Below, piece after piece: positions 1-64,000 of a stretch of DNA of 64,000 nt. The notes under the pieces were generated by a model that saw only the letters and a program-made list of their open reading frames with translations, made no database searches and had not been told where the DNA came from. Position 1 is the stretch's first letter, and the number at the start of each line of letters is the position of its first letter. The DNA lies in NCBI GenBank assembly GCA_025457865.1, contig JALOTP010000012.1, forward strand, positions 1 through 64,000, in the 5' to 3' direction. Source of the stretch: Thermoplasmatota archaeon. GTDB lineage: Archaea; Thermoplasmatota; Penumbrarchaeia; Penumbrarchaeales; Penumbrarchaeaceae. Both the position numbers and the translations under genes were made by a program.

Positions 1-1
1 A

Positions 2-133
2 GTGGTGGTCGTGTTGGTGCTTCTGTTCCTGTCGAGGAGGCGGATGTATCTGGAGGAGGTAGAGGAGGAGCGCGAGCTAACGGCCGATGAAGAGGACTAT
101 CGCAAAGCCCTTGAGAACCGTAAGGGCAAGTAG
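2..133 (+). CDS. C-terminal fragment of a membrane protein, start lies before the window
   Basis: Open frame from base 2: VVVVLVLLFLSRRRMYLEEVEEERELTADEEDYRKALENRKGK*, a TM-like segment followed by a charged tail. Confidence 0.6.
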   Translation: MVVVLVLLFLSRRRMYLEEVEEERELTADEEDYRKALENRKGK

Positions 134-200
134 AACAAGGTCCAGATTAAGCACAAGATGTCCATAGGAATATTGATAAAAGGTCAAGGAGACCGAAGAG

Positions 201-3200
201 GTGAACAAGATGTTCGAATGGAAGAAAACCGCGCTGACCGTGTTGATAACGTTGATAACGCTGCTCTCCGCAGTCCTGGTGTTCACAGGCGATGAGAGCG
301 AGGTCGCAGCCATGGATACCCCAACGGCGGATGGCTTTGGATATACATGGATAGATAACAGGGAACCTGACCCCAAGACGGATTACTCTTGGCAGGATAT
401 ACGGACCATAGGGACGAACCTGAACTCCAAGTTCCCCCAGAGCTATAATGGCGTCCCCTATCTGTATCCGATGTCGGAATTCCAATCTTTCGGGTTCAAC
501 TTCCCGTTCTATGGGAAGAACTACGATAAGGTCCAGATATATCCTAACGGGATCATAGCCTTCGGACCTACGGATTATGGTTATGCTATTTACAACTATC
601 AATCGGTCCTGCCAAACAAGTATTATTATACTCCGGCAGGGACAATAGCTCCTTACTGGGTCTATTACGGCGGGGTCAAGAACCTCTACGTTTACAAGGG
701 TGTGACAGAGACCGGAATGAAATACTGGACATGCATGTGGGACGAGGTCGAATACTATTATTATCTGGCCTATTACAATTATCCCGGGGCCATAGTTCAG
801 TGTACCCTTTACGAGAACGGTAATATTAAGGTGAACATCCAGAGGGCATATGTGTACTATTCCTACTATCTCACAATAGGCATATGCAATTATGAACGGG
901 ACATAGGTACCAATTATTACTGGTCCAGCGGCTCAATGACCATAGGTCATCTCACTGATGGCAGGGCTGTCCTCTTCAAGCAGTACAAGAGCGATGTCAA
1001 CAATATCGAGTTCAGCGAGGGTTTCGGTCCGGACAAGAACGTCTATCCCGCTTTCCAGGGTATGGGCGAGACCGATAACATGGTCAGAGCTGAGGCCTAC
1101 TGTGAGAAGGGCATAACGGCCTTGGAATATATGGACTACACAATAATCCCCTCGCCCCAATCGGATATCATTACGCTGAGGTATGATTTCAAGAAGAATT
1201 CTTTCAAGAAGCTAGGTGATCCGAAGAAGGTGGTGTTCTTCAACGATTCATTGAGCAAATCGTCCCTCAATCTCTCGGACCCCGATAACAGGAAATGGGT
1301 GGAGTTCCATTACGACTTCAACTTCAACTGGGATGTCCTTGATATGGTCAGTGTGAGGTTCACCTTGGTTGGTTCGGGCATACGTAGCACCATCATTCAG
1401 AAGGATGGCGTCTTCAGGGTGGTCGCGGGAGTTGCCATGATCGGCAACCTTTCGGCGGAGGACAGCAAGGGGAGATCGTTGGAGGAAGGAGATTGGATGA
1501 GGGGCGGTGACACCATACACCTATTTGGTCTTGCCAGGGCCTATGGTGACGCGGCCATACCAACATATATCAAACCGCCCGAGATAATCAAGATAGCCAT
1601 AAAGGACCAGACCGGTGCGGTCTTCCTTTCCCAGAGCGGTCCCGACCTTGATACTATGATCTATGTGGACCCGATATATCGCGAGATGGAGTATAAGCTC
1701 CTCTTCATCAATGTGACCAGCACAAACGATAAGTCAGATGCTGCCATAAAGGTCTATTATGAGAACGGTTTCAACATCCTCATAGATTCCGACAATCCGG
1801 GTCTGCCGCAGGCGCTACAGGTCCTCCCGGACGGGCTGAGCGACCAACCGTCGAATTTCGATGATGACAGGCAGGTCTATCTGAAGTTCGATGATGCCCC
1901 GGACCAGTCCTCAGGGGTCAATAATTATTACATATCCGTCAACAGGCCCAAGAAGGATGCAAGGAACCCCATATCCCTCCCCAAGGGAAGCGGGAACATA
2001 CAGCTGATAGACAACCTTCCCGAGGGCGTGTCGCGGATATATGTTTGGGCAGAGGACGTCGTGGGGAACACCGGCAACGATATCTTCATTGATGTCATGG
2101 TCGACCTTAGCGGTGTCATATTCTCTGACTTCTACCCTGTGACGGGAGTATGGCTGAGCACATTGAAGCCGACCTGTCAGATATTCATCAACGATACGGC
2201 GACGGGAGTGGACCCGTTCACAATAGAGTACGAGGTAGCCACCACCAAGGTGGGATTGGTTGGTAACTGGATGGCCGTTCAGGATGCCTATCTGCCCGGG
2301 ACATCGCTTCGTGTCGTCATAAGGCCACTGCTGAAGAACGGCAAGGACAACTGGATAAGGTTCCGCGCGAAGGATGTGGCCGGCAACGGTCCGACGGAGT
2401 CCGAGCCATACAATGTGTGGGTCGATGCCGAGGCACCAAAGGCAAAGCTGACCCAGCCCGATGAGAAGATCTATCATCCTAACCCATATCAGGTAGTGAA
2501 GATCCGCATGGATGATGGCCAGTCCGGGATAGATGCCCAGTCCATTGAGTACAGGCTCACAACAAGGGGACTGACGAAGTGGACCCCTTGGAAGGCCTAT
2601 AGGGAGGGACTGAACGGAGCGACCATAACCGTAGAGCTCCGAGAGGTGTTCCGGATGGGTTCCGACAACTATGTTCAGGTAAGGGCCAGGGATGTCATAG
2701 GCAACCTTGTGGTCTCTCCCATCTACAATGTGAAGATCAATACGATCCCGGTGCTCGTCATAACATCGCCCAATGAGGGGGATGACTATCGTGAGGACCA
2801 GGATATCGTGTTCGACGCATCCGGTTCGTATGATGTGGACGGGGACGGACTGCCGTCCATAACATGGATCGCTAGCGATGGGAAGACCCAGACCCCCATA
2901 GGAGAGAACACAGCCCAGGTCATAAGCAACCTCAAGCCTGGGATGTGGACCATAACAGTGACCGCCAAGGACAAGGTGGGCAACGAGGTCATGAAGTCCT
3001 TCTCCCTTAATGTCATTCCGCAGCCACTACCCCCATCACAGCTCGATAAAGACCTTGACGGTATGCCGGATTGGTTCGAAAAGAAATTTCAGACCAAGGT
3101 CGATGAGAAGGACGAGATGGAGGACCCCGATAATGATGATTTCGTCAGCCTCTATGAGTATCAGAACCTGACCAATCCTCAGGACCCGAGGAGCCACCCC

Positions 3201-3635
3201 CCAATATATCTAGAGAACGAAGGTGAGGATGACCTGAGCCCGTTCTCCAAGACGATGTGGCCGATCTGGGCCCTTCTGGCCATCCTTGTGATTGCCATAA
3301 TCGTAGTGATGGTCATTGCAAGGTCGAAGCAGGACAGGGCCGTAAAGAGGATCAAGGCCGTGAGGAACATGAGGAGGATCATGCCAAGTGTCTCTTGGGA
3401 CCAGATCACCACGACGGCATATATTGCTCCGATGACACAGGGAGCGATGCTGCCCGGAGCAGCCGGGCCAGCTCTGCCGACGGCCACCCCCATGGTACCG
3501 TCCGACAGGACACTGCCGCCGGCCCCCGAGGCCGCTGTTCAGGCACAGCCCGCAGCAGAACCGGCACCAGCACCCGCTGGAACGTTCCAGGCCGCCCCTG
3601 CGCCTATGCAGTACTCTCCGCCTCAGGCCCAGTGA
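201..3635 (+). CDS. Giant surface protein: nidogen-like N-terminal region, Ig/PKD-like repeats, TM helix, Pro/Ala-rich cytoplasmic tail
   Basis: Signal-like N-terminus; FGFNFPFYGKNYDKVQIYPNGIIAFG motif; repeated DxxAPKAKLTQP / VRARDVxGN Ig-like motifs; TM WPIWALLAILVIAIIVVMVIARSK; tail APEAAVQAQPAAEPAPAPAG. Confidence 0.85.
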   Translation: MNKMFEWKKTALTVLITLITLLSAVLVFTGDESEVAAMDTPTADGFGYTWIDNREPDPKTDYSWQDIRTIGTNLNSKFPQSYNGVPYLYPMSEFQSFGFNFPFYGKNYDKVQIYPNGIIAFGPTDYGYAIYNYQSVLPNKYYYTPAGTIAPYWVYYGGVKNLYVYKGVTETGMKYWTCMWDEVEYYYYLAYYNYPGAIVQCTLYENGNIKVNIQRAYVYYSYYLTIGICNYERDIGTNYYWSSGSMTIGHLTDGRAVLFKQYKSDVNNIEFSEGFGPDKNVYPAFQGMGETDNMVRAEAYCEKGITALEYMDYTIIPSPQSDIITLRYDFKKNSFKKLGDPKKVVFFNDSLSKSSLNLSDPDNRKWVEFHYDFNFNWDVLDMVSVRFTLVGSGIRSTIIQKDGVFRVVAGVAMIGNLSAEDSKGRSLEEGDWMRGGDTIHLFGLARAYGDAAIPTYIKPPEIIKIAIKDQTGAVFLSQSGPDLDTMIYVDPIYREMEYKLLFINVTSTNDKSDAAIKVYYENGFNILIDSDNPGLPQALQVLPDGLSDQPSNFDDDRQVYLKFDDAPDQSSGVNNYYISVNRPKKDARNPISLPKGSGNIQLIDNLPEGVSRIYVWAEDVVGNTGNDIFIDVMVDLSGVIFSDFYPVTGVWLSTLKPTCQIFINDTATGVDPFTIEYEVATTKVGLVGNWMAVQDAYLPGTSLRVVIRPLLKNGKDNWIRFRAKDVAGNGPTESEPYNVWVDAEAPKAKLTQPDEKIYHPNPYQVVKIRMDDGQSGIDAQSIEYRLTTRGLTKWTPWKAYREGLNGATITVELREVFRMGSDNYVQVRARDVIGNLVVSPIYNVKINTIPVLVITSPNEGDDYREDQDIVFDASGSYDVDGDGLPSITWIASDGKTQTPIGENTAQVISNLKPGMWTITVTAKDKVGNEVMKSFSLNVIPQPLPPSQLDKDLDGMPDWFEKKFQTKVDEKDEMEDPDNDDFVSLYEYQNLTNPQDPRSHPPIYLENEGEDDLSPFSKTMWPIWALLAILVIAIIVVMVIARSKQDRAVKRIKAVRNMRRIMPSVSWDQITTTAYIAPMTQGAMLPGAAGPALPTATPMVPSDRTLPPAPEAAVQAQPAAEPAPAPAGTFQAAPAPMQYSPPQAQ

Positions 3636-3651
3636 ACGAAAGATCGGCATG

Positions 3652-3679
3652 AAAGGGGCCTTCGGGCCCCTTTTTTTTT
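3652..3679 (+). terminator. Hairpin plus poly-T terminator after the surface protein gene
   Basis: AAAGGGGCC-TTCG-GGCCCCTTT 9-bp stem with a UUCG tetraloop, running into TTTTTTTTT. Confidence 0.7.
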
Positions 3680-3739
3680 GTACATTCGATCTGGGTCCTC
3701 CATCATCTTTTTATCTCGAGCCTCACCTATGCCCATCCT

Positions 3740-4381
3740 ATGAAGCTCGCTATCTTCGGCCCCCCCGGTGCGGGGAAGGGTACACAATCCAAGACGGTCA
3801 GCATGAAGATGGGCATTCCACAGATATCCACAGGCGACCTGCTGCGGGCCGAGTCGAAGTCAGGTTCGGAGCTCGGTAAGATGGCAAGGTCCTATATGGA
3901 TAGGGGCGCATTGGTCCCAGACCAGGTGGTCCTGGGCATGTTGAAGGACCGCCTACAGAAGGGGGACTGCAAGAATGGTTTCCTTCTCGACGGATTCCCT
4001 CGGTCCATCCCCCAAGCCGTGGCCCTGGAGGTCATAACTGACCTCGACCTCGTCGTCAACATAGCGGTGGACGAGGAAAGGCTGTTGAAGAGGATAACGG
4101 GCAGGCGGATGTGCCAGTGCGGTGCCGCCTATCATGTGGAGGAGAAGAGGCCCAGGGTCGAGGGCAAATGCGACCTTTGCGGCTCCGCCCTCTATCAGCG
4201 GGATGACGATAAGGAAGCGACGGTGAAGAAGAGGATGGACGTTTACAGGTCCCAGACCGCCCCCTTACTGGAATATTACAGGCAGCGTGGACTTGTGAGG
4301 GACGTTGATGGGAACCGGTCCATAGATGAGGTAAGGGAAGGTGTGATGGGCGCGATAGATGGGGGGGCTCCGTTGAAATGA
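3740..4381 (+). CDS. adk: Adenylate kinase
   Basis: MKLAIFGPPGAGKGTQSK P-loop, ISTGDLLR, GFLLDGFPRS, LID zinc cysteines CQCGAAYH...CDLCGSAL. Confidence 0.95.
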   Translation: MKLAIFGPPGAGKGTQSKTVSMKMGIPQISTGDLLRAESKSGSELGKMARSYMDRGALVPDQVVLGMLKDRLQKGDCKNGFLLDGFPRSIPQAVALEVITDLDLVVNIAVDEERLLKRITGRRMCQCGAAYHVEEKRPRVEGKCDLCGSALYQRDDDKEATVKKRMDVYRSQTAPLLEYYRQRGLVRDVDGNRSIDEVREGVMGAIDGGAPLK

Positions 4382-5313
4382 AGGTCCTCATCATAGGCGC
4401 CGGAGCCCTTGGCAGCCTCATAGGAGGCCTGCTATCCGGGCAGCATGAGGTCACCATCCTGGGCAGACCCGAGCAGGTCTGGGTCCTGAACAGGAAGGGG
4501 CTGAGGATAGAGGGCGTCACGAAGGGCGAGTTCCATCCAAGGGCCTCAGAGTTCATATCCAAAGGGGAGAAGTTCGACCTTGTCGTGCTCTGCGTCAAAT
4601 CATACAACACGGAGATGGCCTTGGAACCCCTCTACCCACTGCTCGCAGAAGGAACATCCATACTCTCCCTTCAGAACGGCCTTGACAACGAGGAGAAGCT
4701 CCTCAAATTCATAGAGGGCAACGGGCTCACTGCCGAAGTGATAGGCGGCATCACCTGTCATGGAGTGACCTACAAGGGGCCTGGACTTGTGAAACATGCA
4801 GGGACCGGGGAGACCATCATCGGTCATTATGGAGGGACCGCACCGAGCAAGGACCAACAGGATTGGGTCCTGAGGATAGCGGGCATGTTCACGGAAGCTG
4901 GACTCGAGGTGGGGACGACGACCTGCATAAACAGGGAGCTATGGGCAAAGACCGTGATCAATTCCGCCATCAATCCGCTCACTGCCCTGCTTGGGAAGCC
5001 CAACGGTGTGATCCTGGAGGATGCGGGGGTCAACGAGACGGCAAGGGACCTCATAGCCGAGGGTGTGGCCATAGCCAGGCTCCATGGGCAGGACCTGACC
5101 GTGGAGGAGACGGTGGAGCGCACGATGAGCGTGGCCCTAAGGACCAGCCGCAATGTCTCTTCGATGTACCAGGACATCCGAAGGAAGAGGAGGACCGAGG
5201 TGGATTCCATCAACGGGGCCATATGCGCCAAGGCTGAGGAGATGGGTGTTAAGGCCCCCCTCAACAGGACCATGGTCCGGCTCATAAAGGCCCTTGAGGA
5301 GAAGAACCTATAG
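4378..5313 (+). CDS. panE: 2-dehydropantoate 2-reductase (ketopantoate reductase)
   Basis: N-terminal KVLIIGAGALGSLIGGLLS, VKSYNTE, LQNGLDNEE, NREL-WAKTVINSAINPLTAL; overlaps adk by ATGA. Confidence 0.9.
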   Translation: MKVLIIGAGALGSLIGGLLSGQHEVTILGRPEQVWVLNRKGLRIEGVTKGEFHPRASEFISKGEKFDLVVLCVKSYNTEMALEPLYPLLAEGTSILSLQNGLDNEEKLLKFIEGNGLTAEVIGGITCHGVTYKGPGLVKHAGTGETIIGHYGGTAPSKDQQDWVLRIAGMFTEAGLEVGTTTCINRELWAKTVINSAINPLTALLGKPNGVILEDAGVNETARDLIAEGVAIARLHGQDLTVEETVERTMSVALRTSRNVSSMYQDIRRKRRTEVDSINGAICAKAEEMGVKAPLNRTMVRLIKALEEKNL

Positions 5314-5339
5314 ATAATGGCCGCTCATGGGCCCATCGT

Positions 5340-7544
5340 TCAAGAGAAGAATGAATCGATCACGGATTCGAGGGGCCTTCCAGGTATGGTCCGAGGGTAT
5401 GCTTCTGGCGGCAGGAACTTCAGGTACCTCTCATCGGAAAGCCTCTTCTCCATCATCACTATGACGGAGCGGTCGCTCTCCGACCTGGTGGAGCGGCCAG
5501 CCGCCTGGAGCACCCTGTTGACCGCGGGATAGACGTATGCGTACTCATCACCCTTGACCGCACCGAACTTGCCACGGTAGAGCCCCCTTAATGCCTTTGT
5601 CTCAAGTGTGGGCGGGGCGAATGGAAGCCCTATGACCAGGACTCCGGAGAGGAGGTTGTCCTTGTAATCCACCCCTTCCGAGAGTGACCCCCCCATTACG
5701 GCCAGTAGAAGGGCCCCACCCCTTTCCTTGGACCTTTCCAGCTCCCGGATGATGCCATCCTTCTCCTGGCGCCCCATCTGCCTTTCCTCGACGAGCACCT
5801 TCTTGGGGCAGCCCCACAGGTTCTTCTTGACCTCGTTCATAAGCCCGTAGGAGGGAAAGAATGCGGCCACGTTCCCCGGGAACCTTCCTGTCAATGATAC
5901 GACCCTCTCGCCCGTAACCCTGAACATGTTCTCGTTCCTTGATGTGTATGCGGTCGTTACGGACCCATCGAGGAGGACCAACCTGTTCTCCCTCGGGAAC
6001 GGGGAGGGATAGACCCGCTCCATCCTCCTGTCCCTTGGAACACCGAGGACGTCACCGAACATCCCGGGGGGGGAGAGCGTCCCGCTCATGATGATAGATG
6101 CCCGGCAGGACCTGAGGACGGGGGCAGAGATGTCCGAGGGGTCCAGGTCCTTGTATGACAGCCTTAGGGATTCCACGCTCCTGCCGTCCGGGACCTGCAG
6201 GAAGAGCAGATGCGACGGTCTGAGCTCGAAAAGGCCCTCGAGATGGTCTGAGATCAGTAGCAGCGGGTCCTCGTCCTCGGGCAGGCCGCGCCTCTTGGAT
6301 GCATCGATGAGGAGGTCCGGTAGGGCCACGGGGTCCAGAGGCCTATCAAGGGCACCCTCGACAGCGCTCTTAAGCTCCGAAATGAAGGCCTTTTTATCAA
6401 GTTCCAGCTCCCAGGGCCCCCTCACGTCCTTTCCGGCCTTACCAATGAGCAGGTCCCTAATGGCCGCAAGTGGCAGGGAGAGGGTGGGTGTCCCCCTGAC
6501 GATATCTATGGCGTCCTGGACGAGCCGAAGGGAGAGGTCGTTCGATCCCTGAGAGCGGATCCTGTCGGGGAGGTTATGCCCCTCATCGACTATGACCATT
6601 ATGTCCGAGATATCCTTCCCGATCCCAGAAAGGACCATTGCGGACAGATCGGAGAAGATGTGGTTGTAATCGCAGATGAGCACGTTCGCTTCCCTGGCGG
6701 CCTCAAGTGCGGCCTTATGGGGGCAGACCCTCATCCTCGCGCTCTCATCGACTATCCAGTTGACATCGTGGACCTCTGAGAGGATGGCCTGGACCAGGGT
6801 CCGGGACGGAGTTTTACCGTAAGGGCAGGTCTGGTCCTTCGTCTGTATCCTGCAGGCGAAGTTGAAGCTCGAGTGCGGGAGGTGCGATATTTCCCTGGGG
6901 CACATCGATTGTTTGGATGTCATGTCAACTACCTTGAGGGCCTTCCTGGTCCTGGCCTTCAACCTCCTCATGGTATCGACCGCTATGGAATGCTGGGACT
7001 GTTTTGATGTTAGGAATGTGACAAGTTTTTCCTCCTCTAGGGCGACCTCCAGGAAGGCCGATAGGGAGGCAGCGGTCTTTCCAAGTCCCGTTGGCACGTT
7101 CGCAAGCAGGCATATGCCCTTCTCCGCGGACGTCTTCGCATCCTGCATGAACTCGCTCTGACCAGGTCTTACCAGATCAAAGGGGAAGAAGTCAGGTGCC
7201 TTGAGCACGGCCGTCCGAGCCTCTGCATCCTTGACCTCAGGACCCACCTTCATGGACCGGAAGGGGACCGAGTCCTTCCTGTTAGGTGCACATTCTCCCT
7301 CGTGCTCACCTTTCCTTCCGTGAACGAACCGCTCTCCGAACCTGGAGCTCTTAGGGCTCACTCCCCTCTTCAGGGCGAACCTGTCGCAGCCGTCCCTCTG
7401 CTCGAGGCCCGTTTGCTCTGTTCTCTGCAGCGGGGTAGAGGCACCAGAGTGCGAAGGCCCGCATCTGGGGCAGACCCTTAGGGCCTCACCGCCGGACATG
7501 TCGGTCCTCAAGAGGGACCCGCATCTCTCGCAGAAGGGCTTCAT
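5340..7544 (-). CDS. XPD/Rad3-family Fe-S DNA helicase with an N-terminal zinc ribbon
   Basis: Walker A PTGLGKTAAS, DEGHNLPD box, four Fe-S cysteines (MCPREIS, ACRIQ, TCPYG, VCPHKA), QAAGRSTRSESD motif VI. Start placed at MKPFCERCGSLL because a TATA-like sequence sits too close to the longer ORF start (7583). Confidence 0.9.
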   Translation of the reverse strand: MKPFCERCGSLLRTDMSGGEALRVCPRCGPSHSGASTPLQRTEQTGLEQRDGCDRFALKRGVSPKSSRFGERFVHGRKGEHEGECAPNRKDSVPFRSMKVGPEVKDAEARTAVLKAPDFFPFDLVRPGQSEFMQDAKTSAEKGICLLANVPTGLGKTAASLSAFLEVALEEEKLVTFLTSKQSQHSIAVDTMRRLKARTRKALKVVDMTSKQSMCPREISHLPHSSFNFACRIQTKDQTCPYGKTPSRTLVQAILSEVHDVNWIVDESARMRVCPHKAALEAAREANVLICDYNHIFSDLSAMVLSGIGKDISDIMVIVDEGHNLPDRIRSQGSNDLSLRLVQDAIDIVRGTPTLSLPLAAIRDLLIGKAGKDVRGPWELELDKKAFISELKSAVEGALDRPLDPVALPDLLIDASKRRGLPEDEDPLLLISDHLEGLFELRPSHLLFLQVPDGRSVESLRLSYKDLDPSDISAPVLRSCRASIIMSGTLSPPGMFGDVLGVPRDRRMERVYPSPFPRENRLVLLDGSVTTAYTSRNENMFRVTGERVVSLTGRFPGNVAAFFPSYGLMNEVKKNLWGCPKKVLVEERQMGRQEKDGIIRELERSKERGGALLLAVMGGSLSEGVDYKDNLLSGVLVIGLPFAPPTLETKALRGLYRGKFGAVKGDEYAYVYPAVNRVLQAAGRSTRSESDRSVIVMMEKRLSDERYLKFLPPEAYPRTIPGRPLESVIDSFFS

Positions 7545-7619
7545 GGCAGTGACCACCGTTGCATTCCCACGGACCAGGGGCATCCCTTATTATAGGGGAC
7601 CGCAGGGAGGGGAACGAAA

Positions 7620-8387
7620 TTACCCGAGGACCTCCAGGTGCATCCCGCCCTCTAACCTGTGGATCGACGAGCTGACACCGAAGGCCGTTCTGATGTTCTC
7701 GGGCGATAGGACATCCTCAGGAACGCCCATTGACACGACCTTGCCCTCCTTGAGGAGGATGGCCCTGTCGCAGAACCTCAGGGCCGTGTCAAGGTCATGG
7801 AGCACAGCGGCGACCGCAAGTCCCTCACCCCTGCCAAGACGTCCGAGCGTTCTCATTATCGAGAGCGCGTGTCGGACGTCCAGGCCTCTGGTCGGCTCAT
7901 CCAGGAGCAGTGCCTGGGTCGATTGGGCAAGGGAGCGGGCTAGATAGACCAGCCTCCGCTCCCCGCCGCTGAGTTCGGACATCTGTCTCTCCCTCAGCTG
8001 GAGTATACCGGCCCTTTCAAGGGCCTCGGTTACGGCAGCGGAGTGACCGTTCCTGCCGTTGCGCCACACTCCCATCCAGGGATAACGCCCCATCGTTACC
8101 ACCTCCCCCACCTTGAAATCGAACCCTGGCTCGGTCTCCTGCGGGACCACAGCGATCCTCCTTGCAACGTCCCTGGCGGGTATGGCCCCTATATCGCATC
8201 CATCGAGCTCAACGACCCCCTCGAACGGCTGGATAGAACCATAGAGGCATCTGAGGAGCGTGGTCTTCCCAGAACCGTTTGGCCCCATGATGCCCAGGAG
8301 CTCCCCTTCACGGACAGAGAGGTCAATTCCGTCCAGGACCGGGGCGGATCTGGAATAGCCGGCTGTCAGCCCGGAAGCCCTGATCAT
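7620..8387 (-). CDS. ABC transporter ATP-binding protein, BtuD/FecE type
   Basis: GPNGSGKTTLLRCLYG, LSGGERRLVYLARSL, LLLDEPTRGLD; start taken at MIRASGLTAGYS, overlapping the permease stop. Confidence 0.92.
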   Translation of the reverse strand: MIRASGLTAGYSRSAPVLDGIDLSVREGELLGIMGPNGSGKTTLLRCLYGSIQPFEGVVELDGCDIGAIPARDVARRIAVVPQETEPGFDFKVGEVVTMGRYPWMGVWRNGRNGHSAAVTEALERAGILQLRERQMSELSGGERRLVYLARSLAQSTQALLLDEPTRGLDVRHALSIMRTLGRLGRGEGLAVAAVLHDLDTALRFCDRAILLKEGKVVSMGVPEDVLSPENIRTAFGVSSSIHRLEGGMHLEVLG

Positions 8388-9421
8388 GAGGGAACCCTCC
8401 TCTTCACCGATAACAAGTATAGGAAGAAACCGCCGCCCAGTACACCCGTGACCATTCCAAGGGGTAGGGCGATCTCCAGGGCTGACCTTGATATCAGATC
8501 GCATAGGACCAGGAAAGATGCGCCCAGGAGAGCGGATGCGGGCAGCAGGGTCCTATTATCGGGCCCAAGCAGTTTCCTCGCCGCATGGGGGACAATAAGT
8601 CCCACGAACCCAATCATTCCGCAGAATGGTATGGAAACGGCGCTGACCAGACAGGAGAGGCCCAGGACCGCCGCCTTGCTCCTCTCCACGTTGACACCCA
8701 ATCCCCTGGCATCTTCCTCTCCGAAGGAGAGGGCGTTTATGTCCCTGGAGAAGGTGATCAATAAGACCGTACCAACCAATACGACCGGGGCGACTATTGC
8801 CACCTCCTCCCAAAGGGAGTTGGAGCATGAGCCCATCAGGGAGAATATCAGCTGGGATGGTGTCTCGGAGAACATGTATATCATCACCTGGGTCACGGAT
8901 GTGAGGGTGGCAGAAACGGCGATGCCGGCTAGGAGGAGGTTGTTGAGGGGAAGCCGGCCGCCGACCTTTGCAACGGTATATGCCGCTATGACGGCCAACA
9001 GAGAGAAGACGAAGCTGAAGAGGGCCCTCAGGGCATAGATGGGCACACCTTCAAGGTCCCTTGTCAGGATGAGGGCGACGACCCAGCCGAACGCACCCCC
9101 GGCGGAGATCCCCAGTATGAAGGGGTCCACCAGCGGGTTCCTGAACAGTCCCTGCATTGACGCCCCGGACACCGAGAGCCCCGCCCCCACGAACAAAGCC
9201 ATGGCCGCAACGGGGAGCCTTAACCTCCAGACGACGGTCCCGACCCACTGGGGGGGCTCACCGACCAGGGGCCCCAAGAAGGGAATGGGCGAGAGGAGGG
9301 CCTTTAGGATGTTCGACAATGGGATATTGACAGGTCCGACCGCCGTAGCAAGTGCCACTGAGACCAAAAGGAGCAGAAGCAGCCCCGGGAAGATGATCGC
9401 ACGGCCTACCCTTGCCATCAT
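8384..9421 (-). CDS. ABC transporter permease, BtuC/FecCD family
   Basis: Multi-TM with GASMQGLFRNPLVDPFILGISAGGAFGW and GFVGLIVPHAARKLLGPDNR. Confidence 0.93.
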   Translation of the reverse strand: MMARVGRAIIFPGLLLLLLVSVALATAVGPVNIPLSNILKALLSPIPFLGPLVGEPPQWVGTVVWRLRLPVAAMALFVGAGLSVSGASMQGLFRNPLVDPFILGISAGGAFGWVVALILTRDLEGVPIYALRALFSFVFSLLAVIAAYTVAKVGGRLPLNNLLLAGIAVSATLTSVTQVMIYMFSETPSQLIFSLMGSCSNSLWEEVAIVAPVVLVGTVLLITFSRDINALSFGEEDARGLGVNVERSKAAVLGLSCLVSAVSIPFCGMIGFVGLIVPHAARKLLGPDNRTLLPASALLGASFLVLCDLISRSALEIALPLGMVTGVLGGGFFLYLLSVKRRVPS

Positions 9422-10392
9422 CCGCCACCCGTAACGTTCATGACCAGTTCGTTGACCAGTTCCAATCCGTCTATGCACCTAGGTCCTGGCCTGTCCAACC
9501 AATCCCCCTCCACATCATACGCTCGCCCGTTCTTGACAGCCGTGATGTCCCTCCATGATGCGTCGTTGAGAATGGTCGATCTCGATGAAGTCGGCCACGT
9601 AACGCTCTGTGATGTTACGATGATATCGGGGTCGGACGCGATCAAGCGCTCCACGGGGACCTGAACGTACATCCCACCTGTATCGCTCACTGCGTTCATA
9701 CCGCCGGCCATCACAACCATGTCTCCGGAAAAGGTAGAGCCCGTGGCGGTCCAGGGGTCCGACGTCCCATCATAGTACACCACATGCAGGACCACAGGTC
9801 TCCCGGAAGCATCAATGGCCGCGGCCGCAGATATGACGACATCGGCCCTGGCCTTAAGCTCCCCGACCACTTCGTTCGCCTCACTGGATGCTCCGAGCAA
9901 CCTACCCACGTCCTCTATGTTCTCGAAGACGTCGTTAACGCTCCTTGGATAGACCCTGTAAACCGGTATGCCCAGTCCCTTGATGCCGTTGTAGGTCTCA
10001 CCGCTTAGGTCCAGGGTCCTGTCCATGAGGACCAGGTCTGGCTCGAGGAAGGACAGCCTCTCAAGGTCCGGACCCTGCCAGGTGCTCACGATAAGGATGT
10101 CTTCAACTTCCGCCGGATAATTGCATGCACTGTCGCGCCCGCATATCCTGTCCCCTCTGCCCAGGAGGAAAACGATCTCCGCTAGGGCCGGGCTGAGGGT
10201 CACTATCCTCATAGGCTCATAATGCAGCGTAATCGTGTCGCCCATGTCGTCCTTGTAACGAACGCCCTCTCCGCCCTCCTTTAGGCATCCTGCGGTTAGG
10301 ACGGATAGGACCATGGTCGATAGAAGCAGGGATATTACCCCCACCTTCATCCATCCTTGTATGGGACGCTTGTACATCTCCATCGTGTTCAC
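9418..10392 (-). CDS. Lipoprotein solute-binding protein of a cobalamin/siderophore ABC importer, BtuF type
   Basis: Lipobox LSVLTAGCLKEGG; RIVTLSPALAEIVFLLGRGDRICGRDSACNYP typical of periplasmic_binding_2. Confidence 0.9.
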   Translation of the reverse strand: MNTMEMYKRPIQGWMKVGVISLLLSTMVLSVLTAGCLKEGGEGVRYKDDMGDTITLHYEPMRIVTLSPALAEIVFLLGRGDRICGRDSACNYPAEVEDILIVSTWQGPDLERLSFLEPDLVLMDRTLDLSGETYNGIKGLGIPVYRVYPRSVNDVFENIEDVGRLLGASSEANEVVGELKARADVVISAAAAIDASGRPVVLHVVYYDGTSDPWTATGSTFSGDMVVMAGGMNAVSDTGGMYVQVPVERLIASDPDIIVTSQSVTWPTSSRSTILNDASWRDITAVKNGRAYDVEGDWLDRPGPRCIDGLELVNELVMNVTGGG

Positions 10393-10502
10393 CTCGAGAA
10401 GTTCTATTTTATTTGAGCGAAAAACAAGTAAACTTTATTATTATCAAGTTCCTTTTAGTCCATAGACCCTATCGGCTATAATACGTTTTTCGAGGCCTGA
10501 CC

Positions 10503-11324
10503 ATGGAACTTCTAAGGAGAAAGGGACGGACCACAAGGATGCTCATCCTGCTCAGGGCCGTTCTGGATGCCCCAAGGGACCAGAAGGCCCTCTCCGACTC
10601 CCTTGGCATCACCCCTCAGGCTGCTTCGCAATATCTCGGGATTATGGAAGGCGAGGGGCTGATGGAAAGGACGAGAAAAGGACCTCGGGCCACAGTCAAC
10701 GGCGTCGAGCTGCTCCACCGGGAGCTCCTATCACTCAAGGAGTTCGTGGATACGAGCATAATGGGGTTGGACATCGTTCGCTCGACCGATGCTGTGGCAA
10801 GGGGCAGGATACATAAGGGGGACAGATGCGCACTGTTCATGGAAGATGGCCTGCTCTTCGCTCAGAGCGGGAGGGAAGGCCCCTCCATCGGCAATGCCGA
10901 AAAGGATGCCGAAGACGGCTGCATGGTCCCCATCTCGGGGCTCTCAGGCGTCATGGAGCTCGAACCCGGGTCAATATGGCTCTTGAAGGTCACACCCGCG
11001 CGTTCCGGGGGAGAAAGCTTCCGTATCAGTATCAGGGACCTACCCGGTCCGAAGGCCGGGAAGCGAGGATCAGGAACGAGGACAGCAGCCCTGGACATGG
11101 AGGCCCTAGCCCTTCTCAGACGTAGCGGTCTGAGGTGCGATAGCGAGCTCCCTCTGCCGGAGGATGTGAGGGCAATGCTGCTCCGGGGCCTTGACGTGAT
11201 AGCGTTGGGTACCCCGCATTCGATATCAGGTCTCAGGTCCGCATTGGGGAACTTGCCTCGCCGGATAGGGGAGGCGGAGGTCGGTCCTCGAAAGGGGGAT
11301 GATGGACTCCAGAACAAAGGTTAA
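10503..11324 (+). CDS. Winged-helix transcriptional regulator, archaeal
   Basis: N-terminal HTH RDQKALSDSLGITPQAASQYLGIMEGEGLMERTRKGPRATV; divergent from the ABC importer. Confidence 0.75.
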   Translation: MELLRRKGRTTRMLILLRAVLDAPRDQKALSDSLGITPQAASQYLGIMEGEGLMERTRKGPRATVNGVELLHRELLSLKEFVDTSIMGLDIVRSTDAVARGRIHKGDRCALFMEDGLLFAQSGREGPSIGNAEKDAEDGCMVPISGLSGVMELEPGSIWLLKVTPARSGGESFRISIRDLPGPKAGKRGSGTRTAALDMEALALLRRSGLRCDSELPLPEDVRAMLLRGLDVIALGTPHSISGLRSALGNLPRRIGEAEVGPRKGDDGLQNKG

Positions 11325-11348
11325 AAGGGCTCAATCCATCCGTCTCCC

Positions 11349-12959
11349 ATGGAGCCCTGGGCCGGATATCTGGGAAAGGCAATATTGTACGTTTCACTGC
11401 TTTCCCTCCTTATCCCTTTCTCTCCCGCCGTTTCCTCACGGTCCGCCGAGGTAAGGCATTTTCCGGATATGTTGGCCCTTTACGAGAGCTACAACACCAC
11501 AACAAGGACGTTCTCCGTACTCTCACCAGGGGATATGATCGAGGTCACGGACACGGTTTCGACCTCATGGTATAATGAACGGACGGGCATGTCAGAGCTC
11601 TATTTCAGGTCCACGGGCACATCCGTTAACGGTCCCAAGCTCACCTTCATAGGCCCATATATCTCCGATAGGATCGAGCGAGGCATGAAGGTCAATGTGA
11701 CAGCGGTGGTCCTGCTAGTGGACGAAGGCAACGGACCGGAACACTTGCTCAGTGCCTCCTCCGAATCGGTGAACATCATAAAGGAGGTCGAGAGGGAGGA
11801 GGAGCCCGAGACCATTGATGTCTTTGGGGTCCAGATACCTTTAAGTGAGATACCTAAGGAGTACAGGACCAACCTCGTCAGGTTCATCATTGTGTTCCTG
11901 CTTTGGAGCATAGGGACCGCCATCATTTGGGGCCTATTCCGTCTCTCCATGAGGATAGCGGCCAAGACGAAGACAGAGCTGGACAAGAAGATAATTCGTA
12001 TAGTCCGCATCCCGGTCCTTGTAGTGATGCTGCTCTACGGTCTCATCGTTTCTCTGCGCCAATTGAACCCGCCAGATAACCTGATGATGGTCCTTGACAG
12101 GGTCTACAGGTCCGGTCTGATAATCGTAGCCGCATTCGTGATCAGCAGGATATTCAAAGAAGTGGTCATAGTCTATCTTCGCATACTGTCGGCAAAGACC
12201 GAGACCAAGGCCGATGATGTGCTGGTCCCTGTTGCGGGAAAACTGATATCGGTCGTCATCTGGGTAACGGCTGGGATATTGCTCCTTGACTCCTTGGGGG
12301 TGGACATCACTGTGTTCGTCGCTGGCTTGGGAATAGCCGGCCTTGTCATAGCCTTCGCCGCCCAGGATACGCTGTCCAATTTCTTCTCTGGGTTGATGAT
12401 CATGCTGGACCGCCCCTTCAAGGAGGGCGACTGGATAATGCTGGACGAAAAGGTCTATCAGGTCAAGGACATCGGATTGCGCTCTACGAGGCTCCATCAC
12501 ACCTTCACCAATCAGCTCTTGACCATACCCAACAACAGGATATCGGACTATATGTTCTCGAACCTGTCCGAGCCAGACCAGCTGGGCAGGGTCTCTGTGG
12601 AGGTGGGGGTCAGCTATTCCGTCCCTCCCAGGAAGGTTGGCCAGGTGCTACTGGATGTCGTTGGGTCACACAAGGATATATTCAATGATACCGAACATCA
12701 GTCCTTCTACAGATTGAAGACCTTTGCCGATTCCTCCATAAACTACATGGTCACGTTCTGGGTCAAGGACCATAACGAACAATGGAGGATCGCGAGCGAG
12801 GTGAGGGAGGCCATCTACGACAGGTTCGCTTCCGAGGGCATAGAGATACCGTTCCCCCAGCGGGTCGTTCATATAAAGCAGGCACCGGCCGAGGTCCAGA
12901 GGACCGGCAGGGGGACAGTGGCAAAGGACCCGGCCAGGATGTCGAACCTCTCACCTTGA
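11349..12959 (+). CDS. MscS-family mechanosensitive ion channel
   Basis: GLGIAGLVIAFAAQDTLSNFFSGLMIMLDRPFKEGDWI and IPNNRISDYMFSN core motifs. Confidence 0.92.
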   Translation: MEPWAGYLGKAILYVSLLSLLIPFSPAVSSRSAEVRHFPDMLALYESYNTTTRTFSVLSPGDMIEVTDTVSTSWYNERTGMSELYFRSTGTSVNGPKLTFIGPYISDRIERGMKVNVTAVVLLVDEGNGPEHLLSASSESVNIIKEVEREEEPETIDVFGVQIPLSEIPKEYRTNLVRFIIVFLLWSIGTAIIWGLFRLSMRIAAKTKTELDKKIIRIVRIPVLVVMLLYGLIVSLRQLNPPDNLMMVLDRVYRSGLIIVAAFVISRIFKEVVIVYLRILSAKTETKADDVLVPVAGKLISVVIWVTAGILLLDSLGVDITVFVAGLGIAGLVIAFAAQDTLSNFFSGLMIMLDRPFKEGDWIMLDEKVYQVKDIGLRSTRLHHTFTNQLLTIPNNRISDYMFSNLSEPDQLGRVSVEVGVSYSVPPRKVGQVLLDVVGSHKDIFNDTEHQSFYRLKTFADSSINYMVTFWVKDHNEQWRIASEVREAIYDRFASEGIEIPFPQRVVHIKQAPAEVQRTGRGTVAKDPARMSNLSP

Positions 12960-12973
12960 GCATCTCTTTCCGC

Positions 12974-13579
12974 TCATGGCAGGTTCGACCCTTCCGGTGC
13001 GTTGTGGTTGTGCGACCGGTCGGAATACCTCCCCAGAACGAAGACCTTGAACCAATCGTATTGGGACGTTCCCTGCTCGGCCGTTCCCTTACCTATGACC
13101 CTGAGAGAATAGAGCCCAGGTTCGATGCCGTCGAGCTCTCTGACGACCTCAGCATAGTCCCCCCCCGATGCTTCAGGGGTGTATCTCCTCTGGGCCAATG
13201 TCCTTTTTTCCCCGTTGTCCTCCATCTTAATGAGAATGATGTCCACATATCGGTCGTCCACAGAAACCAGCATTTGAGTGTCCGGTATGAAATGGACCAA
13301 AGCGAAAATGGACAGGTTCGCCCCACCTTCACCTATGTAGAAGTTGTCAATGCTGTTGTGAACTGCAGGCCCGCCCACGGTTATGTTCTCGTTGTAGAGG
13401 GGTCCCGTGAAGTTGTGGCTGACGAGGGCTATATTGCCCTGGACGAAGATTATTGGCCTCTCATCGTCGGGAAAGAGCATCCGTCTGGCGGTGTACGTGT
13501 CAAAACAACCCGCCGTTGTGGCTAGCATGACCACCGAAACAAGGGAGGTCATCACGAACAGGGCGTCCTTCCTTTGCAC
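12974..13579 (-). CDS. Putative lipoprotein, unknown function
   Basis: N-terminal hydrophobic segment with lipobox MLATTAGCFDT. Confidence 0.6.
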   Translation of the reverse strand: MQRKDALFVMTSLVSVVMLATTAGCFDTYTARRMLFPDDERPIIFVQGNIALVSHNFTGPLYNENITVGGPAVHNSIDNFYIGEGGANLSIFALVHFIPDTQMLVSVDDRYVDIILIKMEDNGEKRTLAQRRYTPEASGGDYAEVVRELDGIEPGLYSLRVIGKGTAEQGTSQYDWFKVFVLGRYSDRSHNHNAPEGSNLP

Positions 13580-13618
13580 GGGGGAATAGACGCTCCTGGA
13601 TTATTAATGGTTATCTCC

Positions 13619-14896
13619 TTACCCGATGACACGTTCGAACATGGACCCCTGGCCAAGGGGCATGGTTGCATCCATCCCCATCTTCGAGGTCGTGCCGTCG
13701 ATGCTGCTGGCGGACGGGTCAAGGGTGGACCCCCTTGCCCCATGGACCAAAAGGAGCCCCTTTCCGGCGTTGAACCGCGTGGCAAGGGCCCATTCAAGGG
13801 CCACATCATCGAAGATATCGATATCCTGGTCCACAACCAGTACCCTTTTCATAGAAGGGTGCCCGGTGAAGGCGGCCATGATGGCGTTCATACCATCCCC
13901 CTCCTTCTGTTTATCTATCGAGACGGCCCCATGCAGCCAACAGCATCCCCCCTCCGTCAATCGTACAGCTCTCACCCTGGGCACCACCTTTCTGACCGAT
14001 TGGAGGATGGAGGGCTCCTTAGGGAGCCCCATCATCAGGTAATGCTCCATCCCGCCCGGTAGTAGGACATGGAAGATAGGGTCATCCCTCATCAGGACCG
14101 ACCTGACCCTGAAGACCGGTTCTCCCGGGTCAAGGCCGGAATCGTCAATGGTCGAAGTTATGTCAACGAAAGGCCCCTCTGGTGCCCTCTCTCCAGTGAA
14201 CTCGCCCGTGAGCACGATCTCGCTCCCAACAGGGCTCAGGGAACCGTGCCCGTCCGCATCGAAGACCTTTAAAGGTTTACCCTCCGAGGCCATGGTCAAT
14301 GCGGATGCCACATGGAGCTCGTCCTGGCCGAAGGCCATAGAACAGGAAGCAGATAGGAGGGAGGCGGTGTCGCAGCCTAAGGATACGGCCGCTCTAAGCG
14401 TCCCCCCCCCCCTCTCAGCCTCCTTTAGGAGGGCCATGAGGTGCCTGGGAACGACCCTGACGGCGAACCGGTCCTTTCCCATGAACATCATCCTGTGGAA
14501 TGAAAGATTGGACCTGTTCCCGAACGAGGCATGGAAGATGCCCGAGGTGATGTAAGGTCCACCATCGCTCTTGAAGAACGTGGGTATGGGCAGTGCTGAA
14601 AGGGTCGTTCTCGAATAATAGGGAGGTCTATCCACCTTAAGGGGTGGAACTGGGTCTTCCATGGCCTTGAGGAGGAGTTCGACGAGGTCTGCCCTGTTGG
14701 TGGAGAGGGATGAGGCGATCAGGTCCCTGGTCGAAAGGACGTTCCCTGCCAGTTCGAACCCCGTCTTTCCCTTTGCCCTTGCCACCCAGGGGATGGTTGG
14801 GCCCTCCAGGCAGGTCCTAGCGGCCTCCATGTTTGGGTCGACAAGCCCCCGGATCCTCCGGGGTCGCGATCTCTTCAAGAACGTCCTGAAATCCAT
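13619..14896 (-). CDS. UbiD-family decarboxylase
   Basis: FHRMMFMGKDRFAVRVVPRHL, DASM-like AFGQDELHVASAL, VDITSTIDD, VVDQDIDIFDDVALEWALATRF. Confidence 0.85.
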   Translation of the reverse strand: MDFRTFLKRSRPRRIRGLVDPNMEAARTCLEGPTIPWVARAKGKTGFELAGNVLSTRDLIASSLSTNRADLVELLLKAMEDPVPPLKVDRPPYYSRTTLSALPIPTFFKSDGGPYITSGIFHASFGNRSNLSFHRMMFMGKDRFAVRVVPRHLMALLKEAERGGGTLRAAVSLGCDTASLLSASCSMAFGQDELHVASALTMASEGKPLKVFDADGHGSLSPVGSEIVLTGEFTGERAPEGPFVDITSTIDDSGLDPGEPVFRVRSVLMRDDPIFHVLLPGGMEHYLMMGLPKEPSILQSVRKVVPRVRAVRLTEGGCCWLHGAVSIDKQKEGDGMNAIMAAFTGHPSMKRVLVVDQDIDIFDDVALEWALATRFNAGKGLLLVHGARGSTLDPSASSIDGTTSKMGMDATMPLGQGSMFERVIG

Positions 14897-15002
14897 ATGG
14901 GACCTCCCGAACCGGTAGTGTACTGCGGTTTGTTAATCTTTTTGAAGGAAAAGGGGGGTATTTTCCTACTAGAAGGGACCTTCAGAAAGATATTTATTCG
15001 AA

Positions 15003-15431
15003 GTGCCTGTTTGTGCGCCGATTCATATGGTCCAGAGAACGCGTCTCCTTCAATGCCCTGGTTGCGAGAAGCAGCTGGAGGACACCAAGCAGCCGAATAT
15101 CACCTGCAAGTACTGTGGCCACGCATTCAACAGGTCGGATGTGGTCTTGGAAGATGAGGATTATATCCGGAAGAAGATGATAGTCGATCTGAGGACCGAG
15201 ATGGACACCTTCAAGCGGTGGAAGCAGGTCTCCACCGGCTTCATGGTCGGGAGCTTCGTCCTTACACTGCCCGTCCTCTTCTCCGACCCGTTCGAGCTGT
15301 TCCAGGGAATAATGATGGGGCTCTTTATGGTGCTGGGGATAGTATTCTTCCTCCTGGTTCTCTTCTTCGACAGGAAGTATGCATCCAGCAGGAGCAAGGC
15401 CACCGACCTATCATTGAGGAAGAGGTTGTAG
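15003..15431 (+). CDS. Zinc-ribbon membrane protein
   Basis: LLQCPGCEKQLEDTKQPNITCKYCGHAF followed by two TM segments. Confidence 0.65.
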   Translation: MPVCAPIHMVQRTRLLQCPGCEKQLEDTKQPNITCKYCGHAFNRSDVVLEDEDYIRKKMIVDLRTEMDTFKRWKQVSTGFMVGSFVLTLPVLFSDPFELFQGIMMGLFMVLGIVFFLLVLFFDRKYASSRSKATDLSLRKRL

Positions 15432-15442
15432 GAGGTTATGAT

Positions 15443-18400
15443 ATGAACGGTCAGATAAGAAGGTTCCAAGCGGTCCCGGTCCTACTTATGATGGTGCTAT
15501 CATCTATGGTTGTGGTCGGTATCCGGGATGATGACGTTCTAGAAAACCCCCCATCTCGGATAGGGGGCGACCTGTTGGTGAACGGAACGGTCAGGTTCGA
15601 TGAGAGGACGGGCTCTCCCCAATTCGATGTCGTCAGGTTCGGGGACAACGGCCGGCTGGAGATAATAAATGTGACCCTGACGGCAGAGCAGATGATATGT
15701 GCCGAGGGACTGCTGAACACGAGCCTGGTCATCCTTGGCAACGATGTCGATAACGCCATAGTCTCCATAAGGGACGGTCTGATGAGCGTCCGTGCAGATG
15801 AGATACTCATCAAGAAAGCATCCATTTCCATCAGGAACGTGACGGACCCCAAACCCAACGAACAGGACGGATGGCCTTCGACCTTGTTCCTATTTGGCGA
15901 GAAGAAGGACATGGTCATAGAGGACGCCCAGATATCGGTGGAGGCCGAGCTTGGAGGAAGGGGCACCTCCACCAATGCCGGTGACGGAGGTAAGGCCGAT
16001 GTATCGATAATAACAGGTCCCGGAAAGAAGCTCGACATCGTGAGGTCAAGGATAGACCTCAAAGCCGGTGCAGGTGGTGATGCCAGCGGTGTGGGCATCC
16101 AATCTGGAAAAGGTGGTGACTCGAAGCTCAGGATCGTCACTTCCCAGCTATCCATAAGCGGTACGCGTATCACCTCCCGCGGGGGCAATGCAGGTTCGCC
16201 TGGCGAGAACTCCGTTGGGAACCGGGGGGGCCAGGCGACGGTCGATCTCCAATCCAGGGAGACCATCACCATCTTCGATTGCGAGATGGAGGCCGAGAAC
16301 GGAAGGAATACGGACAAATCACAGCAGGCCGGTTCGAATATGTTCTTAAGGTCGGAGGAGGGCGCGGTCCTTTGGGATGCTGAAAAGCAGGGAGCGGACA
16401 GGACGAACACGCTCTCCAGCCTCAAGGGTTTCACGGTCCAGGTCGAAGCCGAACTTGGTTCCGAGTTCCATCAGGTCGATGTGGGCGAGAACCCGCCAAT
16501 ACCCTATGGAGGGACCAGGGTCGAGGTCTTCTGGTGGGGATTCCTCACGGTCACCGACAGTTACGGAACGCCCATAGAGGGCGCGGCCGTGGATTGGATC
16601 CAGACCCCCATGTCCACTCTCCCGCCTCCCGTCATCTTTACCAATGAGAGCGGGATGGCGTTGCTCGAGGTCGTCGGCGTTCGAGATGGTGCCCCTCAGA
16701 CCTATGTGTTCAGGGCCGAGCTCCCGGAGGGTGCTCAGAACCTGTCTGACCAGACAAGGTTCGACCAGAACATGAACAGGGAGATAGTGATCAAGGTAAC
16801 GACCCTTACCCTAAAGCTCCTCCAACCGGATATCAAGAAGACCCTGGGAGGCGTGGTCGAGTTCGAGGGTACTGCTACCACCCTTAGCGCCCAGAACATC
16901 ATGAAGGCCGTGACCCTCTTCGTTGATGACCAGCTCATAGGGGAAGCCCGTGACCTGTCAACATTGACAGCCCCGGCCCCCCCGGCCTTCTCAGAATGGG
17001 CTTTGTCCTGGGATTCGACACAGACCCCCAACGGTCCACATACGCTTAAGATCGTGGGAAGGGACAACAAGTACACCGTCACCGTGGTCTACCCCATCTT
17101 CCTGAACCAGACGGCCATAAATCACAAGCCTGTCCTCCTGAGAGTGACAGCGGTCGATTCCATCAACACCACCACCATCGAGACAAGATCGAAGATGACC
17201 CTGGAAGTGGACCAGCAGAGGTCCGTCATTAACTTCAGGGCTGCAGCCTTCGACAGGGATGCCAGGTCCGAATACCTTGGACCGGGGGAAGGCCGCATTA
17301 TCGATTATGCCGAGGTGAGGCTGGTCTATGTCTTGGACGGCTCGGTGGCGATGACAAAGCAGATTGTCGTCTCCAAGGACAACAAGGTGAACGAGACGGG
17401 TGGTTACGAGTTCTCATTCCAGGTCGATGCCAACAAGAAGCAGGGTTCGAGCCAGCCCTTCGATGAAGGGCTCTACAGGCTCGAGATCAACGTCAGGGAC
17501 GATGCCAAGGTCTTCTCAGTGGATTCTTACGTCCAATTCGACCTGATTTTCAACTTCTATCCGAAGATGATACTTGTGATCGACCCGCAGAAGAAGAGGG
17601 CCGTCGAGGATACCATAGAGGACTATTTCGGTTGGGACGGTCTTGAGACCCAGAAGAGCGATAGACTATCATTGGTATTCAATGTGACGGAAAGCTACGA
17701 TTACGATGACCCCCTCCACGCTCAGAAGGGATCATGGAGGAACCTGACCTGGAAGGTCCGGGTCGTCCTGGGCAGCAAGGAATGGAGCTCCGTTGATAAC
17801 GAGAAGGGAATTGCCCAGTTCGAGCATTCTTTCGACCTCAAGGACGTACAGGACGATACAGTGGGCAAGTTCTACATGTACATCGAGGTGAGGGACTCCG
17901 AAGGCCTAATGACCGAAGAGACCTTCCTTCTGAGGATAAAGCACATACCTGCAGATGAGCCGTTCAAGATCATCCCCGATCCTTACAATATCGAGTATGG
18001 ACCACTTTTCGTCCTGTTCCCTGTGCTCTTAGTGATTCTCGTTCTCGTTTACATCGGGATAGGTATGTTCTTCACCATAAAGGCCAGTTCCGAAGGGAAG
18101 AGAAAGCTCGACCTTATCGAGAAGAAGAAGGAGGAGGAGAGGGCAAAGGGTAAATCAACTATCGAGGACGAGATGTCCACCAGCTATATGAGGTCCTCGA
18201 AGAAGTATCTGGAAACTACGGGCGATGCGAAGAGGGGTTCCATCATGAAGGACCTCTCCGGTAAGAAGGGACAGCCAGCCGCACCGGCGGCCCAACCGCC
18301 CAAGGAACCCGAACCGCCCAAGGATGAGCCGTTGTCCGATGATTTCCTGGCCCATCTAGAAGCCCAACCACCGGCCCCGGAGGAAACCGCGGCACCTATG

Positions 18401-18574
18401 CTCGAAACCTTTGAAGCCGACATACAGCCGATGCCTAAGATAGAAGAGGTGGCCGTGGAGGTCGTTCACGAAGGCAAGGGTGAGAAGCAGGCCCCTGAGA
18501 CCAAGGCTCCACCTGCCCCTTCTGCACCTAGAGCCCCCCCTCTTCCCCCACCCCCGGTCCCCAAGGTCCGATAA
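15443..18574 (+). CDS. Giant surface protein with single C-terminal TM and polyproline cytoplasmic tail
   Basis: ORF 15218-18574; start placed at MNGQIRRFQAVPVLLMMVLSS (signal). TM YGPLFVLFPVLLVILVLVYIGIGMFF; tail ends APRAPPLPPPPVPKVR. Confidence 0.82.
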   Translation: MNGQIRRFQAVPVLLMMVLSSMVVVGIRDDDVLENPPSRIGGDLLVNGTVRFDERTGSPQFDVVRFGDNGRLEIINVTLTAEQMICAEGLLNTSLVILGNDVDNAIVSIRDGLMSVRADEILIKKASISIRNVTDPKPNEQDGWPSTLFLFGEKKDMVIEDAQISVEAELGGRGTSTNAGDGGKADVSIITGPGKKLDIVRSRIDLKAGAGGDASGVGIQSGKGGDSKLRIVTSQLSISGTRITSRGGNAGSPGENSVGNRGGQATVDLQSRETITIFDCEMEAENGRNTDKSQQAGSNMFLRSEEGAVLWDAEKQGADRTNTLSSLKGFTVQVEAELGSEFHQVDVGENPPIPYGGTRVEVFWWGFLTVTDSYGTPIEGAAVDWIQTPMSTLPPPVIFTNESGMALLEVVGVRDGAPQTYVFRAELPEGAQNLSDQTRFDQNMNREIVIKVTTLTLKLLQPDIKKTLGGVVEFEGTATTLSAQNIMKAVTLFVDDQLIGEARDLSTLTAPAPPAFSEWALSWDSTQTPNGPHTLKIVGRDNKYTVTVVYPIFLNQTAINHKPVLLRVTAVDSINTTTIETRSKMTLEVDQQRSVINFRAAAFDRDARSEYLGPGEGRIIDYAEVRLVYVLDGSVAMTKQIVVSKDNKVNETGGYEFSFQVDANKKQGSSQPFDEGLYRLEINVRDDAKVFSVDSYVQFDLIFNFYPKMILVIDPQKKRAVEDTIEDYFGWDGLETQKSDRLSLVFNVTESYDYDDPLHAQKGSWRNLTWKVRVVLGSKEWSSVDNEKGIAQFEHSFDLKDVQDDTVGKFYMYIEVRDSEGLMTEETFLLRIKHIPADEPFKIIPDPYNIEYGPLFVLFPVLLVILVLVYIGIGMFFTIKASSEGKRKLDLIEKKKEEERAKGKSTIEDEMSTSYMRSSKKYLETTGDAKRGSIMKDLSGKKGQPAAPAAQPPKEPEPPKDEPLSDDFLAHLEAQPPAPEETAAPMLETFEADIQPMPKIEEVAVEVVHEGKGEKQAPETKAPPAPSAPRAPPLPPPPVPKVR

Positions 18575-18658
18575 TGTTCCAAGATCGGCCTACCAGGTCC
18601 CGGCCCCATCCATCCGTCGGGACATGAGGCCCCGCATCAGGGCAGGAGATGATACCTG

Positions 18659-19771
18659 TTGAACCGAAGCCCTTTCCTTACCGTGATAGTGCCCACCTAC
18701 AACGAGAAGGAGAACATGGGCCTTTTACTCCCCGCTCTCGCCGGACCGCTCCGTCAGGACGGCATTCCTTTCGAGGTCCTGGTGATGGACGACAGCTCCC
18801 CTGATGGGACAGGGGGTGAGGTAAGGAGATTATCCAAGGACATACCTGAGGTACGGGCCATCGTAAGGACGAAGGACCGCGGCCTATCCCCTTCCGTCAT
18901 CGATGGCTTTTGCGAGGCAAAGGGGGATGTATTGCTGGTCATGGATGCTGACCTTTCGCATCCCGTGGAGGCCGTTCCGAAGCTGTATCGTGCAATCGTG
19001 GACGGTGGCTCCGATGTGGCCGTCGGAAGCAGGCATGCCAAGGGGGGCTGCATAGAGGACTGGCCGTTCATGCGCAAGTTCATATCCTGGGGCGCCTCGC
19101 TAATGGCCAGGCCCCTCACGTCGTGTTCCGACCCCATGTCAGGTTTCTTTGCCGTCAGGCGGTCCGTCGTCGAAGGTGCCCCCCTGAGAGCAAAAGGTTA
19201 CAAGATACTCCTTGAGGTTCTCGTAAAAGGCAATTACTCGAAGGTGAGCGAGGTCCCCATAACCTTCAGGGACAGGGCCAAGGGCGAGTCCAAGCTTGGG
19301 AGCAAGGTCATCATCAACTATCTACAGCACCTTGTCATGCTATATCTGCACCCGGGGTCAGCCCCTCCGATCAAGTTCCTTTTCGTCGGTGGGACCGGTT
19401 TCCTTCTGGACCTGGGCCTACTCACACTCCTCCTGGGATTAGTGGGCGATTCGACGACCGAGTATATTGTGTTCCAGTCCATATCATTCGCTGCCGCCGC
19501 CAGCTGGAACTTCATATGGAACCGTTACTGGACATTCAACGCATCCAAGGGCCGGGCCCTCCGACAGTACATCCGATTCTTCATCGTGGCAGTGTTCGCC
19601 TTCGCCGTGAGGTGGCTCCTTGCCAGATACATTGGGGTTGAGGTTCTCGGCATAGACAGCCAGCCATATTACCAGATCATGACCGTTGGCGTGATAGTGG
19701 TCGTTACGGTCATCAATTTCCTTGGTTCCAAGCTCTGGGCCTTCAAGACCGACCCCGGGCAGCCTAGATAG
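18659..19771 (+). CDS. Dolichol-phosphate mannosyltransferase-like GT2 fused to GtrA-like membrane domain
   Basis: TVIVPTYNEKENMGLLLPAL, MDDSSPDGTG, VMDADLSHP; C-terminal KFLFVGGTGFLLDLGLLTLL...FIWNRYWTF GtrA motif. TTG start. Confidence 0.92.
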   Translation: MNRSPFLTVIVPTYNEKENMGLLLPALAGPLRQDGIPFEVLVMDDSSPDGTGGEVRRLSKDIPEVRAIVRTKDRGLSPSVIDGFCEAKGDVLLVMDADLSHPVEAVPKLYRAIVDGGSDVAVGSRHAKGGCIEDWPFMRKFISWGASLMARPLTSCSDPMSGFFAVRRSVVEGAPLRAKGYKILLEVLVKGNYSKVSEVPITFRDRAKGESKLGSKVIINYLQHLVMLYLHPGSAPPIKFLFVGGTGFLLDLGLLTLLLGLVGDSTTEYIVFQSISFAAAASWNFIWNRYWTFNASKGRALRQYIRFFIVAVFAFAVRWLLARYIGVEVLGIDSQPYYQIMTVGVIVVVTVINFLGSKLWAFKTDPGQPR

Positions 19772-19802
19772 CTTAATAGTCCCAGAATTGGATATTGTAC
19801 CC

Positions 19803-20816
19803 ATGACGGGAAGGGCTTTGGCGATATCCCTTGCGCTCCTCTCTATCATCTCCCTTCCGCAATATCTGGACCCTAGCCCGATCATTGCCGCACCATATGT
19901 CCCTCAACAGGTCGTAGATCTCGTCATCATCGAGATAGTGGAAGAGCTCGTTTCCATGGATGTGTCCGTCGACGGACAGCCATCGATAACGGTCCATTGG
20001 TCCGCAACTCTCAGCACGACGCTCGGAAGGCTCGTCGAATCGGTGGATGTTCATATGACACCCGACCATCCGTCCGAGATAGGGGTGGGTTTATCCATCT
20101 ACGATTTCACCCTCACACCAGCAGAGCCGACCTTAAAGGGAACGGCGAACATAAGCGCGGCGCCAGGGACATCCGCGAGCGCAAGGCCAGTTCTTATCAT
20201 GGACGCTACAGCAATTGCGCAGCCACGGGGGAACAGCGCGGGGGTCACGGCGGATTCCCTTGAGGTTGTCATACTCCCTTTCTTCTCGGCAGAGGCCTAT
20301 TTCTCCGAGACCGCCGTCACCATCAAGGTCGGCGAGAGGAGGTCATTCGTCCTTCACATCGAGAACAGGGGGAATTCAGCAGGTGATTTCAGTGTCAGCG
20401 TAGGAAACTCCCAGGAAATGGCGGATAAGGGATTGGAAGTATCCATCTCCGAACCTACGATCACTATCGGTGAGGGTTCGAGCAGGAAGGTCGATATCAT
20501 CATCAAGGTGAAGGATGGGGCGAAGGTGGGAGGCCACAACCTGCAGGTCAAGGTAACCCCTGTAGAGGCCATGTCAGGCAACATTGAGGGTTCGGCCCTG
20601 ATTGCCCTTGATGTCAGGGAAGCTTACATGTCCGCTGTCCAGGACATACTTGCCAACCCGCTCTATCTCCTGGGCACGTTCGCCCTGGCCGTCATCGTGC
20701 TGGGACTTGCCGTCTTTTTGGGGTTCAGGCTCCGGGCTCACTTGGCCTGGAGAAGGACCCTCAAGAGGATCCGTTCCTCCGGGCATGTTATGGAAGAGGG
20801 TCCAAAGGGCCTCTGA
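19803..20816 (+). CDS. Secreted/membrane-anchored protein with a NEW3-like beta-sandwich region
   Basis: Signal-like MTGRALAISLALLSIISL; SFVLHIENRGNSAGDFSVSVGN...VGGHNLQVKVTPVEA; C-terminal TM. Confidence 0.65.
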   Translation: MTGRALAISLALLSIISLPQYLDPSPIIAAPYVPQQVVDLVIIEIVEELVSMDVSVDGQPSITVHWSATLSTTLGRLVESVDVHMTPDHPSEIGVGLSIYDFTLTPAEPTLKGTANISAAPGTSASARPVLIMDATAIAQPRGNSAGVTADSLEVVILPFFSAEAYFSETAVTIKVGERRSFVLHIENRGNSAGDFSVSVGNSQEMADKGLEVSISEPTITIGEGSSRKVDIIIKVKDGAKVGGHNLQVKVTPVEAMSGNIEGSALIALDVREAYMSAVQDILANPLYLLGTFALAVIVLGLAVFLGFRLRAHLAWRRTLKRIRSSGHVMEEGPKGL

Positions 20817-23800
20817 TCATTCTTCGTCCTCATCGAATTCCTCAAGGTCCATGGGCTCCTCTTCGAACTGCACCCCGCAGTTGGGGCATGTGCTGGCCTC
20901 CATCGAGATAAGCTCACCGCATGCAGAGCAGACGCTCATGCTCTCAAGGTCCTCAAGGTCTTCGAGGTCCTTGTCGGCCTTCCCCTTGGGCGTTCTCAGG
21001 CTATCCTCTTCGAACTCCACCTCAGCGGTATCTATCTGTGGCGGGGCAGAGCTCGGGAGCTTTATGGTCCCGTTATAGATGAGGTAACCCAGGGCAGCAG
21101 CCCCGGCGATGATGACCAATACCATGATGAGGATGATAACCTGGAGCCATGGGAACGGGTCCTCCGGAAGTTTGGACCTGAACGGGTCGTAGGGATAGGA
21201 ATCCTTCTTGTTCGGAACACCGTCCCCGTCTATGTCAGGGTCCCTGTCATCCCCCAGTCCATCAAGGTCCATGTCCCCTGGCAATGCCGGGTTCTTGGTA
21301 TATGGGTCAGAGGTGTCAGGTATGCCGTCATTGTCATCGTCAGTGTCCATCCAGATGTATGTGTTCAAGGCATCCCCGTCCGGAAGACCGTCCCTGTCGG
21401 TATCGAGCGGATTGGAGAACGGGTTCAGCGGGTCGGAACCGAGGACCAGCTCCTTCTCATCGAACCACCCGTCGTTGTCATCATCATTATCCGATATGTC
21501 CGGGATACCGTCCTTATCGGTATCTATGGGCGTCAATCTGACGGAGAGGACATAGGAAGGCCCCTGTTCATTGTCAGAGTCCTCGGGCACTATCTCAACT
21601 GAGATGTTCTGGTGGTCCGGGTACCTCCAGTTGGCCTGAGATTTATTGAGATCCGGCGTGTCCGTCACCGAGATGGGCAATCCCGACAGGCTCCAGTAAT
21701 AGGTTGGTCGGACCACATCCCCATCTGGATCGGTCCAGACCAGGTCCGTGATGTGGATCCGTTCAGTGCTCTCATCCACAACAGATGGCATCAATCTGGC
21801 AGATCTGATGGTGGGGGGAGAGTTCCTGACGATGACGGAATCCGTTACTACATCCGACCTGTCCTCACCGTCGAATGTCCAGGCATTGACCTTGATCTCA
21901 TCGCCCTTCTTGGTGAAGCGGCTCTCGAGGATAGGGCTGTCTGGGGCCCCTATGCTCACGAACTCGCTCCCAGACCTCTTCTCCCAGAGGTAGTGGAAGG
22001 TAACGGTCCCGCTATCCGGGTCATCCCAAGTTCCGGGTACTACCAATAGGTCCTGGTCCGTCCGCGGTGTTCTTGAGGTGAACGTTATGGAGCCAAGTGT
22101 CGGTGGGGCGTTCCCCACCCTCACGGGTGCGGACCAGACCGGCGATCCCAGATCACCATAGTTGAGACCGTGCCAGTCCGCCGGAGTGATGGTGAAGTTC
22201 CATACTTGCCCTGAGACAACGTTCGGTATCGCCCTCTGATTGTCATATTCGGTTATATGGGTCCCATCACGGTACCATTGGATTATCTGGTAGGACGGCT
22301 GGGGGTCGTCGGGGTCGATATCGTACCAGTCCCATGATGCGATGAGGACATCCCCCGTCCTGGGGGCCGGTGATCCCATCGATGAGGTGATCTTGACATT
22401 GGAGACCATTGGGGGGTCGTTCACTGGAATGACCGTCACGGTCACAGAGGCCAGTAGGGATTTGCCGTGGGGGTCGGTCGCCTTGAGCAGAATGGACCCC
22501 TCGCCGTTCCAGTCCTTCTGGAGCGTAACAAAAAGCTTATCGCCCATCAGATAGGGGGAGATCTGCGGGACCTGCCCGGTGACAGAGAAGCTCAGGTTTC
22601 CATTGTCCTTGCCAATATCGGAGAACCATCTGCCAATATCGATCGAGCCACCAATGAGACCGCTATCCTCGTAGGCAAGGACGTTATCATCGAAAGAAGC
22701 CGTTTTAATAGGTGTCTGGAAACCTTCGAAGGACAGGTGTGTCCTCATTGTAAGCTCAATGAGCATATCCTCGCTGGAATAGTGGTTGTTGGGGGGGTCC
22801 TGACGATCGATGTATGTGACCTGGACAAAGGTGGTCACAAGGGATGAGTCAACCCCTGTCTGGAACGGTATCAGGGGGTCCCTCACCCGGTAGCTCTCGA
22901 ACTCTCTACTGAAGAGCGATGGTATCCCCTTCACGATCGTGGTGATGGCGGGGTCCCCTCTTACGACAATGATATCGAATGGGACATTTCCCCTCTCCTC
23001 GTTGAGGACCTCGGCCGTGAGGGTGAACTTGATTATGGCCTCACCATCGATCCCGCTCACCTGTATGTCGTAAGGGCTTACCGTAGAATCTATCAATGTG
23101 GCCTTCGCATTCTCGAGGTAAATGGGTGCGGGTCTGTTCCCGGAGAAGGTGCAGTCCCTGATCTCGACGTTCTTCGTCTTGTTGGAGAACAGGTACATAC
23201 CCCATTTATTGTCAATGAAATGGGTCCCAATTACCTTGAGGTTCTGGGATACCCCAACCACTTCCATGCCCTTCTGGTTGTTCTTGAAGATGCTGTTGGT
23301 GATATTGCCTTTGCCGTCCTTCAGATATAGGGCGGTACCATCTATCGATTCGAGACTGCTCCCTAAGATCTCGACCTGGCTCCTATCAAGGACCAGGGCT
23401 TCCGTACCTCCGCTGACCAGGACCCTGTCAAGCTCTATCCGGCTGGACCCGACGGCCTTGAACTGGTCCAGGTAGCCCAGATAGCCCCCTTTCACAATAA
23501 CTTTGGATCCGGTGCCTGACAGGACCGTGAACCTGTCCGTGGTCCGATAGGGCCTGATGTGGCAGTTTTTGAGGTTCAGGGTCGCAATGGCGTTGACATC
23601 TATTACGTTGTTCGTGCCCAAGAGAGAGAGGTTCTCGTTCCTCAATTTCGGGCTGCTCCCGCTTATCACGTTGATATCGAGGTCGGCCAGGACCCTTCCC
23701 TGGAATGTTTCGCTCCCCACCTCGTCATAGTTCGACATGGTCCAGAGTACATCGTACTTGGGATCGGCGATCAGGTCACCATTGATGTTAGAATCGACCT

Positions 23801-26474
23801 TGATGGCCTTCAATCCTACTGGCACCCTTCTGGTAACGCTCTCGCCTGTGGATAGAAGGATGCCCGAGCCCTGGTTCGACCGAAGGACCATGGTGGTCAA
23901 GTTGAAATAGTTCCCAGAGAGGGGGACCGTTCCATCGGAGGTCACATGGACATGCAGTCCCTCCCCGACGTTCTGGGACCCTTCATAGCTTGTCATTGAT
24001 AGTGATGCGAGGGATTCGAGCACAGCGCCCGTCCCCTTGTTGGACGCGCATTTTAGGAATGTGACCGTGAGGCTCCCGCCCACCATGTTCAATCCGTTCA
24101 GGGCATTGGACTCGGCCTTGGACTGCTGTGCAGTGGATGTGCCTTGTATGGTCAGGGCTGCGTTCACCGCATGGATCCCATGGCCAGCCTTACTTGAGCT
24201 GAACTCGCTCTGGAGTATTGTCACTGCGGAGCGTGCCTTGACATCCAATCCGTTCATGTCGTTAGATGGGAATCTGCATCCATCGATAGTACCCCTGCAA
24301 TCGGTGTCAATTACCATCCCCGAGCCCCCATTGCTCAGAACATCCGTGTTCTTCATGTTGATGGTCCCATGGTCCGCCAGGAAGATGCCACCGATAGCGT
24401 TCAGGTCAATGGTGTTCGTGGAGCCGCTGGTCAGGTTCAGGGTGGAGTACGGTTGTGTGTAGATACCCCATCCTCCGCAGCTCCGAATGTTCAGACCATT
24501 GGCGCTGACCTTCTGAGCGTTCCTCAAGTATAGGCCGTCCAGGGGTGCGGACTTGATAGTTATGCTTTCCAGCACGACAAATCCATTCGAAGGCCAGTTC
24601 GTTATTGCCAGGCCATGACCGGTACCGTCCTGTATCTCCCCCCTCATCAACTTGAAGGTCGGCGTTACAGATGAGGTGATATCAAGGGTTATGACCCCCA
24701 TGGAATCGGACCTCACATATCTGTCCGATGACAGAGATTGAAGGTTGCAGTCCTGGATGTTGATACCCACTATGTACGACAGGGAGGTCCCCTTGAGGTA
24801 TATACCAGCATTTTTCGGGGCCCCCCTCTTGACCGTTACTTTAAAGAGATTAAGAGGGGCGGTCAGCGGGTAGGACGAGGGGAGCGTGATGTGCAGACCA
24901 TACTCCTCGGATTCGGAGTCGAGCCCGTCAACCTTCAGAAGCCCAGATGATGACCTGACACCATAATGAGTGTCATCTATGTGGATGCCTTTAAGTTCCG
25001 TCCATCCTCCGGTGATATCCACGCCATGATCGAACTTGACCGCAGTATCGTTTATGGTCAGGTTGCGGAAAGTGTTCAATGTCCAATCGTTGCCAAGGCC
25101 CGATGATAGAACCCTCAGGCCCGTCCTGGTCTGGGCGGTTCCCAGCAGTTTTCCCCCGACCCAGCTGATCCCTGAATTAGATATCATTGCAAGGGTCGGG
25201 CAGCTATGCTTCACCGTACTAACGCCAATATCGACGTTGGTCATGTTGACCGATCCGCTCGATGAGGAATAGAGCAGATAGCTGGTCCCATTGAACACCT
25301 TCACCTGGTCGATGAGCAAAGAAGGTGTTGTGACGATATTCTTCGCCCATGCCCCCATCTTTGCCTCTGTTATTAAGGTGGTCAAGGCAGTTTCCGTCCT
25401 TCCCTGCCCGCCTATCAAAGGCATCCCGATGTAGGCACAACCATGGCCATTGTCAGGTGCAGTGAACCTCAATCTCATAGGTGTATTGTATGCGGTCCCA
25501 GTCAGCGATATCCTGCTGTCGTCTGCATTCACCCATTCGCTGAAGACCGTATTGCTCTTTGGGAAACCGCTGAAGGACTTCCATGTGCCATCGTTGTACT
25601 GGAACGATAGGACCGCCTGGGATGACCTGGAATCCAGGAAATGTGGGACCTTGATGTATGGTGATACGTATCCAACGACCGTCCAGTTGAAGGTCAGCTC
25701 GACGGTCCCGGACCCCGCATAGTAGATGTTGGAGGTCTGTAGGTCATAAGGCCTCCAGACCGAATTGTTGAGGACCCTCAGTGCGGTCGTGAACCTACCC
25801 CTGAGCTCAACGTTACGGATGACGGAGGGGTCTTGGGACCAGGTATGGTTCGTATCGATGACGAGCGATGCCCCTGCACCGTTACCGTATACTATGGTAT
25901 TGGTGAGGATCACGCCGCTTTGAAGTATCCTGACATGGTTGCTAAGATCGGATATCCATGAAGCATTGATACGCCCCTCGTGGAGCATCATCATCGCCGG
26001 GTAGGTCAGGGAGCTGGTTGGCGCAGAGATGTTGGTCCTCTCTATGTTCAGGGAGCTGCCGTTCAAGGCCTTGATCACGTAACCGAGCCTGGATTTCGAT
26101 GTGATATTGGAATTGAATTTGGGGGCCGCCTTGGACCCGGTGATGTTCACCATGCCACCTTTCTCCACCACAAGTTGCGAACCAGCGTTCTGGAAGTTCA
26201 GGGTGCAGTTGATGAACTCGTAGATATCGCCCGATTTGACCCTGAGGGTAGTGATGTTCACGGTCTTGTCCTTGTAAATTGTTTTTACCCCTGGCGTAGG
26301 GGTGGACAGGACCTCCGGTATGGAGGATGTCCCCTCTACCTTTGCTCCGTCCTCATGACCTATGCTCGATGGAGCCATCACGGGAAGTATTACCACAAGC
26401 AGCAGCATGGATATGAAGGTCACCGCCCATGATGGCGTTACTTTCATTCCTGTTCGAGAAATCTCCTTCATCAT
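20817..26474 (-). CDS. Giant right-handed beta-helix surface protein with thrombospondin-3-like repeats, TM and C-terminal zinc ribbon
   Basis: Many G-N-I beta-helix coils, DTDKDGIPDISDNDDDNDG repeats, TM WLQVIILIMVLVIIAGAAALGYLIY, tail CSACGELISMEASTCPNCGVQFEEE. Confidence 0.85.
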   Translation of the reverse strand: MMKEISRTGMKVTPSWAVTFISMLLLVVILPVMAPSSIGHEDGAKVEGTSSIPEVLSTPTPGVKTIYKDKTVNITTLRVKSGDIYEFINCTLNFQNAGSQLVVEKGGMVNITGSKAAPKFNSNITSKSRLGYVIKALNGSSLNIERTNISAPTSSLTYPAMMMLHEGRINASWISDLSNHVRILQSGVILTNTIVYGNGAGASLVIDTNHTWSQDPSVIRNVELRGRFTTALRVLNNSVWRPYDLQTSNIYYAGSGTVELTFNWTVVGYVSPYIKVPHFLDSRSSQAVLSFQYNDGTWKSFSGFPKSNTVFSEWVNADDSRISLTGTAYNTPMRLRFTAPDNGHGCAYIGMPLIGGQGRTETALTTLITEAKMGAWAKNIVTTPSLLIDQVKVFNGTSYLLYSSSSGSVNMTNVDIGVSTVKHSCPTLAMISNSGISWVGGKLLGTAQTRTGLRVLSSGLGNDWTLNTFRNLTINDTAVKFDHGVDITGGWTELKGIHIDDTHYGVRSSSGLLKVDGLDSESEEYGLHITLPSSYPLTAPLNLFKVTVKRGAPKNAGIYLKGTSLSYIVGINIQDCNLQSLSSDRYVRSDSMGVITLDITSSVTPTFKLMRGEIQDGTGHGLAITNWPSNGFVVLESITIKSAPLDGLYLRNAQKVSANGLNIRSCGGWGIYTQPYSTLNLTSGSTNTIDLNAIGGIFLADHGTINMKNTDVLSNGGSGMVIDTDCRGTIDGCRFPSNDMNGLDVKARSAVTILQSEFSSSKAGHGIHAVNAALTIQGTSTAQQSKAESNALNGLNMVGGSLTVTFLKCASNKGTGAVLESLASLSMTSYEGSQNVGEGLHVHVTSDGTVPLSGNYFNLTTMVLRSNQGSGILLSTGESVTRRVPVGLKAIKVDSNINGDLIADPKYDVLWTMSNYDEVGSETFQGRVLADLDINVISGSSPKLRNENLSLLGTNNVIDVNAIATLNLKNCHIRPYRTTDRFTVLSGTGSKVIVKGGYLGYLDQFKAVGSSRIELDRVLVSGGTEALVLDRSQVEILGSSLESIDGTALYLKDGKGNITNSIFKNNQKGMEVVGVSQNLKVIGTHFIDNKWGMYLFSNKTKNVEIRDCTFSGNRPAPIYLENAKATLIDSTVSPYDIQVSGIDGEAIIKFTLTAEVLNEERGNVPFDIIVVRGDPAITTIVKGIPSLFSREFESYRVRDPLIPFQTGVDSSLVTTFVQVTYIDRQDPPNNHYSSEDMLIELTMRTHLSFEGFQTPIKTASFDDNVLAYEDSGLIGGSIDIGRWFSDIGKDNGNLSFSVTGQVPQISPYLMGDKLFVTLQKDWNGEGSILLKATDPHGKSLLASVTVTVIPVNDPPMVSNVKITSSMGSPAPRTGDVLIASWDWYDIDPDDPQPSYQIIQWYRDGTHITEYDNQRAIPNVVSGQVWNFTITPADWHGLNYGDLGSPVWSAPVRVGNAPPTLGSITFTSRTPRTDQDLLVVPGTWDDPDSGTVTFHYLWEKRSGSEFVSIGAPDSPILESRFTKKGDEIKVNAWTFDGEDRSDVVTDSVIVRNSPPTIRSARLMPSVVDESTERIHITDLVWTDPDGDVVRPTYYWSLSGLPISVTDTPDLNKSQANWRYPDHQNISVEIVPEDSDNEQGPSYVLSVRLTPIDTDKDGIPDISDNDDDNDGWFDEKELVLGSDPLNPFSNPLDTDRDGLPDGDALNTYIWMDTDDDNDGIPDTSDPYTKNPALPGDMDLDGLGDDRDPDIDGDGVPNKKDSYPYDPFRSKLPEDPFPWLQVIILIMVLVIIAGAAALGYLIYNGTIKLPSSAPPQIDTAEVEFEEDSLRTPKGKADKDLEDLEDLESMSVCSACGELISMEASTCPNCGVQFEEEPMDLEEFDEDEE

Positions 26475-26617
26475 CTCGGGCCTCCTTTATCGCTCCTGAT
26501 ACCCCCAGGTAGGGAGTTTAAAAGGCGTTTTCAGCGCATTATGAACCTGTTCCTATTTTAATTATGAGGTCCAAAATTATCCTATTAGATAAAATTAAAG
26601 TGATAATGGGTAGGTCT

Positions 26618-29600
26618 TCATTTCACCTTTTTGAGGGTCTGCAAACGGTTATATCGTGGAAGATAGAGACGGTAAACGGAGGTTAGGATGAAGATGGCGG
26701 AGTATGCGGAGAAAGCTAGGAGTATCATTATGAGCAAGATGAACTCCCTTATGGAAGGGATATTTATCAGGAAGACCGCGGTCATGCCCATGACCATCGT
26801 GGCCGTCGCCTCTATGAATGACCATCCCGAGGTCTCTGCCGCCCAGACCACGCCCTCGATCTGCATGTTCTTCTGACGGATCCTCTCGGTTATGTGTATG
26901 GAGAAATCGACCCCTGTTCCTGCTATGATCGAACCGATGAGGGCTGTGAAGAGGTTCAGGTCACCTGAGAACATATTGTCCTCGGGGCCCCATATCAGCT
27001 CACCGAACTGACCGACACCGAAGATAGCGACATACTGCCAGAAAATGACGAGCGTCACAGGGATCATGGTAATGAGGGCCACCCTCCATGACCTGAAGAA
27101 CAAGAGCAGTATCAGGAAGATCATTATCCATGCAGTTATCGTGGATTGGTTAGATTTCTCGACTATGACCTCATTGACCGCAACAAGGACCTTGCCGAAT
27201 CCCGAGAGGGGTGATGCCGTGACACCACCTCCTTCTTTGGATGAGACGATGAAATCCCCTTCAGTGGAAATTGCCCGATCGACATTGTTAACGACCCTCT
27301 CGGTATCGATTATGTCCATATTGGGCATGTTCATGTAAACTATCGTCTTCGAGTAATCATCATTTACGAGCATTCCCTTGATCTCAATACCAAGGGAATT
27401 GTAGAAGATGTTGACTAGAAAGACCTTAAGGTCCTCTTTCAGGATAGCTTGTGCCCAGGAGCTGTCATCAGGAACGTTGTTCCAAGCAACCCAGAATGAT
27501 TTCTTAACGACGTTACTTCTTACCCATTGGTCGAACAGCTCGGCAGCATCTTCTGAGATCTGGGCGGCCCTTATCAAGAGCTCCTGATAATAAGGTGTAT
27601 TGGTAAAATCAGGGATCTGGACCATTTTCATAATATCCACTATTGATACGCCCTGAGCGTTCTTAAGGCCCTCGTCCCCTTCGGTCCCGTTCCCGTTTAT
27701 GGCCGTCATCAAACGCTCTAGCTTGATGAGCACTGCATTGTCTTTCATGCTGTCATCGATAGCATCGTGCCTGCCATCCTTATCGATGTCCAAGGAGGGT
27801 GATCCCCTCACCAGCATGAGCCCTATCTGGCCCGAACCGAAGGTATCTGACTGCTCCGCCATCTTCTGGACCACTGGTTCATCCGCGGGGGAGAGCATGA
27901 TATAGTCCATGTTCGCGGTAACGACCGATAGTCCACCGACCTCTATGTCGGTCAAAGGAATGGGCGACGGTGGTGAGAGCGCTATCGAGAAGATGGCAAG
28001 GATGAGAGCGCCTATGATTATCTTCCTGCTGTGCTTTATCGGGATCTGCCCTATCCTCTTTGAGACAGGGGACACGGTCTGGCCACCGTCGGCCTTGGGG
28101 GATTTCTTATAGTTCAGCCATATCACAAGCGTAGGTGTGATGAGGATGGTCGTCACATAGCATGCCATGATACCAGTGGACAGCCCGAATCCGAGCACCT
28201 GCATCGTAGGCATGTTGACGGTCAGCATGGAACCGAAGCCGAAAGCGGTGGTGGCCGCGCTCAGGAAGATCGCCCTACCCGTCGTTTTCAGGGCGTATCG
28301 GATCCTCATCTCCTTGTCCGGAATAGAGGCGCTCTCTTCGGCATATCTGTTGGCAATGTACAGGCCGTAGGCTACTCCGAGCGCTATCAGTATAGGGGCG
28401 ACCAGTACTACTTGAGGGGTCAGGATGGGAAGGAAGATCCCCATCATGCCAAAGGAAACTATCAGTGAGAAGAGTATCGGAAGCAGTGTTATGAGCCATA
28501 TCTTCAAGGTCCTATGGAAGATGAGGAGGGAGGCACCCACCATCAGTAGGGCCCAGGGGAAGACGGTCACCATCTCCCTCATCGTTCTCTGTGAGATCAT
28601 CCTAGCAAGGGGTGTAGGGCCTGTCAGGGTCATCCTGCAGTGGACCTCTCCCCGGTCGTACCTCCTTTCCCACTGCTTCGTGGTATCCTTGCTACCCGGC
28701 CTCACGCCCGGGTCTACGAAGTAGGGTGCTATCTTATCCTCGATATTGGTGATTAGCTTGTCCTGGTCCACCTTCTTGGAGAGCCCCATGAGTATCAGGG
28801 CGGAATCGTAGATGCCATCATTGTTGATATCCGCAACAAGGGACCCGATCTTCTCAGGTCCTATGGCATTGAAGAACTGGTCGATGAGGTTTTGATCCGT
28901 AGGTATGGAATAATTGCCCGTTAACTGGTCAGGCAGAGAGAATTGAACCAGTTCCCTGGGCAGCTCATTGAGGAAGGCCACGGAGATGGCATTGGATGCA
29001 TTGTGCAGCGTCTTAATTAGGGTGGAGATGGAGAAACAGAAGATTATCCCATCAACGGACCCTTTATCGGTCTTGTTGAAGTTCAATGCCTCTTCGATAT
29101 CCGAGATCTCCTTAAGGACAGAATAGTCCGTGATATTGGTCTCATCCGTTGGATCGTACTTATTCGGGGTTTCTATGAAGATGGTCGCTAGGTCCGTCGA
29201 CCAATCGACCTTCATCTCGGTAAGTACCTTCTCGGCATCCGAGCCGAACGGGAGATATACCTCGAAATCCCCCCTGATCTTCTGCTGAAGATTGGGTTTC
29301 ACATCCTCCCCAGCTAGCTTCTGGGGAAGATAGTCAGGCCCGATTATTCCCATATAACCAATAAGAAGGCATACTACGATGGTAATGACAAAAATGGGTC
29401 CCCTGAACTTTAAAATCCCCTCCATGAGGGTATCCATGGATTTTGATCGGAAGATCCTCTCCGAATAATTCTCGCTCTTATCATCTAGCTCCTTGATCCT
29501 TCTTCCCGTCTCCCTGAGAAGGATCTTTGCCTTCCTGGTTATCTCTGGTGTCCTATCACCTAGTTCTGTAACGACCTTGTCCAATGTCTCCTCGACATCT

Positions 29601-29701
29601 GCACCTGTGCTGGGAGCAGGTCCATCGGTCCTCTCTGGTACCTTTGGTCCTATCCCACCCCTTTGGGGGCCTTTCCTCCTTTCCTCGTCAGACCAGGGCA
29701 C
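26618..29701 (-). CDS. RND superfamily exporter (MMPL/Patched-like)
   Basis: Two halves of TM clusters, LIALGVAYGLYIANRYAEE and GTGVDFSIHITERI motifs, large extracytoplasmic loops. Confidence 0.88.
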   Translation of the reverse strand: MPWSDEERRKGPQRGGIGPKVPERTDGPAPSTGADVEETLDKVVTELGDRTPEITRKAKILLRETGRRIKELDDKSENYSERIFRSKSMDTLMEGILKFRGPIFVITIVVCLLIGYMGIIGPDYLPQKLAGEDVKPNLQQKIRGDFEVYLPFGSDAEKVLTEMKVDWSTDLATIFIETPNKYDPTDETNITDYSVLKEISDIEEALNFNKTDKGSVDGIIFCFSISTLIKTLHNASNAISVAFLNELPRELVQFSLPDQLTGNYSIPTDQNLIDQFFNAIGPEKIGSLVADINNDGIYDSALILMGLSKKVDQDKLITNIEDKIAPYFVDPGVRPGSKDTTKQWERRYDRGEVHCRMTLTGPTPLARMISQRTMREMVTVFPWALLMVGASLLIFHRTLKIWLITLLPILFSLIVSFGMMGIFLPILTPQVVLVAPILIALGVAYGLYIANRYAEESASIPDKEMRIRYALKTTGRAIFLSAATTAFGFGSMLTVNMPTMQVLGFGLSTGIMACYVTTILITPTLVIWLNYKKSPKADGGQTVSPVSKRIGQIPIKHSRKIIIGALILAIFSIALSPPSPIPLTDIEVGGLSVVTANMDYIMLSPADEPVVQKMAEQSDTFGSGQIGLMLVRGSPSLDIDKDGRHDAIDDSMKDNAVLIKLERLMTAINGNGTEGDEGLKNAQGVSIVDIMKMVQIPDFTNTPYYQELLIRAAQISEDAAELFDQWVRSNVVKKSFWVAWNNVPDDSSWAQAILKEDLKVFLVNIFYNSLGIEIKGMLVNDDYSKTIVYMNMPNMDIIDTERVVNNVDRAISTEGDFIVSSKEGGGVTASPLSGFGKVLVAVNEVIVEKSNQSTITAWIMIFLILLLFFRSWRVALITMIPVTLVIFWQYVAIFGVGQFGELIWGPEDNMFSGDLNLFTALIGSIIAGTGVDFSIHITERIRQKNMQIEGVVWAAETSGWSFIEATATMVMGMTAVFLINIPSIREFILLIMILLAFSAYSAIFILTSVYRLYLPRYNRLQTLKKVK

Positions 29702-29795
29702 CTGTCCACCAGCTCCTAGTAGAAATTGATGGGTGTACAGCAGATAACGGTTTTATATTGTTTTCCTGGGGTAGGGCAGTTCAAAGGTCCGAACA

Positions 29796-30059
29796 TCATT
29801 CGACGTTCTTCCTTGCCATGGTGGACAGAACGTAGCCAAGGATGATTGAGAGTATCGTACCCAAACCCAGCCCCATCAGGACCCCGTATTCGATCCTGAG
29901 CTCAAGGGCATCCGTTGGGAACCTCGTTACATAGATGGCCCCGATCGAGAAAGGTATAACTGCCATAGCTATCAGGAGGGTGCTGTACAACCACCATGCG
30001 GCAGGGCCTAGGACGACCCGCTCTTTGCTATTCGACAGCTTCTCGGTTTCTGCTGGCAT
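29796..30059 (-). CDS. Small membrane protein with two predicted TM helices
   Basis: 87 aa with two hydrophobic segments; isolated transcription unit. Confidence 0.5.
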   Translation of the reverse strand: MPAETEKLSNSKERVVLGPAAWWLYSTLLIAMAVIPFSIGAIYVTRFPTDALELRIEYGVLMGLGLGTILSIILGYVLSTMARKNVE

Positions 30060-30176
30060 ATAGATGACCTTGAAGGGCCGGTGGGAGAAAAAGAGGGGGT
30101 TTATATATAGTTTCCCCGGTGGAAGGGGTCCTTGTCCCGGAATTGGATATAGGGTGGATCGGGTGGGTGGCCCAGC

Positions 30177-30401
30177 TCACATGCAATACCTGCCGCTCTT
30201 GAAGAGACTATCGTAGGACATCATGTTACTGTCCATCTCCGGCTCGGTCTCCTCGTGCGTCTCAAGGTGGTAGAGCATCTCTACAAGGACGTTGACCATC
30301 TGCCTCAGTTCCCTGACCTCGGAGCGAAGGTCCTCGATTGAGCGGAGCAGCTCTTCCCTGTTGGGTTCTTCGTGCCTCTTCTTCTCTACCGAGGGGTCCA
30401 T
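30177..30401 (-). CDS. Small coiled-coil protein
   Basis: Start at MDPSVEKKRHEEPN with GGTGAG upstream; heptad-like LLRSIEDLRSEVRELRQMVNVLVEMLYHL. Confidence 0.5.
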   Translation of the reverse strand: MDPSVEKKRHEEPNREELLRSIEDLRSEVRELRQMVNVLVEMLYHLETHEETEPEMDSNMMSYDSLFKSGRYCM

Positions 30402-30560
30402 CGTTCTCTCACCTGCAGAAGGTCTTACCTGAGATGACAACATACTTACTAAGCAGAGGCGCGTATTTCTACCTTTTGGTACGGGCATTTCAACGATTAG
30501 GCATAACCAAAGAATTGACTGCTATCGCTATTAATACCCATTTCACCATATCATGGGAAC

Positions 30561-31403
30561 ATGAAGGAGATGAATACCCTCTCAGTGGAGCTGGTCCAAA
30601 GGAAGCATTGGCGGTTGGAGCTCGAGAGGAACCTGGAAACGGTGATCGGATCGATACGGGCCTCGACTGCCGATCTGCTCGTGTTCCCGGAGATGTTCCT
30701 CACGGGCTACTCCCTGGGTGATGAGGTCTTCGATATGGCCCTTTCCTTGGAAGATGAGGCCGTGTCAAGGATGAAAGGTGCATCATCCGAGCACGGAAAG
30801 CACATAGTTATCGGTCTGCCGTTAAGGTCAGAAGAGGTCAAGGGGCAGGTGCACAATTCGGCGCTTGTAATATCACCGGATGGTATCATCGGACGCTACG
30901 ACAAGATGCACCTTGTGGACTTCGGTCCTTTCGAAGAACATGCGTATTTCACACCTGGCAGGGACCCGTTGATAGTGGATATCCTTGGATGGAAGATAGG
31001 GGTGATGATATGTTATGACATCTTCTTCCCCGAACTGACCAGGTACTATGCCCTAAAAGGCTGCGATGCGGTCATCTGCATCTCGGCGTCCCCTTCAATG
31101 ACAAGGTATTTTTTCGAGGGGGTCATGACCGCAAGAGCCATCGAGAACACAATTTACCTTCTGTATTCGAACATGGTTGGCGTTGATGCAAGGATGGATT
31201 TCTGGGGGGGTGGGGCTATCATAGGACCAAGGGGAGAGACGGTCGCAAAAGGCCCCTATTTCGATGAGGCATCCATCATGGGTAGTATTGACCCCGAACT
31301 GTTATCGTCCGCAAGAAGGAACAGGCCTACCATCCGGGATGCCAGGCCTTCTATCTTCAGGGAGCTGGCCCGCATGGATGAGATCCGGGACCAAAACGAT
31401 TGA
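30561..31403 (+). CDS. Carbon-nitrogen hydrolase (nitrilase superfamily)
   Basis: Glu-Lys-Cys triad context: FPEMFLTGYSLGDE, GRYDKMHLVDFGPFEE, IGVMICYDIFFPEL. Confidence 0.92.
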   Translation: MKEMNTLSVELVQRKHWRLELERNLETVIGSIRASTADLLVFPEMFLTGYSLGDEVFDMALSLEDEAVSRMKGASSEHGKHIVIGLPLRSEEVKGQVHNSALVISPDGIIGRYDKMHLVDFGPFEEHAYFTPGRDPLIVDILGWKIGVMICYDIFFPELTRYYALKGCDAVICISASPSMTRYFFEGVMTARAIENTIYLLYSNMVGVDARMDFWGGGAIIGPRGETVAKGPYFDEASIMGSIDPELLSSARRNRPTIRDARPSIFRELARMDEIRDQND

Positions 31404-31404
31404 T

Positions 31405-31471
31405 GATGGTGCGGGCGCCGGGACATCTGGAGGGTCCAATAAGTGACGATAAACCAACTCCAGATGTCCAG
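31405..31471. repeat. Copy A: 18-bp tRNA-Gly 3'-end duplicate plus 12-bp hairpin
   Basis: gATGGTGCGGGCGCCGGGA shared with the tRNA 3' end, then GGACATCTGGAG (31421-31432) / CTCCAGATGTCC (31458-31469). Confidence 0.85.
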
Positions 31472-31527
31472 CTAAAAAGATAGTATCAAAAAATAATACT
31501 TTTTAGAGTATTAGATCAATGTCAAGA

Positions 31528-31567
31528 ACCATTTTACGAGAACATAGAATGATCGACGAAAGTAAAA
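31528..31567. repeat. 40-bp direct repeat, unit 1
   Basis: accattttacgagaacatagaatgatcgacgaaagtaaaa, identical to 31740-31779. Confidence 0.9.
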
Positions 31568-31618
31568 CGGATGAAAAATCACTTCGTGATTTTCCAAGTC
31601 TTTGTCCTATGGGCCAAA

Positions 31619-31685
31619 GATGGTGCGGGCGCCGGGACATATGGAGGGTCCAATAAGTGACGAAAAACCAGCTCCAGATGTCCAG
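31619..31685. repeat. Copy B: 18-bp tRNA-Gly 3'-end duplicate plus hairpin
   Basis: Near-identical to 31405-31471 (offset 214); GGACATATGGAG / CTCCAGATGTCC. Confidence 0.85.
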
Positions 31686-31739
31686 GAAAAATGAAAAATA
31701 ATTTAAATGCCATTTTTCCGTGTATGATCTATGTAAAGC

Positions 31740-31779
31740 ACCATTTTACGAGAACATAGAATGATCGACGAAAGTAAAA
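31740..31779. repeat. 40-bp direct repeat, unit 2, abutting the tRNA-Gly 3' end
   Basis: Identical 40 bp to 31528-31567. Confidence 0.9.
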
Positions 31780-31856
31780 TGGTGCGGGCGCCGGGATTTG
31801 AACCCGAGTTCCTAGCTTGGCAAGCTAAAGTGATGACCAGTCTACACTACACCCGC
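31780..31856 (-). tRNA. tRNA-Gly (GCC) with encoded CCA
   Basis: Reverse complement GCGGGTGTAGTGTAGACTGGTCATCACTTTAGCTTGCCAAGCTAGGAACTCGGGTTCAAATCCCGGCGCCCGCACCA folds as a cloverleaf; anticodon loop TTGCCAA. Confidence 0.95.
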
Positions 31857-31980
31857 ATGGACCGGGGAAGTGGTCAAGGTAGTTCCCGTTTAAAAATCTT
31901 TCATAGAGCAAGAAGATGGTCGGCCCTGGTCATGGAAAGAGGTGAAGGTTTAATGTCCTGTTAGTAACTTAGGTCCTCCC

Positions 31981-32694
31981 ATGATGGCAGATGCCTTCGT
32001 GAGCCGGAAGCTGGCTCTCGTAACGGGAGGGTGCAGGAACCTGGGGCTCGAGATATCCAGGGCGCTATTGTCATGCGGTCACCAGGTGATTGCCACGACC
32101 CGGGATGCCAGGACATTTACGGAGCTCGGGGACACCTTGTCGAAGATCGATGTGATACAAGCGGACGTATCGACAGAAGAAGGGGTGGATAGGACCTTTG
32201 AATATATTCGGGGAAAGGACCTACCTATAGGTATCCTTGTCAATAACGCATCAAGTTTTCCAAGGGGGCCCTTGTTATCCCTAGATGTTAAAGAGTTCCG
32301 TCATGCATACGATAGCACCGTAATGTCCGCGTTCATGTGCATAAAAAAAGCGGTCCCTCTGATGAAAGTGGTGGGCTGGGGCAGGGTGATAAACATAGGA
32401 ATGGCAGGGGCCGACAACGTGAGAGGCTACAGGGATGTCGCAGCACATGCCTCTGCCAAAACCGCATTATCGGTCCTAACGCTCTCGCTCGCTGCCGAAC
32501 TCGAGGGTACTGGTTTAACGGTGAATATGGTCAATCCCGGCCCTATCGAAAGAGCGGGATTGACCTCCAAAGAAAGAGAACGTCTAAGTTCCATATCCCC
32601 TGCAGGGAGGTTGACCAGGAGCGGAGATATTGTCGGGCAGGTCATAGAGATGGTCCAAACAGACATCAATGGGACACTATCCACGGTGCTATGA
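31981..32694 (+). CDS. Short-chain dehydrogenase/reductase
   Basis: LALVTGGCRNLGLEIS Rossmann motif, VNNASSFPRGP, N-terminal and catalytic region; the usual YxxxK position reads HASAKTAL. Confidence 0.85.
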   Translation: MMADAFVSRKLALVTGGCRNLGLEISRALLSCGHQVIATTRDARTFTELGDTLSKIDVIQADVSTEEGVDRTFEYIRGKDLPIGILVNNASSFPRGPLLSLDVKEFRHAYDSTVMSAFMCIKKAVPLMKVVGWGRVINIGMAGADNVRGYRDVAAHASAKTALSVLTLSLAAELEGTGLTVNMVNPGPIERAGLTSKERERLSSISPAGRLTRSGDIVGQVIEMVQTDINGTLSTVL

Positions 32695-32775
32695 AGTCCC
32701 GATCACATCAATGGGATGGGATATCCCTTCGTTCGTTCCATTTTATACATTTTCTTGATAATATTAAAATAATCG

Positions 32776-33699
32776 GTGCATTCTGGACATCCTGTGCTAT
32801 TGGCCTTGCTGGGCACCCTTGTCGGTCTTGCCCTTCTCATCATTGGAGCCAACTTCCTTGTGGACGGAGCGGCAGCTCTGGCCAAGAAGATAGGTATAAG
32901 CGGTCATGTGATAGGCCTTACGCTTGTTGCAGCGGCCACATCACTTCCAGAGCTTTTCACATCGACCGTAGCAACGTTCAGTGGCGAGTACGATATCGCT
33001 GTTGGCAACATAGTCGGTTCGAACGCGGTTAATATCTCCTTGATACTTGGGATAGGTATACTCATCCAGCCTATAAGGACCAACAGATCGGCCAAGAGGG
33101 ATAGTATCTTCATTTTAGGTGTAACGGTCCTGCTCTTCTTCCTGGCTATCCAGGGTATAGAGTTTTGGGAGGCGTTGATATTCCTTGGCCTTTACATTGG
33201 GTATACCATCCTGATCTTCCGGTCCAAGGATATGGCCAAGATAGATGTGGAGGTAAAGGAGCGGAAACCCTGGATATTGATTTTGCTCATAATCCTTGGC
33301 ATAGCCTTCCTGTCAATAGGGTCCCCCCTACTTGTTCGGTCCGCGGCATCATTGGCCGTAGAGGTTGGGGTCTCGGCAGCGGTCATAGGTTCGACCCTTA
33401 TCGCGGTCGGAACATCGTTCCCTGAGCTCCTTACCAGTATCATGGCGTCGGTGAAAGGACATGAAGGGATAGCGTTCGGCAATGTCTTCGGATCCAATAT
33501 TTTTAATATTCTAATGATACTAGGAGTCAGTGGTATTATCAGGCCACTTGTTGTGAACGATTTTTTCATTTTTGCGCTCATACCGGCGCTCATCCTACTC
33601 CAACTCCTCGGTTCAATCCTTGCATTTGGTAGGATGGGGAGGAAGGAAGGTGTCATTCTAATATTGGGTTATGTGATATTCCTAGCGCTAATGTTCTGA
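32776..33699 (+). CDS. CaCA-family sodium/calcium exchanger, YrbG-like
   Basis: Two repeats: GLTLVAAATSLPELFTSTVATFSGEYDIAVGNIVGSNAVNISLILG and GSTLIAVGTSFPELLTSIMASVKGHEGIAFGNVFGSNIFNILMILG. GTG start. Confidence 0.95.
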   Translation: MHSGHPVLLALLGTLVGLALLIIGANFLVDGAAALAKKIGISGHVIGLTLVAAATSLPELFTSTVATFSGEYDIAVGNIVGSNAVNISLILGIGILIQPIRTNRSAKRDSIFILGVTVLLFFLAIQGIEFWEALIFLGLYIGYTILIFRSKDMAKIDVEVKERKPWILILLIILGIAFLSIGSPLLVRSAASLAVEVGVSAAVIGSTLIAVGTSFPELLTSIMASVKGHEGIAFGNVFGSNIFNILMILGVSGIIRPLVVNDFFIFALIPALILLQLLGSILAFGRMGRKEGVILILGYVIFLALMF

Positions 33700-33706
33700 G
33701 GATTGT

Positions 33707-35620
33707 TCAGCCCTCTGCCTTTGTGAGATATTCAGCCTTAGCCGATAGGGACCATTCGTTCCCCGTGTCCGATTGACGTACGATGATACCTACCAGGCCA
33801 GTGATATCGCCTGCCTCGGTACATCTGACCACTACCGTCCATTCTCCAGTTTCTGATGGTCCTTCCTCAGACGGGTGATAGCTTATCAGTAGGTTCCCCG
33901 AACTGATGGGGCCTGCACTATCGACGGGGGTCGTGGAATTGGGAGGGAGCAGTTCTATCTCGAAGGAATCCGGCAGGTTCCTCAGACCAGGTCTGACGCT
34001 CTCGTCGGTCCATGATAGGGAAACGTTGATGTAGTTCACAGATTCCCCCACGACCACTATAGGGACAGAGCTCTCCTGGCCTTCATTGGTGCTGTCCGAC
34101 AGGGAATAGGTCTGTGAAAGGTATTCCCAGACCACGGTAGGTTCCTCGGTAGAACCCTCCTCTTCAGGGGGATAGTAGGTGTCGGTCCCCATCATGAACC
34201 CAGCAACGATCGATATCGGTATCAGGATGGCAACCAAAAAGGGCGTGGCCTTGAATGTGAAGACCTTCTCGATCATTGGATAACCCTGCTTGCTCGCCTT
34301 GTCCCTGGCCGCGGCCTCCTCGCCCTCCTCCATCGCCTTGATCCTGTTCGCCCGCGCTATGACGTCCTGCCCCCAGGATTTATAATAGGTCATGAACCCG
34401 ATAAGGAGGAGGAACCCTAACGCTACCAAGATACCATAGAATAGTTTAGGTCTTTCGAACTGGGTGCCGATCACTGTGTAAAGGATACCAAAGACAAGGG
34501 TCCCCAACCATAGACCGCTCATGGATGAGAGGAAATTGGTCCCCAGGTAGGCAGATACCTTATCTTTCGTTGCGAGTTTGGAAACGAAGGCATAGTAACC
34601 CGGTGCCACAAGGAACTCTCCAACCGATGAGATGACGATACCAATTATCACGAAGGTCCAATTCAATGAAAGACCGAAAAAACCAATGAAAGCCAATCCG
34701 ATGACATAGAGCAGTACGCCCATCATCACTGCAATAAGTGATTCAAGTTTCTCGACCTTCTTAGCTAGATATGGCCCGGCCAGAATGATCGTCAAAGGGT
34801 TGGGGATTGCTAGGATCATCACACCGAACCAGCTAGGGACCATCTTGAAATTGAACAATGCGGAGGGCAGAGCGTTAAGCGTAGAGGAGTATAAGGCCCA
34901 GAATCCCGCTATCAGGAAGACCATCACAAGGAACTTCTTATCCCTGAAGGCGATGGCGATATTCTTCCTGACATCCTTTACCGTCCTTACATTCCCAGAC
35001 CTTGGCACCTCCTTGAAAATGGTCAGGAGGATCACCAGATTGATGAGGAAGAAGAAGGCCCCGACCCTGAAAACCCACGCATACAAGGATGGGCCGAACA
35101 ATTTCAGGATCTCCAATGCAACATAGATCATAGGGAAGACCGCAGCAGCAAGGTTCACGAACCAGTAATAGATGGAATATGCCATGTTCCTCTGGTCCTG
35201 GTGGGTGGATTTTGCTATCGTAGCTGAGATAAGGGGCTTGTAGGACCCTATACCGAAACCTATCATCATGACACCCAGGATGAGCGTCAGCGGACCTGAT
35301 GCGAATGATAGGAAGAGGTAGGCGAAGAAGAGAACGGTATATGCAAAGAACATCTGCTTCTTGAAACCCCATTTCTCGGCCAGGGCACCGCTCAGGATAG
35401 GAAGGCCGTACTGTATTGGATACATGAAGATCGTAATGTTCACAGCGATCCAGACAGGGACTCCCAGGTTGTATTGCGCATAGTAGACAATTATCGGAAC
35501 AAAGGTGTAATAGGCCCCCCTCTCCATTAGTTCGAATATCTGGACGATCCAGAATACCGATTGGAACCCTCTGATCTTCTGTAAGAAGCTCTGCTCTTTC
35601 TCGGGTTCCGTCGTATCCAT
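33707..35620 (-). CDS. POT-type MFS transporter with C-terminal extracytoplasmic domain
   Basis: FELMERGAYYTFVPI, GFGIGSYKPLISATIA, multi-TM; about 150-residue beta-rich tail after the last TM. Confidence 0.85.
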   Translation of the reverse strand: MDTTEPEKEQSFLQKIRGFQSVFWIVQIFELMERGAYYTFVPIIVYYAQYNLGVPVWIAVNITIFMYPIQYGLPILSGALAEKWGFKKQMFFAYTVLFFAYLFLSFASGPLTLILGVMMIGFGIGSYKPLISATIAKSTHQDQRNMAYSIYYWFVNLAAAVFPMIYVALEILKLFGPSLYAWVFRVGAFFFLINLVILLTIFKEVPRSGNVRTVKDVRKNIAIAFRDKKFLVMVFLIAGFWALYSSTLNALPSALFNFKMVPSWFGVMILAIPNPLTIILAGPYLAKKVEKLESLIAVMMGVLLYVIGLAFIGFFGLSLNWTFVIIGIVISSVGEFLVAPGYYAFVSKLATKDKVSAYLGTNFLSSMSGLWLGTLVFGILYTVIGTQFERPKLFYGILVALGFLLLIGFMTYYKSWGQDVIARANRIKAMEEGEEAAARDKASKQGYPMIEKVFTFKATPFLVAILIPISIVAGFMMGTDTYYPPEEEGSTEEPTVVWEYLSQTYSLSDSTNEGQESSVPIVVVGESVNYINVSLSWTDESVRPGLRNLPDSFEIELLPPNSTTPVDSAGPISSGNLLISYHPSEEGPSETGEWTVVVRCTEAGDITGLVGIIVRQSDTGNEWSLSAKAEYLTKAEG

Positions 35621-35732
35621 TTAAAAAACCTTGATTTCCCTAACCACGACATATTATAAAAAAGTTCAATAAGGGGCATGGATGATTGGACATGGATGAA
35701 CATGGGCGTTTTTTTTCGATAAGAGGTAGGTC

Positions 35733-36698
35733 ATGCCTTCTAAGAACAAGACAGGGAGCAGGAAGGAGGCAACCTCCCAAAGGGAGGGCCTGGGCTATGC
35801 ACTGATAGCCATGACGGTGGTCCTATGGAGCATGATAGAGGTCATCTCCAAGCTCATACAGGCCGACCTTCACCCCATGACGATCGCCTTCCTCAGGTTC
35901 TTCATTGGCGGTCTCTGCCTTATGCCCTTCGCCCTGTTCTATGGGAGGTACAACAAATGGAAAGAGCTCGGGGCCAGGGATTGGTTGTCGTTCCTGCTCC
36001 TCAGCTTCCTGGGAATATCCCTCACGTTCTCCCTTTTCCATCTCGCCCTTTACTGGATGGACGCATCCTCCACCGCGGTCATCATTTCGACGGTCCCCAT
36101 CTTCGCAGCGCCAGCAGCATACTTCTTCCTTGGTGAACGGATCAGACCCATAGCCCTGGCCGGTATAGCCCTTGGAGGAGCTGGTGTTTTCATCGTCTAT
36201 CTGTCCGAATCGAACACGTGGCATTCGGCCCTTGGGACATTGATGATGCTTGTCTGCGTCATCGCTTTCACTGTCTATTCGGTACTGATGAAGAGGCTCA
36301 ATCAGAGGATGGACCCCAGGTTCTCTACCCCGGCCAGTCTCTGGCTCGGTTCACTGATGATGGCCCCCCTGCTCTTGCTTGAAAAGGCCCCTCTGTATCG
36401 ACCGCTCCCCCTCCAGCCCTTATTGGTCCTGCTCTTCCTGTCGGTGTTCGGGGTCGGGGCTTCCTATATGTTCTATTTCATGGGACTGTCCAGGGTCAAA
36501 GCCTCCAAGGGAGTCTCGCTGATGTACCTGAAGCCGTTCCTTGCAGGTTTCTTTGCAGTTCTCCTTCTTCAGGAGGCCATCTCCTTCCAGAGGGCGATAT
36601 CCATAGTCATCGTAGGCCTGTCCCTCTATCTGATCCTGGAAGAGGGCAGGGTCAAAGAGCTCATCAAGGGTTGGATGAAGAACAGGTCAGGTCCATGA
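35733..36698 (+). CDS. EamA/DMT-family transporter
   Basis: Ten TM, duplicated EamA halves, LRFFIGGLCLMPFAL. Confidence 0.9.
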   Translation: MPSKNKTGSRKEATSQREGLGYALIAMTVVLWSMIEVISKLIQADLHPMTIAFLRFFIGGLCLMPFALFYGRYNKWKELGARDWLSFLLLSFLGISLTFSLFHLALYWMDASSTAVIISTVPIFAAPAAYFFLGERIRPIALAGIALGGAGVFIVYLSESNTWHSALGTLMMLVCVIAFTVYSVLMKRLNQRMDPRFSTPASLWLGSLMMAPLLLLEKAPLYRPLPLQPLLVLLFLSVFGVGASYMFYFMGLSRVKASKGVSLMYLKPFLAGFFAVLLLQEAISFQRAISIVIVGLSLYLILEEGRVKELIKGWMKNRSGP

Positions 36699-37991
36699 CC
36701 TGCGGAAAGAGAGCCCCATCTTCGCAAGCCTTTCAAGGACGGGTCCATAGATCGCCGGTACTGAGGGTATCATAACACCGGACAGTCCTTTGAGCTCTCC
36801 TTTTAGTACCATCTCCGCGGCCAATGCCGCTGGAAGGCCCACCGTCCTTGACATGGCGGAGTCCCCATCAGGGATACCTTTGGCTATCAGCGTTGATCTG
36901 ATAGTGCTCTTCCCTTCGCTACCGGACGTCCCGAACCGATGTTCTAGGACGATCATGTCCCGTTCTCCTGGAGCATAGTTGAGCTTCGTCTCCAGGAGCA
37001 CAGAAAGGGCATCGATCCTGCTGCTACCCTCGATGATCGGTATATCGGAGAGAAGGCCCAACCATTCCCAGTTGGAAAGGACCCTCCAGTTGTCACGTGT
37101 CCTCAATAGCTTCAAGGCCCGCCCCCTTATATCGCCAGGGCCGGGGGCAAGTCCCTCAAGCAGGCCACGGTAGGTCTTCGCGTTCGCTGGGGAATCGTCG
37201 AGCATACCGATATCGTGAAGCCCCTTCCAGGTATCGCACCAACCCTTGTTCCTCAGCGTTCCTCTAAGGACGGTCCGTGCTTCTGGTATACCGTAGGTCG
37301 CGGCATACGGGACCGAGTCCCTGTTCGGGTAGCCCTCGAACTCCCCCAACCCCGCTATTGGTACATGGACATAGGACCCGAACAGCTCCCTTCCAGGGAC
37401 CTCTATGTCCCTGCCGTCTTTCCTGAACCTTGCGCTGTTCCTGGACGCGAGAACGACACCTCGAGGGCTCCATGAGAATTTGTAGCCCCAAGGGTTGGTA
37501 TTATGCTCAGGCGACGGCAGACCCCCGCAGTAGGATACGAACTCCTGAACGCGGACATCCTTGCTCTTGAGCTCATCGATTATGCTCATGGCCTCCATGT
37601 GGTCAATGCCCGGGTCCAGGCCTATCTCGTTCAGGAACAGTAGCCCTGCGTCCTTTGCCCGCGCATCCATCTCCCTCATTGCGGGGCTTACATAGGAGGT
37701 GGTGATCATGTGCTTCCCCTCCTCAAGGCAGGCCCTTGCCACCGCAGGATGGTGGGTGTAAGGGAGCAGGGATATGACGACCTCATGGTCCGATACCAGT
37801 CCGAGTAGGTCCATCTCATAGGAGATATCAAAGGCCAATGGGTCGCCTTTAGGATGCCCCTCCACCAATTGAACGGCCTTCTCGACCGTCCTGCTTGCGA
37901 CCGTGACATCGAAACCTCCGACCTCGAGGAGGTATCTGATCAGTGGCCTGGCAACTAGTCCGGCTCCCAGCACCAGAACGTTCCTGATAAT
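36687..37991 (-). CDS. Saccharopine dehydrogenase, glutamate-forming (AASS C-terminal-half-like)
   Basis: VLVLGAGLVARPLIRYLLE, VVISLLPYTHHPAVARACLEEGKHMITTSYVSPAM, NEIGLDPGIDHM. Start uncertain: an in-frame ATT just after the upstream stop, or ATG at 38051 inside the upstream gene. Confidence 0.88.
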   Translation of the reverse strand: MIRNVLVLGAGLVARPLIRYLLEVGGFDVTVASRTVEKAVQLVEGHPKGDPLAFDISYEMDLLGLVSDHEVVISLLPYTHHPAVARACLEEGKHMITTSYVSPAMREMDARAKDAGLLFLNEIGLDPGIDHMEAMSIIDELKSKDVRVQEFVSYCGGLPSPEHNTNPWGYKFSWSPRGVVLASRNSARFRKDGRDIEVPGRELFGSYVHVPIAGLGEFEGYPNRDSVPYAATYGIPEARTVLRGTLRNKGWCDTWKGLHDIGMLDDSPANAKTYRGLLEGLAPGPGDIRGRALKLLRTRDNWRVLSNWEWLGLLSDIPIIEGSSRIDALSVLLETKLNYAPGERDMIVLEHRFGTSGSEGKSTIRSTLIAKGIPDGDSAMSRTVGLPAALAAEMVLKGELKGLSGVMIPSVPAIYGPVLERLAKMGLSFRRSWT

Positions 37992-37992
37992 A

Positions 37993-39315
37993 TCACCCCT
38001 TCCTTTCCAACGACCTCTCGAGATAACTATATACGGGAGTGAGCTGGCCATTGTGGACTATGACCGCGTTCTTGATGGGTTTGGGCAACTTCAAAGATGA
38101 GAAATCCGTCGAGAGGTCCGTGGCCGCGATGTGGGGGAGGAACCCCTTCAATCTGTCCCCGAAGTATTCCGAGGACTCCTCAGGAATCTCGCATGGCAGG
38201 TTGTCAACGGCCATGATCACCGGTCCTGACCCTCTCCACCCCGGAAGGGCAGTATCCTCCCATGGTTCGTAAACATACACGGGGTCCTCCGGGGTCGTCG
38301 GTTTGATGGTCGCCTCCACCGCCCCCTCGATATCACAGCTGATATCGCCTATGACCCGGAGCTTGGCAGGACGGTGTTCAGAGTAGAGCTCCTTGAGCCG
38401 TTCCTTGGTCACCAATCGAGGATATCTTGCGTCCCAATAGATGCAGTTCAAGAGCATGGTCATAAAGGGCAGGTACTGGGAGAAACGGGACCTGTATCTC
38501 TCCGGGTGGTCATAGTATTCCTTCAGATTGAACGGTTCCGCAGCATCCACCCTTTCCACCATATCGATCTCATTGAAGACAACTTTGTAAATGTTCTGTC
38601 CGGAGTCCTTCCGGTTCTTGAGATTGGGGAGCTCCTGGGGGCTGACCTCCTTGACCGGTAGGAGGTCGAGAATGTCCTGAACGCCTTTGGAAACGTTGCC
38701 TGAACCGGAAATACCGATGACAAAGGGTCTAAGCGTATAGGGGATGCCGTAGGACACTATCATCCGGCCTATGGACGATATATGCTCGCGGATGTTGTGC
38801 AGGTTGCCATACTCGTGGGCCCTCATTATGGACGAGAACGGGTTCCTCAGTCCTTCCCATTCGAGCCTCCTCCCCAGGGCCCATAGGGAATCCACAACTC
38901 CGGCGATACCGGCATGCCAGCCGAAGAAGATGAGCCGCCGGTTGTTCTCATCCACCACCTTCTCGTAATCGATGAGCGTGCAGCCCAGGTCCATTATCTT
39001 CTTCAGCATCCCCATGTTATGGGGCTGCCCCTTGATGGTATGGGAGAAGAACATGTAGGTCTTGTTGCTCTCCAGCTCGAAGGAAGGTATCTCCTTCACA
39101 CCGAGGATTATGTCCGCATTGGAGAGGTCCTCGGTAACCGTGGCCCCAGCTTCTCTGTAGGATGCGTCTGAGAAGACCCTCAGGTCGGACGGTTGCACAA
39201 TGAACTCGAGCCCGTTATCGTTGATCAGCCTCTGGACCTGGACCGGATCGAGAGGGGCCCTCCGCTCCCACCTGTTCTTAGTCTCTCTCCTGATACCCAG
39301 TTTGTTCATGGTCAT
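37993..39315 (-). CDS. Lysine-ketoglutarate reductase-like protein (AASS N-terminal-half-like)
   Basis: IRRETKNRWERRAPLDPVQV, FFSHTIKGQPHNMGMLKKI, LIDYEKVVDENNRRLIFFGWHAGIAG, SGSGNVSKGVQDI, closely resembling eukaryotic AASS LKR motifs. Confidence 0.85.
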   Translation of the reverse strand: MTMNKLGIRRETKNRWERRAPLDPVQVQRLINDNGLEFIVQPSDLRVFSDASYREAGATVTEDLSNADIILGVKEIPSFELESNKTYMFFSHTIKGQPHNMGMLKKIMDLGCTLIDYEKVVDENNRRLIFFGWHAGIAGVVDSLWALGRRLEWEGLRNPFSSIMRAHEYGNLHNIREHISSIGRMIVSYGIPYTLRPFVIGISGSGNVSKGVQDILDLLPVKEVSPQELPNLKNRKDSGQNIYKVVFNEIDMVERVDAAEPFNLKEYYDHPERYRSRFSQYLPFMTMLLNCIYWDARYPRLVTKERLKELYSEHRPAKLRVIGDISCDIEGAVEATIKPTTPEDPVYVYEPWEDTALPGWRGSGPVIMAVDNLPCEIPEESSEYFGDRLKGFLPHIAATDLSTDFSSLKLPKPIKNAVIVHNGQLTPVYSYLERSLERKG

Positions 39316-39372
39316 CCCTGACCGGCAATGGACAACTGGGATTATAAGGGCTCTGTATTCTTAGAGCATCCC

Positions 39373-39702
39373 TCATTTCTTATTGTACTTCGGTAGGGTC
39401 CCGTGCTTCTTCTTGAACTCGTCCAAGGCTTCCCTCCAGGCAGTTTCGGCCTCTTCCGGGGTAGCGAAATATTCCACCGAGAAGAACTTTGCACCATCGG
39501 CTGGGGTCTCAGCACCGGGTAGATGTTTGAGGAGATGCTTCTGAACATTCCCCTTCCCCAGGAAGACCGGTTTCTTAAGTTCGTCGGCCAGCCTGTACAG
39601 GCCCCATCTCTTCTCGACCTGAGAGACAAACTTCTCCGTATAGGGGTAGAATGTGAATTCCATTATCATGTCCACACCCGCGATATCATGGTCGTTCCTC
39701 AT
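39373..39702 (-). CDS. Conserved-looking small protein, unknown function
   Basis: 109 aa between saccharopine and asparaginase genes on the same strand. Confidence 0.55.
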   Translation of the reverse strand: MRNDHDIAGVDMIMEFTFYPYTEKFVSQVEKRWGLYRLADELKKPVFLGKGNVQKHLLKHLPGAETPADGAKFFSVEYFATPEEAETAWREALDEFKKKHGTLPKYNKK

Positions 39703-39730
39703 TTAAAAAGGTTCCGTTGGAGAGGTGGTC

Positions 39731-40759
39731 TCACGTACCTCGGAGACCGCCCAGAACATGGAACATTCCGACCTTGCTACCAGACCTGGTATCTACGTGG
39801 ACGTTCCTGAACTTCTCCCCCTTTCCCAGCCCTGGGCCCATACCGAGCTCGTCAAGCACATGGTAGGCGAGCGCCGTCACGGCCTGATAGGAGCCATCCT
39901 CTACCTTGAGCGATATGCCGAGCCATCTACCACCTACCTCGATCGCCATGGATTGAAGCCCCACCGCACCCCCCTTCGAGACCACCCTCCCCGGAAAATC
40001 TTCCATGACGGCGGTGTCGAACCGACCGGTACCGGCGACAAGGTATGGCTCTCCCATCATGGCGTTCCTGATCCGATCGAGATGATTGTGGGTCCTCTGG
40101 GAGGAGGGGTTCCCCAACCTTGCGAACATTAGGGCGTATCTGTCCATGGTCAGAGCATGGTTCGGAAGTCCACAGCCATCGACACCGATGATGATCCGCT
40201 CCGGTTCCACGCCGGAGAGGTCTGAGACCGCCGCCGTGACCTCCGTCTGTGCCGGGTGGTCCATATCAAGATAGGAATCCAGAGGATAGCCCCTGAACCT
40301 GGACAGAAGGAGGACCCCCGCATGCTTTCCGGAGCAGTTGTCGTGTATGGGGGCGAACTTGCCCATGAGCGGTATTGCAGTCTCCTGGTGGAAGGGGGGG
40401 TGGCCTCCGCATCTGAGGTATGATTCATCAAGCCCCCCCTTCTTCAGGATGGACCTGACCAATTCGACATGGGCGGTCTCGCCCGAATGGGACCCCGAGA
40501 CCACGGCGAGCTCCCTCTCGTTCAGGTCGAAGTGGTCGAAAGCCCCTGATGTTAGCAAAGGCAGGGCCTGGAAAGGTTTCATGCAGGACCTGCTGAAGGT
40601 GAGGTAATTGGGGTTTCCGCTGGAGAAGAGCAGCTCGCCCTTTTGGTTCACAACTGCGACGTGTGCCCTGTGGACAGCCTCGACCAATCCATTGCGCTCC
40701 TCCGCAATGACATGTGAGCCTTTGGCCTGCCGTTTCTTCCTCAGTTCTTCCAGGAGCAT
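39731..40759 (-). CDS. L-asparaginase II family protein
   Basis: VEAVHRAHVAVVNQKGELLFSSGNPNYLTFSRSCMKPFQALPL, CSGKHAGVLL, GVDGCGLPNHALTM. Confidence 0.9.
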   Translation of the reverse strand: MLLEELRKKRQAKGSHVIAEERNGLVEAVHRAHVAVVNQKGELLFSSGNPNYLTFSRSCMKPFQALPLLTSGAFDHFDLNERELAVVSGSHSGETAHVELVRSILKKGGLDESYLRCGGHPPFHQETAIPLMGKFAPIHDNCSGKHAGVLLLSRFRGYPLDSYLDMDHPAQTEVTAAVSDLSGVEPERIIIGVDGCGLPNHALTMDRYALMFARLGNPSSQRTHNHLDRIRNAMMGEPYLVAGTGRFDTAVMEDFPGRVVSKGGAVGLQSMAIEVGGRWLGISLKVEDGSYQAVTALAYHVLDELGMGPGLGKGEKFRNVHVDTRSGSKVGMFHVLGGLRGT

Positions 40760-40825
40760 GCAGGGTCATACGATAGCGCATTTATTAATTTTCCAAACCG
40801 ATATTGCCAGGACCTAGGGTGCATC

Positions 40826-42019
40826 TCACTTGGACATAGCCCTTTTAAAGAGCGGTATGGCAACGAAAAGAAGGACGGTCCCGAACCCGAAGAGGATGAC
40901 CACTTCGGTCAGAATGTCCTGGACCCCCGCTCCCAGCACTATGACTTTCCTCATGGCTTGTATGGCATAGGTAAGGGGGAGGGCTTTGGAAGCATACTGC
41001 ATGTACCAGGGCATCTGCTCTACAGGGAAGAATACCCCCGAAAGGAACATCATTGGGAACTGGAGCAGCATCATGAACATCTGAGCGGTCTCCTCGTCCG
41101 ATGCGATTGAGGTTATTGTGATGCCTACCCCGATGAAGCTGAAAATGCCAAGGAGCAGAAGGCCTATGACAAGCCATAGAGGACCGTTGACCGTGACCCC
41201 GAACAGGACTATCGCCAACAGGAGGACTATACCTCCCTGGGTCATACCTCGGACGCTCTGGGCCAATGTCTTGCCCATGATGATCGAGAACCTGCTCGTC
41301 GGAGCGGCAAGGATGCCGTCGAAAGTGCCCGTCTCCTTTTCGTGCGATATGGCCCTGGGCAGACCTTGCATAACGCTGAACATGACCAACAGCATCATTA
41401 TCCCTGGAGCCAGGAACTGGAAATAGCTGGGGTTCCCCGGGACGGTCCCTTTATTGCTGACCTTGAACGGTGTGACCAGCGCTGAAGATGCATTCTTGTC
41501 AAGACCGATCGTCCTATTGACCGTTGACGCAGCCTTCAAAGTGCCAGTCCTGGATATTGCACTGTCCAATGCTGCCATGACCTGCAATGATATCTGTGGC
41601 TTGGATTGGTCGTACAGGACGGTGACAGGTCCCTGTTTGCCCGAACCTATGTCCTTAGTGAAGTTGTGACCGATTATTACTGCCCCGCTCATCCTCCCCT
41701 TGGTGATCAGGTCCCGTGCCTCGCTCTCGGAACCCGTTGTCCTGAAATCGAAGTAACCCGACCTTTGTCCCATTTCTTCAAGGTCCACTATTAGGGCAAC
41801 GGATTCGTTCCCGTAGACACCATCGTTAATGTCCTGGTTCACCAGGGCGATGGGCATGTCCTTCAATGTGCTGCCAGTTGGAAAGATATACCCTGTGAGG
41901 ACCATCATGAAGAGAGGGAAGATGATGAGCATTACCAGGAGCATCCTGTTCCTTGAGAACTCGAGAAGGTCCTTCTGTGCTATCCAGATCGAGTGTTTCA
42001 ATAGATGGGCGATCTTCAT
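40826..42019 (-). CDS. ABC-2 type transporter permease
   Basis: N-terminal TM, large extracytoplasmic domain, five C-terminal TM, EKETGTFDGILAAPTSRFSIIMGK. Confidence 0.92.
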   Translation of the reverse strand: MKIAHLLKHSIWIAQKDLLEFSRNRMLLVMLIIFPLFMMVLTGYIFPTGSTLKDMPIALVNQDINDGVYGNESVALIVDLEEMGQRSGYFDFRTTGSESEARDLITKGRMSGAVIIGHNFTKDIGSGKQGPVTVLYDQSKPQISLQVMAALDSAISRTGTLKAASTVNRTIGLDKNASSALVTPFKVSNKGTVPGNPSYFQFLAPGIMMLLVMFSVMQGLPRAISHEKETGTFDGILAAPTSRFSIIMGKTLAQSVRGMTQGGIVLLLAIVLFGVTVNGPLWLVIGLLLLGIFSFIGVGITITSIASDEETAQMFMMLLQFPMMFLSGVFFPVEQMPWYMQYASKALPLTYAIQAMRKVIVLGAGVQDILTEVVILFGFGTVLLFVAIPLFKRAMSK

Positions 42020-42025
42020 CCGATA

Positions 42026-43063
42026 TCACCTCACCCTGCCGCTCCCGGACCTTCTCCAGGGCCCATGACCACCCTTCATGGGGACCTTGTCCTTCACCTC
42101 ATCGACCATGGACCTACCTGTGAAGTGGAGGAACACGTCCTCAAGGGATGGGCTGGAAACGGACGCGTTCCGCAATCTCAGGCCGTTCTCCCTCACTGCG
42201 CTCAGAACCTCTTCGAACGCATTTTCCCTTGAGACCATCACCTTTACCCGGTTCTCTGTCTGCGCAGCACTTAGGACGGATTCTGCCCTACTCAACCTGT
42301 CCGCAGCGTCGGGCGGAGGATCGAAAAGGTCAAGGTCCACGATGGTCCGCCCTTTCTCGGTTATCCTCCCCTTTAGCTCAGAGGGGGACCCGATGGCCGC
42401 GATCCTGCCCTTGTCGATAAGACCTATGCGGCCGCATAGGACATCTGCTTCGTTCATGATGTGGGTCGTCAGTACGATCGTCAGGCCGTCGGACCTGTTC
42501 AACCTCTGTATCAGCTTCCGTATCTCGGTCGTGCTCTGTGGGTCCAATCCGAGGGTCGGTTCGTCCATGAACACCACCCTGGGTTTTGACACAAGGGAAC
42601 GGACGACATTTATCCTCTGTCTCATCCCAGTTGAGAACTTGCCGATCTGTGTATCGGCCCATTTTGTCATGTTCACGATGGTCAAAAGTTCCTCGATGCG
42701 ATCATCAAGCGCCCTCCTGGGAACGTTATAGAGCCTGCCGAAGAGCCTGAGGTTCTCCCGAGGGGTCAACCTATCGTACATTATCATCTTCTCGGATACT
42801 ATACCGACCATCTCCCTGACCTTATGAGGGTCCCTAACGATATCATGACCTGCTACCGTTGCCGTGCCGGAAGTGGGCCTGGATAGTGTTGTTAGCATCC
42901 TTATTATGGTGGATTTTCCAGCGCCGTTAGGGCCCAATAGACCGAATATCTCCCCCTCATTGACACAGAAGTCCACACCATCCACGGCCGTGAAACCACC
43001 GAACTTCTTTGTCAGACCTTTCGTCTCGATATTGCAGGAATGGCCCGGGCTGGTCACTCTCAC
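42026..43063 (-). CDS. ABC-2 system ATP-binding protein
   Basis: GLLGPNGAGKSTIIRMLTTL, FSTGMRQRINVVRSLVSKPRVVFMDEPTLGLDPQS. Confidence 0.95.
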   Translation of the reverse strand: MRVTSPGHSCNIETKGLTKKFGGFTAVDGVDFCVNEGEIFGLLGPNGAGKSTIIRMLTTLSRPTSGTATVAGHDIVRDPHKVREMVGIVSEKMIMYDRLTPRENLRLFGRLYNVPRRALDDRIEELLTIVNMTKWADTQIGKFSTGMRQRINVVRSLVSKPRVVFMDEPTLGLDPQSTTEIRKLIQRLNRSDGLTIVLTTHIMNEADVLCGRIGLIDKGRIAAIGSPSELKGRITEKGRTIVDLDLFDPPPDAADRLSRAESVLSAAQTENRVKVMVSRENAFEEVLSAVRENGLRLRNASVSSPSLEDVFLHFTGRSMVDEVKDKVPMKGGHGPWRRSGSGRVR

Positions 43064-43338
43064 CCCCCCCTTGTCCTAGAACTTTTCATTCCCTGCTTTT
43101 TTTCAGACCTCTTGAGGAGGTACTTGACCCGCTTGCCCGTCGCCTCCATATCCTCCAGGACCCCGGCCAAAGATGAGGCTTTGAATAGGACCATCGAAGG
43201 GCCCCCCATCCCATATCTTGACATGACGATGAGCGTGTCACCGGGTTTTATATCACATTCTTTCCTGATGTTGACAGGTAGGACTATCTGTCCCCTGGAA
43301 CCGACCGTCGCACTACCTATTATGACGTTCTCGGGCAT
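43060..43338 (-). CDS. SpoVT/AbrB-domain transcriptional regulator
   Basis: GSATVGSRGQIVLPVNIRKECDIKPGDTLIVMSR. Confidence 0.88.
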   Translation of the reverse strand: MPENVIIGSATVGSRGQIVLPVNIRKECDIKPGDTLIVMSRYGMGGPSMVLFKASSLAGVLEDMEATGKRVKYLLKRSEKKQGMKSSRTRGG

Positions 43339-43370
43339 GAAGGCACCTATGTGCGGTAAGGTCGGTCACT

Positions 43371-43397
43371 ATTTATGCATTATCATACTTATCATAC
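43371..43397 (-). promoter_or_regulatory. TATA-like box plus tandem 9-bp repeats upstream of the AbrB gene
   Basis: Minus strand GTATGATAA-GTATGATAA followed by TGCATAAATAG, about 35-60 nt before the start codon. Confidence 0.4.
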
Positions 43398-43522
43398 ATT
43401 TCATATTTTCATTTTTTAAGGGTCGATCCACGAGCGTCCACATATGCGAAGGTCAAAGCCCCAACTTTGGTAGGGCCTGATATGGGATGAAGTGGGACAG
43501 GACGAGCCTGGGATAGGGTTCG

Positions 43523-44851
43523 TTAAAGGACCATGGTCGGATAATTGCCCTTCACGAAGTACATCAGACTGTGTCCGTTCTCCGGACCGATGTAATACTG
43601 GTAGGCTATGTTCAGGGCCAGGTCCGGTGTGATGACTATCTCGAAGAAATCGTGGAGCGCATGGAGGTCCTCTCCCACGTACGTGGGGGTGGGGTCGGCC
43701 TTGGTGAAATTGATGGAAGGGGTCTGTGATGCACCGAACGGGTCCATACCTCCATAGACGTACCATTCGCTCTCGGGAGATATTGGTAAGCCATCTGAAG
43801 CATAGAAGGCCACTGCAACGGAGCCGTCGGGACCGGCATTTATAGTAGGATAATCGAAGAACGCCTGGAATGGTGTCATGTTCCAGGTCTCCCAGGTCCT
43901 GCCGGCATCCAGGCTCCTCCCGATGAAAAGGCTAGTTCCGTTCTCCACGCCGTTGGTGGCATCGTTCCAGAGGACCCAAACGATACCATCGCCATAGGTG
44001 GATACCACAGGGTACTCTCTTCCGGGACCATCCCTGTGGCCTATGAGCACGGGATCGTCCCAGTTCCAGGACCTGCCGCCGTCGTCGCTGACGTACATCA
44101 ATATGTCGGCCGCGGCCCCGACCTCGCTCTCCGATACTATGTAGACATGGTCCCCGTTCCGGTCTGCATCTATATGGGCCCACCCGTTCCCCGGGACGGG
44201 TTCTCCGGCCGTCCAGGTCCTGCCCCCGTTCCCGGACCGGTAATACCAGTACCTTCCACCATTGACCTCGACAGCATTGTTGCCAAGATAATGGAGGACA
44301 CCGGAGGCCTGGGCCGATATCCAAGGCCGGTCATCAAGACCCGTTGTCTTCTGGACCCTCACGGAGTATTGATAATTTCCCTGGTCCGCCCAGACATGGA
44401 TGTGGTTGTCCAAAAGGTATGTGTCAACGAAATAGACATAATCCCTTCCATCTATGGCGATATCCCCTTCGTCACCCAGGTATGTCTTCCAGAGGTCGCC
44501 CCTGAGCCTTGGTTGGGACGGGGAGTCCCATGTGGCCCCCCCATCGGTGCTTACGAAGAACCAGGAAGCGGGATAGTCCCAAGAGCTCTTGTCGTCGAGG
44601 TTCTTGTGGGCGGTGTAGAAGAGGGCACCGGTCGAGTCGGATGCAATACCGGGTTCGTAACCTTGCTTGTTGAAAGCATAGGGTTCTCCGAACTGGACAG
44701 CGACAGGCTCGGGAAGGGGCGTTTCATCCTTCCCGTCACCTGCGGGGGTCGGGCCGCTCGAGACCGCGGTGATGAGGATGATGATCACGACTATAGCTAC
44801 CACGGCTCCGGCGATCGATATGCCCAGGACGCCCTTTCTCTTCATGGCCAT
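43523..44851 (-). CDS. Membrane-anchored BNR/Asp-box (sialidase-fold) protein
   Basis: Asp boxes STDGGATWDSP, SGNGGRTWTAG, SDDGGRSWNWD, SLDAGRTWETW; N-terminal TM anchor. Confidence 0.8.
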   Translation of the reverse strand: MAMKRKGVLGISIAGAVVAIVVIIILITAVSSGPTPAGDGKDETPLPEPVAVQFGEPYAFNKQGYEPGIASDSTGALFYTAHKNLDDKSSWDYPASWFFVSTDGGATWDSPSQPRLRGDLWKTYLGDEGDIAIDGRDYVYFVDTYLLDNHIHVWADQGNYQYSVRVQKTTGLDDRPWISAQASGVLHYLGNNAVEVNGGRYWYYRSGNGGRTWTAGEPVPGNGWAHIDADRNGDHVYIVSESEVGAAADILMYVSDDGGRSWNWDDPVLIGHRDGPGREYPVVSTYGDGIVWVLWNDATNGVENGTSLFIGRSLDAGRTWETWNMTPFQAFFDYPTINAGPDGSVAVAFYASDGLPISPESEWYVYGGMDPFGASQTPSINFTKADPTPTYVGEDLHALHDFFEIVITPDLALNIAYQYYIGPENGHSLMYFVKGNYPTMVL

Positions 44852-44907
44852 CCTACCTTGATGGTCTCGTGGACTTATAAAGATAGCACTGCTCCCTTTG
44901 ACCTATG

Positions 44908-45726
44908 TTAGTCCCAGTATCTCCCGGACCCTGTCATCATCTGCTTGTAGATGGCGAGCGGCCATTGGCCTTCTTTGCCGCCCTTCGTTTTGGGCATCTC
45001 CTCCGAATAGATGAAGCAGCTCCGCAGTATCCCCAGAAAGAACACTCTCCTCTTGGGAACGAAGATGTTCCGTTTGTTGATGTAGCCGTTCTGGTCTATC
45101 ATCAGCACCGGGCTGCCGCTCGAGCCGGGGAATATGGACCCGTCGAGGAGGAACATGGATTTCCCGTTAAAGTCAATGGAGAACGGGGTCGCTGTCGTCC
45201 CTTTCCTTACGACCGGTAGATAGTTCACCTTATCATGGACATCGTTCGGATAGCCTATGAAATAGACGTCCTCAAGGGCATCTATCATCGTTCTTCTCTG
45301 CCTCATTGTCGGTACCAGGTCCTTGGTGAGGGCCTGGACGTAGGTCCTGTCCCTGTTCTTCCTCAGGAAATCGTAGATGAAGGAGACCGGCATGATCGCG
45401 AGGTCGATGTCGTCAGGATGGTGATGCCACCCTTTCCAGACGTCTTTGACCTTGAGGCTCACCTTGCCTTGAGGGTCGGGGAGGTCCCCGATCCTTGAGT
45501 GCAATGTCAGTGTACCCTCGTTCAGTTCGTTCACCACATGGCTGTTGGACACCAGGAAGAGGTGGTCGACGCCTGCGAAGCGATGGTTGTAGAAGAACGC
45601 TGTCCCGCTGACCTTGTCCCCGTCCTCGCTGATGCCGCTCATCCGGACAGTGATGTAGAAGAGCCTTTCGAGCAATGAGGGACCTTTGATCATCTTCCCA
45701 TATCTCCCCGTCCCATCATGACCCAC
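44908..45726 (-). CDS. Trypsin-like serine protease, probably cytoplasmic
   Basis: LVSNSHVVNE (His), DDIDLAIM (Asp), PGSSGSPVLM (Ser); no obvious signal peptide. Confidence 0.8.
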   Translation of the reverse strand: MGHDGTGRYGKMIKGPSLLERLFYITVRMSGISEDGDKVSGTAFFYNHRFAGVDHLFLVSNSHVVNELNEGTLTLHSRIGDLPDPQGKVSLKVKDVWKGWHHHPDDIDLAIMPVSFIYDFLRKNRDRTYVQALTKDLVPTMRQRRTMIDALEDVYFIGYPNDVHDKVNYLPVVRKGTTATPFSIDFNGKSMFLLDGSIFPGSSGSPVLMIDQNGYINKRNIFVPKRRVFFLGILRSCFIYSEEMPKTKGGKEGQWPLAIYKQMMTGSGRYWD

Positions 45727-45932
45727 TTTTATGTAAATAATACTGCCCGCTCCGAACAGCTTGGACCGATAAAAGAGGTTGTATTCGGACCGCTAGGTTG
45801 CGGGCGGAGGGATAGGTCAGGGACTGTGGGGATGATGACCGGAAAAATGTTGACAATTACCCCCGCCTGTCCGACATTTAAATATATTATTAGGAGCAAT
45901 CCCATTTTGTCTGTTACGTGGGGGAACTAAAC

Positions 45933-46430
45933 ATGAGGGTAATGACGATAGTAATAACAATGACATTTGTGTGTCTCGCACTAGCTGGAATGTTGAGCAT
46001 CGAGGGCGAAGGGGCTAGGACGTGGGAGAGCAAGCACATCTATTCCGGCCAGTGGTTGTTTTTCGAGGTCGGAAATCTGGACAAGGGTGTGGAGATAGAA
46101 TACGGTGTAAAGGTCACCACCCCGGACGAGTCCGTGAACCTGGCGTTCATGGATTCGACCAACTACGCGGCCTTCTCTTCCAGCGTAGGAGAGACCTTCG
46201 TGGGCCAGGACGTCCAGTACCAGGTCAGGAGCAGGGAGGCCAAATGGACGACCCCGTACCAGCAGCAGTGGTATTTCGTAGCGATATCCGATAGCGGGTA
46301 CGAGATCGACATCGATTATTATGTCGAGGCCAAGGAGGACTCGACAGATGTCGCCTGCCTTGGCAGTATATTCGCGGGGGTTTTGATCCTCCTCGCAGTA
46401 ACCGTAGCGGTCTCCTACCTGAGAAAGTAG
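45933..46430 (+). CDS. Small secreted single-span protein with a beta-rich ectodomain
   Basis: Signal MRVMTIVITMTFVCLALAGMLS, about 110-residue beta-rich region, C-terminal TM, SYLRK tail. Longer ORF begins at 45918. Confidence 0.65.
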   Translation: MRVMTIVITMTFVCLALAGMLSIEGEGARTWESKHIYSGQWLFFEVGNLDKGVEIEYGVKVTTPDESVNLAFMDSTNYAAFSSSVGETFVGQDVQYQVRSREAKWTTPYQQQWYFVAISDSGYEIDIDYYVEAKEDSTDVACLGSIFAGVLILLAVTVAVSYLRK

Positions 46431-46493
46431 GTTTCGGTTCATTGTTCTGATATTTTAGCGCTAAGTACGTGGGATAATGGGGGTTCGAGAGAT

Positions 46494-48386
46494 ATGCGCG
46501 GAGTAGATAAGGGAGATGCGGTTAGAATTGGATTGGTATTCCTGCTGGTATCTGTCCTGATCACCTCTGGATGCATCCAGGAAGAGAAGGACGATGGGGA
46601 CAAGAATAAAGGTGGAGGGGGTCAGACCGGGGGGGCGGACACGGACAAGGATGGGGTACTCGATGCCACTGATGCTTTCCCTAGCGACCCTGCCGCATCG
46701 GTCGACACCGATGGCGACGGACTGCCGAACCAGTGGAACCCCGGCCAATCGCAATCGAACTCTACGACCGGCCTGACGATAGACCCCTACCCCAACGATC
46801 CGAACAACGGGGCGGGTGATGACGATGATGATAATAATACAAACAACAACACCTCCGGGGACACTTGGACGTTCATGGTCTATATGAGCGATTGCGACCT
46901 GGAGTACTTCGCTCTACTAGATTTCAACGAGATGGAATCCATAGGCAGCGGGGACAAGTACAATATCGTCGTACAATTGGACAGATGGGAGAGCGACTCC
47001 GAAAGGGATGACCGGTCGAACGGGGACTGGCGGACGGCTAAGAGGTTCCTGGTGAAAAAGGACGCGAACGCCGAGCTCATAAGCTCGCCGGCGATTTCGG
47101 ACCAGGGGGAGATAAACTGCGGGGACCCAGCACAGCTGGTTAGCTTCGTTAAATGGGCTATGACGACCTATCCCGCGGAGCATTACTTCCTTGACCTCTG
47201 GGACCATGGTGACGGTATCGAGGGCGTCTGCTGGGACCAGTCGACCCCGGGTAACGACCAACTAACGATCAAAGAGCTGGGGTCCGCATTGTCACAGATC
47301 ACGAACAACGGGGCCAAGAAGCTCGACATCATTGGGTTCGATGCGTGCCTGATGTCGACCATAGAGGTCGCCTACGAAATGGCGCCGTATTCCAAATACA
47401 TGATAGCCTCCGAGATAACCGAACCAGGCTCGGGCTGGGATTACTCCTTCCTTTCCGCGCTCGCCACGGACCCGACCATAGGCGCGGTCCCGCTCGGTAA
47501 GAAGATAGTTGACACCTTCGTGGCACAGAGGACCGAGAACCCTGCGCAGTCCCATACTTTGAGCCTCCTGGACCAATCCAAGGTCGGAGGTGTGAAGTCA
47601 AACCTGGACCAGTTCACGGCCGCGGTCAAGAATGCAAGCGGGACAGAGCTGTCGGTCATGAAGCAGGCCAGAGAGAGCGCTCAGCCGATAAAGAAAGGGT
47701 CTTCTTCCAACATGGTGGACATATACGATTACCTGACCAAGGCAAAGACACTTTCCGGGAACGGTAATGTCCAGACAGGTGCGCAGAAGGTCATCGATTC
47801 GCTCGGCGGCTTCGTCCTCCACTTCCTGAAGTTCAGCGGGACCAATGACCTCAACGTTGACAATGCGCATGGATTGAGCATATACGCCCCAGAGTTCGGT
47901 CTGGCCCAGCAGGACGAGTACGCCGACACATCGTTCGAGGACGATTCGAGCTGGGACGAGCTCCTGGACGATTACTACAGCGAGTTCCAGGTGGACCAGG
48001 TCATATATTTCGTCCCGGCGACATTGATGTACATGACGACCGACGGGGACCTGGACGGTGACCAAGATTCGCTCTGGGTACAGTTCGAGATCAACTCCCG
48101 GGAGGACTACGTCTACGGATACCTCTCTATTGATGTCTATGACGCCCTGGGATATCTCATAGACTACCTCGAGTATAACTTCGTCATAAGCACATACGAG
48201 ACGATCTCCGTAGAACTGGGGGAGCTCGGGTTCGCACTGGAAGAGACCGACGGGGAGCCAGGGTATTACCAGATGGTCATCTACATGTGCCTTGGCGACC
48301 AGTTCGATATAGACTACATCCAGGACTATGCAGAGACCGACCTTGTTTGGCTCGAATACTATGAGGGTGGCGGTGGGGGCGGATAG
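46494..48386 (+). CDS. Clostripain-like (peptidase C11) lipoprotein
   Basis: Lipobox VLITSGCIQEE, TSP3-like DTDKDGVLDATDAFPSDP, WTFMVYMSDCDLEYFALLDFNEME, LDLWDHGDG, IGFDACLMSTIEVAYEM. Confidence 0.88.
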   Translation: MRGVDKGDAVRIGLVFLLVSVLITSGCIQEEKDDGDKNKGGGGQTGGADTDKDGVLDATDAFPSDPAASVDTDGDGLPNQWNPGQSQSNSTTGLTIDPYPNDPNNGAGDDDDDNNTNNNTSGDTWTFMVYMSDCDLEYFALLDFNEMESIGSGDKYNIVVQLDRWESDSERDDRSNGDWRTAKRFLVKKDANAELISSPAISDQGEINCGDPAQLVSFVKWAMTTYPAEHYFLDLWDHGDGIEGVCWDQSTPGNDQLTIKELGSALSQITNNGAKKLDIIGFDACLMSTIEVAYEMAPYSKYMIASEITEPGSGWDYSFLSALATDPTIGAVPLGKKIVDTFVAQRTENPAQSHTLSLLDQSKVGGVKSNLDQFTAAVKNASGTELSVMKQARESAQPIKKGSSSNMVDIYDYLTKAKTLSGNGNVQTGAQKVIDSLGGFVLHFLKFSGTNDLNVDNAHGLSIYAPEFGLAQQDEYADTSFEDDSSWDELLDDYYSEFQVDQVIYFVPATLMYMTTDGDLDGDQDSLWVQFEINSREDYVYGYLSIDVYDALGYLIDYLEYNFVISTYETISVELGELGFALEETDGEPGYYQMVIYMCLGDQFDIDYIQDYAETDLVWLEYYEGGGGGG

Positions 48387-48609
48387 GTAATATCGAGAAG
48401 TGATAGGATATTTTTTTTTGTCCCGGTCCACTGATAGCCATTAGGAGCGATCGTTCGCCCATACCGACACCTTATTAAGGTCACTGTTCAATCTATATCA
48501 ATAGGATGGGGGTGTTGGTCTGAAGGATGTTGGAAAAGGGAAAATACAAACCAGACAGGAACGGATAGAGAACGCCTCAGAGCTTTTCCTCAAAGCCTTT
48601 GACAGGGTC

Positions 48610-49968
48610 ATGAAGATGCGCTCTGTCGAGGAAGACCTTGACCGGGCGGCGAACAGTCTCCTTGAACTTGGTGTGCAGCCTTTTCATCTGATACGACCTG
48701 TGAGGTCGTTCTGCGAACCTCTGGAGATAGAAGGCGATATATCGGATCGGATCGGGTCCCGGCTCTCCCTGATGAGGAAGGTAGGAAGCGGGAACCCTCT
48801 TTTCGAGGAAGAGTTCGCAAGAGCGCTCATTTTGGGGGGGATGGGCGACCCTCTTTCGAACCCTGCGATCCCCGGGTGCAGGGTTATCAGGGACCGCGAG
48901 ACACTGATGAGGATGGCATCGCTCGCTAGAGCCATCAGGGCTCGATCATATGGGACTGGTGATGGTAATGATGCTTTTTTCAGGGAGGACTTCCTCTTCA
49001 ATGCATTTGTTCGTTCGATGGTCAAGGGTGGGATGGGAGGCCCTTCCATATCAGAAAGTGCTGATATGATGTACCGCCCCGGCTTCCAAGCTGCACCCAT
49101 CAGTACGAACTGGTCATACTGGTTCGACTGGCTATATTTCCTGATGGACCATCCGACCGGGGAGGGGTTCCATGAACCTCCACAATGTATGAACTGCGGT
49201 AGATGCCTGGACGATCTGGGGGTCCAAGAATGTCCCGGTTGCGGGGAGGACCCATGGCAGTGGTGGTTCCAGTGGTTCTACGCAAGGCATGCACCGGAGG
49301 ATATGACGGAGAGGTCCTGGGACATGTTCCAGCTCCATACCTATACGGATGGCAGGGTATTCCACCCCAGGACCGAAGGGTGGATATCGTCCCTGACCCA
49401 CATACCAGTTCAAGAGGAGGGGCGGTTCAGGCTGGATGTCGTATCCAGGGCGGTTGTGATAGCACCCCTCTTGTGGGCACCGCCGGGGGGGATAGTGGAC
49501 CTTGACATCTGGCACTCGGTGGGGTTCGGTCCCTATCCCGCCACATCCATCAGGCACCCTTCCTATAACGATGCCAACGGGATCCCGGTGGAGTTCGCCC
49601 ATAGGAGCCCGTTCGAGAAGCTGATCATGAGAGGAACGCTGGATGCTCGCAGCGGGGAGCATAGCCTCGATATTATGGAAGGAGCTATAAGATACGATGC
49701 GACCGACCCTGTCGGACCCGGACGTTCTAAGGTCACCATAGGATCCTCCACCATCGATACCGGGGAGATGAGAGATGGGAAGGCTCGGTGGAACGCTCTG
49801 ACCCCTGTTGTCGAGGGGCCGGGTGTGTTCATAGTGAGGGAGGAGGTCACCTACATCCTGGAGGACCCCTTGGCATCGGGATACAGGTCGATATTGCCAA
49901 TTTATACAGGACAACCTGGTGGATGGTTCGAACCATTGTCTTATAGGGTGGTAGAGGCCGATCGATGA
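48610..49968 (+). CDS. Uncharacterised protein with internal zinc ribbon
   Basis: QCMNCGRCLDDLGVQECPGCGEDPW; the in-frame region stays open about 100 nt upstream of this ATG. Confidence 0.65.
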   Translation: MKMRSVEEDLDRAANSLLELGVQPFHLIRPVRSFCEPLEIEGDISDRIGSRLSLMRKVGSGNPLFEEEFARALILGGMGDPLSNPAIPGCRVIRDRETLMRMASLARAIRARSYGTGDGNDAFFREDFLFNAFVRSMVKGGMGGPSISESADMMYRPGFQAAPISTNWSYWFDWLYFLMDHPTGEGFHEPPQCMNCGRCLDDLGVQECPGCGEDPWQWWFQWFYARHAPEDMTERSWDMFQLHTYTDGRVFHPRTEGWISSLTHIPVQEEGRFRLDVVSRAVVIAPLLWAPPGGIVDLDIWHSVGFGPYPATSIRHPSYNDANGIPVEFAHRSPFEKLIMRGTLDARSGEHSLDIMEGAIRYDATDPVGPGRSKVTIGSSTIDTGEMRDGKARWNALTPVVEGPGVFIVREEVTYILEDPLASGYRSILPIYTGQPGGWFEPLSYRVVEADR

Positions 49969-49978
49969 GGAAGGATCA

Positions 49979-51034
49979 CTAACGCTCCCTTTTGTACCTC
50001 TGATAGTGTCTGATGTCCTTCTTCAAGCTTCTCCATCTAGCCTTTTCAGCCGACGCCGCGGACATGTCTGCCCTCATCCTGGTATGATGCAGCTCCCTCT
50101 TCATCTTCTGGTAGCTCTCGTACCTCTCCCTTGAAAGCTCCCCGTTCTCCAACGCGTTGAGAATTGCGCAGTCAGGTTCTGTAAGGTGCTGACAGTCCTT
50201 GAACCTGCAGTTCTCTGAGAGCCCCTGGATGTCCGCGAACGCATTGTCTATGTCCTCGTCCTCTGCCCAGAGCTGGAGCTCCCTGATACCAGGATTGTCG
50301 ATGATCAATGCCCCCGACCTGAGGAGGTACAGCTCCCTTGATGTGGTTGTGTGCCTGCCCTTGTCCATATTTCCGACGGAAGAGGTCCTGATCCTCTCCT
50401 CTCCAAGGAGCCTATTGATCAACGTTGATTTGCCGGAGCCCGAGGACCCGAGAAGGCAGATCGTCCTGCCCGGGACCAGAGATTTCTCGACCTCTTCCAC
50501 CCCGGTTCCGTTCAATGCGCTCATCATCAGGACCGGTATGTTCCCTGCGATATCGAGGACCGCGCTCATCATAGCGTCCGGGTCCTCAGCGATATCGCAT
50601 TTGTTGAGGAGGACCAACCCTTCTGCCCCTGATGAGGAGATCATCACAAGGTAGCGTTCCAGCCTCCTCAGGTTGAAATCGCCGTCCATTCCCATCATGA
50701 CGAAGATGGTGTCTATGTTGGCGGCCACAAGCTGTTCGGAGGTCGCCTTTCCCGGAGCCTTCCTGGATATCCTGGTCCTTCTGGGGAGGACCATGACGAT
50801 GGAAATGGTGCCCTGGACCTCCTTCAATACGACCCAATCGCCCACGACCGGAGGTCCTTCAGGCCGGGTCCTCAGTTTGCCGGAATTGTTGGGTATGCGC
50901 TCTCCCTTTTCTGTCATCACGTGGGACCGCTTGCCGTCGGAACTGAGGACCCTTCCCAGGAAAGTATCTTCTAAAGAAAGAGATGAATAGTGTTGATGTG
51001 TGTTCTCATCCAGACCGAACGAACCGAGGAACAT
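49979..51034 (-). CDS. rsgA: RsgA/YjeQ-like circularly permuted GTPase
   Basis: NKCD (G4) precedes LLGSSGSGKSTLINRLLG (G1) and DNPGIREL (G3); zinc motif CRFKDCQHLTEPDCAI. Start taken at MFLGSFGLDE; ORF extends to 51067. Confidence 0.9.
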   Translation of the reverse strand: MFLGSFGLDENTHQHYSSLSLEDTFLGRVLSSDGKRSHVMTEKGERIPNNSGKLRTRPEGPPVVGDWVVLKEVQGTISIVMVLPRRTRISRKAPGKATSEQLVAANIDTIFVMMGMDGDFNLRRLERYLVMISSSGAEGLVLLNKCDIAEDPDAMMSAVLDIAGNIPVLMMSALNGTGVEEVEKSLVPGRTICLLGSSGSGKSTLINRLLGEERIRTSSVGNMDKGRHTTTSRELYLLRSGALIIDNPGIRELQLWAEDEDIDNAFADIQGLSENCRFKDCQHLTEPDCAILNALENGELSRERYESYQKMKRELHHTRMRADMSAASAEKARWRSLKKDIRHYQRYKRER

Positions 51035-51170
51035 ATCATTTCCTGGCCAGCAGTAAGAGAGATGCATATTTCAACTGTTCGATTCATGGACAATGGAAAT
51101 GGCGACTGGGTCAAAGGGAAGAGCAGATTTAATAATGGACCTGACATTTGACCCGCTGCCAACGCACCTT

Positions 51171-51252
51171 GCGAGGGTAGCCAAGTGGTTAACGGCGACA
51201 GACTCAAGATCTGTTCCTTAGTGGTTCGTCGGTTCGAATCCGGCCCCTCGCA
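51171..51252 (+). tRNA. tRNA-Leu (CAA)
   Basis: GCGAGGG...CCCTCGC acceptor, GCC/GGC D-stem, ACAGA-CTCAAGA-TCTGT anticodon arm, long variable arm, GTCGG-TTCGAAT-CCGGC T-arm. Confidence 0.93.
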
Positions 51253-51292
51253 TCTCATTTTAATATTATCAAAGAGAGGCCGGATTCGAACC
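51231..51292. repeat. Inverted repeat whose left arm is the tRNA-Leu T-arm and acceptor 3' strand
   Basis: GGTTCGAATCCGGCCCCTC (51231-51249) against GAGAGGCCGGATTCGAACC (51274-51292); 18 of 19 paired, 24-nt spacer. Confidence 0.9.
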
Positions 51293-51375
51293 TTGGTTCC
51301 TTTGGAACGTTAGCATTGAGAGAGTCAAAAAGTTCCAAAGGTCTGGAAAATGCCCAAGGCATTTTTCAAAGACGG

Positions 51376-51419
51376 ATCCGGCCCCTCGCATCTCATTTTA
51401 ATATTATCAAAGAGGGGCC
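51376..51419. repeat. Direct repeat of tRNA-Leu 3' end plus trailer, copy 2
   Basis: atccggcccctcgcatctcattttaatattatcaaagaGgggcc matches 51238-51281 at offset 138 with one mismatch. Confidence 0.9.
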
Positions 51420-51444
51420 AGTTTCGAATCCCTAAAGAAGAATT

Positions 51445-51624
51445 TCATCGTCTTCCAGGAACATATACCGTGGAGACCTGGGTCGTGTAGGTCTTCCCGC
51501 CCTCCCTTCTCTGGACATAGGTGATGAACACCCATCCCCCAGGGACCGATGCCTTGTGGATATGAAGGTCTTCCGGGAGCGTGTCGTCGAACTTTGGTTC
51601 TTCGGGTGTCTCAGGGTCCGTCAA
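51445..51624 (-). CDS. 59-aa small protein missed by the ORF track
   Basis: TTG start: MTDPETPEEPKFDDTLPEDLHIHKASVPGGWVFITYVQRREGGKTYTTQVSTVYVPGRR*; strong SD CAAGGAGGAACGAAC just upstream. Confidence 0.65.
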   Translation of the reverse strand: MTDPETPEEPKFDDTLPEDLHIHKASVPGGWVFITYVQRREGGKTYTTQVSTVYVPGRR

Positions 51625-51833
51625 GTTCGTTCCTCCTTGGTATACGATGATGAGCGACTATGTGGTATCTAAAGCATATGGCATCAGGGCGGAACGACCC
51701 TAAGGGGTCCATTGGCGTTGCTCCGTCCCAAGCATAGCCTTCAATACCAGGGGAAAAACCGACCACATCCAGCTTATATATGGGATAATTCGATATTGTA
51801 TTACTTTATAAAGTGTAAAAGGAGCTGTTTGAT

Positions 51834-54800
51834 ATGGAACATAAAAAGACCCTAACGATGATATCATTGTTATTGCTTGTCCTGTCAGGACCCGTTCTTA
51901 TCAATCCTCAAGAAGGCATTGGGGGGGAGATAGCCCTTGATGGGAACAAGACGGGTACGATCGTTCCAACGGTCAGCAAGATAGGTCCGCAGTATGGTGG
52001 CAGTACTCTCCATGTTGGTTCTGGCCAGACATATTCGAATATCCAATCTGCCCTCGATGGTTCGATCGATGGGGACATAATAGTTGTTCATCCCGGGAAA
52101 TATACAGAGAACGTGGTCGTAGGCAAAGCCGTCCATATCCGGGGTATGAAGGGTGCCATAATAGAGGGCAGCAATCTCATCGCCATCAGGATAACGACAA
52201 GCAACGTAACGGTAACCGGTATGGGCATCAACAACTCCAGCAACGGGGTCTTTTCCACCAGTATGGGATTGAACATCTCCGACTGCAACTTCTACCGAAA
52301 TACCTTGGATGTTCGATTTGAGGTTGTAAACAATACTCTGACCAATGACTTTCTTGGTTACCCTCTGGAGCTCATCAACAATACGATAGACCACGCATCC
52401 AATTCGAACATGATTGACATCACATTGACCTTAGGATCCAACTGGAGACCTGTCAACATAAGCATAGGCTCGGTCATGATATCCAGGAATAGGATAACCA
52501 ATACATTGAACAGAGGATATGATGTCAGGATCCGAGAGACGTTTTCCCTGGTCAAGGATGCCAACATTCTGATAGGGGATATCTGGGCATTGAAGAACAA
52601 TTTCTCGTCCATGGATTACGGGATATCCTTGACTCGGACCTTGACCGACCTTGAAGATATGGACGTGGGTATAGGCGGTGCATACCTTGAGGGGAACTGG
52701 GTGACCAATCCCAGGACACAGGGGATCATGATCACAAATACGTTCTCCAGATGGACAGGGACCACAAAAGGTGACCTGGGACCTATGGTCGTGAGGGAGA
52801 ACAGGGTCGTATCCACCTCATTCTCAACATCGGGAGTAACGGTGAACCCGGTCCAATTCTCCCAATGCACGGGCATGTCCAGCCTTACGATCGGTGACAT
52901 CGACATCTCCTCGAACATCGTCAATGTCAGTAGCAGGGCTGTTTACATAAACACCAACCAGCCGATGAACAGTTGCTCCGGGAACGCATCCCTCACAGTT
53001 GGAGAGGTCTCTGTTCGGAACAATGATGTCGTATCAAGGGGCAGCATCGGGGTGAACTATGTATTGACCACATTATCGCTCAATTTCAATTCGACCTCAA
53101 GGTTCGGTAATGTAACGTTCTATGGCAACAAGGTCGTTTCATCCATCAGCCAGGGAATAACTGTCACGATGACCGATATCACAAGTTCAATGTCAGGCAA
53201 TGCGGCCTTCGGTCATGGAGGGTTCGAATTCCAGAACAACAGGATCACATCCAGCAGCTACAGTATCTATTCGACGTTCACAAGGGTGGGAAAGGGCGCA
53301 TCAGGTTACTCCAAGTTCTCGATGGGCAAGGTTCTGGTCCAGGGGAACATCCTATCCGGTTCGAACGGCGTAAGGGTCTCCATGAGCGATACCCTGACCA
53401 ATGGGGATGGGAGGTCGATAGCGGCCTTAGGGGATGTGGAGCTGCGGTCCAACACCATCAAGAGCACGTCCCAGTCCCTCTACCTCTCGCTTACCAACAT
53501 GGTGTCGCACATCAAGGGGAACGCTTCGGCAAGTATGGGAAGGGTCTCCATGGTCGAAAATACCCTTCGATCGAACACAGATGGCATCTATATGACAATC
53601 GACACTATATGTTACGACCTGACAGGTGGGACCACATCGGAGTTCGGCGGATTGGGCGTTGAAGGGAACACGATGAGTACGGTTAACTACGGTGTGAACG
53701 CGGTCCGAATGAGGTACCTCGGGGAGAACCTCTATGACAATTCATCGACCGAAGTTGGTGAGGTCTCGGTCTCGGGGAACGACCTGACGAAAGGGACAGG
53801 CATCAATATAGGGATATTCTCATACCTCGGCTTCTACCTGTATGGCAATTCCACATTCGACATGGGCGGGCTCAGGGTCAACACCAATAAGGTCAATTCG
53901 AGCAGTACCGGGATCTCTCTGGGCCAGTGCAGCTATCTTGGGAGCAATGTCCACGATAATGCCTCCTCGAGGATCGGTGAAATGAGCATCGACGGGAACG
54001 TTGTGAGCTCGAGCGGCATAGGTATCACTATCCCGTCCCCTGGCATCATAGCCTGCACGCTGTCAGGATACTCGATATCATCGGTCGGCCTCCTATCGGT
54101 CGAGGACAATAACGTCACATCGGGTGACATCGGGATAAATGTCGGGACCTTCGGGCCAGTTGGGACCGAGCTCTACGGATCATCACAGAGCGAGATGGAC
54201 GGGCTGAGCATATGTGGGAACCATATCATATCTAAGGGCCTAGGCATCAACCTGGGATCAGCTTACAACCTGGGCAGCTCCCTCTCGGGGATCTCACGTT
54301 CGGAGGTCGGGAAGGTCAGGATCTCCGATAACACAGTTACCTCGAGGTCGCATGGCGTCTATGTTGAAACCTACCAGGAGGTTGGGTCCAATAACGGAGG
54401 GCGATCCAATTCGTCCATAGGGGGCCTTGAGATCTCTAGCAACACCATCTCTTCGGACGGGTTCGGTGTGTTCACCGGGACGCCCTATATCATGGGATAC
54501 ATGAACACGGACGATTCCTGGACAGAGATAGGCGATATATCGTTCAGCGGGAACACCATTGTATCGAACGGTACCGGCATATTGGTCGGCTTCATCGGAA
54601 TGGTCAGCTACCATCTGAGGGGGAACGCGACGGTAAGGGTCGGCCGCTTCGGTTTCGATGGGAACACGATCTCTTCGAACGCATCCGGCATACATCTCCT
54701 GGACGCGATGGAGCTCTCCTACCTCTCCTATGACAACGTCACGACCCATCTGGACGGGCTTACATTGGACGATAATACCATCGATTGCAGGGATTCAGGC

Positions 54801-57278
54801 ATCCTCGTTCCGGAGGTGCGCCTCGGGCTCCAGATGTTCGGGCGCTCGAGTACAATCGTCCGCCAGATCTCCTCTTCCAGGAATCGGATATCCTCAGGGG
54901 GAGGACTATCAATTGGAGTGAATGTTACGGAGATTCAGGGGAATTCGAGCTTGTCGATAGGGTCACTTGACCTCGATGGGAACGTCATTGAAGGGTCCGA
55001 AGGCAACGGTATAGCACTGGACCTATCGTTCTGGACCCTTGAGAACAGCACGTTCACCAATGGCCCTCCGAGCATATCTGATAACCGCCTCATCGATGTG
55101 AACTGGAGCGCGGTCAGGGTCATGAGGAAGGTGAACATAAGCGAGGATAGCACATTTACCCTTGGCGAAATGGAACTGGTGCATAACAATATTTCGGGGT
55201 GCTCGATCGGGCTGAACCTGACCAGCTGCGGTTATGTGGACGCCTACCTGAACAATTTCATAGGGAACGGGGCAGACGTCGTCTCCGACGATGGCACCAG
55301 CTTCACATGGAACTCCCCAGAGAAGATGTGGTACAGGCATAAGAATGCGAATCACTCGTACTTTTTAGGGAATTATTGGGACCGTTATTCGGGTCCAGAC
55401 GCGGACGATAACGGTATCGGCGATGTCCCATACAATACCGATTATGGTCTGGACCTATATCCGCTGTCGTCAAATGTCGATGACCACTTTCCGCCGTGGA
55501 ACGATGTGACACCCCCCTCGGTGACCATCCTTTTCCCTACGAACGGCTCCTATCTGAGACATACCGAATTTACTCTCAGTTATTCCATTTCCGACAACCT
55601 CCAGGGTTTTCGTGAGATATCGGTAATAGTGGACGGCCACCTGGTAGGAGGAAGGGCCAATTGGGACCTTTCGGACCCCGATACGGTCATCAGGATGAGC
55701 ATAATAGCAAGTGAAGGCGTCCATACGATCGAGATTAGAGCGGTCGATATGGCCGGGAACGAGAACTCGACCTCTTCGACCTTCATGGTGGACATCACCG
55801 ATCCAATCCTGACACTGGTGTCCCCGCAGGAAGGGGCCTTCCTGGCCTCAAATGACATCGAACTTGTCTGGGAGGGGAGCGACATCCCTTCCGGATTGGA
55901 CCGGTTCGAGGTGAGGTTCGGCTCCTGGGAATGGTCGAACAAGGGCCTTGTTGGGAACCATACCTTTTCGGATGTGGCCGACGGCGAACATACCGTTCAG
56001 GTCAGGGTATGGGACAGAGCGGGGAACCAGAGGACCGTCTCAGCCCGTGTGGTCGTTGATACGATCGCACCCCAGCTCACTATACTTCACCCGGTCCAGG
56101 ACCATTATTACAATTCATCACGGATAGAGGTCAGTTGGATGGTGGTGGACATGACGGAGGTCACTTCCGCCCTGGACCTGGACGGTAACGGATTCACCCC
56201 CTTGGGGAGCGCAACACAGCATGCTCTCTCAGGGTTGGTGGACGGAGAGCATGCATTGACGGTAAGAGTCACGGACGGGTCCCTCAATCGGGTCGAACAA
56301 CGCGTGTCCTTCACCATTGATACGAAGGGCCCCCAGGCGAGCGTTCTCTCACCGATTAGGTACGTGAGGTCCTCTGATGTGGTCGTTGTCCTAAAGGCGA
56401 ACGGGACCGGGTCCCCATTGGGAGCCCTATCGATGAGCTTGAACCGGGGTCCATGGACCATCATCGATTCACCCTATGTCGAGAACGATACACTGGAGTT
56501 CGACATGTTCGGTCTGGAAGAAGGTGACCATACGGTGTCCTTCGACCTGCCTGATATGGCCGGGAACCATTGGTACAATACCACCAGGTTCACCATCGAT
56601 ACGATACGACCCACGGTACTTACGGCATCTCCCCTGGGTACCGGTGTAAGGACGGACTCTTCGATATCGGTCGAGTTCTCCGAGACCATGGACCCGGTGC
56701 TCTTCGAGCTAGATATGGATGTCGAGGGGTCATTGGTATGGAACGCTCGAGCCATCACATTCGAACCGTATTCGAGATTATCTCCCGACACCGTTCACAG
56801 GGTCTATTTGAAAGGAAGTGACCTTGCCGGCAATCCTCTGCTCCATTCCTGGGAGTTCACGACCGCATCCAAGGGCACCATCATAGGCAGGATACTGGAT
56901 GAGGGGGGGAAGTCCGTGACGGGAGCCTCGATAGTACTGGATACGGGAGAGACTACGAGAACTGGAATTGACGGTAGGTTCGCGATCGGGGCATCACAAG
57001 GGAACAGGACCGTGACGGTGACCTACAAGGGAAAGGTCCTGGACATCTTCGAGGTGGATATCACTGCAGGGGTCGAGACCGATGTGGGGGACCGGGTGGT
57101 CCAGGTGCCGAAGGGTAACGACCAAAGGGAACGTTCCTGGACATGGCTGGTCATCCTCATCCTGGCAGCCGTTGTTCTGCTGCTGGTCATCCTGTTCCTC
57201 TACTTCCTGCTGGTTCGGAAGGGAAAGGAAGGGGTGGAGGATTGGGGCATCGATCCTGACGAATGGATCGAAGAGTGA
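51834..57278 (+). CDS. Giant beta-helix surface protein with Ig-like repeats, regulatory-like domain and C-terminal TM
   Basis: Signal; SNIQSALDGSIDGDIIVVHPGKYTENVVVGKAVHIRG beta-helix start; about 37-residue repeats; DxTxPxLTxxSPxxG Ig-like modules; ASIVLDTGETTRTGIDGRFAI; TM LVILILAAVVLLLVILFLYFLLV. Confidence 0.85.
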   Translation: MEHKKTLTMISLLLLVLSGPVLINPQEGIGGEIALDGNKTGTIVPTVSKIGPQYGGSTLHVGSGQTYSNIQSALDGSIDGDIIVVHPGKYTENVVVGKAVHIRGMKGAIIEGSNLIAIRITTSNVTVTGMGINNSSNGVFSTSMGLNISDCNFYRNTLDVRFEVVNNTLTNDFLGYPLELINNTIDHASNSNMIDITLTLGSNWRPVNISIGSVMISRNRITNTLNRGYDVRIRETFSLVKDANILIGDIWALKNNFSSMDYGISLTRTLTDLEDMDVGIGGAYLEGNWVTNPRTQGIMITNTFSRWTGTTKGDLGPMVVRENRVVSTSFSTSGVTVNPVQFSQCTGMSSLTIGDIDISSNIVNVSSRAVYINTNQPMNSCSGNASLTVGEVSVRNNDVVSRGSIGVNYVLTTLSLNFNSTSRFGNVTFYGNKVVSSISQGITVTMTDITSSMSGNAAFGHGGFEFQNNRITSSSYSIYSTFTRVGKGASGYSKFSMGKVLVQGNILSGSNGVRVSMSDTLTNGDGRSIAALGDVELRSNTIKSTSQSLYLSLTNMVSHIKGNASASMGRVSMVENTLRSNTDGIYMTIDTICYDLTGGTTSEFGGLGVEGNTMSTVNYGVNAVRMRYLGENLYDNSSTEVGEVSVSGNDLTKGTGINIGIFSYLGFYLYGNSTFDMGGLRVNTNKVNSSSTGISLGQCSYLGSNVHDNASSRIGEMSIDGNVVSSSGIGITIPSPGIIACTLSGYSISSVGLLSVEDNNVTSGDIGINVGTFGPVGTELYGSSQSEMDGLSICGNHIISKGLGINLGSAYNLGSSLSGISRSEVGKVRISDNTVTSRSHGVYVETYQEVGSNNGGRSNSSIGGLEISSNTISSDGFGVFTGTPYIMGYMNTDDSWTEIGDISFSGNTIVSNGTGILVGFIGMVSYHLRGNATVRVGRFGFDGNTISSNASGIHLLDAMELSYLSYDNVTTHLDGLTLDDNTIDCRDSGILVPEVRLGLQMFGRSSTIVRQISSSRNRISSGGGLSIGVNVTEIQGNSSLSIGSLDLDGNVIEGSEGNGIALDLSFWTLENSTFTNGPPSISDNRLIDVNWSAVRVMRKVNISEDSTFTLGEMELVHNNISGCSIGLNLTSCGYVDAYLNNFIGNGADVVSDDGTSFTWNSPEKMWYRHKNANHSYFLGNYWDRYSGPDADDNGIGDVPYNTDYGLDLYPLSSNVDDHFPPWNDVTPPSVTILFPTNGSYLRHTEFTLSYSISDNLQGFREISVIVDGHLVGGRANWDLSDPDTVIRMSIIASEGVHTIEIRAVDMAGNENSTSSTFMVDITDPILTLVSPQEGAFLASNDIELVWEGSDIPSGLDRFEVRFGSWEWSNKGLVGNHTFSDVADGEHTVQVRVWDRAGNQRTVSARVVVDTIAPQLTILHPVQDHYYNSSRIEVSWMVVDMTEVTSALDLDGNGFTPLGSATQHALSGLVDGEHALTVRVTDGSLNRVEQRVSFTIDTKGPQASVLSPIRYVRSSDVVVVLKANGTGSPLGALSMSLNRGPWTIIDSPYVENDTLEFDMFGLEEGDHTVSFDLPDMAGNHWYNTTRFTIDTIRPTVLTASPLGTGVRTDSSISVEFSETMDPVLFELDMDVEGSLVWNARAITFEPYSRLSPDTVHRVYLKGSDLAGNPLLHSWEFTTASKGTIIGRILDEGGKSVTGASIVLDTGETTRTGIDGRFAIGASQGNRTVTVTYKGKVLDIFEVDITAGVETDVGDRVVQVPKGNDQRERSWTWLVILILAAVVLLLVILFLYFLLVRKGKEGVEDWGIDPDEWIEE

Positions 57279-57322
57279 GCGGTTGTAAATTAAATACGAA
57301 AAGCCACATTCTCCTCGATCGA

Positions 57323-58552
57323 ATGAGAAAAAAGGTCTCACAACCGTTCAAGTTCGAGCTATTCGACATAAACGGCAAGAGGCTCACTGCGACGAGGGAC
57401 CTCTTCCGCCGTTACCTGGAGACCGATTGGGAGAAGAAGGACAAGAATGTCAAACTGTTCCAGTTCATCCTCCCCTTCGTCCTGGGAGCCGTCATCCTTG
57501 CTCTTAGCGTTGGTAGCGTGCTAGTATCTATGGGTTGGCCTACAGCGAAGAACCTCCTCAATGTCTGGCTGTTCTATGCGATCCCACTTATGGGCAAGGA
57601 GATACTCATCCCGAAGACCATCCTCGGTTCCAACCCCCCACCCGCGCTCCTCGTGGGTGCCGTCACTTCGCTCATAGACGTCTGCTACTGCCTATTCCTG
57701 ATCTGGAACTACGACTGGATCAAATCCGTGAAGTACCTCGGCCCCAAGCTCACGACGGCCGAGGAGAAGGGTAAGGAAAGGGTCGCCAGGTCCAAATGGT
57801 TCTCCAAGGCCGCATTCTTAGCTACCACCATGTTCGTTCTCGTCCCCTTCAAAGGGGCCGGAGGCATCGGAGGGGCGATACTTGGTAGGATAATGGGTTT
57901 GAAGCCTTACAAGGTCCTGTTAGCGGTCCTTGTCGGTTCGATGGTTGAATCCCTCACCTATGCCTTTCTATCGGAATCGATAAGCCCCATACTGGATAGC
58001 TCTCCGCTCTTCGGTTGGCTCAAGACGGTCAATGTCCTCCAGATCTTCATGGTCATGGTGATGATAGTCCTGATAATATATGTCATAAGGAACCCGAAAA
58101 AGGCAGTGACGAACACGGCAGGGTCATTGACAAAGGTCATGGACCTTGCAGAGGAAGGGGTCATCGCCTTCGAGGGATTGAGCGAAAGGACGACCAGGTT
58201 CACCCTCATGAGCAATAGGGAGACCATAAGGGAACTGAACCAGGCGACCGATCTGCTGGTGGATCAGAGAATGGACATCATCACCGCACCGGTGAGGGTC
58301 CTTGGACCGCAGGGGGAGCAGCTGGCACTGGCCGTCAAGGAGAGCGGGAATGACGGCATATCGATTGCCAAAGGAGCGCTCAGAAGGACGGCCGGTAATG
58401 GTCTGTCACTATCCGGAAGGTCCTTGAAAAGAGCAGCCAGGATAACGGTCGTAGGATTACGGATGGCAAAGGGCGGTGTCAAGAAGGGCGAATACATAGT
58501 CCTCTTGGTCGGGGGGCATGTCCATAAGGTCCTGAGGGCGGACAGGGACTGA
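57323..58552 (+). CDS. Putative small multidrug export-like membrane protein (Sm_multidrug_ex family)
   Basis: FVLVPFKGAGGIGGAILGRIMGLKPYKVLLAVLVGSMVES; start placed at MRKKVSQPFKFELF. Confidence 0.75.
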   Translation: MRKKVSQPFKFELFDINGKRLTATRDLFRRYLETDWEKKDKNVKLFQFILPFVLGAVILALSVGSVLVSMGWPTAKNLLNVWLFYAIPLMGKEILIPKTILGSNPPPALLVGAVTSLIDVCYCLFLIWNYDWIKSVKYLGPKLTTAEEKGKERVARSKWFSKAAFLATTMFVLVPFKGAGGIGGAILGRIMGLKPYKVLLAVLVGSMVESLTYAFLSESISPILDSSPLFGWLKTVNVLQIFMVMVMIVLIIYVIRNPKKAVTNTAGSLTKVMDLAEEGVIAFEGLSERTTRFTLMSNRETIRELNQATDLLVDQRMDIITAPVRVLGPQGEQLALAVKESGNDGISIAKGALRRTAGNGLSLSGRSLKRAARITVVGLRMAKGGVKKGEYIVLLVGGHVHKVLRADRD

Positions 58553-58681
58553 CAATTGAGCATAATTGGCCAATGAATACCATATTGGTAAATTACCCGG
58601 TAAAAGAATAAATAATATGCCATCATTATTACTATGAGATCGAATACGGGAACAGAATGGAACGGGTCAGGTGCGTTCGGG

Positions 58682-60952
58682 ATGGCCGACAAGACAAAGA
58701 AGACCGTCAGGAAGCGTGGCTACGGTTTTGGAACGGCCCCGGTCTTCCTGACCTCCGTCTGCGCTATCATGGGCGCCATAATGTTCTTGAGGTTCGGGTT
58801 CGCGCTCGGTCATGTCGGACTTCTCTATGCCCTTCTAATCATAGTCCTGGGTCATGCAATAACCATCCCGACAGGCCTTGCCGTTTCCGAGATAGCAACG
58901 AACCTCAGGGTGGGGGGAGGGGGCGAATATTACATGATCAGCCGGTCCTTCGGACCAAGGATAGGGGGCACGATCGGTGTCATGCTATATGCGGCCCAAG
59001 CGATCTCGGTCTCTTTCTACATCATTGGTTTCACTGAAGGGGTGAAGCCACTTGTACCGTTCATCCAGGAACAGCTCTTGGACCGATTGCCCTTCGGCAT
59101 GGTCTACGACCCGAGGATGATAAGCATCCCCCTGGGTCTGGTGATGTTCACCATCCTTCTGACAAGGGGGGCGAACATCGGGATAAAGCTCCTCTATGTG
59201 ATATTCGCCGGAATGATGGCAGGGGTGGCGGTCTTCATGATAAGCCCCTCCATGGCAGGTGCCCCATCAGGTATCACTGAGACCACGGCGAACCCGCTCC
59301 CGTTCATCACGGTCTTTGCCATTGTCTTCCCAGCCTTCACGGGGATGACGGCAGGGGTCGGACTGTCCGGTGACCTGAAGGACCCTGGAAAATCGATCCC
59401 CAAAGGGATAATGATCGCTATAGGCATGGGTTTCTTCGTATATCTGGCAATGATCATCAAATTGTATCTTAGCGCACCTACTGAATCACTTGCTTCCAAT
59501 AATCTGATAATATATGACCTTGCAAAGGGGATAACGCCGAACATCAACCTTGGAGCGGTCATTCTCATTGGCCTCTTCGGCGCTACACTTTCATCAGCAG
59601 TGGGCTTTGCCCTCATTGCCCCCAGGACCTTACAGGCTCTGAGCGGCGACAAGATCATCCCCAACAGGACCATAATGGACTTCCTCAAGTTCGGCCGCGG
59701 GAGGGAGAACGAACCTACGAATGCGATGCTCATATCCTCATTGATAGCGATGGTATTCCTCTTCTTGGGCGACCTGAACGCGGTCGCTCAGATCATCACC
59801 ATGTTCTTCCTCATCACCTACGGCTCTGTCTGTCTGATATCGTTCATGGAGCATTTCGCCGGAAACCCCTCTTACAGACCCACGTTCAAGACACGATGGT
59901 ACATATCGCTGGTCGGTGCGGTCCTCTGCTTCGGTGTGATGTTCCAGTTCAGCCCCATCTACGCTATCGTCACCCTGCTCATCATGGGGGGCATCTATCT
60001 AAGCCTCGGCTACCGCCATAAGAGGTCCAGGTCCTTCGCCATAATCTTCCAGGGCGTGATGTTCCAGCTAGCCAGGTTCATGAAGATCAATCTGCAGAGG
60101 AGCATGTCAAAACCGGACAAGTTCAACTGGAGGCCGTCCGTCATCGCCATAACGACGGATGCCAAGGAGCGCGCCAGTCCCAAGGACGTCCTTCGATGGA
60201 TATCCCATCATTACGGCTTCGGTACCTTGCTCCATCTGAGCATAGGGAAGCTCGACAAGGACACTCTCAAAGCATCCAAGAGGATCGAGAAGGACCTCAT
60301 CAGGGAGATGAGGATGACCAAGGCGAACTATTCGGTCGCAACTCTGGTATCGCCTTCCATGCTGACCGCTGTTGCGCAAACGGTCCAGATATCGGGCATA
60401 TCCGGTCTTGACAACAACACGATAATGTTCGAGTTCAATCAGAACAGGACAGAAGAGATCCCTAAGGTAATGGAGGGCATCAGGACCGCAATGGCCGCGA
60501 GCTTCAATACCCTGGTCCTGAGGTCCACGGAGCACAATTTCGGAACGAGGAGGAACATAGACCTGTGGATCATGAAGGACGATTTCAGGAACGTGAACCT
60601 GATGATACTCCTTGCCTACATCATCCTGGAACACCAGGAATGGAGCGAGGCGGATATCACCATCCACACACTGTTCCCGCGGGGGGAGAAGGCACAGCTT
60701 GCCAAGAGGGTTAAGATGCTGATCTCCAAAGGGAGATTGCCCATATCCGTCAGGTCGGTCCGCTCCTATTCATACGATAGCGAAGAGGAGGTCCGGTCCA
60801 TAATCAAGAAGTATTCACATGATTCGGACCTTACCATAATGGGTTTCACGTTAGAGGAGATAGAGAAGGAGGGGTCCGATATCTTCACCAGGTATCCCAT
60901 AGCGACCGATACTCTCTTCGTATCGGCAGTCCAGGATATCGTCATAGTATGA
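58682..60952 (+). CDS. APC-superfamily permease resembling SLC12 cation-chloride cotransporters
   Basis: GTAPVFLTSVCAIMGAIMFLRFGFALGHVG, 12 TM, GVGLSGDLKDPGKSIPKG, long soluble C-terminal domain. Confidence 0.85.
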   Translation: MADKTKKTVRKRGYGFGTAPVFLTSVCAIMGAIMFLRFGFALGHVGLLYALLIIVLGHAITIPTGLAVSEIATNLRVGGGGEYYMISRSFGPRIGGTIGVMLYAAQAISVSFYIIGFTEGVKPLVPFIQEQLLDRLPFGMVYDPRMISIPLGLVMFTILLTRGANIGIKLLYVIFAGMMAGVAVFMISPSMAGAPSGITETTANPLPFITVFAIVFPAFTGMTAGVGLSGDLKDPGKSIPKGIMIAIGMGFFVYLAMIIKLYLSAPTESLASNNLIIYDLAKGITPNINLGAVILIGLFGATLSSAVGFALIAPRTLQALSGDKIIPNRTIMDFLKFGRGRENEPTNAMLISSLIAMVFLFLGDLNAVAQIITMFFLITYGSVCLISFMEHFAGNPSYRPTFKTRWYISLVGAVLCFGVMFQFSPIYAIVTLLIMGGIYLSLGYRHKRSRSFAIIFQGVMFQLARFMKINLQRSMSKPDKFNWRPSVIAITTDAKERASPKDVLRWISHHYGFGTLLHLSIGKLDKDTLKASKRIEKDLIREMRMTKANYSVATLVSPSMLTAVAQTVQISGISGLDNNTIMFEFNQNRTEEIPKVMEGIRTAMAASFNTLVLRSTEHNFGTRRNIDLWIMKDDFRNVNLMILLAYIILEHQEWSEADITIHTLFPRGEKAQLAKRVKMLISKGRLPISVRSVRSYSYDSEEEVRSIIKKYSHDSDLTIMGFTLEEIEKEGSDIFTRYPIATDTLFVSAVQDIVIV

Positions 60953-61080
60953 AGCAAGGTCCCCTCGAAAGTCAATGACGGGAAGGCCGAACGGATTTCC
61001 GATGAGATCGGTCGAAATACCCTTTTGTTCGAATACATGGAGTTCCCCAAAAGACTTAAGAACCTGTCCGCATCATAGTT

Positions 61081-61779
61081 ATGCCCATGAGGTATCATTG
61101 GACCTTGGTCTTGGCCCTTTCCATCCTATTCCTCTGCCCCCTGACCCTGCAGGTCAATTCGGCCGAGAGGAGGAGCGCTGTCGAGGTGATAGACATAGAC
61201 AGACCTCTGGTCTTCACCATCGATTACGGTGCAGGTGACAGGATGGCCCTATCAGCCGCTATCCATGTCACAGGTCCTCCGATATCGGTTTTCCTGATCA
61301 AGGGAAAGGCATCGTTCAGGGACTGGGTCCGCAGCGAGGATGTGGATATCGATGATATCAAAACGGGGAACGCATCCTCGGGAATGAATTCCACCTTCAT
61401 GGTCGTGACCAATTTCTCAATCATGAACATAACCGAGTTCGATCGTTCGATGGACATAGGCAACAGGGACGTTTACTATCTTGTGATCGCCATCCACAGG
61501 TATGCCGGAATGCCCGCGGTCGATATCCTCCTTCAGACCTCAACAGTTGATTATGATATCACCTGGGAATTCGAAGATAAGGAGGTCCCGCTCTGGCTCC
61601 TGCCCCTGGCAATGCTCTTCTTCATAGCCGGGACCGTAATGGTCGTTTACTACGTCTGGACCAGGATGGCCCGTATTCCCGAACCCCTTGAAGAAGAACC
61701 CCGAAGACGGGACTTTGGTGGCCGTGCTGCAACTCGCTCCAACAGAGGTCCGATCGGACGCCCACCATCGAAGAGATAG
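61081..61779 (+). CDS. Membrane-anchored protein with short extracytoplasmic domain and basic tail
   Basis: Signal peptide, C-terminal TM LWLLPLAMLFFIAGTVMVVYYVW, Arg/Pro-rich tail. Confidence 0.6.
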   Translation: MPMRYHWTLVLALSILFLCPLTLQVNSAERRSAVEVIDIDRPLVFTIDYGAGDRMALSAAIHVTGPPISVFLIKGKASFRDWVRSEDVDIDDIKTGNASSGMNSTFMVVTNFSIMNITEFDRSMDIGNRDVYYLVIAIHRYAGMPAVDILLQTSTVDYDITWEFEDKEVPLWLLPLAMLFFIAGTVMVVYYVWTRMARIPEPLEEEPRRRDFGGRAATRSNRGPIGRPPSKR

Positions 61780-61781
61780 GC

Positions 61782-62111
61782 CTATTCCGCCCTCTTCGAT
61801 TTGTTGATGTAGTTCATCTGCAGGTCCATAAGTGTCCTTCTCAGGTCCTTTACCAGTTCCTTTCCAAGGTAGGGGGAAAGGGTGTTGAGATTTGCCTCGA
61901 AGAGGTCTATGGCAAGTTTGGCCTGCTCCAGGTCGAGCTCGGGGACCGCCCCGCCGTGGAGAGGTACCAGGCCGAGATGGTGCCATGCTTGGCCAGCATA
62001 AAGGGATAGGTTGTAGGTGGCAACATCCTTGACGGAGCTCAGTGCCTTTAGCAGCGCTTCCTGTTGGTCGGTCTCTGGAACTTCTGGGTCCTGTTCTTCT
62101 TCCCCGGTCAT
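61782..62111 (-). CDS. DUF1844-like protein
   Basis: YAGQAWHHLGLVPLHGGAVPELDLEQAKLAIDLFEAN pattern. Confidence 0.7.
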   Translation of the reverse strand: MTGEEEQDPEVPETDQQEALLKALSSVKDVATYNLSLYAGQAWHHLGLVPLHGGAVPELDLEQAKLAIDLFEANLNTLSPYLGKELVKDLRRTLMDLQMNYINKSKRAE

Positions 62112-62140
62112 GGTCGTCCCTCCAATTTAAGCGGTGAATG

Positions 62141-63007
62141 TCAACTATATCTTAAATCTCTTCTCTTTCGCGCCCTCTCGGTCCCCCAACCATCGTCCTC
62201 ATCATCGTTCAGCCATTCGACCGTGTTCTTCTTTGAGGGTTTTTTTTCTGGAATTATGTCCATGGAGCGCACCGTTCCCAGGTCTATCTCGAAATCCTCT
62301 TCGTCCTCTTCCTCCTCCCCCCAATCCTCCTCTTCAACGTCCTCCTCCTCGTCCTCGTCCCAGTTCACACCAGAGGACCGGACCGTCCTCCTGTTGGCAT
62401 TGGCCTGGGCTTCCTCGGTCATGAACCTTGGTGCTGCCGCCCCCACGGTCTCTACCTTCCTTGGTCCCCTGCCATCAGGTCTGCTCCGTTCGAATAGTGA
62501 AGCCCCGGAAGCTCCGGATCGGGTTTCGAAAGGCCGACCCTTGGTAACGAAGTCACGGTCCTCGGCAGAGGCCCTGAAATCCGTGATGGGGGCGCCGTTC
62601 TCGTCCCGGGGCAGGTCGGTCTGAGGGGTATCAGGGTCTGGGAAATCGCCCCCTCTCTGGCCGGAGAGGTCCATCTGCTCGAAGGTCTTGATCTGCTCTT
62701 CCAGGAACTTTTTCAGGTCCAGTGCCCTCTCGACCTCCTCGCTGCCGCCAAGGTCCCTCAGGCCCGTTCTCAGCTTTTCCTCCGATATCCTGCCCTCCCT
62801 GAAAGCTGTCAGGAGGGTACGTTTCTTCTTCATTATCTTGAGAGTTTCGGGATCGACCTTCTTCCTGCTAGCATTGGGACTGCCTGGGCCGGCACTTCTT
62901 GGGATCGCTTTCCTCGCATGGAAACGCAGCCCGCAGACCGCACAGTAATCGAGATTGAAGCCGTTCCTTTCAGAACAGTTGGGGCAAATGTCCGGGTTCG
63001 CTCCCAT
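62141..63007 (-). CDS. Acidic zinc-ribbon protein
   Basis: MGANPDICPNCSERNGFNLDYCAVCGLRF; long acidic C-terminal region DEDEEEDVEEEDWGEEEEDEEDFE. Confidence 0.7.
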   Translation of the reverse strand: MGANPDICPNCSERNGFNLDYCAVCGLRFHARKAIPRSAGPGSPNASRKKVDPETLKIMKKKRTLLTAFREGRISEEKLRTGLRDLGGSEEVERALDLKKFLEEQIKTFEQMDLSGQRGGDFPDPDTPQTDLPRDENGAPITDFRASAEDRDFVTKGRPFETRSGASGASLFERSRPDGRGPRKVETVGAAAPRFMTEEAQANANRRTVRSSGVNWDEDEEEDVEEEDWGEEEEDEEDFEIDLGTVRSMDIIPEKKPSKKNTVEWLNDDEDDGWGTERARKRRDLRYS

Positions 63008-63084
63008 CGTGTTCGGATTGATAGGTTTCTATATATATTTTAAGTGAAGAATCACAAAACAGGCAACGAACCGGCGGGAGGTCC

Positions 63085-64000
63085 CTATTCCTTAGCTGTG
63101 GACCTGTCCTGCTGGAACCATCGGAAAGTGGACCTGATGCCTTCCTTGAGCTCGATAGCTGGCTCCCAGGAGAGCTTCTCCATCGCAAGGCCGATGTCAG
63201 CACAGGACCGCAGTATCTCCCCCTTTCTTGCAGGCATGTTCACGGTCCTTGGGGGGATGCCCGCGGCCGATGCAACCTCCCTGGTCAGGTCCGATATGGA
63301 AGTCTCCTTTCCCGTGCCTATGTTATAGGTCCCGGATGATGGGCTGGACGCAGCGCAGTAAATGGCCTCTGCGACATCACGGACATGAACGAAGTCCCTG
63401 GTCTGACTTCCGTCCCCATAGATGATGAAGGGTTCCGAGGATAGGGCCCAGGACATGAACTTGCTTATCACACCGGAATAGGGATTGGATGGGTTCTGCC
63501 TTGGTCCGTACACATTGAAGAACCGGAGGGATTTGCACGAGAGCCCGTACTGGGCGGAATATATCCTCATCAGCTGCTCAGATGAGAGCTTGTTGAGGCC
63601 GTAGGGGGAGAGCGGAGCCGTGACCTCGTCCTCCCCGACAGGTACCTTGGAGGTGTCGCCGAACACCGCGGCGGACGATGAGAAGACCATGTTCTTGGTC
63701 CCAGCCCTCAGCGCATGCTCAAGCACGTTCAATGTGCCGAGGTAATTGACCTCAAGGTCCTCATGGACCTTATCGAAAGATGTGGTGACATCAACCCTTG
63801 CGGCAAGATGGACTATTGTGCCGATAGGGGGACCGTCCCCTATGGACTGGGGCGTCAGGGCAAGCTCCAAAGGCCTCCTGATATCTCCCTTGATGAATTT
63901 GAAAGAGGGGTCATCCATCCATCTTTCCAGGTTCTTCATAGAACCAGAGGAGAGATTGTCAAGGACCATGACGGGATGCCCTCGCTCCATGAGAAGGTCC
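63085..64000 (-). CDS. NAD-dependent sugar epimerase/dehydratase (GalE-like), N-terminus beyond the window
   Basis: VMVLDNLSSGSMKNL, HLAARVDVTTSF, SSAAVFGD, YGLNKLSSEQL, RFFNVYGPRQNPSNPYSGVISKFM, RDFVHVRDVAEA; the GxxGxxG start is missing. Confidence 0.9.
   Translation of the reverse strand, partial: DLLMERGHPVMVLDNLSSGSMKNLERWMDDPSFKFIKGDIRRPLELALTPQSIGDGPPIGTIVHLAARVDVTTSFDKVHEDLEVNYLGTLNVLEHALRAGTKNMVFSSSAAVFGDTSKVPVGEDEVTAPLSPYGLNKLSSEQLMRIYSAQYGLSCKSLRFFNVYGPRQNPSNPYSGVISKFMSWALSSEPFIIYGDGSQTRDFVHVRDVAEAIYCAASSPSSGTYNIGTGKETSISDLTREVASAAGIPPRTVNMPARKGEILRSCADIGLAMEKLSWEPAIELKEGIRSTFRWFQQDRSTAKE

What the first reader, a model, noticed from the sequence alone, without database searches (positions are those of the whole stretch)
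31738..31785. tRNA 3' strands sit in inverted repeats with 24-nt spacers at both tRNA loci
tRNA-Gly: GCACCATTTTAC/GTAAAATGGTGC, a perfect 12-bp repeat including the CCA end, spacer 31750-31773 = 24 nt. tRNA-Leu: arms 51231-51249/51274-51292, spacer 24 nt; second Leu copy 24 nt. Other hairpins: 31421-31469 and 31635-31683 spacers 25 nt, 31529-31570 spacer 24 nt, 51299-51341 spacer 23 nt. Loop length is conserved while loop sequence differs between loci. Some short-loop hairpins are exceptions. A fixed spacing suggests a common mechanism (size-constrained template switching or a protein recognising the hairpin) or a functional trailer that competes with tRNA folding and 3' processing.
Basis: partly seen in the sequence, partly recalled or inferred. 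Interest (0 to 1): 0.82.

Follow-up and report, generated by a model that had tools for sequence, protein, structure and literature searches.

The report
tRNA-end arrays of self-matching mini-elements
In a family of archaea, about half of all tRNA genes are followed by tandem copies of tiny mobile DNA elements whose hairpin arms match the tRNA they sit beside and whose loops are nearly always 22-25 letters long, which points to an undescribed DNA-insertion system aimed at tRNA 3' ends.

Summary
Across 117 tRNA flanks in four genomes of the family, inverted repeats with 23-25 nt spacers number 97 against 0.6 in shuffles. Control Thermoplasmatota genomes have none. The hairpins belong to tandem arrays of 110-230 bp units. 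Each unit ends in a copy of the local tRNA's 3' end (21 of 39 tRNAs here; 2 of 35 in controls). The commonest unit ('type A') carries two ~12-bp hairpins with 22-25 nt loops bearing TCGTCAATT. All 34 pairs show double substitutions across 91 copies. G-T and A-C mismatches are about equally rare (39 against 62), whereas host tRNA stems give 55 against 1. Complementarity is therefore kept in DNA, not RNA, which argues against the 'trailer competing with tRNA folding' idea. Congeneric genomes have filled and empty orthologous sites. Unit bodies cluster by genome, not by tRNA. The units are therefore mobile, and arms and end-copies adapt to each tRNA. The best reading is non-autonomous elements inserted site-specifically at tRNA 3' ends through folded DNA. 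The recombinase is unproven: own-genome searches found no Cas1, Y1 transposase or reverse transcriptase, only one XerA-like enzyme. No Rfam match or published description was found.

The parts
31780..31856 (-). tRNA-Gly(gcc), target gene of the array
   Evidence: ARAGORN; Infernal RF00005 58.1 bits
31633..31787 (-). Unit 1, type A element (h1, linker, h2, h3), next to the tRNA
   Evidence: Covariance model R1, 146.4 bits
31738..31785 (-). h1 of unit 1: 12-bp arms, 24-nt loop with TTTCGTCGATC; the left arm includes the tRNA end GCACCA
31685..31719 (-). h2 of unit 1
   Evidence: inverted repeat I7; helix 2 of A1
31635..31683 (-). h3 of unit 1: arms with 25-nt loop (TTTTTCGTCACTT); its outer end overlaps the tRNA-end copy
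31621..31637 (-). First copy of the tRNA-Gly 3' end (TCCCGGCGCCCGCACCA)
   Evidence: direct repeat D3; 15/15 identity
31571..31620 (-). Small extra insert with a short-loop hairpin (31572-31596), between the tRNA-end copy and h1 of unit 2
   Evidence: the same module occurs at tRNA-Ser
31419..31575 (-). Unit 2, type A element with a damaged left arm of h1
   Evidence: R1, 139.4 bits; 86-92% identical to unit 1 over 70-76 nt
31529..31570 (-). h1 of unit 2, 24-nt loop
   Evidence: D2
31421..31469 (-). h3 of unit 2: 12/12 bp arms, 25-nt loop
31407..31423 (-). Second (distal) copy of the tRNA-Gly 3' end
51170..51254 (+). tRNA-Leu(caa)
   Evidence: ARAGORN
51231..51292 (+). Palindrome made of the tRNA-Leu T-arm/acceptor strand, a 24-nt loop and its inverted copy
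   Evidence: 18/19 bp
51299..51341 (+). Body hairpin of the Leu unit ('type C'), 23-nt loop
51344..51368 (+). Short-loop hairpin of the Leu unit
   Evidence: 11-nt arms, 3-nt loop
51373..51428 (+). Second copy of the Leu palindrome: tRNA 3' end, identical 24-nt loop, partly decayed right arm
   Evidence: 56-nt direct repeat, 93% identity, period 138

Best explanation
These are tandem arrays of small, non-coding, non-autonomous mobile DNA elements that insert site-specifically at the 3' ends of tRNA genes. Each insertion leaves a direct repeat of the tRNA 3' end (T-stem 3' strand to CCA, 13-17 nt, sometimes with downstream flank), so the tRNA stays intact and the site can be used again. Shown: the repeat, the arrays, filled and empty orthologous sites, spread between different tRNA genes within a genome, the fixed 22-25 nt loops with a common motif, and complementarity kept at DNA level. 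Inferred: the recognised form is a folded DNA hairpin whose stem reconstitutes the target (tRNA-end) duplex, and a recombinase supplied in trans (the XerA-like tyrosine recombinase is the only candidate found) joins it to the tRNA end, in the manner of folded-DNA att sites. Palindrome correction by template switching would then make the element's arm match the new host tRNA.
For: End copies follow 21/39, 16/31, 15/25 and 8/22 tRNAs in four genomes, against 2/35 in controls and about 1% with another gene's flank. G004 and G009 (same genus) differ at orthologous loci: Asn, Gln, Thr(tgt) and Ser(tga) filled only in G004 with 154-159 bp extra; Leu(taa) and Arg(cct) filled only in G009; Leu(tag) has a tRNA-end copy only in G009. 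Body nearest neighbours lie in the same genome for 65/91 copies (label-shuffle mean 11, max 22), and 36 of those sit at a different tRNA end. Local fit: the outer six pairs of h1 match 5.5/6 in place, 3.5/6 with swapped arms. Covariation: 34/34 pairs with double changes, 94.2% paired against 63.7% shuffled and 39-54% slid. DNA level: 39 G-T against 62 A-C, tRNA stems 55 against 1. Loops: h1 22-24 nt in 85/91 and h3 24-26 nt in 82/91, with TCGTCAATT.
Against: No recombinase is linked to the units. The XerA-like enzyme is probably the housekeeping one (NF040815, 183.9 bits, below its 220 cut-off), and tyrosine recombinases also occur in genomes without the elements and were not detected in three incomplete element-bearing ones. 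The fold was not observed. Arms can be kept complementary by mutation bias alone. G-T/A-C skews per helix are mild and in opposite directions, so the folded strand is unclear. One end-copy in G002 (L116) does not match its tRNA. Some 'empty' loci still hold an inverted T-arm copy, so they may be remnants of losses.
Confidence: 0.6

Rival explanations
1. Mutational origin: DNA polymerase stalls at tRNA genes, folds back within about 24 nt and copies the tRNA 3' end as an inverted repeat; unequal recombination between tRNA-end repeats builds the arrays. No dedicated enzyme.
For: Arms match the local tRNA; G-T and A-C mismatches are about equally rare, as arm copying would give; quasipalindrome template switching is an established mutation type (PMC7202029).
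Against: It does not predict a conserved loop motif and a three-helix body shared by genomes of several families, nor nearest relatives at different tRNA genes, nor 154-159 bp insertions at empty sites. Control genomes of the phylum show no 23-25 nt peak.
Confidence: 0.15
2. RNA function: the units are structured 3' trailers or small RNAs co-transcribed with the tRNA that control processing or termination.
For: Units lie 3' of tRNAs and are rich in helices with compensatory changes; T-rich stretches follow many tRNAs.
Against: G-T against A-C is 39 to 62, while tRNA stems give 55 to 1; no Rfam family matched; units come and go at orthologous loci; the inverted copies would compete with the tRNA's own T-arm.
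Confidence: 0.1
3. Casposon-derived miniatures: Cas1-type casposase inserted them, since casposons also duplicate a tRNA-end target.
For: The casposase of Aciduliprofundum boonei (same phylum, own knowledge) targets the tRNA-Pro gene through a TCAAATC motif with a 14-bp duplication (PMC6614799). The duplication here is 13-17 nt at the same end of tRNAs.
Against: No Cas1 match in the own genome nor in 8 of the 10 genomes of its family. No terminal inverted repeats pair the two ends of a unit. The repeat here starts at the T-stem itself, not 8 bp beyond the TCAAATC motif (compare).
Confidence: 0.07
4. Integron-like cassettes: the palindromes are attC-like sites and the units are mostly empty cassettes inserted at a tRNA that acts as attI.
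For: Structure rather than sequence is conserved; tandem units; in G030 contig C31, tRNA-Leu end copies flank single genes (an OmdA-domain gene and a zinc-type dehydrogenase gene). Archaeal integrons exist (PMC9668308).
Against: No integron integrase passes its cut-off; the only tyrosine recombinase of the own genome matches the integron model in two pieces. Nearly all units lack genes. attC boxes were not seen by eye.
Confidence: 0.08

Closest known systems
Casposons (Cas1 casposase; A. boonei, M. mazei)
   Same: Archaeal insertion next to tRNA genes with a target duplication of similar length that includes the tRNA 3' end
   Different: Cas1 absent here; no terminal inverted repeats; units 110-230 bp and gene-free; duplication starts further upstream
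Integron cassette arrays / CALINs (attC sites)
   Same: Tandem small units, structure-conserved palindromes with free sequence, occasional single-gene cassettes (G030)
   Different: Arms copy the host tRNA; sites sit at tRNA genes; no IntI; loops fixed at 22-25 nt
CTX-phi type integration through folded single-stranded attP by Xer recombinases (PMC3089051)
   Same: Inverted copies of the target sequence could fold to rebuild a duplex attachment site in single-stranded DNA
   Different: Target is dif, not tRNA; CTX-phi is a phage; here no Xer binding or single-stranded form is shown
rtT repeats of the E. coli tyrT operon (from own knowledge)
   Same: Repeats of about 180 bp behind a tRNA, each with a copy of the tRNA 3' end
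   Different: Confined to one operon and described as RNA-coding; no Rfam rtT match here; no tRNA-matched palindromes known to me
MITE / REP-type palindromic repeats with Y1 (TnpA-REP, IS200/IS605) enzymes
   Same: Short non-coding palindromic mobile repeats
   Different: Y1 transposase not found in any genome of the family or order; REPs are not tRNA-specific

Membership tests
Casposon | Cas1 (casposase) encoded or available in the genome | tested here: not met
   0 matches in the own genome; 2 of 10 genomes of its family have Cas1
Casposon | Terminal inverted repeats at the two ends | tested here: not met
   Ends of type A units form separate hairpins (h1, h3), not one TIR pair
Casposon | Target duplication at a tRNA 3' end | tested here: met
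   Direct repeats and filled/empty comparison, but the start of the repeat differs from the A. boonei site
Integron | Integron integrase with the IntI-specific extra domain | tested here: not met
   The only PF00589 protein of the own genome scores 169 against a 265-bit cut-off on TIGR02249, in two pieces; the genome is 89% complete
Integron | attC sites recognised by an attC covariance model | not tested
   No attC model was on hand
Integron | Gene cassettes between sites | tested here: inconclusive
   Only G030 contig C31 shows single genes between end copies
IS200/IS605 or REP/RAYT | Y1 transposase in the genome | tested here: not met
   0 of 12 genomes of the family and order
Xer-exploiting (CTX-like) folded attP | Xer recombinase present | tested here: met
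   One XerA-like gene in the own genome
Xer-exploiting (CTX-like) folded attP | Xer cleaves the folded hairpin stem and joins it to the target | not testable with these tools
   Needs biochemistry
Structured RNA (tRNA trailer or sRNA) | Helices tolerate G-U but not A-C on the transcribed strand | tested here: not met
   39 G-T, 62 A-C; tRNA stems 55 and 1
Known Rfam RNA family | Match above the gathering score | tested here: not met
   Only tRNA and an rRNA end were found in ten array loci

The most novel reading that the evidence does not exclude
A new recombination system in Thermoplasmatota in which a recombinase reads a folded DNA hairpin of fixed loop length (about 24 nt, TCGTCAATT) and inserts mini-elements at any tRNA 3' end, while the element's own arms are rewritten to mirror the new host tRNA: a target-copying mobile element that keeps tRNA genes intact and can build cassette arrays behind them.
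Probability: 0.35. Interest if true: 0.88.

Novelty: new variant of a known kind. Interest (0 to 1): 0.76.

Why it matters
Insertion at tRNA 3' ends is a recurring theme in microbial genomes, but known inserters typically carry a fixed attachment sequence for one tRNA. Here gene-free elements of 110-230 bp occupy about half of the tRNA genes of a genome, for many amino acids, and their arms follow whichever tRNA they sit beside. If confirmed, this would be a structure-reading, target-adapting insertion system, it would help explain why these draft genomes break at tRNA genes, and it might yield a tool that inserts DNA at tRNA ends without damaging them.

Tried and rejected
Casposase, Y1 transposase and reverse transcriptase as the engine: searched and not found in the own genome. 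Rfam RNA families: none. A viral source: no match to the h1 pattern in IMG/VR contigs. An RNA-structure reading was favoured after the first covariation result and dropped after the G-T/A-C comparison. An autonomous parent element was sought through distant tRNA-end copies: the one clear case, 5.3 kb in G019 contig C14, is a tRNA-Arg island with its own (broken) integrase gene beside the tRNA and an array at the far end, so it looks like an ordinary island inserted in front of an array. The XerA gene lying beside an array in G004 has no tRNA beside it at the recombinase loci read in G000, G002, G010 and G019. A polarity test (end copies decaying away from the tRNA) was spoiled by chance matches at four mismatches and is not used. 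One pattern hit in Novosphingobium was not followed up and is probably chance.

Full report
What was checked. The window is part of a 2.7-Mb draft genome in 108 contigs, 89% complete. Two element-bearing relatives can be named through public records: Thermoplasmata archaeon AUK266 (matching G010) and Candidatus Thermoplasmatota archaeon PL23a_bin.111 (matching G019). The own genome's name was not shown.

Beyond the window. Reading the 3' flanks of 41 tRNA genes of the same genome shows that about half carry tandem units of roughly 110-230 bp. Each unit ends with a copy of that gene's own 3' end (T-stem 3' strand, acceptor strand, often CCA). With a 14-nt probe and at most two mismatches within 400 nt, 21 of 39 tRNAs have such a copy, against 4 of 362 when the flank of another tRNA gene is used. 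The figures are 16/31, 15/25 and 8/22 in G002, G004 and G009, and 2/35 in two genomes of the phylum without type A elements.

Spacer test. Inverted repeats with perfect arms of at least 8 bp peak sharply at spacers of 23 (51), 24 (31) and 25 (15), against 0.2, 0.0 and 0.4 in dinucleotide-preserving shuffles. Repeats anchored on the tRNA give 21 in the 24-26 bin against 0. The control genomes have no repeats at spacers 19-30. A smaller anchored peak at 42-44 (9) reflects inverted copies of the T-arm further downstream. The tRNA's 3' half also matches its own flank better than the flanks of other tRNA genes in G000, G002 and G004 (p 0.004-0.008), marginally in G009 (p 0.05), and not in controls (p 0.69).

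Anatomy. Three broad unit classes were seen. Type A (Gly, Leu, Ser, Ala, Glu) has h1 (12 bp, 22-24 nt loop), an 18-nt linker ending in ACG or TACG, h2 (10 bp), and h3 (12 bp, mostly 25-nt loop) right before the tRNA-end copy. At Gly, Leu and Ser the left arm of h1 runs from inside the tRNA (GCACCA or GCGCCA) into the element. Type C (Arg, Leu-caa, Met, Trp, and many tRNAs of the relatives) carries an inverted copy of the T-arm; in several relatives' copies the loop motif appears in the opposite orientation (TTGACG). Type B occurs at Ile, Val, Met and Pro. The window shows type A twice at tRNA-Gly and type C once at tRNA-Leu.

Type A model. A covariance model of 18 own copies finds 24 copies in the own genome. 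Of 59 relatives and then 217 genomes of the phylum, matches occur in all ten genomes of its family, in both of the next family of the order, and in two more families (f10, f20). One borderline further hit (G013, E 0.004) was disregarded. Nearly all copies read in the relatives sit directly behind a tRNA or a tRNA-end copy. Over 91 copies from 14 genomes every one of 34 pairs shows double substitutions, 94.2% of cells pair (63.7% after shuffling, 39-54% when partners are slid), and the loops share TCGTCAATT.

DNA, not RNA. If RNA pairing were selected, G-U pairs would be tolerated and A-C mismatches purged. tRNA stems of the same genomes show exactly this: 1296 Watson-Crick, 55 G-U, 1 A-C. Element helices show 2680 Watson-Crick, 39 G-T, 62 A-C, leaving out one doubtful end pair of h2. 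The counts are of sequences and not independent events, but the contrast is large. So complementarity is kept in DNA, either because a folded DNA form is used or because one arm is recopied from the other.

Mobility. G004 and G009 belong to one genus and share synteny around many tRNAs. At Asn, Gln, Thr(tgt) and Ser(tga), G004 has 154-159 bp more than G009 with a direct repeat of the tRNA end; at Leu(taa) and Arg(cct) G009 has the unit; at Leu(tag) only G009 has the tRNA-end copy. Some sites without an end copy still carry one hairpin, so some differences may be losses. Element bodies, with arms and end copies left out, have their nearest neighbour in the same genome in 65 of 91 cases (label-shuffle mean 11, maximum 22), and 36 of these neighbours sit at a different tRNA end. 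Elements therefore spread (or are homogenised) between different tRNA genes inside a genome. Yet h1 arms fit the local left arm: 5.5 of 6 outer pairs, against 3.5 with arms from copies that have another left arm. Examples are TGGCGC opposite GCGCCA at Ser genes and AGGTGG opposite CCACCT at a Trp gene.

Mechanism. The shown steps are insertion at tRNA 3' ends with duplication of the end, repeated use of the site, and DNA-level hairpins of fixed loop size. The inferred steps are that a folded hairpin is the substrate, that its stem rebuilds the target duplex, and that a recombinase acting in trans joins the two. Folded attachment sites are known for CTX-phi with Xer recombinases (PMC3089051) and for integron attC sites (PMC9668308). 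Template-switch correction of quasipalindromes (PMC7202029) would explain the local fit. In the own genome one XerA-like tyrosine recombinase was found and no Cas1, Y1 transposase or reverse transcriptase; DDE and serine enzymes were not searched. The XerA link is by elimination only.

Known or new. Rfam gave no family other than tRNA and an rRNA end. Searches of 5.39 million open papers found no description, though most subscription papers are not held. The nearest systems are casposons, integron arrays, CTX-type folded att sites and the E. coli tyrT repeats; each shares one aspect, and most of those tested miss a defining one.

Noticed in passing
L157 (G030 contig C31) 3346-5520: Copies of a tRNA-Leu 3' end with type A elements flank single genes (an OmdA-domain gene and a zinc-type dehydrogenase gene), next to GATase and FGE-sulfatase genes: cassette-like.
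   Followed up: partly
L162 (G019 contig C14) 4491-9885: A tRNA-Arg(tcg) carries a 5.3-kb island with an integrase gene split into two frames beside the tRNA; a type C plus type A array with a tRNA-Arg end copy lies at the far end.
   Followed up: partly
L128 (G004 contig C108) 512-1324: The XerA-like recombinase gene lies a few hundred bases from a tRNA-Gly array; no tRNA was found beside the recombinase genes read in G000, G002, G010 and G019.
   Followed up: partly
G000 contigs C24, C37, C87, C108; G001, G003, G004, G009 and G002:C3 (503 bp): Many contigs end inside these arrays, so assemblies break there and true array lengths are probably underestimated.
   Followed up: no
L201 (G009 tRNA-Asn), L013, L029, L047 (own genome): tRNAs without an end copy still have an inverted copy of the T-arm about 20-60 nt downstream, possibly a remnant or a minimal unit.
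   Followed up: no
L116 (G002 contig C47) 1410-1910: An array at tRNA-Ser(tga) in which one end copy (TCCCTGCACTCGTACTC) does not match the tRNA, while the next one does.
   Followed up: no
window 31571-31620; L042; L128 about 1720-1810: A smaller module (hairpin plus GGAAAATC..GATTTTCC) is inserted between a tRNA-end copy and h1 of a type A unit, damaging its left arm: a further element class.
   Followed up: no
L005 (G000 contig C41): The 3' end of the 16S rRNA gene lies about 1.4 kb upstream of the tRNA-Ala(tgc) array, so arrays may separate the genes of the rRNA operon.
   Followed up: no
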